A stretch of DNA of 38,959 nt from Comamonadaceae bacterium (GTDB lineage: Bacteria; Pseudomonadota; Gammaproteobacteria; Burkholderiales; Burkholderiaceae_C). This document shows, in pieces, positions 1 to 38,959 of this stretch (positions are counted from its first letter, which is position 1; the number at the start of each line of letters is the position of its first letter). The notes under the pieces are model-generated. The model saw only the letters and a list, made by a program, of their open reading frames with translations. It was not told the DNA's origin and made no database searches. The position numbers and the translations under genes were made by a program. The stretch lies in the NCBI GenBank assembly GCA_008080595.1, contig VIKI01000009.1, positions 1 to 38,959 of the forward strand, in the 5' to 3' direction.

Positions 1-1440
1 TAAACCATTTTGTCGTCTTTTTTCTTGTCCGGCGGCGGCAGTTGCAGGGTCACGGCCACGCCAGGTTTGTTGGGAATGAGCTTGCTGATGCCGTCGCAAA
101 AGGTGTAGCTCATGTCCAGCACCCGGCCCACATCGCGTATCGCCGCGCGGGCTGCCATGGTGCCGAAGGTGGCAATCTGGCTGACCGCATCTTTGCCGTA
201 TTTTTCTTTCACATAGTCAATCACCCGGTCGCGGTTGCCCTGGCAAAAGTCAATATCAAAGTCGGGCATGGAGACCCGCTCGGGGTTCAAAAACCGCTCG
301 AACAGCAGGTTGTATTGCAGCGGATCCAGGTCGGTGATTTTGAGCGCATAGGCCACCAGTGAACCAGCCCCGGAGCCGCGTCCCGGCCCGACCGGGCAGC
401 CATTGTTCTTGGCCCAGTTGATGAAGTCACCCACGATCAGGAAGTAGCCCGGAAAACCCATTTTCAGAATGGTGGTGAGCTCAAACTCCAGCCGCTCCAC
501 GTAGCGCGGCATCTCGGCCTCACGCTTGGCTGCATCGGGGTACAGATGCGCCATACGTTCCTTCAGGCCCTCGTGTGAGGCGTAACGAAAGTACTCGTTG
601 GCCTCCATCACCACGCCGTTCACGGGGGGGATCGGAAAGTCCGGCAATTGCGGCTTGCCCAGCACCAGGCTCAGGTTGCAGCGCTTGGCAATCTCCACGC
701 TGTTGGCCAGGGCAGAGGGCAGATCGGCAAACAAGGCCTGCATCTCGGCACTGGTCTTGAAATACTGGTCACGAGTGAAGCGGCGTACCCGGCGCGGGTT
801 GGCCAGCATTTCGCCCTCGGCAATACAGACGCGGGCTTCATGCGCTTCAAAATCTTCTGGAGCCAGAAATTGAATCGGGTGTGTGGCCACCACCGGCAGT
901 TGCATACGCTGGGCCAATTGCACAGCGACCGGCACGCTGCAACTCCAGGTAAAACCGGTGGGGGAACACGCCTGCCAGTTGCAAGGCGGCATCCAGCGCC
1001 CGCGCTTCATCACCTTGCAGCAGGGCTTGCCCGACCGGCCCGGCCTGTGCACCGGAAAGGCAAATCAGCCCCGTATTGAGCTCAGTCAACCAGGCCAGAG
1101 TCACACTGGCCTGGGCCTTGTTGGCGTTTTGTGTCCAGGCCCGGGCCAACAGTTCAGACAAATTCAGGTAGCCTTGCTTGTTTTGCACCAACAGCAGCAC
1201 ACGGGAGAGTTGCCCCAACTCTTTGCCCAAACCTTCGAGCCAGACTTCCGCCCCCATCAGGGGTTTGACCCCGCGCTTGCGCCCTTCTTTGTAGAACTTG
1301 ATGGCCCCAAAAAGGTTGCTCAAATCAGAAATGGCCAGTGCAGGTTGATCATCTGCCGCTGCCGCTTTGACCACCTCATCGATGCGGGTGGTACCGTCAA
1401 TGACGGAAAATTCGGTATGCAAACGTAGGTGGACGAACAT
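1..1440 (-). pseudogene. dnaE: DNA polymerase III alpha subunit, 5' part, with internal lesion
   Basis: This is the N-terminal part of the replicative polymerase DnaE; the rest lies beyond the left edge. From the ATG at 1440 the protein begins MFVHLRLHTEFSVIDG, the PHP-domain start of proteobacterial DnaE. A TTG three codons upstream is possible but less likely. The reading frame breaks near 923-925. Upstream it reads ...FYLELQRAGR, and downstream a different frame continues VQLAQRMQLPVVATHP, then PGRGSGAGSLVAY (about 350-400) and PDFDIDF (near 250), the polymerase-core motifs. Compared with E. coli DnaE, about ten residues between these two parts are missing, so roughly 29 bases appear lost. 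Because dnaE is essential, an assembly or sequence error is quite possible; otherwise this would be a dead copy. The type field records only that the frame is broken here. Identification is very secure. Confidence 0.9.
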
Positions 1441-1535
1441 GGGCTTCAAGTATGATGATCACAATGGTCAAACATCTCCCAAGGAAGAGTTGACCATCAA
1501 ATGTTGGATTGTAAGAAGACACCAAGGAAGCCATC

Positions 1536-2191
1536 TTGAAGATTCTCGTGGTTGATGATCATGCACTGGTACGCGAAGGTCTGTGCCAAGTACTCAAGGG
1601 ATTGAATCCCGATGAGCCAACCGACGTATTACTGGCCTCCAATTGCGCCGAAGCCTTTGAACTGGCAAAAACCCACCCCGATCTGGACATGGTGCTGCTG
1701 GACTACCATCTGCCGATATGAATGGCTTGGCGGCCTTGACCATTTTTGGCAAAGAACACCCTGAGTTGCCCGTGGTGATTTTGTCGGGCTCGGCCAATCC
1801 CAGCATCATGCAACAGGCGCTGGCACAAGGTGCCGCCGGATTCATCACCAAATCAGGTTTAAGTGAGGAGCTTCTGCTTGCCCTGAGAAAAGTTCTGCGG
1901 GGAGAAATCTACGAGCCCAACAGTTTCTCGGCATTTCATGATCATGCTCCCCTGTCCGAACAACCGAATCAGGGGCGGACTCCGGTTTTCAGCCCTCGCC
2001 AGCTTGAGGTTTTGCAGTTGCTGCTGGACGGCTTCACCAACCGTGAGATTGCCAACAGGCTGTTTGTGGGTGAAGAGACCATCAAAACCCATGTCACGAA
2101 CATCATGCGGGCCTTCAATGCCAAAACCCGCACCCAAGCCGCCACCGAGGCGGCCCGATGGGGTTACCGCAAGTCTTCATCAATGAGCTGA
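1536..2191 (+). pseudogene. NarL/FixJ-type response regulator, single-base frameshift
   Basis: This is a two-component response regulator with an N-terminal receiver and a C-terminal LuxR-type helix-turn-helix. The first frame (1536-1721, TTG start with AAGGAAG at 1524-1530) encodes a receiver with the DD acidic pair at residues 7-8 and phospho-acceptor D56 in LLDYHLP. It then hits TGA. The second frame (from about 1718 to 2191) continues MNGLAALTIFG with the rest of the receiver and the HTH (FSPRQLEVLQLLLDG, ETIKTHVTNIM). Adding one G to 'CTGCCGATATG' would give the canonical LPDMNG, so one base appears missing near 1714-1717. The gene converges on, and overlaps by 28 bp, the hybrid kinase gene on the other strand, which is its likely partner. 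Its regulon is unknown. It could be functional if the indel is a sequence error. Confidence 0.85.
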
Positions 2192-4119
2192 TGGCTGAGT
2201 AAGCGGCGCAACAGGCTACGCAGTTTGGCTGGGCGCACCGGCTTGTGCAACAACGTCAAGCCAGCTGCTTGAGCCGCTGACATCAGGGCCGCATCGGTAT
2301 CACCGCTCATCAAACAGGCCGGAATGTCCGAGTCCAAAATGCGGCGTAATTGCTGCACCACTTCAATGCCATTTTGTTCATCCAGCAAGCGGTAGTCACT
2401 CAAAATGAGTGCTGGTTTCAGGCCGTTTTCTATCCATTGCTGTGCATCGTGCATGCCTCTCGCATCATGGACTTTGATGCCCCAACCCTCCAACAAACAA
2501 ACCAGGGCAGTGCGCACCAGGGGATCATCCTCAATCACCAGCATGACGACTCCGGCCAAACCATCTCCTTGGGGTCGTTCAAACGCCAAGGTGTCGAGGT
2601 ATTTTTGCTTTGGCTGCGCCAATGGCAAGATTAAGGTAAAGCGTGTTCCTCGGCCGGTTCGGGAGTCCAACACCATCGGGTGGCCCAACAATTCGGAGGT
2701 GCGTTTCACAATACTCAAGCCTAAACCCAGGCCCTTGTTACGCTCACGCCCCTTGTTCCCCACCTGAAAAAACTCTTTGAACACTTCACTCTGGTGCTCC
2801 GCAGCAATGCCGATGCCACTGTCCCATACCTGGAGTTGGACTTTTTTCCCGTCATCCATTGGCCTGCAGGCCACGAGCACCCCACCCTGTTCGGTATAGC
2901 GCAAAGCATTGCTCACCAGATTGAGCAGAATGCGGTACAGCAACACAGCATCACTCGTCACCCACACCGAGCTGGGTCGAATGCGCAAACGCAGGCCTTT
3001 TTCCTGAGCGGTTTGCCCAAGGTCTGTTTGCAACTGTGTCAGCAAACCCGACATGGCCAGTGACTCCAACTTGACCTGAACCGCCTGTGCCTCAAGCCGT
3101 GAAATATCCAGCAATCCATCCAGCAAATTCTGCATGGCCCGCACAGAAGACTCCAGATTGACAATCAATCCTCGCGTCTGTTCGTCATGTGGCAGTTGAG
3201 CCAATCGGGTAATGAACATGCCCAAGGCATGGGTAGGTTGCCGCAAATCATGGCTGGCCGCCGCTAAAAACCGCGATTTGGCCTGGGTGGCGTGCTCGGC
3301 TTCTTCTTTTTTCACACGCAAGGCCTGCGTGGCAACAGCCACTTGTTGCTCCAGATCTTCACGTGCGTGCCCGAGTCGCTCTGCCATTTGACGCAGGTTT
3401 TCTTGCAATTCCCGCAGAGGATCACCTTGCGCAACGGCTTCATTTCGAACCTCGGCCGCAGCTGCAAAATCCCCGCGCCCAATTCGCTCGATCAAATGGG
3501 TCATGCGCAGAATCGGTCGAATCACACCCTGACTCAATTTTGCCGCCAGCACCATACCAAAAATGAGCCCCAACAAACTGATGAAACTCCCCAGAATCAG
3601 CATGTTCTGCTTGCTCACGTCGACCGATTGGCGTGAAATTTTTACCACCACCAATCCCAATTGAGTTGGTAAACCATCTGCTTGAGAAGCTGCTTCTTCA
3701 TACAAATCATCCAGTTTGATGCCACTGGCAAAAACTGGCTGCGAAAGAATATCCAAGCGTCTTCGCGCATCAAAAACCTGGGTTTCCTGAGCGCCAAACG
3801 CCTTCACTATTTCAACGCCATCCTCCCCGGCACTGGCCAATAACTGCCCATTTGCGCCATAGACAGCCGCAGACCTCACATCAGGTTCTCTCAAGGCCCC
3901 ATGAACCACCGTTTGCAATTGCGTTTGGTTGGCAGAAAACAAACCATATTCACTGGCAAGTGCAACTTGACGAACGACCGAACGGGTACGTTGCTGATAG
4001 GCCTCTTGGATGTCGTCAAATCTTGCCATCAAAAAAACAACCGCCAGCAGCACACTGACCATAACCACAGGCAACAGTGCCGCCAACAACATGCGCTCAC
4101 GAATATCAAGGCGTCTCAT
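2164..4119 (-). CDS. Membrane hybrid sensor histidine kinase (HAMP-HisKA-HATPase-receiver)
   Basis: This 651-residue inner-membrane hybrid kinase has transmembrane segments at about 12-32 and 174-194. They enclose a roughly 140-residue periplasmic sensor region resembling CHASE8-type domains (SVVRQVALASEYGLFS). A HAMP linker and coiled coil follow (about 195-285). The phospho-acceptor is H290 in the H-box ASHDLRQP. The ATPase domain has the N box LVSNALRY (401-408), VWDSGIGI and GLGLGLSIV. The C-terminal receiver (about 524-645) has E530/D531/D532, phospho-acceptor D575 and the KP lysine near 628. The start overlaps the stop of the upstream binding-protein gene by 4 bp (ATGA), so translation is probably coupled. 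The binding protein may therefore present a ligand to the sensor region. The convergent response regulator is the probable output. The signal is unknown. Confidence 0.92.
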   Translation of the reverse strand: MRRLDIRERMLLAALLPVVMVSVLLAVVFLMARFDDIQEAYQQRTRSVVRQVALASEYGLFSANQTQLQTVVHGALREPDVRSAAVYGANGQLLASAGEDGVEIVKAFGAQETQVFDARRRLDILSQPVFASGIKLDDLYEEAASQADGLPTQLGLVVVKISRQSVDVSKQNMLILGSFISLLGLIFGMVLAAKLSQGVIRPILRMTHLIERIGRGDFAAAAEVRNEAVAQGDPLRELQENLRQMAERLGHAREDLEQQVAVATQALRVKKEEAEHATQAKSRFLAAASHDLRQPTHALGMFITRLAQLPHDEQTRGLIVNLESSVRAMQNLLDGLLDISRLEAQAVQVKLESLAMSGLLTQLQTDLGQTAQEKGLRLRIRPSSVWVTSDAVLLYRILLNLVSNALRYTEQGGVLVACRPMDDGKKVQLQVWDSGIGIAAEHQSEVFKEFFQVGNKGRERNKGLGLGLSIVKRTSELLGHPMVLDSRTGRGTRFTLILPLAQPKQKYLDTLAFERPQGDGLAGVVMLVIEDDPLVRTALVCLLEGWGIKVHDARGMHDAQQWIENGLKPALILSDYRLLDEQNGIEVVQQLRRILDSDIPACLMSGDTDAALMSAAQAAGLTLLHKPVRPAKLRSLLRRLLSHQLIDEDLR

Positions 4120-5069
4120 GGTAAATGCTCCAAACGACGCAAAGTCGAGCGCAGGGCTTTGCCATCCAAAGAAAGATTGAATGCCCTACCCACATGGGCA
4201 TTGACACTGACCTCAAAATCATTCGATTCAACTGGCTTCTCAGGCAAGGATTTACCATTCAAAACATCTTGCACCAAACCTGCGGCCTGTCTGCCAACTT
4301 GTTCAGGCGTTGTATGTAGCGCCAATAAAGCGCCAGCACGTACATAAGCTGGCGAAAATGCCACAACAGGCACCTTGGCTCGAAAAGTGGTGAGCAAAAT
4401 ATTCTGGATGGTGTTGCTGTTAAAGACGACAGGATCAGCCAAAGCCAAAAAAACATCGCTGTCATTCAAGACCTGCTGCAAGTCAGGAAATACTCTGTGA
4501 GACTCCTCCAACCCTGCTTCAGTCAAAGTCAAATCCATAGGATCCATCAATGCCCTTAAAGTGGGAGCCATTGACCAAGAATCAGCCCCCCATAACACAC
4601 CTATACGTCTGGCTTGTGGCATGGCCAGGCGGATCAGAGCCAATTGACGCGCAAGTGATTGATCCAGATAAATCGCCGTCAGCCCAGAAGATGGCTTGCG
4701 TCCACCACTGCGCAATACACGCTCAAAACTGCTGCGTGGAATCAGTGCTGCCAAAATTGGTGAGGAAACCCGAACAGCCACTAAGGTTTCAGTGGCCCGA
4801 GTGCCAAGCGTTACATAAACCGCAGCCTTCGTCATCTGGTCAGCCTGGGCTTGCCATTCAGAAACGTTCAAACGTCGAATATCGTATGAAGAAATGCCGT
4901 TTCGTCCAAGTTCAGCAATAAGAGTTTGAGCGGCTTCCATATAGGCTGCAGTATTGTCACTGCTGACAATGATGACACGTGGCATCACCATTGATGGCTG
5001 TGCGGTCGCACTCAATCCCGCCAGAGACAAGCCCAGCGCAACCAAGAGAAACCGCCAAACAAAAGCCAT
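4116..5069 (-). CDS. Periplasmic ABC-type substrate-binding protein without a transporter
   Basis: This 317-residue secreted protein has a signal peptide at about 1-23 (hydrophobic core FLLVALGLSLAGLSA, then AQP). The mature part looks like the TrpX/pfam04392 family of periplasmic binding proteins, with two alternating alpha/beta lobes (PRVIIVSSDNTAAYMEAAQ, ARRIGVLWG, VPVVAFSPAYVRAGALLAL). No permease or ATPase gene is nearby. It lies 9 bp downstream of the TonB-receptor gene and overlaps the hybrid-kinase start by 4 bp, so the three are almost certainly one operon. This placement suggests a sensing role, with a ligand passed from receptor to binding protein to kinase, rather than import. That role is inferred, and the ligand cannot be read from the sequence. 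Confidence 0.82.
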   Translation of the reverse strand: MAFVWRFLLVALGLSLAGLSATAQPSMVMPRVIIVSSDNTAAYMEAAQTLIAELGRNGISSYDIRRLNVSEWQAQADQMTKAAVYVTLGTRATETLVAVRVSSPILAALIPRSSFERVLRSGGRKPSSGLTAIYLDQSLARQLALIRLAMPQARRIGVLWGADSWSMAPTLRALMDPMDLTLTEAGLEESHRVFPDLQQVLNDSDVFLALADPVVFNSNTIQNILLTTFRAKVPVVAFSPAYVRAGALLALHTTPEQVGRQAAGLVQDVLNGKSLPEKPVESNDFEVSVNAHVGRAFNLSLDGKALRSTLRRLEHLP

Positions 5070-5078
5070 CCTATGTGC

Positions 5079-7049
5079 CTAGTATTCCAACCGCAATGTC
5101 AAAAAAGCACGCCGCTCGAACATGAAAGTCCGATCAAAATCCGGGTATGGAACACCCATATTTTGGATCACCAAAGCCAATTCACCACGCTTGCTTCCCC
5201 ATTGCAAAGCCTTGCTCAAACGTAAATCCGTGCGGGTTAGCGCCTGCTTATCGCGGGTTGAGCCCTGCAATGACACAGTGCCAATGTCTTGATGAGTCAG
5301 GGTAAGCTCAATACCACCAGGGAATTTTTGTGTAAAAAAGAGCGTACTGGTCAGATCAGGAACCGCAAAAGCCGTGTTGGGATCTACAGCAGGATTGGCA
5401 GGATTCAAAAATGAAATATGCGCATAAGCCTGGTTGAAACCAAGCTGTGCACCTTTCCATAGATGAGATTTGAATTGGTATTCAAATCCACGAATAGCTA
5501 AATCATCACTGTTGAAGTAATCCCATGGATTTGACGGCAACAGGGAAGTACCGGCTGGCAACGCATATTGCTTCCGCCTGACAAATCCGCTGATCTGCTC
5601 CTGGAATGCCCGTACATCCAGAGTTGCACCCCATTTGGGAAACTCACTTAAAAGTCCGATCTCGCGCACAGACACACTTTCTGGCGCAATGTTCCCGCGT
5701 GCAAGTGTGTTCACCTGGAGCAATCTACCTTTGTAGCTGTAGCGAATATCAGCGTATTTTTCGAGTGAACTTGGCGGCCTGTAGGCACGTGCCAATCCCG
5801 CACGCATGGTGTGCCCCGGCAACAGATGCCAATTCAGCATCAAACGTGGGGCCAAGGTCGCTCCACTGTCTGAACTGTGCTCAGCCATCACACCGGCATT
5901 CAACAAGAAAGCGGGTGTGATGCGCCATTCGGCGTTGGTAAATAAGCGCTTGAAATCCGTGACCAGGGCCGCACTGGTGTTGTATACCGGTAACGAAGTG
6001 ATCTGCTCACGCCGCCATTCACCGCCCCAGACCACACGCAGACCTGTGCCAGAACGAAATGTATGTTGCAGGGTGATCGAATCATTCTGGGTAGAGCCAC
6101 TCACATCCAGGTTGAAGCTATCGTTGATCCCCAGTGACAGCAATGAGTAAGGCGCTGTGTCACGGTAGCGTTCCTGGGTATGCGCCAGAGTCAACGCCAG
6201 ATCTTCATCCACACCCAAAGTGCGGCGCAAGTCCATTTGTGCAAAGCTCGACTCATAAAAACGGTCATGCGCCGGGTTGCCCACAACGCCTGCAAACCCT
6301 CGCCCCGAGTCGATATCCATGGTACCGACCCTGAGTTGCACATCATCCTCGGAAGAAGCCGCCCAGTCTGAGCGGAAATTCACCCGTCGGACAAAGTTGT
6401 GACCATAAGCACCTGTCAGTCCGTCATCAGCCCGGGTATCCATGCTCAACCGGTAGCTGGCCTTGTCACTTGACCACCCCATGGCTGCCTGAGCATCACG
6501 AACACCGTTCTCACCACCCGTTAATTTGGCTTGTACGCCCAAGGTATCTGCGGTGTGTCGAGTCACGATATTGACCACACCCAACATGGCCCGTGCACCA
6601 TAGGCTGCCGAATTTGATCCTCGCAACACTTCAATTCGCTCAATATCCTCCATCGCCACCGACATCAAACCAGAAGCCACACTGCCGAAAAAATAAGTTG
6701 AGTACACTGACCGCCCATCCACCAGCACCTGAATTCGGGCCGAGTAATTCCCGAATCCTCCGTGGTAACTGGCTTGGGGTGCATCAGGCTCAAATGAAGT
6801 ACTGGATCGAAAACCTGGCACAAGCCGCAACAAGTCAGCCACATCGCGTGCACCACTGCGACGGATAAAGTCGCGATCCAGCACAGTCACGGCACCAGGG
6901 GTCTCATCAAGTCGCTGAGGCAGGCGTGACACAGACAACACAATGGGCATCTCATCAAGGTAATCTCGCTCAGAAATGGCTTCTCCAGCCCTGGCAAAAG
7001 TCACATTCAAGCCGATGACCCATAAAAAAATTAATGTGAATCGGTACAT
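5079..7049 (-). CDS. TonB-dependent outer-membrane receptor
   Basis: This 656-residue protein has a signal peptide (residues 1 to about 21, ending FARA). The plug domain is at about 45-165, with characteristic stretches ETPGAVTVLDRDFIRRSGARDV... and VLVDGRSVY and IERIEVLRGSNSAAYGARAMLGVVNI. A long beta-barrel follows, ending in the aromatic C-terminal strand LTLRLEY expected for outer-membrane insertion. It is the first gene of a three-gene minus-strand operon with a substrate-binding protein and a hybrid kinase. The plug resembles the 'TonB receptor plug' of BtuB/colicin-receptor-like proteins, but the substrate cannot be predicted. I see no separate N-terminal signalling (STN) domain, so signalling through an anti-sigma factor is unlikely. 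The downstream kinase is the likelier signalling route. Confidence 0.93.
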   Translation of the reverse strand: MYRFTLIFLWVIGLNVTFARAGEAISERDYLDEMPIVLSVSRLPQRLDETPGAVTVLDRDFIRRSGARDVADLLRLVPGFRSSTSFEPDAPQASYHGGFGNYSARIQVLVDGRSVYSTYFFGSVASGLMSVAMEDIERIEVLRGSNSAAYGARAMLGVVNIVTRHTADTLGVQAKLTGGENGVRDAQAAMGWSSDKASYRLSMDTRADDGLTGAYGHNFVRRVNFRSDWAASSEDDVQLRVGTMDIDSGRGFAGVVGNPAHDRFYESSFAQMDLRRTLGVDEDLALTLAHTQERYRDTAPYSLLSLGINDSFNLDVSGSTQNDSITLQHTFRSGTGLRVVWGGEWRREQITSLPVYNTSAALVTDFKRLFTNAEWRITPAFLLNAGVMAEHSSDSGATLAPRLMLNWHLLPGHTMRAGLARAYRPPSSLEKYADIRYSYKGRLLQVNTLARGNIAPESVSVREIGLLSEFPKWGATLDVRAFQEQISGFVRRKQYALPAGTSLLPSNPWDYFNSDDLAIRGFEYQFKSHLWKGAQLGFNQAYAHISFLNPANPAVDPNTAFAVPDLTSTLFFTQKFPGGIELTLTHQDIGTVSLQGSTRDKQALTRTDLRLSKALQWGSKRGELALVIQNMGVPYPDFDRTFMFERRAFLTLRLEY

Positions 7050-7242
7050 AAGAAAATAAACAGATTAAACAATGGCCCCCTACCGCAATTTTGCATTGTG
7101 CGTTGATGCATTTTTGCCTCTTACTGATGGGGCTGCCACTGAAAGAAGAAATTTAATTTTTCGACAAGGTTGACAGTGACGCGCCGATAATGACACAGCT
7201 CAGTCGACTAGGAAGCCCCAACCATTACCCCAGGAGAACACC
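7050..7242. promoter_or_regulatory. Divergent intergenic region, TonB operon / small-peptide gene
   Basis: This AT-rich 193-bp gap separates the minus-strand receptor operon from the plus-strand small gene and must hold both promoters. On the plus strand TTGACA (7170-7175) and GATAAT (7186-7191) are visible, but they are only 10 bp apart and so cannot form one standard sigma-70 pair. TCGACA (7161-7166) with GATAAT has a 19-bp spacer and is a weak alternative. I see no strong operator. Confidence 0.35.
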
Positions 7243-7389
7243 ATGGCAAAAGGTCAACAAAACAACAAAATGGTCAAAAAACCCAAAAAAGACACCACTC
7301 CCCCCAAACCTGTTTCATCAGACGCTGTTCGTCCAACCATCACCACGGTCGTCCCTGTGCGCGGCAAGCTCAAAAACGCATCCCACTGA
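7243..7389 (+). CDS. Small basic peptide of the MAKGQ type (48 aa)
   Basis: A short gene encodes a 48-residue lysine- and proline-rich protein starting MAKGQQNNKMVKKPKK and ending at TGA 7387-7389. A Shine-Dalgarno GGAGA sits 7 bp before the ATG. Peptides beginning MAKGQ...KKPKK recur as small conserved hypotheticals in proteobacteria. This recognition is from memory of the family, not from a search. The N-terminal half is strongly basic, and the second half is polar with TTVVPVRGK. There is no signal peptide or membrane segment. It precedes the PAS-kinase gene by 69 bp, with an inverted repeat between them. Function is unknown; nucleic-acid or ribosome contact is a guess from charge alone. 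Confidence 0.7.
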   Translation: MAKGQQNNKMVKKPKKDTTPPKPVSSDAVRPTITTVVPVRGKLKNASH

Positions 7390-7391
7390 TC

Positions 7392-7444
7392 CACAGTGGG
7401 GTGTTGCCCGCTATAAACCGTCAAGCATGCAACACCCCACAGTG
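7392..7444. repeat. Inverted repeat, possible terminator or attenuator hairpin
   Basis: Two 16-base arms, 7392-7407 and 7429-7444, are complementary at 15 of 16 positions (12 contiguous: GTGGGGTGTTGC against GCAACACCCCAC) around a 21-base loop. It sits just after the small-peptide stop codon and just before the PAS-kinase start. No T-run follows on either strand, so it is not a classical intrinsic terminator. It may stabilise the 3' end or reduce read-through. Confidence 0.6.
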
Positions 7445-7458
7445 ACATTGGCTGCGGC

Positions 7459-9599
7459 ATGGCCCGCATGAATCGACCTATTCCCCGCCCTCTGCGAAAA
7501 CCCTCCAAGCTCAAACCCAAACGACTGGGTGGGCCTGGCCGTGTTTCTCCAAGCTTGCCAGACAAGTTCTCGAACGCTCGTCTGGTAGACAACCTGAGGC
7601 AATATCAGGCAGAACTTGAAATACAAAACAAGGCACTGCGTTTCAGCCAAGCTGAAGCAGAAGGTGCGTCCGAACGCTTTGTCACCCTGTTTTCCCATGT
7701 GCCACTGGCTTTGATGGTGGTTGAAGAATCCGGTTTGATCCTGGAAACCAATGGCCGCTCCCTTGATTTGTTTCGCCCCCTTGAGAGTGATCCTCCGCTA
7801 ACTTTTTTGTACCCGCTGGTCAATCCATCCGGACTTGATCGCGTACGCCTGTGCTTTTTTCTGGCCAAGGAGCAAGGGGCGTATGAAATCGATGAGGTTG
7901 AGTTTTCAGGGGGGTCAAATGGCGCATTTACCGGTGACATCCATGTCGCCAGAATTGTTCACGCCGAAGATGAACCGCCGCGTTTCATTTGCGCCATCAT
8001 TGACCAAGGGCCTTTGCTGGCGCAACGCCATGCATTACAGCGCAGTACACAGGCCTTGCAAGAACGCAATGATCAACTGGTTCAAAGCAAAACGCGCTTG
8101 GCCGCCATCATCAACTCGTCACTAGATGCCATTTTGTGCGTGGACAAAAACCACCACATCATGGTGTTTAACCCCACAGCAGCCACGGTGTTTCAGTGTG
8201 CAACAGAAGATGCCTTGGGTCGCCCACTCACTGATTTCTTGCCCGATGCCGAACGTGCCCTGAATAACAGCAACCTCACCAACCATGCCCAACTGGGTGA
8301 AATGACCGGATTGACCCGCCAAGGCAAAAAAGTCCCACTGGAAGTTAGTCTGTCATTTGAGCACCATCCAGATGGTGATGTGATGACTTTTTTTGCCCAC
8401 GATCTGACCGCACGCAAAAAAATGGAAGCACATCGCAATGCCCTGGAGTCGCAGTTGCGAGAATCCCAAAAAATGCAGGCCATTGGCACCATGGCTGGCG
8501 GTATAGCACATGACTTCAACAACATCATCAGTGCCATTCTGGGCAATGTCGCCTTGGCCAAAATGGACACGGCCCCAGAAAGTGCGGCAGCCACCAGTCT
8601 TGACGAAATTGACAAGGCCGTGCACGTGACCTGGTGCGCCAAATCCTGCCCTTCAGCCGCAACGACCCGCCCCGGCGCACCCCCCTGCAATTGGCGAGCA
8701 TCGTCCATGAAGCACTTCGACTGGTCAAAGTCACGCTGCCACCACACGTCAGTTTGCAAGCCCATATCAGTGACACAGCACCACTGGTGATGGCAGATGC
8801 CACTCAAATTGAGCAGGCTTTGCTCAATTTGTGCAACAACGCCATCCACGCCATGGCTGATCACGCAGGCATTTTGAAAGTTGAACTCAGCTACACCACA
8901 CGCACGCCTGAGGATCAACACGAGCGGCGCAGTGGGCTCCGAGGACAGCACGTCAAACTCAGCGTCAGCGACACCGGTTGTGGCATGAGTGAAGCCACCC
9001 AGGAACGTATTTTTGAACCCTTTTTCACCACCAAACCAGTAGGTCAGGGGACGGGTCTGGGACTGTCGGTAGTCCACGGCATCATGCGCTCCCACATGGG
9101 CAGCATCAAGGTTCAAAGCTCACTCGGCCAAGGAAGCACATTCAATCTGTACTTCCCGGTGACTGATGCGGAAATCGAGCGAGCGCCCACCGCATCCATC
9201 GAAAAACTTCCCGACATGGGTGTGGGGCAGTCGGTGATGGTAGTGGATGACGATGAAGCGCTAGTGTTTTTGCTCAAACGCCTGCTCACCCGCAAAGGCT
9301 ATCGAGTCATCACATTTACCGATCCGCTGCAGGCGCTGACGCAATTGCGCGACCCGGCATTCACCTGCAACCTGCTGGTCACCGACTACAACATGCCGGG
9401 TTACAGCGGTGTCGATTTATTGCGCGATGTCCAGCAATTGCGACCCCATTTGCCCGTGGCACTGGCCTCGGGTTATGTCACCCCTGACATCGAACGGGAA
9501 GCCATTGCAGCTGGTGCGCGTGCCCTGATCCACAAACCCAACGACGTGGACGAACTTTGCGCCACCGTCCAGAAACTGCTCAGAGAACAAAACGATTGA
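7459..9599 (+). pseudogene. Soluble PAS-PAS hybrid histidine kinase, frameshifted
   Basis: This is a cytoplasmic hybrid kinase with no membrane segments. A basic N terminus (about 1-35) is followed by a PAS-like region (about 70-190), a second PAS domain (about 213-320, IINSSLDAILCVDKNHHIMVF), and the H-box GGIAHDFNN with H351. The frame breaks near 8620-8630. Up to there it reads DKAVH; another frame continues RARDLVRQILPFSR, then the ATPase domain (LLNLCNNAIHAM, DTGCGMS, GTGLGLSVVHGIM) and a C-terminal receiver (VVDDDEALVF, phospho-acceptor in LVTDYNMPG) to TGA 9597-9599. The intact protein would probably read DKAVHRARDLV, which fits a 7-base loss between two GTGCAC copies. The layout is like kinases of the NtrB/'PAS-HisKA-REC' class. 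If the break is real the kinase is dead, because the ATPase domain is cut off. Confidence 0.85.
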
Positions 9600-10237
9600 C
9601 TCCCATACAGGTCATCTATGCAGATGCGTCCCTGCTGGTTCTGAACAAACCCGCAGGTTTGTTGAGCGTGCCTGGTAAAGGGGCAGACAAACAGGATTGC
9701 CTGAGCCTGCGGGCTCAACAGCTTTACCCGGATGCCTTGGTGGTACACCGGCTCGACATGGCCACCTCTGGATTGCTGGTGATGGCCCGTTCACCCACAG
9801 CGCAGCGTGACCTGAACGATGCCTTTGCGGAACGCCGCATTCACAAACGTTATGAAGCGGTGGTCGATGGTGTTCTTGACGCACCCGATACCGGCTGGCA
9901 ACTCATTGATCTGCCGATTTTTCTGGACTGGGCTCAGCGCCCCAAGCGCATGATTGACACACAGCGCGGAAAACCCAGCTCGACGCGCTGGCGGGTTCTG
10001 TCCATCGACCCAGTGAAAAACACCACGCGCTTGCTGCTGGAACCTGTGACCGGAAGGTCACACCAGTTGCGCGTCCACCTGTGTGCCCTTGGTCACGCCA
10101 TTCTGGGTGACCCGTTGTACGCACCAGCCCACGTGGCCTGCGCTTCTGATCGGTTGTTGCTTCACGCTTGCGAGCTCGAACTGCCCCACCCCAGCCGAGC
10201 AGAGACCTTGCGCTTTGTTTGCCCAACTCCGTTTTGA
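9596..10237 (+). CDS. rluA: Dual-specificity 23S rRNA/tRNA pseudouridine synthase RluA
   Basis: This pseudouridine synthase of the RluA family is about 213 residues from the TTG at 9596, close to the 219 of E. coli RluA. The catalytic motif HRLDMATSGLLVMA contains the active-site Asp. Further RluA-like stretches are LNKPAGLLSVPG, LPIFLDWAQRPKR (compare LPLICDWPNRPKQ in E. coli RluA), PVTGRSHQLRVHLCALGHAILGD and LLLHA. The expected activity is isomerisation of U746 of 23S rRNA and U32 of certain tRNAs. The TTG start overlaps the kinase stop (TTGA), implying coupling. An in-frame TTG at 9557 would add 13 residues and is less likely because the added residues do not look like the family. Confidence 0.87.
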   Translation: MTPIQVIYADASLLVLNKPAGLLSVPGKGADKQDCLSLRAQQLYPDALVVHRLDMATSGLLVMARSPTAQRDLNDAFAERRIHKRYEAVVDGVLDAPDTGWQLIDLPIFLDWAQRPKRMIDTQRGKPSSTRWRVLSIDPVKNTTRLLLEPVTGRSHQLRVHLCALGHAILGDPLYAPAHVACASDRLLLHACELELPHPSRAETLRFVCPTPF

Positions 10238-10276
10238 CTCCCGACATTTGCGCATGGTTTTCAGAACATACAAGTC

Positions 10277-11035
10277 ATGACCCACCTCTACATCCTCACC
10301 GGAGCCTCGCGCGGCATGGGCTTGGCCATGGCCGAGCAATTGATTTCACCCAAGCATCAACTACTTTGCATTTCCCGCCATCCCAATCACGGCTTAGCCG
10401 TACTTGCCAACCAAGGGCAGTGTGTGCTGGAACAGTGGTTACTGGACTTGTCTGATGCCCAAGCGGTGTCGAATCAGCTTACTCTCTGGCTTCAAACGCT
10501 GCCTTTATCAGCGTACCAAAGTGCCACGTTAATCAACAATGCCGGCGTGATTCCGACCATTGCGCCCTTGAGCGCCTCTGCCCCTCAGGAACTGGCACGC
10601 GCCCTGCGGGTAGGCCTGGAAGCGCCGATGCTGCTCACTGCCGCATTTTTAAAGGCCACCTTGTCCCTGAGCATTCCGCGAAAAGTGCTGAATATCTCTT
10701 CAGGCTTGGGTCGCAGACCGATGGCATCCCAAGCCGCTTACTGTGCTGCCAAAGCCGGCCTGGATCACTTCACCCGTTGTCTGGCGCTAGACGAAGCACG
10801 CATCAGCAATGGAGCCAAAGTTTGTGCATTGGCCCCCGGTGTGATTGACACCGACATGCAAACTCAACTGCGCAGCGCCGATCCTGATGTCTTTCCCGAC
10901 CAAAGCGGCTTTGCCCAGTTGAAACAATCCGGCCAACTCAGCTCGGCCCAACAGGCCGCCGAACGTGTTTTAGCCTGGTTACAGCGGCCAGATTTTGGCC
11001 AACAGCCCGTCGCCGATGTACGAGAAATCCATTGA
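10277..11035 (+). CDS. Short-chain dehydrogenase/reductase
   Basis: This 252-residue classical SDR has the NAD(P)-binding motif TGASRGMG at residues 8-15. It also has the NNAG motif (LINNAGV, about 87-91), the catalytic Ser at 141/142 (NISSGLG), and Tyr155 and Lys159 in the YxxxK motif (AAYCAAKAG). After the active site, LAPGVIDTDMQTQLR is typical of the family. The overall pattern is closest to sepiapterin-reductase/benzil-reductase-like SDRs, but the substrate is not determinable. It sits 39 bp after rluA and 77 bp before the thiolase gene, so a metabolic link is not required. Confidence 0.87.
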   Translation: MTHLYILTGASRGMGLAMAEQLISPKHQLLCISRHPNHGLAVLANQGQCVLEQWLLDLSDAQAVSNQLTLWLQTLPLSAYQSATLINNAGVIPTIAPLSASAPQELARALRVGLEAPMLLTAAFLKATLSLSIPRKVLNISSGLGRRPMASQAAYCAAKAGLDHFTRCLALDEARISNGAKVCALAPGVIDTDMQTQLRSADPDVFPDQSGFAQLKQSGQLSSAQQAAERVLAWLQRPDFGQQPVADVREIH

Positions 11036-11112
11036 CTTGGATAGTTCAAACCCTCCCTTGTTTCACGCTAAGATGGTTCCGTAATGATTGATTACCCCCA
11101 AGGAGATTCGAG

Positions 11113-12300
11113 ATGACCCGTGAAGTTGTGATTGTGAGTGGAGCCCGTTCAGCCATCGGCACCTATGGCGGCAGCCTGAAAGACATTGCCCCGACCGAAT
11201 TGGCTGGGCAAATCGTGCGCGAGGTGTTGAGCCGCGCCCAGGTCAAGGGCGACGAAGTCGGCCATGTGGTGTTTGGCCATGTGGTCAACACCGAACCCAA
11301 AGACATGTACCTGTCACGTGTGGCGGCCATCCACGGTGGCTGCGCCGAAGGTGTGCCGGCCTTCAATGTCAACCGCCTGTGTGGTTCCGGCCTGCAAGCC
11401 ATTGTGTCAGCCAGTCAAAGCATTTTGCTGGGTGACTGCGACATTGCCATTGGCGGCGGGGCCGAAGCCATGAGCCGAGCCCCCTACGCCAGCCTGAACA
11501 TGCGCTGGGGAGCCCGCATGGGTGACAGCAAGATGGTTGACATGGTGGTCGGCGCACTGCACGACCCGTTCCACACCATCCACATGGGAGTCACCGCTGA
11601 AAACATTGCCGCCAAGTGGGGCATCAGCCGCGAAGACCAGGATGCATTGGCGGTCGAAAGCCACAACCGGGCCCAACGCGCCATTGAGGCCGGTTACTTC
11701 AAAAGCCAGATCATGCCGGTAACCCTGAAAGGTCGCAAAGGTGATGTGGTGTTTGACACCGATGAACACTACCGCCCCAATTGCAGTCTGGCCGATCTGG
11801 CCAAGCTCAAACCCGCCTTCCTGAAAGAAAACGGCACGGTCACGGCCGGCAATGCCTCCGGCATCAACGATGCGGCAGCCGCAGTGGTGCTGATGGAAGC
11901 TGCCACCGCCCAAGCCCGTGGTTTAAAACCCCTGGCACGTCTGGTGGCCTATGCCCACGCCGGTGTGGATCCCAAATACATGGGCATTGGCCCGGTGCCT
12001 GCAACCCAGCTGGCACTGAAAAAAGCCGGTTTGACGGTCAATGACCTGGACGTGATTGAGGCCAATGAAGCGTTTGCCGCCCAAGCCTGCGCGGTCAGCC
12101 GTGACCTGGGACTGGACCCGGCCAAGGTCAACCCCAATGGCTCGGGTATTTCACTCGGTCACCCGATTGGAGCCACCGGTGCGCTGATCACCGTCAAGGC
12201 CCTGTACGAGCTGGAGCGTATCGGTGGGCGTTATGCACTGGTCACCATGTGTATTGGTGGTGGACAGGGGATAGCGGCGATTTTTGAGCGTACTGCATAA
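11113..12300 (+). CDS. bktB: Beta-ketothiolase / acetyl-CoA acyltransferase (BktB-like)
   Basis: This 395-residue thiolase catalyses condensation of acyl-CoA with acetyl-CoA, or the reverse thiolysis. The catalytic residues are visible: C90 (NRLCGSGLQ), H350 ([10 protein letters not shown]) and C380 (TMCIGGGQG). The sequence closely follows Cupriavidus BktB as I remember it, including the start MTREVV and the regions [17 protein letters not shown] and KPLARLV.Y.HAGVDPK, so broader chain-length use than PhaA is plausible. A strong Shine-Dalgarno AAGGAG lies 8 bp before the ATG. No polyhydroxyalkanoate genes are adjacent, so its pathway (PHA synthesis or fatty-acid/branched-chain degradation) is not fixed by context. 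Confidence 0.9.
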
Positions 12301-12340
12301 GTGACCATCGCAGGACTGTGAAGCAGCTTGGCTACCCACC

Positions 12341-14257
12341 ATGTCACCTACCCGGCACTGGAACCTGGGCACCAAGCTTCTCATGGTGGGCATGCCATTT
12401 TTGCTGTTGGTATTTGTGGCAACTTTTGCCACCCTTTGGGTATCTTGGCAACTCGATGGAGGTGCCGCTGCAGTCAATGAAGCAGGACGCATGCGGATGC
12501 AGTCTTACCGCATGTCGCTCTCTATCGGCACCGGAGAAACGCTTGAGTTACCCAAACAAAAAGCTGAATTTGAACGCAGTCTGGTGACCCTGAAACAAGG
12601 GGATCCAGAACGTCCCCTGTTTGTGCCTTGGGACAACGTCACCATCGAACGATTTGCCGTGGTTGAAGCTGACTGGAGCCGCTACCAAACCCGATGGCTT
12701 GATATCCAGCCCACCGTATTTGGGGAACTCAGGGCCGACACCGTCGCGTTTGCTGCCCACATTGATGCTTTTGTCAATAGCATTGAGGTACACATTGCGC
12801 ATTGGACTGCCCTGCTCCATCTGCTGCAAATGAGTATGCTGGCATCGGTCATCGTGGGTGCTACCGTGTTGCTGTACACCGGCTATTTATTTGTCCTGGA
12901 ACCTGTGAGCCAACTCAAACAAGCCATTGAAAAAATCCAGCTTGGCGAATTTGACGCACGGGTGGCACGCGCCTCCAGTGACGAGTTTGGCACCCTTGCC
13001 GATGGCTTCAACGGCATGGCCGAGCACCTGCAATCCATGTACAAAAACCTGGAAGCCAAAGTAGCCGAAAAAACACTTTTGCTACAAGAAAAGTCCGAAC
13101 GGCTTGAAAGCCTTTACGCCGTCACCAATCTGGTCGCCAAAGCCACATCACTGGATGCTTTGGCACAAGAGTTCACCAAAAACATTGCAAAAATTTCGCA
13201 TGCAGATGGTGTAGCCCTGCGCTGGTCCAATCAAGGCGGCCAACGCCATCTGATGCTGGCGGCCCATGGATTACCTGCCGACATGGTGGATGCTGAGCAA
13301 TGTATTTATTCTGGCGACTGCCACTGCGGATCATCCGTGGAGGGGTATACATTAAACGTGATCCCGATTCATGATTTGAACCCAACCCGATTACCACACT
13401 GCGCACGAGCCGGGTTTGAAACTGTGGTCACCATTCAGGTACGGCTGCACGAACTAGTGATGGGAGAGGTAGACCTATTTTATCACGCCCGCATCATCCT
13501 GAGCACTTCCGAGCGCTCGTTACTTGAGGCCTTGAGCAGTCACTTGGCCAGTGGCATGGAAAACCTGCGTCTGAACTCACTTGAAAAAGAAGCCGCCGTG
13601 TCACAGGAACGCCACCTTTTGGCGCGAGAACTCCATGACTCGATTGCACAGTCCCTGGCGTTTTTGAAAATACAAGTGCAATTGATGCGTGATGCCATCA
13701 AAAACAACCATGCGTCGGATGTTTCCAACATCCTTGAGGAAATTGATGCCGGTGTACGAGAGAGCTACGGCGATGTGCGTGAATTACTCCTGCATTTCAG
13801 AACACGCACCAATACCGAAGACATTGAACCCGCATTGGCCACCACCTTACAAAAATTTGAACACCAAAGCGGCATCAAGACCACTTTGTCCATTCAGGGA
13901 CAAGGCTTGCCGCTGGCACCCGATGTGCAAATCCAGGTGCTCCACATCCTTCAGGAAGCACTGTCCAATGTCCGAAAACACGCCCGGGCTTCACAGGCCT
14001 GGCTGGACGTTCAACAACAACCGACTTGGCGATTTGAGGTGCGCGACGACGGAATTGGTTTTACCCCGGATGCAGATCAACATGATGAAACCCATGTGGG
14101 GATACGTATCATGAACGAACGCGCTCAGCGCATTGATGCCCATATTCAGGTGATTTCAACACCCTTATGCGGCAGCTCTGTGATACTTACCCTTTCACCG
14201 CAATCACACCCCAGCACCAGCAATCCCACTCGGATCGATAACACCCGAAACACATGA
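12341..14257 (+). CDS. narX: Nitrate/nitrite sensor histidine kinase NarX
   Basis: This 638-residue membrane sensor kinase has transmembrane segments at about 13-35 and 163-185. Directly after the first is a P-box (residues about 44-59, NEAGRMRMQSYRM), the nitrate-binding signature of NarX/NarQ. A HAMP domain (about 186-238) is followed by a GAF-like central module with the cysteine cluster C321, C327, C329 and C354 typical of NarX. The HPK7 dimerisation domain carries H432 (ARELHDSIAQ), followed by an ATPase domain (EALSNVRKHA, RDDGIGF). There is no receiver. The stop overlaps the narL start by 4 bp (ATGA). It should phosphorylate NarL when nitrate is present. Only a weak ribosome site precedes the ATG. 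Confidence 0.94.
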   Translation: MSPTRHWNLGTKLLMVGMPFLLLVFVATFATLWVSWQLDGGAAAVNEAGRMRMQSYRMSLSIGTGETLELPKQKAEFERSLVTLKQGDPERPLFVPWDNVTIERFAVVEADWSRYQTRWLDIQPTVFGELRADTVAFAAHIDAFVNSIEVHIAHWTALLHLLQMSMLASVIVGATVLLYTGYLFVLEPVSQLKQAIEKIQLGEFDARVARASSDEFGTLADGFNGMAEHLQSMYKNLEAKVAEKTLLLQEKSERLESLYAVTNLVAKATSLDALAQEFTKNIAKISHADGVALRWSNQGGQRHLMLAAHGLPADMVDAEQCIYSGDCHCGSSVEGYTLNVIPIHDLNPTRLPHCARAGFETVVTIQVRLHELVMGEVDLFYHARIILSTSERSLLEALSSHLASGMENLRLNSLEKEAAVSQERHLLARELHDSIAQSLAFLKIQVQLMRDAIKNNHASDVSNILEEIDAGVRESYGDVRELLLHFRTRTNTEDIEPALATTLQKFEHQSGIKTTLSIQGQGLPLAPDVQIQVLHILQEALSNVRKHARASQAWLDVQQQPTWRFEVRDDGIGFTPDADQHDETHVGIRIMNERAQRIDAHIQVISTPLCGSSVILTLSPQSHPSTSNPTRIDNTRNT

Positions 14258-14967
14258 CCTCTTTCGATAACAGCCCGATCCGTATTCTGGTGGTTGACGA
14301 CCACACCTTATTTCGTCGCGGTCTGATTGCACTGTTGGCGCGTGATGCAAGCTTACTGGTTGTTGGTGATGCCGCCGATGCCGGACAAGCCCAACGCAAA
14401 GCACAAGAACTGCAACCCCATGTCATCCTGCTGGACAATCATTTGCCGGGAGTGAATGGTGTTGATGCCCTGCCCTCACTGAGGGAAGCAGCACCCCATG
14501 CCTGCATTTTGATGCTGACCGTCAGCGAAGACGAAAACGATCTTGCCGCCGCACTGCATGCTGGTGCCTGTGCTTACCTACTCAAAACCATGGAAGGTGA
14601 CGATCTGACCGCAGCCATCCACCGAGCGGTTCAAGGTGACAGCATCATTGCACCAGAGATGATGGGCAAACTGATTTCCGCCTATAAGAAAATGGCTTTG
14701 ACATCAGGCACAGGTAAAGACACTGCCCAGCCTGCTTGCATCATCAAAGCGTCCACCCCCACCGAGCAAGCCGTGGCCAGCCTGTCGCCAAGAGAACTTG
14801 ATATTTTGCGCGGCATTGCCCGTGGCGACAGCAACAAAGAAATTGCACGTGAACACGGTATTGTGGAAACCACCGTCAAGATTCATGTGCAACACGTGTT
14901 GCGCAAATTGGGTGTCAGTTCCCGCGTGCATGCCGCTGTCATGGCCACTGAACACGGTTTACTTTAA
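14254..14967 (+). CDS. narL: Nitrate/nitrite response regulator NarL
   Basis: This 237-residue response regulator has the receiver acidic pair D15/D16, phospho-acceptor D61 (LLDNHLPG) and the conserved K (LLKTMEGDD). A linker is followed by a LuxR/GerE helix-turn-helix at about 176-230 (LSPRELDILRGIARG, ETTVKIHVQHVLRKLGV), very similar to E. coli NarL. It is translationally coupled to narX. Likely targets in this window are the narK1 and narG promoters, both preceded by 7-2-7 inverted heptamers that resemble NarL boxes apart from one position. It is slightly longer than E. coli NarL (216 aa) because of the inter-domain linker. Confidence 0.93.
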   Translation: MTSFDNSPIRILVVDDHTLFRRGLIALLARDASLLVVGDAADAGQAQRKAQELQPHVILLDNHLPGVNGVDALPSLREAAPHACILMLTVSEDENDLAAALHAGACAYLLKTMEGDDLTAAIHRAVQGDSIIAPEMMGKLISAYKKMALTSGTGKDTAQPACIIKASTPTEQAVASLSPRELDILRGIARGDSNKEIAREHGIVETTVKIHVQHVLRKLGVSSRVHAAVMATEHGLL

Positions 14968-14992
14968 ACCGCACCCTCTCAGTAAAACCACT

Positions 14993-15463
14993 TTATCCCT
15001 TTGCAGACAGTGACGGTAAACCGGGTATCCACGTCAAAGGCTGGGCCTTCACAGACACTGGCGACACCAAATCAGCCAAGGTAACTTGATCAAGTGTGGT
15101 CAGAAAACTTTGTGTCGCCTGGTCCAATACCCACTGGAGTTGGCAATGCTGGCTCAAGCGGCACTGGTTTGAACTGGTTTCAAAACACTCCACCATGGCA
15201 AAGTCAGTTTCAGTAGCCCGCACCACATCACCCAATCGCAGTTCATGGGCAGACACCAACAAGCGCATACCACCACCACGACCCCGCGTGGTTTCCAGCC
15301 ATCCACGAGCGGCCAACTCTTGCACAATTTTAGTCAGGTGACTGCGTGAGATGCCATGACTCTCGGCAATTTCTGTGATGGTCACAGGCTGTGTGCGCAA
15401 TTGGCTGGCTGCACAGTACATCAAGACGCGCAGGGTGTAGTCGGTCCACTGAGTGAGGCGCAT
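14993..15463 (-). CDS. nsrR: NO-sensing Rrf2-family repressor NsrR
   Basis: This Rrf2-type winged-helix regulator has 156 residues from the ATG at 15463, where the protein starts MRLTQWTDYTLRVLMY as NsrR proteins do. An upstream in-frame ATG at 15526 would add 21 residues that do not fit the family. The HTH is at about 28-50 (ITEIAESHGISRSHLTKIVQ), followed by the wing GRGGGM. The three cluster cysteines C93, C101 and C107 have the C-x7-C-x5-C spacing seen in NsrR, which carries an NO-sensitive Fe-S cluster. It is divergent from ccoG-DUF3079-nnrS and convergent with narL. NsrR-like sites lie in the divergent gap and ahead of the nor operon, so it probably represses NO-detoxification genes. 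Confidence 0.9.
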   Translation of the reverse strand: MRLTQWTDYTLRVLMYCAASQLRTQPVTITEIAESHGISRSHLTKIVQELAARGWLETTRGRGGGMRLLVSAHELRLGDVVRATETDFAMVECFETSSNQCRLSQHCQLQWVLDQATQSFLTTLDQVTLADLVSPVSVKAQPLTWIPGLPSLSAKG

Positions 15464-15485
15464 AGGTCGATCAACGGTTAAAACA

Positions 15486-15496
15486 AAGATGCATTC
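15486..15496 (+). promoter_or_regulatory. NsrR half-site upstream of nsrR
   Basis: AAGATGCATTC matches the NsrR half-site AAGATGCATTT at 10 of 11 positions and lies 23 bp upstream of the nsrR ATG. The other half of the palindrome is not recognisable. This may allow autoregulation, either as a single half-site or together with the full site 26 bp further upstream. Confidence 0.45.
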
Positions 15497-15521
15497 AAGG
15501 TGATCATTATCCGAATAAAAT

Positions 15522-15544
15522 AACATTCATATTAAATTCATCTT
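15522..15544. promoter_or_regulatory. Candidate NsrR operator in the nsrR/ccoG gap
   Basis: This 23-bp imperfect palindrome has left half AACATTCATAT (8/11 to AAGATGCATTT) and right half AAATTCATCTT (10/11 to AAATGCATCTT), with one base between them, the 11-1-11 layout known for NsrR. It lies 19 bp before the ccoG ATG and 58 bp before the nsrR ATG, where a bound repressor could block both promoters. The match was made by eye to the remembered consensus. Confidence 0.6.
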
Positions 15545-15563
15545 TAAGTGCTGTACGCCATTT

Positions 15564-17018
15564 ATGCATAAGCCAGTTCACTCAAAAATCATTCCGATTC
15601 AGCCAGCCCCTGAGGCTACGGACATAGATGAAGTCTTTTTAGTCAACAACGATCAAGCCAAAATTTACCCGCGTTCGGTTCTTGGCCGGTTTACCCGCTT
15701 GCGTTGGATCATGGTGTGGGTCACACAACTGGTGTTTTATGGACTGCCATGGTTGCAATGGAATCAACGGCAAGCCGTGCTGTTTGACCTGACCGAAAAC
15801 CGTTTTCTGATTTTTGGCCTGGTGCTGCATCCACAAGACTTGATTTACCTGGCTGTCTTGATGGTATTGGCCGCCTTGGCGCTGTTTTTCTTCACGGCAG
15901 TAGCGGGACGCCTCTGGTGCGGCTATGCCTGCCCACAAACCGTTTACACCGAAATTTTCATGTGGCTAGAACGCATTGCCGAAGGCGACCGACTGGCCCG
16001 CATGCGTCTGGATGCATCACGTTGGAACACTGAGAAAATCGCCCGAAAAAGTGCCAAACAAGTTTTGTGGATGGGCGTGAGCCTGTTTACAGGTTTTACT
16101 TTTGTTGGCTATTTCACACCCATTCAGACATTGGTCGGCGAACTCCTGGCCCTATCGTTTTCGCCCTGGGAATGGTTCTGGGTATTGTTTTACGGCCTTG
16201 CCACCTATGGCAATGCTGGTTATTTGCGCGAGCAAATCTGCAAGCAAATGTGCCCCTATGCCCGCATTCAAAGTGCACTGACCGACATGGACTCCATGGT
16301 CATTGCCTATGACTCACAACGCGGCGAATCCAGAGGTGCCAGATCACGCAAATCCGACCCCAAAACACTCGGCTTGGGCGACTGTATTGACTGCACCCTG
16401 TGTGTACAAGTCTGCCCAACGGGTATAGACATCCGCAATGGCTTGCAAAACGAATGTATTGCCTGTGCTGCCTGCATTGATGCCTGTGATGAAGTGATGC
16501 TCAAAATGAACTATCCCAAGGGACTGATCCGCTATTCATCGGGTGCAGGGATCGCAGAGCAGCTGACTGCCAAACAAATGATCAGACGTGTCTGGCGTCC
16601 TCGGGTAGGGTTTTACAGCGTGTTGCTGCTTGTTGCGGTGTCCGTCTTTGTTGGCGGGTTGTCCACTCGCAAGGGCTTTGCCGCTGATGTCATCAAGGAT
16701 CGGGGCACGATGGCACGTGAACTTGGCAACGGCGACATTGAGAACATTTACCGGCTCAACATCATGAACGCCACCGAACACACCCAGACCTACACCGTGA
16801 GTGTGGAAGGCATACCTAGCTTGATGCTGGTCACCAACCCGGTTTTGGATGTCCCCGCAACAGGCATTGGCTCACTCACGATTCGTCTGAACTTGGCGGC
16901 TGAAGTTGCTGAAAAATATCGCGGAAAAGCCAGCAAAATCGAGTTCAAGATACACACCACCCGGCATGGCAAAGTAGAAGAAATTGAAGAAAAATCCACC
17001 TTTGTGATTCCCAGCTAA
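15564..17018 (+). CDS. ccoG: CcoG/RdxA/FixG-type polyferredoxin accessory protein
   Basis: This 484-residue membrane iron-sulfur protein of the CcoG (FixG/RdxA) family is linked to copper handling and cbb3 oxidase assembly. The N-terminal half has several membrane segments (about 37-55, 80-105, 160-185, 195-215) and the WCGYACPQTVYTE motif. The centre has two 4Fe-4S ferredoxin motifs (CIDCTLCVQVCP and CIACAACIDAC). A further membrane segment near 350 leads to a C-terminal Ig-like domain (about 380-484). No ccoNOQP genes are adjacent. It is divergent from nsrR and heads an operon with DUF3079 and nnrS. A role in NO or anaerobic respiration metal-centre maintenance is therefore possible, but this is inferred from neighbours. 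Confidence 0.88.
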   Translation: MHKPVHSKIIPIQPAPEATDIDEVFLVNNDQAKIYPRSVLGRFTRLRWIMVWVTQLVFYGLPWLQWNQRQAVLFDLTENRFLIFGLVLHPQDLIYLAVLMVLAALALFFFTAVAGRLWCGYACPQTVYTEIFMWLERIAEGDRLARMRLDASRWNTEKIARKSAKQVLWMGVSLFTGFTFVGYFTPIQTLVGELLALSFSPWEWFWVLFYGLATYGNAGYLREQICKQMCPYARIQSALTDMDSMVIAYDSQRGESRGARSRKSDPKTLGLGDCIDCTLCVQVCPTGIDIRNGLQNECIACAACIDACDEVMLKMNYPKGLIRYSSGAGIAEQLTAKQMIRRVWRPRVGFYSVLLLVAVSVFVGGLSTRKGFAADVIKDRGTMARELGNGDIENIYRLNIMNATEHTQTYTVSVEGIPSLMLVTNPVLDVPATGIGSLTIRLNLAAEVAEKYRGKASKIEFKIHTTRHGKVEEIEEKSTFVIPS

Positions 17019-17039
17019 GCCATTCAGCACGTACCCGAA

Positions 17040-17261
17040 ATGGCCAAGAAATTCCCTCTCCATCCCGCCAACCCCGAACGCATTTGCTGGGGATGTGAGC
17101 AATTTTGCGCCGCCAACGCCATGGCCTGCGCCAACGAGCGATCACCCCATCCCGCTGAGCTTTTTGGCGAAAACTGGCTGGCCTGGGGAAACCAGCAACT
17201 GGCATCAATCGACACCCCCCAAACCCCTGCCGTTCCCTCAGAAACCAACCCAGGAAAGTAA
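17040..17261 (+). CDS. DUF3079 family small cysteine-containing protein
   Basis: This 73-residue protein starts MAKKFPLHPANPERICWGCEQFC and continues with MACANER and HPAELFGENW, the pattern of the DUF3079 family (recognised from memory). Four cysteines (C19, C22, C26, C34 by my count) could bind a metal ion. It lies 21 bp after ccoG and 2 bp before nnrS, so it is probably co-transcribed with both. Its function is unknown. The position between an Fe-S accessory protein and NnrS suggests a link to the NO response. Confidence 0.82.
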   Translation: MAKKFPLHPANPERICWGCEQFCAANAMACANERSPHPAELFGENWLAWGNQQLASIDTPQTPAVPSETNPGK

Positions 17262-17263
17262 GT

Positions 17264-18454
17264 ATGTCATTACCCATCTTCGGCCAATCGCTGACCACTC
17301 CAGCGCCCTACGGCTTACCTTGCTTGCGCCTGGCCTTTCGCCCGTTTTATCTCGGAGCCGCCCTGCTGGCTGCGCTGATCGTGCCGCTTTGGGTGGCCGT
17401 TTTTATCGGAGCCATCAGTTGGACACCTACATCGTCGCCGCTGCTGTGGCATGCACATGAAATGCTGTTTGGCTTTGCCACTGCGGTCATCGTGGGCTTT
17501 TTGATGACCGCCGGCAAAACCTGGACGGGACTGGCAACGCCGCGAGGCCCGGCTTTGGGATTCTTGATCTTGCTCTGGCTCAGTGCCCGTTTGGCCTCGC
17601 TGGTAGCACCCTATGCGGTTTTTGCGGTGCTGGATCTTGCATTGTTGCCCATTGTGGGGCTCATTTTTTTGCGCCTACTGATTCGTTCCCGCAATTGGCG
17701 CAACGTGCCGCTGGCCCTCATATTGTTGTTGCTTTCCTTGGTCAATCTGACTTTCCATTTGTCTGCGACCAGCATCATCGACCTCGCTCCGATGAACAGT
17801 TTGTACGCAGGGCTGGGGTTCATCGTGATGATTGAATGTGTGATGGCTGGTCGTGTGGTGCCCTTTTTCACCGCCACCGCACTGGGCCTCAAGATTGAAC
17901 CTGTGGTCTGGTTGGAACGCAGTACATTGGCCGCTACCGCCCTTGGTTTGGCGTTATGGGTGACTGGCTGGCACAGTGGCCTGGCAGCAGCGGCATTGAC
18001 CCTGGCCAGCGCACTTAACTTCAGCCGCCAGCTACGCTGGCATCCCCTGGCCACGCTCGGCCGCCCCATCGTCTGGATTCTGCATATTTCATATGCGTGG
18101 CTGTCAGTCGGGCTGGCTTTGCTGGCCATGGCACAACTCGGGTGGATCACCACCTCGCTCGGTGTGCACGCACTGGCGGTGGGAGCCACCGGCGGGTTGA
18201 TCATTGGCATGATGACACGCACGTCCCGCGGCCACACCGGGCGCGCCTTGCAAGTTGACACACTAGAGACAGCCGCTTACCTGTTGATCATGCTGGCCGC
18301 CGTGCTGCGGGTGCTTCTGCCTATGCTGTTACCAGCGTGGTACACCTATGCCTTGATGACTTCAGCGACAGCCTGGAGTGCAGCATTTCTGATTTTCATG
18401 TGGCGCTACTCCCCTTGGTTGGTCACGGCACGCCAGGATGGCAAAGACGGGTAG
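17264..18454 (+). CDS. nnrS: NnrS family haem/copper membrane protein
   Basis: This 396-residue integral membrane protein has about 12 hydrophobic segments and the NnrS hallmarks WHAHEMLFGFATAVIVGFLMTA (about residues 62-83), LTFHLSAT, AGRVVPFFTATAL and MMTRTSRGHTGR. NnrS is known as a haem- and copper-containing protein that lessens NO stress, and it is found in denitrifiers under NO-responsive control. It is the third gene of the ccoG operon and ends 13 bp from the convergent norD. Repression by NsrR through the site at 15522-15544 is likely but inferred. Confidence 0.92.
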   Translation: MSLPIFGQSLTTPAPYGLPCLRLAFRPFYLGAALLAALIVPLWVAVFIGAISWTPTSSPLLWHAHEMLFGFATAVIVGFLMTAGKTWTGLATPRGPALGFLILLWLSARLASLVAPYAVFAVLDLALLPIVGLIFLRLLIRSRNWRNVPLALILLLLSLVNLTFHLSATSIIDLAPMNSLYAGLGFIVMIECVMAGRVVPFFTATALGLKIEPVVWLERSTLAATALGLALWVTGWHSGLAAAALTLASALNFSRQLRWHPLATLGRPIVWILHISYAWLSVGLALLAMAQLGWITTSLGVHALAVGATGGLIIGMMTRTSRGHTGRALQVDTLETAAYLLIMLAAVLRVLLPMLLPAWYTYALMTSATAWSAAFLIFMWRYSPWLVTARQDGKDG

Positions 18455-18467
18455 GCATCACCCGTGC

Positions 18468-20294
18468 TCAGCGGCGTGACAACGTGGCCCAGGCTTGCGT
18501 GAGTTGCTTCACCAGGTCTTGCGGCTTGTGCACCATGGCATAGCCGTTCTGGCCAAACAGCATGGGCAGGTAGTCATGGGCTTTTTCGTCGATGGTGACG
18601 CAAAACGGAATCAAACCCGCAGCGTGCGCTTCACGTACTGCCTGACGTGTGTCTTCCAGACCATAGCGGCCTTCGTAAATGTCCATGTCATTGGGTTTGC
18701 CATCCGTGAGCAGCATCAGCAAGCGTTTGCGCTCGGGTCGATCTGCCAGTTGCAGGGTAGCGTGGCGAATGGCCGCGCCCATGCGGGTGTAATAACCGGG
18801 TTTGATGGCCCCGACGCGGGCACGGCTGGCATCGCTCCAAGTCTCATCAAAAGTTTTTAGGTGCTGCATGCGTACATGCTGCCGGCGCACCGAGCTGAAA
18901 CCCCAGATGGCGAACGGGTCTCCCGCAGCGTGCAGTGCTTCACCAAACACAAACAGCGCGTCACGGATCACATCGATCACTCGCGCTTGTGCCGTCGCGT
19001 AGGCATCGGTGGACAAAGACAAATCGGCCAACAAAAGCGTGGCCAGACTGCGGTCAAGCCGGGCCCGGCGCATGTAGATCGGTGGCGTGTCGCTGAAAGG
19101 TGTGGCAACGTCCAGCTGGTCGGCGTGAAAGCGCACCCAGGCATCCAGGTCAACATCATCCCCGCTGTCCTGACCCTGCACGGCGCGTGGGGCATCGCGC
19201 AGGGTCTCCAAACGGCGGCGCAGATGTTTGGCCGTCTGGCGCAGAACCGCCGAGGGCGCAAACGGCACACAATGTTGCGCCTGCATCACCTGCACCAGGC
19301 AATGCCCTGGCTGCAACCGGGCGCACCGATAGTCCCATTCAGGCAGGGCCATACCAGGGCCTACGGGCGTGTCATCGGCACTGCTGCTGGGTAAATCCAG
19401 GTCGAATTTGACACGCGAGGCCAGTGTTTGTCCATCGGGAGCGACGGACAACTTGTCCATGTCGTTGGCTGCGTTCAAGGCGTTGCCGTCTTCTTCATCG
19501 TCAGAACTGCGGTTAACGTGAACCATTTCACTCCAAGACATCAGCGCTTCAGCCCGAAATGGCAACACCATGGCGTTGCGACTTTGTTCGTGGGAGCTGG
19601 CCTGGGTGCGGCGGCGCTGCTTGTCCTTGAGCGCAGCTGCTTGCTGGTGCGCCTCTGCGGCTTTCTGGCTAGTCGAGCGATTTTCTGTGCCCGTGGCACT
19701 GGCGCTCAGCCACAACCAGACAGCGGCAACATCCTGAGGCTGACAGGCGTGCGGTGCATGACTCTGCCCTATTAAAGCGGCCTGAACGGCAGCTTCCGCT
19801 TGCGCCGCCACCCCTTGCAAATGGGACGGATCGGGGCGTTGCGCCAGGTGGGCCAGCAACAGCGCCTGGTATCTTGCAACAAAGCCAGGAAACTGCGCCA
19901 GCGCCGTTTGGCTCGCCATCAGGTTGTCGTTGATCCAGTCACCTCGATGCACAAAACACGCCGACAGCATGGCCAGCCAAAGGTACAGGTCATGGTTGAG
20001 TTGTTCCTTGGCAAACACAGCCAGTATGGCGGGTAGCGCCAACACATCTGGTTCCAGCTGGGCCGTATCGGCACGTTGGCCGCTGCCCGCCAGTTTTTGC
20101 AGCCAGTGCCGCTGACCACCAACCACCTGCATGGAGGCAGGGGTAAAACGCAGTGCAGCTGGGCCACCGGCAATGCGGAAAAAGATGCCAATAAGCTTGT
20201 GCATGTCCTGCAGCTGTACCGCCGCGCCGGGGTGATCCAGACGGGTCACCTTGGTGATGGCCTGATGCCACCAGCGTCCGACCAGTTCTTCCAT
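18468..20294 (-). CDS. norD: NO reductase activation protein NorD (VWA domain)
   Basis: This 608-residue cytoplasmic protein is needed with the NorQ ATPase to activate NO reductase, probably in insertion of the non-haem iron. The C-terminal von Willebrand A domain carries the MIDAS motif DLSLS at 424-428 and later LTDGKPND. The middle (about 200-310) is low-complexity and acidic or polar, as in other NorD proteins. Its ATG shares one base with the stop of the upstream Fe-S gene (TGATG), so it is translationally coupled as the last gene of the nor operon. It is convergent with nnrS. Confidence 0.92.
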   Translation of the reverse strand: MEELVGRWWHQAITKVTRLDHPGAAVQLQDMHKLIGIFFRIAGGPAALRFTPASMQVVGGQRHWLQKLAGSGQRADTAQLEPDVLALPAILAVFAKEQLNHDLYLWLAMLSACFVHRGDWINDNLMASQTALAQFPGFVARYQALLLAHLAQRPDPSHLQGVAAQAEAAVQAALIGQSHAPHACQPQDVAAVWLWLSASATGTENRSTSQKAAEAHQQAAALKDKQRRRTQASSHEQSRNAMVLPFRAEALMSWSEMVHVNRSSDDEEDGNALNAANDMDKLSVAPDGQTLASRVKFDLDLPSSSADDTPVGPGMALPEWDYRCARLQPGHCLVQVMQAQHCVPFAPSAVLRQTAKHLRRRLETLRDAPRAVQGQDSGDDVDLDAWVRFHADQLDVATPFSDTPPIYMRRARLDRSLATLLLADLSLSTDAYATAQARVIDVIRDALFVFGEALHAAGDPFAIWGFSSVRRQHVRMQHLKTFDETWSDASRARVGAIKPGYYTRMGAAIRHATLQLADRPERKRLLMLLTDGKPNDMDIYEGRYGLEDTRQAVREAHAAGLIPFCVTIDEKAHDYLPMLFGQNGYAMVHKPQDLVKQLTQAWATLSRR

Positions 20295-21235
20295 CAGTGC
20301 AGCTCTGATTGTTCGCGCTGGCGTTGGCGCAAGGTTTCACGCAGGGCCTCCACACCCACTTGCCATTCCAGTGTCGGGGTGCGCTGCTGCGCTTGCTGCG
20401 TGGCATCACACACCGTCAAACACTGGCCGCACTGCACACACGAAAACATCATGCGCTTGATGTTGCGTGGGTTCAAACGCATGGGGCAGGCGTTGTCACA
20501 CGCGGAACCGCGCGGGGCATCGCAGGTTTTGCACTCACGTGCGCGTTCCCGGGCAAACGCCACCACCATGCCTTTGGGGTTGGCCATCCAGGCCAGGCTT
20601 TGAAATAAACCCACAGCGCAACCGAAGCGGCAAAACAAGTGGCGGGCAAACGCAAATTCCAGCGTAAAGACCGTGCTGGCAATCAACAAAAATCGGGATT
20701 GATGGGGTGTCAGCGTGCCTTCTATCAAGCCACCCCAAATGATGGTAGGCGGCAGCAGATAGGTGAGCAAGGTGATGGCCCAGACAAAACCCATCAGGGC
20801 ACAACTCACACCAAACAGCGGCCACCAGCCTGAATTGGGGGTGAGGCCCGGTCTAGGTGTGGGGCTTTTGTCCCAGATGCTCAATTTGCCGCAGGCACGC
20901 TGCAGCAGCTTGTTGAGCCCCTCCACCATCGAAAAATGTGGGCACAGCCAGCCGCAGTACAGCCGACCATAACGGTAGGCCATGCCCAAAAACACGGCAA
21001 TGAACAACAATGCGGGTACAAAGGCACGCCAAACCAGTTGCAGCGCGGCATCCGTGGCACTGATTTCTCCGTTTGCCAGCGCATCAATGCCCAGCGACCA
21101 GCGCTGCCCCAAAAACCAGAGCTGGGTGTCGCTCAAGTCAAAGCGCAACAGGTTGAGTGCCGGGGCCAACACAAACAGCGCAAAAAAACCTGTTTGCGTG
21201 AACAACCGCCAGCTCTGCATGCTGGCTGGATTCAT
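20294..21235 (-). CDS. Membrane-bound 4Fe-4S protein between norQ and norD (NapH/CcoG-like)
   Basis: This 313-residue protein has about five membrane segments and several cysteine motifs. YCGWLCPH and FCRFGCAVG are the CxxxCP-type motifs near membrane helices seen in NapH/NosR/CcoG proteins. They are followed by two ferredoxin-like clusters, CKTCDAPRGSACDNACP and CVQCGQCLTVCD. It overlaps norQ by 4 bp and norD by 1 bp, so it is firmly embedded in the nor operon. A role in electron delivery or iron-centre maturation for NorCB is attractive but inferred; the canonical nor operon (norCBQD, with norEF in some species) lacks it. It should not be called ccoG, since a separate CcoG is encoded at 15564. 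Confidence 0.85.
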   Translation of the reverse strand: MNPASMQSWRLFTQTGFFALFVLAPALNLLRFDLSDTQLWFLGQRWSLGIDALANGEISATDAALQLVWRAFVPALLFIAVFLGMAYRYGRLYCGWLCPHFSMVEGLNKLLQRACGKLSIWDKSPTPRPGLTPNSGWWPLFGVSCALMGFVWAITLLTYLLPPTIIWGGLIEGTLTPHQSRFLLIASTVFTLEFAFARHLFCRFGCAVGLFQSLAWMANPKGMVVAFARERARECKTCDAPRGSACDNACPMRLNPRNIKRMMFSCVQCGQCLTVCDATQQAQQRTPTLEWQVGVEALRETLRQRQREQSELH

Positions 21236-22020
21236 GTACCGTCACCAAACAGCGCACGCACCACTTCACCCAAAGCCTGCGCCGTGGTCAGGTCATCCGT
21301 CAGCGCGTCAATGATGGCAGCTTGGCAAGCAAGCTGCAGCGGCAAACCCGACGCGATCAGCCGCCCAGCTGACACCAGCAAGCGGGTGCTGGCGGTTTCT
21401 TCCAGGTCATGCTCTGTCAGCGTGCGCAAGGCTTTGGCCAATTGCACCAATTGTTTGGCATGAGCCTCGGAAATACCGGACTCAAAACGCACAATGTCCA
21501 GCTCGACCTGTGGGCTGGGATAGTTCATGCTCAGGCTGACAAAGCGCTGGCGGGTGCTCGGTTTGAGCCCTTTGAGCAGATTCTGGTAACCCGGGTTGTA
21601 AGAGATCACCAGCATGAACTCTGCCGGTGCCGCCAGCTGTTCGCCGGTGCGCTCAATCGGCAAAATGCGCCGGTCATCGGCCAGCGGGTGCAACACCACC
21701 GTGGTGTCCTTGCGCGCCTCCACCACCTCATCAAGGTAACAGATGGCCCCCAGCCGCACGGCGCGGGCCAGTGGCCCGTCCGACCAGTGTGTGCTGCCGT
21801 TGCCAATCAAAAAGCGCCCCACCAGATCAGCCGCACTCAGATCATCGTGGCATGACACCGTGACCAGTGGCCGACTCAGGCGCGCCGCCATGTGCTCGAC
21901 AAAGCGGGTTTTGCCGCACCCCGTCGGGCCCTTGATGAGCAACGGCAATTGTTTGCGCCAGGCATGCTCAAACAAGGTGCATTCACCCGCTTGCTCGGCA
22001 TAAAACGGAAGGCTGGACAT
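21232..22020 (-). CDS. norQ: NO reductase activation ATPase NorQ (MoxR-type AAA+)
   Basis: This 262-residue MoxR-family AAA+ ATPase works with NorD to assemble active NO reductase. It has Walker A GPTGCGKT (31-38), a Walker B-like segment ICYLDEV, and the sensor region MLVISYNPGYQNLLKGLKPSTRQRFV that is diagnostic for NorQ/CbbQ. The ATG at 22020 is preferred; a GTG two codons upstream is also possible. It starts 10 bp after the norB stop and overlaps the following Fe-S gene by 4 bp. Confidence 0.93.
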   Translation of the reverse strand: MSSLPFYAEQAGECTLFEHAWRKQLPLLIKGPTGCGKTRFVEHMAARLSRPLVTVSCHDDLSAADLVGRFLIGNGSTHWSDGPLARAVRLGAICYLDEVVEARKDTTVVLHPLADDRRILPIERTGEQLAAPAEFMLVISYNPGYQNLLKGLKPSTRQRFVSLSMNYPSPQVELDIVRFESGISEAHAKQLVQLAKALRTLTEHDLEETASTRLLVSAGRLIASGLPLQLACQAAIIDALTDDLTTAQALGEVVRALFGDGT

Positions 22021-22030
22021 GGGCACAGAC

Positions 22031-23945
<1,915 letters not shown>

Positions 23946-24022
23946 CTTGAAAAACTCCTGTGATCGATGGTTGGAAAGTTAAAACACGCTTGATGCAAGT
24001 CCCTGAAGCTGTACCTGGGTTG

Positions 24023-24283
24023 TCAATTTCGGGCGAAGTCAATCACGATGGCACCGGGCTCACGCTGCACGTACTGGATGCGCACGGCTTCGCCATAACG
24101 ATCACCGAGTTGATGCAACAAAGGTATCGGGTCATGGTCATTGCAAAAACGCATGGTCTCGCCAGGTTGCAACGCATCCAGTGCGCCAAAAATAGCCGCA
24201 TGGCGAAAGCGTTTGGCTACACCGCGTGCGTCAAATGGGTAAATCGCCTCAGGGGTCAGGTGGCCGGTTGCACAAGAACTCAT
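24023..24283 (-). CDS. DUF2249 domain protein at the head of the nor operon
   Basis: This 86-residue protein starts at the ATG at 24283, with GGAG 7 bp upstream; an earlier TTG at 24295 would overlap that ribosome site. It reads DARGVAKRFRHAAIFGALDALQPGETMRFCNDHDPIPLLHQL, the DUF2249 pattern, a small alpha/beta TusA-like fold with a conserved NDHDP. Such proteins often sit in denitrification and NO-response clusters. It is the first gene of the six-gene nor operon. The biochemical role is unknown; metal or haem chaperoning has been a common guess, and nothing in the sequence decides it. Confidence 0.85.
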   Translation of the reverse strand: MSSCATGHLTPEAIYPFDARGVAKRFRHAAIFGALDALQPGETMRFCNDHDPIPLLHQLGDRYGEAVRIQYVQREPGAIVIDFARN

Positions 24284-24304
24284 GCTTGTCTCCAAATAAA
24301 TTTA

Positions 24305-24327
24305 AAGATTCATTTTAGATGAATCAT
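24305..24327. promoter_or_regulatory. Candidate NsrR operator ahead of the nor operon
   Basis: This 23-bp site has left half AAGATTCATTT (10/11 to the NsrR half-site AAGATGCATTT) and right half AGATGAATCAT (8/11 to AAATGCATCTT), one base apart. It contains a perfect inverted repeat GATTCAT-N5-ATGAATC. Read on the minus strand, TAAAAT (24312-24317) within it could be the -10 box of the nor promoter, so repressor binding would block transcription. It is 22 bp upstream of the DUF2249 start codon. Confidence 0.62.
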
Positions 24328-24366
24328 ATTGAAAATACGCCTATGGAAGCTGCAAATAGCGCGGTC

Positions 24367-24416
24367 TAGTTCTTCAGAACTATGGTCTGCACAGCGCACC
24401 TAGTTCTATTGAACAG
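24367..24416 (+). promoter_or_regulatory. Two NarL-like 7-2-7 boxes upstream of narK1
   Basis: Box 1 (24367-24382) is TAGTTCT-TC-AGAACTA, a perfect palindrome. Box 2 (24401-24416) is TAGTTCT-AT-TGAACAG. Centres are 34 bp apart. The heptamer TAGTTCT fits the E. coli NarL heptamer TACYYMT except at position 3, and the 2-bp spacing is the 7-2-7 layout of NarL sites. The same two boxes with the same spacing occur upstream of narG. With a start point inferred near 24474 they centre at about -99.5 and -65.5. Confidence 0.6.
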
Positions 24417-24431
24417 CCGCAACCGTTCCAC

Positions 24432-24467
24432 AGAGGGATATCACAACCGGCAGGCAAAACCTACAGT
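24432..24467 (+). promoter_or_regulatory. Inferred narK1 core promoter (AGAGGGATA ... TACAGT)
   Basis: TACAGT (24462-24467) is taken as the -10 box. No -35 hexamer lies at the proper distance, which suggests an activator-dependent promoter. AGAGGGATA (24432-24440) sits where a class II activator would bind, at about -42 to -34, and is shared at identical spacing by the narG promoter. No FNR box (TTGAT-N4-ATCAA) is present at -41.5. AGGGATA itself resembles an inverted NarL heptamer at 6 of 7 positions. Confidence 0.5.
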
Positions 24468-24494
24468 CTTGGCAACCCAAAAGGAGTTTTTGAT

Positions 24495-25748
24495 ATGACC
24501 AAGAAAGGGCAAGCCCTGTCGGTGCTGATCTCCAGCACCTTCGCCTTCACCGTGTGTTTCATGGTGTGGATGATGTTTGCAGTGATCGGCATTCCGATCA
24601 AAAAAGCGCTCGACCTCAACGCAACCCAATCGGGTTTGTTGATGGCCATGCCGGTGTTGACCGGTTCGCTGATTCGCGTGCCACTGGGCATCTGGACTGA
24701 CAAGTTTGGCGGGCGTATTGTGTTTGCCGTGCTGATGGCCTGTACCGTGATTCCCATCTGGATGATGACCTACGCCACCGCCTATTGGCACTACCTGGTG
24801 ATTGGCCTGTTTGTGGGCCTGGCCGGTGGGTCGTTCTCGGTGGGTACACCTTATGTGGCACGCTGGTTCCCGAAAAAACAGCAAGGCTTTGCCATGGGTA
24901 TCTTTGGCATGGGCAACGCTGGTGCAGCTCTGAACAAGTTTATTGCACCAGCGCTGGTGGTGGGTTTCGGCTGGACCATGGTGCCCAAGGTGTACGCCAT
25001 GATCATGTTGGGCACGGTGATCATGTTCTGGTTTTTTTCACACAGCGACCCAGCTCACCACGCCGCCAAACAGGTGTCCTTCATGGCACAACTGAAAGCC
25101 CTGAAAGACCCTACCGTCTTCAAATATTGCCAGTACTACAGCATTGTGTTTGGCGGCTATGTGGCCTTGTCACTATGGATGGTGCAGTACTACGTGGGCG
25201 AATTCGGCATGGACATTCGCACCGCTGCCTTGCTGGCTGCGGCCTTCTCACTGCCTGGCGGCGTACTACGCGCCGTGGGTGGTTGGCTGTCTGACAAATA
25301 CGGTGCCCACGCCATGACCTGGTGGGTGCTGTGGGTGAGCTGGATTTGCCTGTTTTTGCTGAGCTATCCACAAACCGATTTCACCATTGCCACCGTGGAT
25401 GGCCCGAAAACCTTTCATATCGGTCTGAACGTTTACCTCTTCACCATTCTGATGTTCACCCTGGGCGTGGCCTGGGCCTTTGGTAAAGCCAGCGTGTTCA
25501 AGTACATCAGTGACGACTACCCCCACAACATCGGCGCGGTCAGCGGCATTGTGGGCCTGGCCGGTGGCATGGGCGGTTTCCTGTTGCCCATCATGTTTGG
25601 CGGCTTGATGGACCTGACCGGCATTCGCTCCAGCGCCTTCATGCTGATGTACGGCGTGGTCTGGGTCTCGCTGATCTGGATGTACTGGACTGAAGTGCGC
25701 TCCAAAGAATACATGAACAAATCGGCCATCCATGCCGTAGCGGCCTGA
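24495..25748 (+). CDS. narK1: Nitrate transporter NarK1 (MFS, nitrate/proton symporter type)
   Basis: This 417-residue major-facilitator protein with about 12 membrane helices belongs to the nitrate/nitrite porter family. The nitrate signature in helix 5 is visible in GGSFSVGTPYVARWFP and GIFGMGNAGAALNKF, and the MFS loop motif in GIWTDKFGGR. The type I (NarK1) group is thought to bring nitrate in with protons, which starts respiration. AAAAGGAG precedes the ATG by about 8 bp. It lies 22 bp before narK2, with which it is probably co-transcribed. It is divergent from the nor operon and preceded by the NarL-like promoter module. Confidence 0.9.
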   Translation: MTKKGQALSVLISSTFAFTVCFMVWMMFAVIGIPIKKALDLNATQSGLLMAMPVLTGSLIRVPLGIWTDKFGGRIVFAVLMACTVIPIWMMTYATAYWHYLVIGLFVGLAGGSFSVGTPYVARWFPKKQQGFAMGIFGMGNAGAALNKFIAPALVVGFGWTMVPKVYAMIMLGTVIMFWFFSHSDPAHHAAKQVSFMAQLKALKDPTVFKYCQYYSIVFGGYVALSLWMVQYYVGEFGMDIRTAALLAAAFSLPGGVLRAVGGWLSDKYGAHAMTWWVLWVSWICLFLLSYPQTDFTIATVDGPKTFHIGLNVYLFTILMFTLGVAWAFGKASVFKYISDDYPHNIGAVSGIVGLAGGMGGFLLPIMFGGLMDLTGIRSSAFMLMYGVVWVSLIWMYWTEVRSKEYMNKSAIHAVAA

Positions 25749-25770
25749 TCTTTCCCAACCAAGGATTCAC

Positions 25771-27402
25771 ATGAATCAAATTTCTTCTTACTCCAAGGCT
25801 GACATTGCCGACTGGCGCCCCGAAGACTCTGCTTTCTGGGAATCCAAAGGCAAACACATCGCCAGTCGCAACCTCTGGATCTCCATCCCGAACCTGCTCG
25901 TCGCCTTTGCTGTCTGGGCCATGTGGGGCATCATCACCGTACAGATGCTGAACCTGGGCTTTCCGTTCAAGCCCGCAGAAATGTTCACCCTGACCGCCAT
26001 CGCCGGTTTGATGGGAGCCACCTTTCGAATTCCTGCCTCGTTCTTCATCCGCCTCTCAGGCGGGCGCAACACCATCTTTTTGACCTCGGCGCTGCTGATG
26101 ATTCCTGCGGTCTGGACCGGCATGGCCTTGCAGGACAAAACCACGCCACTCTGGGTATTTCAGGCCTGCGCCTTCCTGAGCGGCATAGGTGGCGGCAACT
26201 TTGCCTGCTCCATGTCCAACATTTCGGGTTTTTACCCCAAGCGCCTGCAGGGCACAGGCCTGGGCTTGAATGCCGGATTGGGCAATTTTGGAGTCACCAC
26301 CATGCAGGTGCTGATTCCGCTGGTGATGACCATCGGCCTGTTTGGTGCCGTGGGCGGCGGCTCCATGGTGCTGACCAAAGACAGCGGTTGGATCATGGGC
26401 AAGATTCTGGCCGGCACACCCACCTTCATCCAAAACGCCGGTTTCATCTGGGCTGCCATCTTGTCACCACTGGTGGTGGCCGCCTGGTTTGGCATGAACA
26501 ACCTGCTACCTCTGTCTCCCAACTACGGTGGCACGTTGGCCGCATTTGCCAAGATCATCTACTTGTGGGGTATCACCTGCGTGATTGGCGGCTTCGGGCT
26601 GTACCTTTACCTGCCAGCACCGACCGGATTGGGCTTGTTGAACATGTGGGTGGCCTTGCCCCTGACCATCGTGGCCACGCTGATCGCCATGCGACTGGCC
26701 GCTTTTGGCGAGATGAAGGACAACATTGCCAAGCAGTTCGAAATTTTCAAGAACAAACACACCTGGTCCCTGACACTGCTGTACCTCGTGACCTTCGGCT
26801 CGTTCATTGGTTTCTCCATGGCATTGCCACTGTCGATTGCGGTGATTTTTGGCATCAGCCATGTGCCTGATGCGGCTGGGGTCATGCAACACACCCTGAA
26901 GAACCCGAATGCGCCGTCCGCCCTGACCTACGCCTGGATTGGCCCATTTGTCGGTGCCCTGATCCGCCCGGTGGGTGGCTGGATTGCGGACAAAGTCGGT
27001 GGCTCCATCGTCACACAAGTCATTTCAGCCGTTATGGTCGGTGCCTCTGTGGGTGTGGGCTACGTGATGATGCAAGCCTACGGCTCGGCCACGCCAGAGC
27101 AGTATTTCTCCAGCTTCATGTGGTTGTTTGTACTGTTGTTTGCAGCCAGCGGCATCGGCAACGGCTCCACCTTCCGTACCGTGGGCGTGATTTTTGACCG
27201 CCAGCAAGCCGGCCCGGTGCTGGGCTGGACATCTGCCGTGGCGGCCTACGGTGCTTTCATTGCCCCGGTGGTGATTGGTGCCCAGATCAAGGCGGGCACA
27301 CCCCAAACCGCCATGTACGGCTTTGCCATCTTCTACGCCCTGTGTCTGGTGCTGAACTGGTGGTTCTACCTGCGCGTCGGGTCTGAGATCAAGAACCCTT
27401 GA
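25771..27402 (+). CDS. narK2: Nitrate/nitrite antiporter NarK2
   Basis: This 543-residue major-facilitator protein is more like E. coli NarK. The nitrate signatures are GGGNFACSMSNISGFYPKRLQG and LGLNAGLGNFGVTTMQ, with a second glycine-rich repeat in the C-terminal half (GSFIGFSMALPLSI, FAASGIGNGSTFRTV). It is longer than NarK1 because of an N-terminal cytoplasmic extension (about 30 residues) and longer central loops. The type II group exchanges external nitrate for internal nitrite, matching membrane-bound NarGHI. The pair narK1-narK2 ahead of narGHJI is a common arrangement in Pseudomonas and Burkholderiales. Confidence 0.9.
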   Translation: MNQISSYSKADIADWRPEDSAFWESKGKHIASRNLWISIPNLLVAFAVWAMWGIITVQMLNLGFPFKPAEMFTLTAIAGLMGATFRIPASFFIRLSGGRNTIFLTSALLMIPAVWTGMALQDKTTPLWVFQACAFLSGIGGGNFACSMSNISGFYPKRLQGTGLGLNAGLGNFGVTTMQVLIPLVMTIGLFGAVGGGSMVLTKDSGWIMGKILAGTPTFIQNAGFIWAAILSPLVVAAWFGMNNLLPLSPNYGGTLAAFAKIIYLWGITCVIGGFGLYLYLPAPTGLGLLNMWVALPLTIVATLIAMRLAAFGEMKDNIAKQFEIFKNKHTWSLTLLYLVTFGSFIGFSMALPLSIAVIFGISHVPDAAGVMQHTLKNPNAPSALTYAWIGPFVGALIRPVGGWIADKVGGSIVTQVISAVMVGASVGVGYVMMQAYGSATPEQYFSSFMWLFVLLFAASGIGNGSTFRTVGVIFDRQQAGPVLGWTSAVAAYGAFIAPVVIGAQIKAGTPQTAMYGFAIFYALCLVLNWWFYLRVGSEIKNP

Positions 27403-27454
27403 CCTGCGCAGCACCGGCTTTCACAACACTCACCCGATGGATGCCAATTGCTTC

Positions 27455-27504
27455 CAAATTAATAGCTATCTGCGCTTGATTCATAAGCGCTACAGACCTA
27501 TTTA
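27455..27504. repeat. Comamonadaceae-type extragenic repeat, copy A
   Basis: This copy has TTAATAGCT (27459-27467) and AGCGCTA (27486-27492), starting 27 bp apart, exactly as in the two other copies in the window. It contains a perfect inverted repeat GCGCTT-N7-AAGCGC and is followed by CAGACCTATTT. It lies between the ends of narK2 and brnA. Similar elements are familiar to me from intergenic regions of Comamonadaceae; whether they have a formal name I do not know. Confidence 0.7.
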
Positions 27505-27532
27505 ACTCACAACATCAAACAGATTCAGCGTC

Positions 27533-27877
27533 TCACACCGCTGAATGGGTGCGCAACCAGTCCCGCATGGCCTCATTGACCCGCGTCTGCCAGCCTTTGC
27601 CACTGGCCTTCAGTACGGCCAACACGTCAGCGTCAAACCGGATGGTGGTGGGCACTTTGAGTGGCTTGTCTTTGGGGCCACGCTTGCGCATGGCGCAAAG
27701 TTGCGCATACACCTCGGGCGAAAAGAACTCGCTCGCGGGCTTGGCACGGGCAAACCACTCGTCGTCGAGTTCAAAGGTATCCGGGTCGGCGGCAATGCCA
27801 GCATTGATCTGGATTTCTTCTTCTGGAGTCGGCATGATGATGACCCGCCCAGAGCGGGTTTTAATGGTTTTTTGCAT
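27533..27877 (-). CDS. brnA: BrnA-type antitoxin
   Basis: This 114-residue protein has a C-terminal ribbon-helix-helix-like DNA-binding region (about 70-112, KVPTTIRFDADVLAVLKASGKGWQTRVNEAMRDWLRTH), the signature of BrnA antitoxins. The N-terminal part (RSGRVIIMPTPEEEIQINAGIAADPDTFELDDEWFARAKPASEFF) is the toxin-neutralising and linker region. Its start overlaps the end of the toxin gene by 17 bp, giving the toxin-first order typical of brnTA, with the antitoxin expected to autorepress the operon. The pair is inserted between narK2 and narG on the opposite strand. Confidence 0.87.
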   Translation of the reverse strand: MQKTIKTRSGRVIIMPTPEEEIQINAGIAADPDTFELDDEWFARAKPASEFFSPEVYAQLCAMRKRGPKDKPLKVPTTIRFDADVLAVLKASGKGWQTRVNEAMRDWLRTHSAV

Positions 27878-28130
27878 AGCGTTTTACCTCTCGTGGGTTG
27901 GCTTTTCTCAGACTGATGAGGCGGATTTTGGTTTCGCGGAAACAAAAAATCAGCACATGGACGCGCAAGGCAATCAGCCCCGTAGCAATAAACCGTGTCT
28001 CGCTGTAGTTCCGACGAGAATCTGCCTCGATCTGGGCAGTGTCCCACTCAAAACCATCAGCCAACTCAAACCACACCTGATGCTTGGTGACGTTTTCAGC
28101 CAGTTTCTTGGGGTCATGTTCGTAGCGCAT
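27861..28130 (-). CDS. brnT: BrnT-type ribonuclease toxin
   Basis: This 89-residue BrnT toxin is a RelE-like-fold ribonuclease. Family features are the start YEHDPKKLAENVTKHQVWFELA, the region SRRNYSETRFIATGLI, and the conserved basic segment RETKIRLISLRKANPREVKRY, whose arginines are needed for RNA cleavage in characterised BrnT. Length is normal, so it looks intact. It is the first gene of the brnTA pair. No clear palindromic operator was found just upstream, although the start is followed (leftward in transcription terms, upstream) by the 512-bp nar regulatory region. Confidence 0.88.
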   Translation of the reverse strand: MRYEHDPKKLAENVTKHQVWFELADGFEWDTAQIEADSRRNYSETRFIATGLIALRVHVLIFCFRETKIRLISLRKANPREVKRYAKNH

Positions 28131-28235
28131 GTCGCTATTGTATTAACACTAAGCCACAGCTGCAGCCTGTGATGCAACCGGCTTGCGTCGCCGCCCCTCT
28201 TCAATCATCCCCAGCATGGTGATGCCTCGAAGTTT

Positions 28236-28249
28236 TTGATCTTGATCAA
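28236..28249. promoter_or_regulatory. Perfect FNR/Dnr-type box
   Basis: TTGAT-CTTG-ATCAA is an exact match to the FNR/ANR/Dnr consensus and is the only perfect one I found in the window. It is centred about 265 bp upstream of the inferred narG start point and 112 bp upstream of the brnT start codon, too far for simple class II activation of either. It may serve an unannotated transcript starting near 28284 or an upstream narG promoter. The Dnr-like regulator at 37192 is a candidate binder. Confidence 0.65.
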
Positions 28250-28283
28250 TTGCGTCAGGTCGATGTTTGAGCCTGTTTACTAC

Positions 28284-28331
28284 TCAATTAATAGCTTCTT
28301 ACGCAATGAATACGAGCGCTAGAGGCCTAAT
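28284..28331. repeat. Comamonadaceae-type extragenic repeat, copy B
   Basis: TTAATAGCT (28288-28296) and AGCGCTA (28315-28321) start 27 bp apart, followed by GAGGCCTAATT. It has the same layout as copies A and C. The inner stem is less perfect than in copy A. It lies between the FNR box and the narG NarL-like boxes. Confidence 0.7.
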
Positions 28332-28400
28332 TCTCTAATAAATCTTGGCTTCCCCCAACCTGGTTCTGCACGCCAGCTTGCAAGTCTGGCCCTACACACC

Positions 28401-28450
28401 TAGTTCTTACGAACTACCCAGGTGAACACGTTCCTAGTTCTACAGAGCAG
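28401..28450 (+). promoter_or_regulatory. Two NarL-like 7-2-7 boxes upstream of narG
   Basis: Box 1 (28401-28416) is TAGTTCT-TA-CGAACTA and box 2 (28435-28450) is TAGTTCT-AC-AGAGCAG, 34 bp apart, exactly matching the pair upstream of narK1. Between the boxes the two promoters differ in sequence, so the boxes are conserved by function rather than by recent duplication. With a start point inferred near 28508 they centre at about -99.5 and -65.5. Confidence 0.6.
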
Positions 28451-28465
28451 CGAGAACTGTACCTT

Positions 28466-28501
28466 AGAGGGATAGCCACCAGCAGGCTCCAAACCTACAG
28501 T
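28466..28501 (+). promoter_or_regulatory. Inferred narG core promoter (AGAGGGATA ... TACAGT)
   Basis: AGAGGGATA (28466-28474) and AACCTACAGT (28492-28501) repeat the narK1 promoter elements at the same 30-bp spacing. TACAGT is taken as the -10 box. The sequence preceding AGAGGGATA here, TACCTT, is also NarL-heptamer-like, so the -42 region may be a third NarL-type site. No FNR consensus is present at this position. Confidence 0.5.
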
Positions 28502-28567
28502 GATGTCACACCCAAACAGGCACGTTTTAGCTGGATTTCTCCCCCTGCCTTTATTCATTTTTACTAT

Positions 28568-28616
28568 ATTTTTAATAGCTGCTTACGCATACTAAATAAG
28601 CGCTAAAGCCTGTTTT
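28568..28616. repeat. Extragenic repeat, copy C, in the narG leader
   Basis: TTAATAGCT (28572-28580) and AGCGCTA (28599-28605) start 27 bp apart, followed by AAGCCTGTTTT. It lies between the inferred narG promoter and the narG start codon, so it would be transcribed into the 5' leader and end about 27 bp before the ATG. Confidence 0.7.
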
Positions 28617-28642
28617 TATATGAATTTTTTAAGAGGACACCC

Positions 28643-31600
28643 ATGAGCCACTTTCTTGATCGACTTACTTATTTCTCGCAACCCAGAGAATCCTTCTCGG
28701 GTGAACACGGCATCACCACCGGGGAAGACCGCACCTGGGAAGACGCTTACCGCGACCGCTGGGCACATGACAAGATCGTGCGCTCAACCCACGGGGTGAA
28801 CTGCACCGGCTCATGCTCCTGGAAGATTTACGTCAAAGGTGGCATCGTCACCTGGGAAACCCAGCAAACCGACTACCCCCGCACCCGCTGGGACATGCCT
28901 AACCATGAGCCGCGCGGCTGTGCCCGCGGTGCCAGCTACAGCTGGTATTTGTACAGCGCCAACCGCGTCAAATACCCGATGGTGCGTGGTGCGCTGCTGA
29001 AACTCTGGCGTGAAGCACGTCAGACCCTGGCTCCGGTCGATGCCTGGGCCTCGATTGCCCAGTCTGATGCCAAGCGCAAGAGCTACCAAACCCAGCGCGG
29101 CATGGGTGGTTTTGTGCGCTCGGGCTGGGACGAGGTCAACGAGATGGTGGCCGCCGCCAACATCTACACCATCAAACAACACGGGCCAGACCGCATCATC
29201 GGTTTCTCCCCCATTCCGGCGATGTCGATGGTGTCTTACGCCGCAGGCAGCCGCTACCTTGGCTTGATTGGTGGCGTGCCGATCAGCTTTTACGACTGGT
29301 ACTGTGATCTGCCCCCGGCCAGCCCGCAAATCTGGGGCGAGCAAACCGACGTGCCTGAATCGGCCGACTGGTACAACAGCAGCTACATCATTGCCTGGGG
29401 TTCCAACATCCCGCAAACCCGCACGCCGGATGCCCACTTTTTTACCGAAGTGCGCTACAAAGGCACCAAGACCGTGGCGGTCACCCCCGACTACTCGGAA
29501 GTGGCCAAACTGTCCGACATCTGGATGAAGCCCAAACAAGGCACCGATGCCGCCGTGGCCATGGCCATGGGCCATGTGATCCTGAAAGAGTTCTACTTCC
29601 CGGACCAGGGTGAGCGCAGTGCTTACTTTGACGACTACGTGCGCCGCTACACCGACATGCCGATGCTGGTGATGCTCAAACCGCAAACCCTGCCCAGCGG
29701 TGAAACCGTCATGGTGCCAGACCGTTATGTGCGTGCCAGTGACTTCAATGGCAAGCTCGGCCAAGCCAACAACCCCGAGTGGAAAACCGTGGCCCTGGAC
29801 ATGAGTGGCAAAGTGGTGCTGCCCCATGGCGCAATTGGTTTCCGCTGGGGCCCAGACGGCCGGGCTGATGCCGGCCAGTGGAACCTGCAAGCCAAAGAAG
29901 CCCGCCATGACACCGATGTCAAGCTCAAACTCACCGTGATGGAAGGTGATGCGGCCAGCAGCGAGACCGCCAAAGTCGGTTTCCCCTACTTTGGCGGCAT
30001 CGTCAGCGAACACTTCCCCAACAACGCCACCGGTGACGCAGCCAACAATGTGCTGGTGCGTACCGTGCCGGTGCAGCGTATTGCACTCGGCAAAGAAGGT
30101 GACCAGCGCGAGGCCTTGGTCGCCACCGTGTTTGACCTGCAAGTGGCCAACTACGGCGTGGCCCGCGGCTTGGCGGGTGAAATGGCCGCCAAGGATTTCA
30201 ACGATGACACGCCCTACACCCCAGCCTGGCAGGAACGCATCACCGGCACACCCCGCGCCCAACTCATCACCGTGGCACGCCAGTTTGCTGAAAACGCCGA
30301 CAAAACCCACGGCAAATCTATGGTGATCATTGGTGCCGCCATGAACCACTGGTTCCATGCCGACATGAACTACCGCGGTGTCATCAACATGCTGATGATG
30401 TGCGGCTGTATTGGCCAAAGTGGCGGCGGCTGGGCGCACTATGTGGGCCAGGAAAAGCTGCGCCCGCAAACCGGCTGGACCGCGCTGGCCTTTGCGCTGG
30501 ACTGGATTCGTCCACCCCGGCAAATGAACGGCACCAGCTTTTTCTATGCCCACACCGACCAGTGGCGTTATGAAACCGTGGGTGTGGATGAAATCCTGTC
30601 ACCGCTGGCCGACAAGGCCAAATTTGGCGGCAGCATGATCGACTACAACGTGCGTGCCGAGCGTATGGGTTGGCTGCCCAGTGCCCCCCAACTCAAAACC
30701 AACCCCTTGCAACTGGTGCGTGACGCAGCAAAGGCCAACATGGAGCCGAAAGACTATTTGACCCGTGGCCTGAAAGACGGCAGCCAGACCATGAGCTGCG
30801 AAGACCCGGATCACCCCAACAACTGGCCGCGCAACCTGTTTGTCTGGCGCTCCAACATTCTGGGCTCCAGCGGCAAAGGCCACGAATACTTCATGAAGCA
30901 CTTGCTGGGCACCACCCACGGAGTCCAAGGCAAGGATCTGGGGGTTGAAGAAGGCCGCCCGAAAGAAGTGGTGTGGCACGACCAAGCCCCCGAGGGCAAG
31001 CTGGACCTGGTGGTGACGCTGGACTTCCGCATGAGCACCACCTGCCTGTACTCCGACATCGTGCTGCCCACCGCCACCTGGTACGAAAAGAACGACATGA
31101 ACACCAGCGACATGCACCCGTTCATTCACCCCTTGAGTACGGCCGTTGACCCGGCCTGGCAGTCGCGCAGTGACTGGGACATCTACAAGGGTTTTGCCAA
31201 AAGGTTCAGTGAGCTGTGTATTGGCCATCTGGGTGTGGAACGCGACATGGTGCTCACCCCCATCATGCACGACACCCCCGCTGAACTGGCACAGCCCTTT
31301 GGTGTGCAAGAGTGGAAGACTGGCGAGATTGAGCTGATTCCCGGCCAAACCGCCCCCAGTTTCACCGTGGTCGAGCGCGATTACCCCAACGTCTACAAGC
31401 GTTTCACCGCGGTAGGCCCACTGATGAACAAGGTCGGCAACGGCGGCAAAGGCATCAACTGGAACACCCAGGTCGAGGTCAAGCAACTTGGTGAACTCAA
31501 CGGCCTGGTGACCGAGCCAGGCGTGACCTGCGGCATGCCCAAGATCGAGAGCGACATTGATGCCTGCGAAGTGATTCTGCAATTGGCCCGCAAGATCATC

Positions 31601-32323
31601 AGCTCACCCACCTGGAGCGGCATCGAGAGTGAAACCGTGTCGTACAACGCCGGTTACACCAATGTACACGAGATGATTCCATGGCGCACCCTGACCGGGC
31701 GTCAGCAGTTCTACATGGATCACCCGTGGATGACCGCGTTTGGTGAAGGTTTCAGCAGCTACCGGCCGCCGGTGGACTTGAAAACCACCCACGGCATTCA
31801 AGGTGTCAAGCCCAATGGAAACAAAGAAATTGCGCTGAACTTCATCACCCCGCACCAGAAATGGGGCATTCACAGCACCTACAGCGACAACCTGCACATG
31901 TTGACGCTCAGCCGTGGCGGCCCGATTGTCTGGATCAGCGAAGACGATGCCAAGAGTGCCGGCATTGTCGACAACGACTGGATCGAGCTGTTTAACCTGA
32001 ACGGTGCGCTCACCGCCCGCGCCGTGGTCAGCCAGCGTGTGCGCAACGGCATGTGCATGATGTACCACGCGCAGGAAAAGCTGGTGAACATGCCAGGCTC
32101 GGAAATCACCGGTGGCCGTGGTGGCATCCACAACTCTGTCACCCGCATTGTGCTGAAACCAACCCACATGATTGGCGGCTACGCCCAGTTCAGCTACGGC
32201 TTCAACTACTACGGGACCATTGGCACCAACCGCGACGAATTTGTGGTGTTACGCAAGATGAACAAGGTGGACTGGCTGGATGACGAAGGCTCGGCCAGTG
32301 AACCCGCAGCCACCCACGTTTAA
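28643..32323 (+). CDS. narG: Respiratory nitrate reductase alpha subunit NarG
   Basis: This 1226-residue catalytic subunit reduces nitrate to nitrite at a bis-MGD molybdenum centre on the cytoplasmic face of the membrane. The N-terminal FS0 cluster ligands H50, C54, C58 and C93 (STHGVNCTGSCSW ... RGCARGAS) and the molybdenum ligand D222 (YDWYCDLPP) are in the same places as in E. coli NarG. The length is close to the usual 1220-1250. There is no Tat signal, as expected for the cytoplasm-facing enzyme. It is the first gene of narGHJI, with AAGAGGA before the ATG. Regulation by NarL through the boxes at 28401-28501 is inferred. Confidence 0.97.
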   Translation: MSHFLDRLTYFSQPRESFSGEHGITTGEDRTWEDAYRDRWAHDKIVRSTHGVNCTGSCSWKIYVKGGIVTWETQQTDYPRTRWDMPNHEPRGCARGASYSWYLYSANRVKYPMVRGALLKLWREARQTLAPVDAWASIAQSDAKRKSYQTQRGMGGFVRSGWDEVNEMVAAANIYTIKQHGPDRIIGFSPIPAMSMVSYAAGSRYLGLIGGVPISFYDWYCDLPPASPQIWGEQTDVPESADWYNSSYIIAWGSNIPQTRTPDAHFFTEVRYKGTKTVAVTPDYSEVAKLSDIWMKPKQGTDAAVAMAMGHVILKEFYFPDQGERSAYFDDYVRRYTDMPMLVMLKPQTLPSGETVMVPDRYVRASDFNGKLGQANNPEWKTVALDMSGKVVLPHGAIGFRWGPDGRADAGQWNLQAKEARHDTDVKLKLTVMEGDAASSETAKVGFPYFGGIVSEHFPNNATGDAANNVLVRTVPVQRIALGKEGDQREALVATVFDLQVANYGVARGLAGEMAAKDFNDDTPYTPAWQERITGTPRAQLITVARQFAENADKTHGKSMVIIGAAMNHWFHADMNYRGVINMLMMCGCIGQSGGGWAHYVGQEKLRPQTGWTALAFALDWIRPPRQMNGTSFFYAHTDQWRYETVGVDEILSPLADKAKFGGSMIDYNVRAERMGWLPSAPQLKTNPLQLVRDAAKANMEPKDYLTRGLKDGSQTMSCEDPDHPNNWPRNLFVWRSNILGSSGKGHEYFMKHLLGTTHGVQGKDLGVEEGRPKEVVWHDQAPEGKLDLVVTLDFRMSTTCLYSDIVLPTATWYEKNDMNTSDMHPFIHPLSTAVDPAWQSRSDWDIYKGFAKRFSELCIGHLGVERDMVLTPIMHDTPAELAQPFGVQEWKTGEIELIPGQTAPSFTVVERDYPNVYKRFTAVGPLMNKVGNGGKGINWNTQVEVKQLGELNGLVTEPGVTCGMPKIESDIDACEVILQLARKIISSPTWSGIESETVSYNAGYTNVHEMIPWRTLTGRQQFYMDHPWMTAFGEGFSSYRPPVDLKTTHGIQGVKPNGNKEIALNFITPHQKWGIHSTYSDNLHMLTLSRGGPIVWISEDDAKSAGIVDNDWIELFNLNGALTARAVVSQRVRNGMCMMYHAQEKLVNMPGSEITGGRGGIHNSVTRIVLKPTHMIGGYAQFSYGFNYYGTIGTNRDEFVVLRKMNKVDWLDDEGSASEPAATHV

Positions 32324-32333
32324 GGAGAAACTC

Positions 32334-33857
32334 ATGAAAATTCGCGCACAAATCGGCATGGTGCTCAACCTGGACAAATGTATTGGTTGCCACACCTGCT
32401 CCGTGACCTGCAAAAACGTCTGGACCAGCCGCCCTGGCATGGAATACGCCTGGTTCAACAACGTGGAAACCAAACCCGGCATTGGCTACCCCAAAGAGTG
32501 GGAAAACCAGGACAAATGGAACGGTGGCTGGCATCGCTTGGCCAATGGCCAGATTGAGCCACGCCAGGGGGCCAAGTGGAAGCTGCTGATGCGCATCTTT
32601 GCCAACCCCAACCTGCCGCAGATTGACGACTACTACGAGCCGTTCACCTTTGACTACGCACATCTGCAAAGTGCACCCGCCTCCAAAGCCGTGCCCACAG
32701 CCCGCCCGCGCAGCCTGATCACCGGCCAGCGCATGGAAAAAATCGAATGGGGCCCGAACTGGGAAGAAATTCTGGGCGGCGAATTCGCCAAACGCAGCAA
32801 AGACAAGAACTTCGAGGACATCCAGAAAGACATCTACGGCCAGTTCGAGAACACCTTCATGATGTACCTGCCGCGCCTGTGTGAACACTGCCTGAACCCG
32901 GCCTGTGTGGCATCGTGCCCGTCAGGCTCGATCTACAAGCGTGAAGAAGACGGCATTGTGCTGATTGACCAGGACAAATGCCGCGGCTGGCGCATGTGTA
33001 TCAGCGGCTGCCCGTACAAGAAGATTTACTACAACTGGAAGAGTGGCAAGGCAGAAAAGTGCATCTTCTGCTACCCGCGTATTGAAGCTGGCCAGCCCAC
33101 CGTGTGCTCTGAGACCTGTGTTGGCCGCATCCGCTACCTGGGTGTGCTGCTGTATGACGCCGACCGTATTCAGGAAGCCGCCAGCGTGGAGCGAGGTCGT
33201 GACCTGTACCAGGCCCAGCTCGACATCTTTCTGGATCCGAATGACCCGAAAGTGATTGAGCAAGCCCGCATCGACGGCATTCCCGACAAATGGATGGAAG
33301 CCGCACGCAACAGCCCGGTCTACAAAATGGCGGTGCAATGGAAGGTGGCCCTGCCCCTGCACCCCGAATACCGCACGCTGCCGATGGTCTGGTATGTGCC
33401 CCCACTCTCCCCCATCAGCGCCGCCGCCAATGCCGGTGACATTGGCATCAACGGCCAGATTCCTGATGTGAAACAACTGCGTATTCCGGTCAAATACCTG
33501 GCCAATTTACTCACTGCAGGTGATACCTTCCCGGTAGAGCGGGCCCTGGAGCGGATGTTGGCCATGCGTGCTTACCAACGCGAAAAACATGTTGATGGCC
33601 GCATCAACATGGCCGCACTGGATCAGGTGGGCATGACCCAGCGCGAAGTGGAAGACATGTACCACGTGATGGCGATTGCCAACTACGAGGATCGTTTTGT
33701 CATTCCCAGCACCCACCGCGAATACGCCGAAAACACCTTTGATGTACGTGGCGGTTGCGGCTTCAGTTTTGGCAACGGCTGCTCGGACGGAGCCAGCGAG
33801 GCCAGTCTGTTTGGCGGCAGCAAACGCCGCACCATTCCTATCCAGGCGGAGGTCTGA
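32334..33857 (+). CDS. narH: Respiratory nitrate reductase beta subunit NarH
   Basis: This 507-residue electron-transfer subunit has four iron-sulfur clusters. It starts at the ATG at 32334, directly after AAGGAGA; a longer in-frame extension overlaps narG and is rejected. The first ferredoxin motif is C16, C19, C22, C26 (CIGCHTCSVTC), as in E. coli. The motif CRGWRMCISGCPYKK has Trp in place of a Cys, the mark of the 3Fe-4S cluster. Further cysteines are in CEHCLNPACVASCPSG and CIFCYPRIE. It is 10 bp after narG and 2 bp before narJ. Confidence 0.97.
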   Translation: MKIRAQIGMVLNLDKCIGCHTCSVTCKNVWTSRPGMEYAWFNNVETKPGIGYPKEWENQDKWNGGWHRLANGQIEPRQGAKWKLLMRIFANPNLPQIDDYYEPFTFDYAHLQSAPASKAVPTARPRSLITGQRMEKIEWGPNWEEILGGEFAKRSKDKNFEDIQKDIYGQFENTFMMYLPRLCEHCLNPACVASCPSGSIYKREEDGIVLIDQDKCRGWRMCISGCPYKKIYYNWKSGKAEKCIFCYPRIEAGQPTVCSETCVGRIRYLGVLLYDADRIQEAASVERGRDLYQAQLDIFLDPNDPKVIEQARIDGIPDKWMEAARNSPVYKMAVQWKVALPLHPEYRTLPMVWYVPPLSPISAAANAGDIGINGQIPDVKQLRIPVKYLANLLTAGDTFPVERALERMLAMRAYQREKHVDGRINMAALDQVGMTQREVEDMYHVMAIANYEDRFVIPSTHREYAENTFDVRGGCGFSFGNGCSDGASEASLFGGSKRRTIPIQAEV

Positions 33858-33859
33858 CC

Positions 33860-34567
33860 ATGTCATTCATGTCCAACATCACCGGCATGTCGCGCAGCCT
33901 GCGCGTGCTGGCACGGCTGCTGTCTTACCCCAATGCCGCTTTGCGCGCCGATCTGGCCGACATGCGTGTCGCCATACAGTCCGAGCAGGCGGTGACCCGC
34001 TCACGCCAGGCCGAGTTGTTCACCCTGATGGACAAGCTCGCACAGGGCGATACGCTGCACATTGAAGCCGATTACGTCGAGCTGTTTGACCGCGGGCATG
34101 CCACCTCGTTGCACCTGTTTGAGCACGTGCATGGGGATTCACGTGACCGCGGCCCGGCCATGATTGACCTGACCCAGACCTATGAAAAGGCCGGGCTGTT
34201 TCTGGCCGAAGGCGAACTGCCCGACTACCTGCCGGTGGTGCTGGAATACGCCTCGACCCAACCGACCCAGGAAGCACGGGCCTTTTTGGGTGAAATGGTC
34301 CACATCCTGAACGCCATCTTCAGCGCCTTGCAACAGCGCAACACGCCTTACGCCAGTGTGCTCGGCACCTTGATTGAGCTCAGTGGCGAGAAGGCGCAAG
34401 CGGTCAAGGTGACCGCAGATGAGTCACTCGATGCTGCCTGGGAAGAACCCGTGGTGTTTGACGGCTGCTCAGTCAAAGGCCAGGGCAAACCTGATCAGCC
34501 CCAACCCATTCACTTTGTCAAAACCAATGCGGCCAACGCAGCGGCGATTGCAGGAGCCCCACTATGA
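33860..34567 (+). CDS. narJ: Nitrate reductase chaperone NarJ
   Basis: This 235-residue assembly chaperone of the TorD/NarJ family inserts the molybdenum cofactor into NarG and is not part of the final enzyme. The family signature is in YVELFDRGHATSLHLFEHVHGDSRDRGPAM, followed by GELPDYLPVVLEY. The start at 33860 (MSFMSNITGMSRSLRVLARLLSYP) is preferred over upstream codons inside narH; a second ATG four codons later is possible. It overlaps narI by 4 bp (ATGA). Confidence 0.95.
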   Translation: MSFMSNITGMSRSLRVLARLLSYPNAALRADLADMRVAIQSEQAVTRSRQAELFTLMDKLAQGDTLHIEADYVELFDRGHATSLHLFEHVHGDSRDRGPAMIDLTQTYEKAGLFLAEGELPDYLPVVLEYASTQPTQEARAFLGEMVHILNAIFSALQQRNTPYASVLGTLIELSGEKAQAVKVTADESLDAAWEEPVVFDGCSVKGQGKPDQPQPIHFVKTNAANAAAIAGAPL

Positions 34568-35244
34568 ACACCCTTGACCACTTCTTGTTTGGCATCTACC
34601 CCTACATCGCCTTCGTGGTGTTTGTGGCAGGCAGCCTGCTGCGCTTTGACCGTGACCAGTACACCTGGAAAAGCGACTCCTCACAAATGCTGAAAATGGG
34701 CCAATTACGCGCGGGCAGCAACCTGTTTCACATTGGGGTGTTGTTCCTGTTCTTTGGCCACACCGTGGGTATGCTGACCCCACACTTTGTGTACGAGCCG
34801 TTCATCAGTGCGGGCAACAAGCAACTGATGGCCATGGTCAGCGGCGGCCTGGCCGGGCTGCTGGGTTTTATGGGGGTGACCATTCTGCTGCACCGCCGCT
34901 TGAGTGAACCGCTGTTGTGGCTGCAACTGGTGCTGGGTCTGGCCACCGTGCCACTGTCAGCCCAGCACATGGACGGCAGCATGATGATGAAACTGGCCGG
35001 CTGGGCACAAGCCATCGTCACCTTCCAACCCGGTGCCACCGAGCTGCTGACCGAAGCAGGCTTTATCTTCAAGGCCCACATGTTCCTCGGCATGAGCATC
35101 TTCCTGATCTTCCCGTTCACCCGGCTGGTTCACGTCTGGAGCGGCTTTGCTTCAGTGGCTTACCTGCTGCGCCCCTACCAGGTGGTGCGGGCCCGTCGCC
35201 TGAACGTGCCGGCCGGTCGCAACCAACCCAAAACTACGGTTTAA
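34564..35244 (+). CDS. narI: Nitrate reductase gamma subunit NarI (cytochrome b)
   Basis: This 226-residue membrane subunit oxidises quinol and anchors NarGH. It has five membrane helices. Haem-ligand histidines are H56 and H66 at the N-terminal side and H172 and H190 at the C-terminal side; the 10- and 18-residue spacings match E. coli NarI (H56/H66 and H187/H205). The start ATG overlaps the narJ stop. AAGGAG after its TAA serves the next gene. Confidence 0.96.
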   Translation: MNTLDHFLFGIYPYIAFVVFVAGSLLRFDRDQYTWKSDSSQMLKMGQLRAGSNLFHIGVLFLFFGHTVGMLTPHFVYEPFISAGNKQLMAMVSGGLAGLLGFMGVTILLHRRLSEPLLWLQLVLGLATVPLSAQHMDGSMMMKLAGWAQAIVTFQPGATELLTEAGFIFKAHMFLGMSIFLIFPFTRLVHVWSGFASVAYLLRPYQVVRARRLNVPAGRNQPKTTV

Positions 35245-35254
35245 GGAGCACCTT

Positions 35255-36046
35255 ATGCAATCAGATCAAGCGCTAGAAGTCGATTTGGCTACTGTGAATG
35301 GGGTGGTGATTACCCGCCCGGATGAAGTTCTGGACACAGACACCCTGCACCAGCGGGCCTATTCGGAACTGCTGCGCCAGACCGCCATTCAAACAGGCTT
35401 GCTGGCCGCCAGCGACACGCCTGCTGCGGATGGTGTGCTCAGTGAAGCCGCCTCACACGCCATTGAGACGCTGCTGGCGCAAGAAGTGCGGGTAGCCCAA
35501 CCCTCTGAAGAAGCTTGCCGCCGCCACCATGCGGCCCACCAGGCCAGCTACACCACCGGCGAGCGTGTCGAGGTGCGCCATATTTTGTTTGCCGTCACCC
35601 CTGGGGTGGATCTGAATGCCTTGCGCCAACAGGCCGAAGCCACGCTGCTGAATGTGCGCTGCCACGACGGCAAAAACACAGAAGATGTGTTTGCCAAGCA
35701 GGCCCGCCATGTGTCGAACTGCCCCAGTGGTTCAGAAGGTGGCCAATTGGGCTGGTTGAGCACGTCTGACTGCGCACCAGAGTTTGCCAAGGAACTGTTT
35801 GGCCACAAGGAAATTGGTGTCTTGCCCCGTTTGGTGCACAGCCGTTTTGGCCTGCACGTGGTGGAAATCCTGGGCCGCCAGCCGGGTGTGGCTCAGCCTT
35901 TTGAATCGGTTCAGGGTACGGTGAGCATGGCACTCCAACAGCAAAGTTTTGTCACTGCGCTACGCCAATACCTGAGCTTGCTGGCCGCAGATGCACAGAT
36001 TCAGGGCATTGAACTGGAACGGGCTGACTCTGCGCTGGTGCAGTAA
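35255..36046 (+). CDS. Parvulin-type peptidyl-prolyl isomerase in the nar operon
   Basis: This 263-residue protein has an N-terminal helical region (about 1-100) and a PpiC/parvulin rotamase domain (about 104-212: EVRHILFAV, SNCPSGSEGGQLGWLS, CAPEFAKELF, RFGLHVVEILGR). There is no signal peptide, so it is cytoplasmic like NifM. The Shine-Dalgarno AAGGAG is 7 bp before the ATG and 10 bp separate it from narI. A PpiC-type gene follows narI in Pseudomonas aeruginosa too, so a role in folding or maturing NarGHI is plausible, but this is by association. Confidence 0.9.
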   Translation: MQSDQALEVDLATVNGVVITRPDEVLDTDTLHQRAYSELLRQTAIQTGLLAASDTPAADGVLSEAASHAIETLLAQEVRVAQPSEEACRRHHAAHQASYTTGERVEVRHILFAVTPGVDLNALRQQAEATLLNVRCHDGKNTEDVFAKQARHVSNCPSGSEGGQLGWLSTSDCAPEFAKELFGHKEIGVLPRLVHSRFGLHVVEILGRQPGVAQPFESVQGTVSMALQQQSFVTALRQYLSLLAADAQIQGIELERADSALVQ

Positions 36047-36080
36047 GCCCCCAGGTCAGCCAAGAGAAAGTTGATACGGC

Positions 36081-36773
36081 ATGCCAGACGATCTGCTAGA
36101 ACGCCTGCGCCGTTTCCATGATCAGACCTTTCCTGGGGTTCAGCAACAGTTTCAGTCCCTGGTGAGCGACGGCCAGCACCCGACCATTCTGTTTATCGGT
36201 TGTTCGGATTCACGGCTGGTGCCCTACCTTTTGACTGGGATGGGCCCAGGCGAGCTTTTTCTGGTGCGTAACGTGGGGGCTTTTGTTCCGCCTTATGACG
36301 GCTCCGCCGGTTACCACGGCACCTCTGCAGCCATAGAGTTTGCAGTGATGAACCTGAAAGTTGAACGTATTGTGGTGTGTGGCCATTCCCATTGCGGCGG
36401 CATTCGTGCCCTGTATGAAGAAGTTGATCCCAAAGCCAAAAATCTGGCGGCCTGGCTGGAGTTGGGCCGGGAGGCCGCACTGCCGGTACAGGTCTCGCCA
36501 GAGGCCCTGCGCCGCACGGAACAACGTGCGGTGGTTTTGCAACTGGAACGGTTGATGGGTTACCCGATGGTGCGCTCACAAGTTGAGGCCGGTTTATTGA
36601 CGTTGCATGGCTGGCACTATGTGCTGGAAGACGGTGAAGTGCATGTGTTTGATGTCAAAAGTGGTCACTTCATTCCTGCATCAGAGGCCTCACACAGCGG
36701 TAACGGCCCCTACGTTGAGCATCTTTCAGAGCCCATATTCAATGAAATTGATGCGGCCTACAACCCGAGATAA
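36081..36773 (+). CDS. Beta-class carbonic anhydrase
   Basis: This 230-residue enzyme interconverts CO2 and bicarbonate. The zinc ligands C41, H102 and C105 and the dyad D43/R45 are all visible (IGCSDSRLVP and VVCGHSHCGGI). The remaining features, VRNVGAFVPPYD and AAIEFAV, fit the bacterial beta family. It lies 34 bp after the isomerase gene and 5 bp before the next gene, so it is probably in the nar transcript. The reason for linkage with nitrate respiration is unclear; pH or bicarbonate balance is a guess. Confidence 0.93.
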   Translation: MPDDLLERLRRFHDQTFPGVQQQFQSLVSDGQHPTILFIGCSDSRLVPYLLTGMGPGELFLVRNVGAFVPPYDGSAGYHGTSAAIEFAVMNLKVERIVVCGHSHCGGIRALYEEVDPKAKNLAAWLELGREAALPVQVSPEALRRTEQRAVVLQLERLMGYPMVRSQVEAGLLTLHGWHYVLEDGEVHVFDVKSGHFIPASEASHSGNGPYVEHLSEPIFNEIDAAYNPR

Positions 36774-36778
36774 ACCTC

Positions 36779-37183
36779 ATGACAATTTCAAACTTTGATG
36801 ATCTTTTATTGGCCGCCTGCGAGCAGCCACAAGGCCAGCGCCTGCTGCTGGTGTTTGCCAGCGCCGAGTTGCCTGACGATGCCACGCCACAACAGCGTGC
36901 TGAATTTGCGCAAGGTGAAGGAGGCACACTGGTGCCGGCCATGTGTGTGGATAAAACACCGGATGAAATTGGCAACTTTGAACGCCTGGCACATGAAGCA
37001 AGCCAGTTTGGCCCCCGGTGGCAAGTTGTTTTTGTCAGCACACTGTCTGGCCAGGGAGACCAACCACCCACCAGCCAAGCGGCCGAGCCGATGCTGGAGC
37101 GAATGGTGGAGGCCATCCAACTCGGCTCATTTGCCAACATGATCGCCTTTGACCCCACAGGCCAAGCCATCAGCCTGGCCTGA
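36779..37183 (+). CDS. Small conserved protein, sometimes labelled 'ribonucleotide reductase subunit alpha'
   Basis: This 134-residue protein has no signal peptide or membrane segment. It reads LLLAACEQPQGQRLLLVFASAELPDDAT, then LVPAMCVDKTPDEI, FERLAHEASQFGPRWQVVFVSTLSG and MVEAIQLGSFANMIAFDPTG. I recall similar proteins in Burkholderiales carrying the name 'ribonucleotide reductase subunit alpha', but nothing here has the length or catalytic residues of a reductase, so that name should not be trusted. It is tightly packed between the carbonic anhydrase (5 bp) and the Dnr-like gene (8 bp). Its function is unknown. Confidence 0.8.
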   Translation: MTISNFDDLLLAACEQPQGQRLLLVFASAELPDDATPQQRAEFAQGEGGTLVPAMCVDKTPDEIGNFERLAHEASQFGPRWQVVFVSTLSGQGDQPPTSQAAEPMLERMVEAIQLGSFANMIAFDPTGQAISLA

Positions 37184-37191
37184 CTCAGATC

Positions 37192-37890
37192 ATGAACGCC
37201 CATTTTTTCAACATGCCGCATTTTTTGTCCAGCTCGCCGCTGTTCAGCGGCTTGTCGCCTGAAGAGTTGGCACGTATCTCACTCAGCAGCCGGATCGCCA
37301 CCTACCCCAAGGGAGGCATGGTTTTTGAGGTGGGTCAGGCCTGTGAGGCTTTCCATATCGTGGTCTCGGGCCAGGTCAAGCTGTTTGTGGTGTCGCCAGC
37401 GGGTCAGGAAAAAGTGATTGAAATCATCAGCCCAGGCCAAAGTTTTGCGGAAGCTTTGGTTTTTTTGAACAAACCCTACATCCTGAGTGCACAAGCGCTG
37501 TGCGAGACCATGCTGGTCAATGTCAGCAAACAAGGGGTGTACAACGAAATTGAGCAAGACCCGCACTTTGCCCTGCACATGCTGGCCGGTATTTCGCGCC
37601 GCCTGCATGGTCTGGTCCAAGACGTGGAGGGTTATGCCCTGCAAAATGGCTTGCAACGGCTGATCGGTTATTTGCTGCGTGATGTGGATGCCTCCACCCT
37701 CAGCGCACAAACCACACTCACCGTGTCACTGCCAGCCAATAAAAGCACCATTGCCTCGCGGCTGTCACTCACGCCCGAATACTTTTCCCGCGTCTTGCAT
37801 GATCTGGAAGCACAAAAACTGATTCAGATCGACCGCAAGCAAATCCACATTCTGGACGTGCAGCAGTTGCTGGTTTACGGCTCCAAATGA
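37192..37890 (+). CDS. Crp/Fnr-family regulator, Dnr-like
   Basis: This 232-residue regulator has an effector-binding beta-roll (about 20-130, YPKGGMVFEVGQACEAFHIVVSGQVKLF), a dimer helix, and a winged helix-turn-helix (about 178-215). The recognition helix reads TPEYFSRVLHDLE. The E-x-x-S-R pattern is the one FNR uses to read TTGAT half-sites. The N terminus lacks the four-cysteine cluster of FNR, so oxygen sensing through 4Fe-4S is unlikely. That places it with Dnr/NnrR-type regulators, which sense NO, probably through haem. It ends the nar gene run and converges on dnaQ. It is the natural candidate to bind the perfect box at 28236-28249. Confidence 0.86.
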   Translation: MNAHFFNMPHFLSSSPLFSGLSPEELARISLSSRIATYPKGGMVFEVGQACEAFHIVVSGQVKLFVVSPAGQEKVIEIISPGQSFAEALVFLNKPYILSAQALCETMLVNVSKQGVYNEIEQDPHFALHMLAGISRRLHGLVQDVEGYALQNGLQRLIGYLLRDVDASTLSAQTTLTVSLPANKSTIASRLSLTPEYFSRVLHDLEAQKLIQIDRKQIHILDVQQLLVYGSK

Positions 37891-37891
37891 C

Positions 37892-38599
37892 CTAGGCTGC
37901 GAGTGTGCGCCAGACCGTTTTTCCCTTGCTGTCTTTGTCAATCTGCAGCAACACTGCCTCGTGGCCCTCAAGCTCCTGGGGGTTAGCTTGAATCACCGGC
38001 AACACGAAACCGCTTAAATCCATGGCAGCTGGTTTATTACCACTGGAATCCAGGGCTGAGGCATCGTCCATCAGCAGGGCTTCCTGGCCGCGGGTGAGGT
38101 TGATGTAGACATCGGCCAGCAGCTCGGCATCCAACAGCGCACCGTGCAAGGTACGGCCCGAGTTGTCCACCTCCAGCCGGTCACACAGGGCATCGAGTGA
38201 ATTGCGCTTGCCAGGGTACAGCTCTTTGGCCATGACCAGCGTGTCGGTGATGCTGGCCACCACACTCTTCACCGGTGGCTGGCCCAGCAAGGCCAGCTCC
38301 ATGTTCAAAAAGCCCAGATCGAACGGCGCGTTGTGGATCACCACATGTGCACCGCTCAGGTAGTCCATCAGGTCTTCGGCAATCTCGGCAAACTTGGGCT
38401 TGTCTTTCAAAAACTCGGTGGTGATGCCGTGCACCTTGAGCGCTTCTTCGTGGCTGTCACGCCCTGGGTTGACATAGATGTGCCGGTTGTTGCCAGTGAG
38501 CTTGCGGTGCAGCATCTCCACGCAACCAATCTCAATGATGCGGTCGCCGTTGTCGGCCGACAGGCCGGTGGTTTCGGTGTCGAGGAATATTTGTCGCAT
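37892..38599 (-). CDS. dnaQ: DNA polymerase III epsilon subunit (3'-5' proofreading exonuclease)
   Basis: This 235-residue DEDDh exonuclease has Exo I in FLDTETTGL (D7, E9), Exo II in HNAPFDLGFLN, and Exo III-epsilon in HGALLDAELL. Its N terminus MRQIFLDTETTGL is standard for DnaQ, and the length fits (E. coli 243). The C-terminal tail would carry the alpha-subunit contact. It converges with the Dnr-like gene (1-bp gap) and lies 41 bp downstream of the ferredoxin gene on the same strand. Confidence 0.94.
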   Translation of the reverse strand: MRQIFLDTETTGLSADNGDRIIEIGCVEMLHRKLTGNNRHIYVNPGRDSHEEALKVHGITTEFLKDKPKFAEIAEDLMDYLSGAHVVIHNAPFDLGFLNMELALLGQPPVKSVVASITDTLVMAKELYPGKRNSLDALCDRLEVDNSGRTLHGALLDAELLADVYINLTRGQEALLMDDASALDSSGNKPAAMDLSGFVLPVIQANPQELEGHEAVLLQIDKDSKGKTVWRTLAA

Positions 38600-38608
38600 A
38601 GTCAGTTG

Positions 38609-38632
38609 GGGACAGAGCTAAAGATCTGTCCC
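38609..38632. repeat. Short perfect palindromic hairpin, REP-like
   Basis: GGGACAGA (38609-38616) and TCTGTCCC (38625-38632) form a perfect 8-bp stem with an 8-base loop between the ferredoxin stop and the dnaQ start. 'GGGGACAGA...TCTGTCCC' elements recur between genes in betaproteobacteria and resemble REP sequences tied to RAYT transposases (from memory). There is no T-run, so it is not a standard intrinsic terminator. Confidence 0.6.
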
Positions 38633-38640
38633 GCAAAGTT

Positions 38641-38959
38641 TCAATGATTCTCTTTGGCGTGGTTGATGGAGTATTTGGGGATCTCAATCACCAGATTCTT
38701 CTGCGCCAGAATGGCTTGGCAGCTCAGACGGGAGTTGGGTTGCAGGCCCCAGGCGCGATCCAGCAGGTCGTCTTCTTCTTCCTCGGACGGGGCCAGCGAC
38801 TCAAAACCTTCTTTGACGATCACATGGCAGGTGGTGCAGGCGCAGCTCATCTCGCAGGCGTGTTCGATGTTGATGTGGTGCTCCAGCAGCGCTTCACAAA
38901 TGGACGTACCCGCAGGTGCGCTCACTTCTGCGCCTGCGGGGCAGTATTCAGCGTGGGGC
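38641..38959 (-). CDS. fdx: ISC-type 2Fe-2S ferredoxin, 3' part
   Basis: This is the C-terminal part of an adrenodoxin-like ferredoxin that runs off the right edge. An open frame continues to the window end, reading PHAEYCPAGAEV before SAPAGTSICEALLEHH, so the apparent GTG start at 38925 is internal. The cluster cysteines are in CEMSCACTTC plus a fourth in RLSCQAI. The acidic stretch SEEEEDDLLD is typical of ISC ferredoxins, which supply electrons for Fe-S cluster assembly. No other isc genes are visible in the window. Confidence 0.92.
   Translation of the reverse strand, partial: PHAEYCPAGAEVSAPAGTSICEALLEHHINIEHACEMSCACTTCHVIVKEGFESLAPSEEEEDDLLDRAWGLQPNSRLSCQAILAQKNLVIEIPKYSINHAKENH

Follow-up and report, generated by a model that had tools for sequence, protein, structure and literature searches.

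A conserved TonB-dependent receptor, PF04392 binding protein and Cache kinase module, a proposed trans-envelope signalling unit

Introduction

Why should a TonB-dependent receptor and a periplasmic substrate-binding protein (SBP) share an operon with a hybrid histidine kinase, if no transporter gene accompanies them? The question is raised by a locus in a stretch of 38,959 nucleotides from a Comamonadaceae bacterium (contig VIKI01000009.1), here called the window. Sensor kinases driven by an SBP are established in LuxP-LuxQ and TorT-TorS, and in the FecA-FecR-FecI system signal transfer across the envelope starts from a TonB-dependent receptor and uses an anti-sigma and a sigma factor. The receptor-SBP-kinase module described here is real and widely conserved; its mechanism, a route from receptor via SBP and kinase to a response regulator, is one that we infer from gene identity, order and conservation, from the lack of a TrpX-type permease, from the exchange of outputs and from the existence of PF04392-kinase fusions. 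With moderate confidence, we regard the module as a trans-envelope signalling unit and not as an importer, the signal running from the receptor to the SBP, the Cache kinase and the regulator; a chemical signal probably crosses both membranes by way of the receptor, the SBP and the membrane kinase.

Gene layout and domain content

The receptor, SBP and kinase genes (Table 1) lie head to tail on the minus strand, with a gap of 9 bp between the first two and an ATGA overlap of 4 bp between the last two, which bears out the tight operon claimed in a preliminary description. That description also placed a LuxR-type regulator against the end of the kinase gene. Its position and family hold, the gene being convergent on the plus strand and overlapping 28 bp of the kinase 3' end; it does not form a single open frame, however, and the receiver and GerE domains (Pfam) are found in two pieces. 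The break is probably an assembly error rather than the mark of a dead gene, since two neighbours within window positions 3-9596, dnaE and a PAS hybrid kinase, are frame-broken as well, and all three genes are intact in a genome of the same genus (G121). Identity between the window and this genome is 96-99% for dnaE, 84-87% for the regulator, 83% for the kinase, 64% for the SBP and 53% for the receptor; the input side thus diverges fastest, as would be expected if the ligand differs between relatives.

Table 1. Positions of the genes and features of the locus within the window
Feature	Position	Strand	Basis or remark
TonB-dependent receptor, 656 aa	5079..7049	-	Pfam Plug and barrel
TonB-box-like stretch MPIVLSVSR, receptor residues 34-42	6924..6950	-	identity as TonB box is our reading
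PF04392 periplasmic binding protein (SBP), 317 aa	4116..5069	-	predicted two-lobed class I SBP fold
ATGA overlap of SBP stop and kinase start	4116..4119	-	
Hybrid histidine kinase, 651 aa	2164..4119	-	Pfam, NCBIfam
Periplasmic sCache_4 domain, kinase residues 32-170	3610..4026	-	Pfam
EYGLFSAN, kinase residues 57-64	3928..3951	-	conservation higher in sensors with a linked SBP than in those without
Asp138, sensor loop of low model confidence	3706..3708	-	Asp/Glu mostly in SBP-linked sensors
HisKA and HATPase core, NahK/ErcS-like	2617..3282	-	Pfam; NF041832
Kinase receiver domain	2209..2541	-	Pfam
LuxR/NarL-type response regulator	1536..2191	+	Pfam; frame broken near 1715-1721

The kinase carries a periplasmic sCache_4 domain (52.7 bits, cut-off 22.1), the only match to this family in its own genome, followed by HisKA, HATPase and receiver domains (Pfam); a HAMP match of 23.3 bits stays under the cut-off of 25, and no Hpt domain was matched in Pfam. 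Neither the NahK/ErcS family NF041832 (342.9 bits, cut-off 400) nor the BarA/GacS family NF008318 (232.3 bits, cut-off 890) is reached. An intact relative of the regulator is nearest to ErdR, albeit far under the ErdR cut-off, and the GacA/UvrY-type family (cut-off 280 bits) is reached neither by the second piece of the regulator (31.9 bits) nor by intact relatives (60.4, 87.7 and 82.2 bits).

In the receptor, Pfam recognises the Plug and barrel only and no N-terminal signalling domain. Its best NCBIfam match is the TOL_0244/OmpS family NF053590, at 159.3 bits far below the cut-off of 645; all 37 receptors scanned match this family, and 29 of the 37 aligned carry the pattern P[VIL]3[ST][AV][ST]R in their N-terminal segment. 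For OmpS, an essential part in the detection of alkanes is described (PMC6304351, after Wang and Shao 2014; also PMC5174103). At 159 bits against 645, the window receptor gives no ground for deriving a ligand from this alkane-linked family, and we rejected the idea.

Conservation of the locus

Three sets of related loci were compared. At E <= 1e-10, the SBP is matched in 66 of the 299 genomes of the family, own genome included, and the 29 close loci in genomes other than the own one were all taken as the family set (L046-L074). The best 80 of 105 relatives form the named set (L086-L165), mainly from Rhodoferax, other Comamonadaceae and unclassified assemblies; eight loci are common to both. 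In a class sample of 369 genomes, an SBP profile at E <= 1e-15 matched in 76, again including the own genome, and 60 of the 81 other SBP matches were taken as class loci (L196-L255).

The preliminary description had staked its reading on conserved linkage in other genomes, and this is found: the receptor precedes the SBP in 29/29 family loci and in 80/80 named loci, eight of them shared, an arrangement far beyond chance. A sensor follows in 28 of the 29 family loci (the exception, L070, stops at a contig edge), with a kinase output in 12 and GGDEF in 16. In the named set (best 80 of 105), the Cache sensor lies downstream in every locus, and the output is a kinase core in 76, GGDEF in one and neither in three, two of which (L121, L126) lie near contig ends and one (L154) does not. 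Class loci (60 of 81) are more varied: the sensor is present in 58, a kinase core lies downstream in 52 and GGDEF in four; a receptor gene precedes the SBP in 47, lies elsewhere nearby in two and was not recognised in 11, among which the upstream sequence of L221 and L237 is limited to 1.5 and 2.2 kb. At L229 and L230, receptor and SBP are present and no sensor was found. With start codons chosen to come as close as possible to a 4-bp overlap, an in-frame start allowing such an SBP-kinase overlap exists in 80/80 named (best 80 of 105), 26/28 family and 35/56 class loci. The convergent regulator is found in 64 of the 80 named loci (best 80 of 105); in 10 of the 16 without it, the contig runs on for no more than 2.1 kb past the SBP, and no regulator was found at L047 or its named twin L141. 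The earlier reading therefore has to be widened in three respects: the output is a kinase or a GGDEF protein, the receptor is not always recognised, and the input is common to BarA/GacS-type kinases.

Some loci deviate in their composition. Two tandem receptors are seen in L056 (8859-13135), and a second kinase core lies upstream of the receptor in L121 and L124. When the SBP-linked loci were searched for genes sharing one open frame, neither SBP and sensor nor SBP and kinase did so in any of them; receptor and SBP share a single frame in L059 (3-2951) and in L153, either a possible receptor-SBP fusion or a sequencing artefact.

The own genome holds further receptor-SBP-kinase sets at L013 (C117) and L015 (C32), one of them with an SBP-like domain fused to the kinase. 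A receptor gene adjoins this fusion as well; its PF04392 match (22.6 bits) is under the cut-off of 25.9, and 45 of its 120 listed homologues carry PF04392 and HisKA on one chain. A fourth PF04392 match in this genome (C38, 24.7 bits, likewise under the cut-off) lies in a region where nothing matched a receptor, a sensor or a kinase.

The binding protein and the question of a transporter

The SBP belongs to the ABC_sub_bind family (PF04392, 70.8 bits, cut-off 25.9), and its model shows a complete two-lobed class I fold resembling amino-acid-bound relatives, which suggests ligand binding; structural matches include the binding proteins of two SBP-driven kinases, 2hj9 (LuxP-LuxQ) and 5xsd (XylFII-LytS). 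Source annotations name some relatives as tryptophan/tyrosine ABC transporter components, and if these names were followed, the SBP would be an orphan part of such an ordinary transporter. Family membership and structural matches to Tyr-, Phe- and Trp-binding proteins (available text of PMC6816091) agree with this, but the score against the TrpX family NF041285 is 48.4 bits with a cut-off of 390, no permease was found in the loci and genomes given below, and at the two positions named for side-chain preference the SBP has, in our reading of the alignment, Ser239 and Pro255, where the known proteins have Glu/Ala and Tyr/Gln. We consider this explanation very improbable.

A one-sequence profile detected no permease in the 29 family, the 80 named (best 80 of 105) or the 60 class loci. 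A matching permease encoded elsewhere would have spoken against the preliminary description; the search for a TrpX-type permease found none in 13 genomes carrying the kinase form, namely the own genome (89% complete) and 12 others, one being 58% complete, while such a permease was recovered in 3/3 control genomes, one of which supplied the query. These counts, which cover carriers of the TrpX type only, also bear on a second explanation, a nutrient uptake operon in which receptor and SBP import a substrate via some inner-membrane carrier and the kinase merely regulates their supply. TonB-dependent receptors normally import, which favours uptake, as does the precedent of an SBP active in both transport and signalling (BctC with BctE; accessible part of PMC9602780); against the permease counts, we judge the explanation to be distinctly unlikely.

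Among more distant family matches, 11 of 41 were examined: a receptor is present in five and a permease in six, never both. In a quick tree of 122 SBPs, a branch of SH-aLRT 100 separates the six permease-linked proteins from the other 116, with many of the remaining branches weakly supported. The family GGDEF-type SBPs form one group (99) beside a kinase-type group (96), and the GGDEF-linked L164 falls inside the latter, which argues that different outputs, hybrid kinase and diguanylate cyclase, have replaced one another behind an input that stayed the same.

Sensor signature and the link to BarA/GacS-type kinases

Sensors from 60 distinct SBP-linked loci were compared with 12 unlinked ones, leaving out repeats and the truncated L324; of the unlinked sensors, L311-L313 look like near kin. 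Glu at position 57 is found in 53/60 linked against 5/12 unlinked sensors (Fisher 0.0011), Tyr or Phe at 58 in 58/60 against 5/12 (1.7e-5) and Asp or Glu at 138 in 50/60 against 1/12 (1.2e-6), all three tests ignoring kinship; Asn or Asp at 64 occurs in 58/60 against 6/12, and Gly at 63, where the window kinase has Ala, in 46/60 against 3/12. These residues are candidates, and no more, for a docking face of the SBP. In the model, confidence is low for the loop that holds position 138; a flexible major loop lines the proposed pocket of GacS in the available text of PMC5595915.

Kinases beside the SBP in class loci (60 of 81) are mostly of about 900 aa. The BarA family NF008318 matches all 33 kinases chosen for scanning, the window kinase included. 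Only one of them exceeds the cut-off of 890 bits, at 921 bits; it comes from L218, a locus whose SBP has an identical counterpart under the name Candidatus Berkiella cookevillensis. Seven further kinases score 487 to 814 bits, below the cut-off, for which reason 'BarA/GacS-type' is our own wording. Seen from the kinase side, there are 67 listed BarA-type matches with a sensor end, from 65 genomes; in 40 of them the SBP gene lies no more than 800 bp away on the same strand, upstream in 38. Four of the listed matches exceed the curated cut-off, and the SBP adjoins two of these. Among 28 matches without a sensor end, the SBP lies within 800 bp in one (G488) and, allowing for a missing start, at 828 bp in G312. 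The SBP beside BarA/GacS-type kinases is widespread but optional, since 25 of the 65 genomes lack such an SBP at the threshold used and the strongest match (G436, 1183 bits) is among the 27/67 that it does not adjoin; the remaining two of the 27, in G597 and G429, are second copies. In the receptor-less loci L224, L226, L227 and L247, neighbours judged by eye from ORF starts resemble pdxJ, acpS, cysM and rlmD, which we take to be the surroundings of gacS and barA.

E. coli BarA has been proposed to bind protonated acetate (PMC8639471), the ligand of GacS is called unknown (PMC7695008), and no consensus on the GacS signal is noted in 2026 (PMC13390462), each in the accessible portion of the source. 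The module described here possibly has a bearing on the question of the GacS signal. As a tentative proposal, to which we give somewhat less than an even chance, the PF04392 SBP, in most cases accompanied by a TonB-dependent receptor of its own, would present the signal to a large branch of BarA/GacS-type and related kinases and to Cache-GGDEF cyclases. There would then be a widespread and perhaps ancestral form of GacS-type signalling, in which the ligand enters through the outer membrane and an SBP hands it to the Cache domain, while E. coli-type and other SBP-less kinases would sense differently.

Proposed mechanism and relation to known systems

In the signalling route that we favour, the receptor, probably drawing its power from TonB, would recognise a ligand at the outer membrane or admit it, and the two-lobed SBP would bind this ligand in the periplasm. 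The loaded SBP would then dock on the Cache domain of the kinase and alter its activity, and phosphate from the kinase, perhaps via its receiver domain, would reach the convergent regulator and change transcription.

Stimulation of membrane receptors by SBPs is described as general, with about 10 characterised sensor-kinase cases, in the available part of PMC9602780. The window, with an SBP gene coupled to that of a kinase with periplasmic sensor and no transporter found, has the gene arrangement of SBP-driven kinases; it resembles LuxP-LuxQ, TorT-TorS, XylFII-LytS and BctC-BctE (the last in the accessible text of PMC9602780) in the proposed control of a membrane kinase by a binding protein, and differs in the SBP family, in the Cache sensor and in the outer-membrane receptor encoded in the same operon. 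With the BarA/GacS kinases the window kinase has the sCache_4 sensor family in common, and an adjoining SBP as in the 40/67 listed matches, but it is short, has no Hpt domain found and combines a NahK/ErcS-like core with an ErdR-like regulator. As in FecA-FecR-FecI, a TonB-dependent receptor would pass on the envelope signal, but no N-terminal signalling domain was found in the window receptor, and kinase and regulator stand in place of anti-sigma and sigma factor.

A further parallel concerns the sign of the effect. YfiN is a membrane cyclase held off by YfiR. The YfiBNR system, as far as its available descriptions go, likewise combines an outer-membrane part (YfiB), a periplasmic mediator (YfiR) and a membrane transducer (the cyclase YfiN), whereas the window has a TonB-dependent receptor instead of the lipoprotein and an SBP instead of YfiR. 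By analogy, the SBP could be an inhibitor holding the sensor off until receptor or ligand removes it, presentation of a small molecule not being the point. A parallel layout exists, namely TOL_0244-family receptor, YfiR/HmsC-like protein and CHASE8-HAMP transducer, but the model of our SBP keeps the full two-lobed class I fold, which suggests ligand binding, and we regard the inhibitor role as unlikely.

Receptors over the TOL_0244 cut-off were found in 14 of 369 genomes. Series of TOL_0244-family receptor, short protein and membrane transducer were seen at L289, L291, L294, L299, L300, L301 and L305; in 6/6 tested, the short protein is YfiR/HmsC-like, with PF13689, and the transducers after it have CHASE8-HAMP in 3/3 tested, with kinase, GGDEF or GGDEF-EAL output. 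The 20 regions with strong TOL_0244 matches include several with a YfiR/HmsC-like protein and a single one with an SBP match instead; a combination of receptor, periplasmic mediator and membrane transducer thus recurs with a different mediator. The single exception, L297, is mixed in its arrangement: its TOL_0244-family receptor exceeds the cut-off, and an SBP of the window family (95 bits) comes next.

Two further lines of evidence were rejected. Mirror-tree partial correlations over 65 loci (receptor-SBP 0.44, SBP-sensor 0.37, sensor-kinase 0.52, kinase-regulator 0.40) would fit a chain, but with the neighbour genes moaA (25 loci), dnaE (37) and hppA (19) as controls, unexpected pairs were equally strong (moaA-SBP 0.53; receptor-regulator 0.56 and 0.65), and the correlations were therefore set aside. 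A ligand was likewise not deduced from neighbour genes, no single neighbour being conserved: of 91 loci (L046-L057, L086-L163, L165; a genome may recur), 35 have moaA in divergent orientation to the receptor and 33 have dnaE following, while mobA and moeA occur in 30 and 25, the gene names being taken from ORF starts.

Implications

SBP-driven kinases as such are already known; to the extent of our literature search, the new elements are the receptor-coupled form with a PF04392 SBP and the link between this SBP and BarA/GacS kinases. No report of either was found among the papers listed, a weak absence given that subscription journals were thinly covered.

If true, the proposed route would describe a modular path from receptor to kinase or from receptor to cyclase, and if the SBP is a signalling protein, the source names calling some of its relatives transport proteins would need correction. 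Should many BarA/GacS relatives receive their signal from a dedicated binding protein, the ligand could be obtained by purifying that protein, which would render the question of the GacS signal directly testable.
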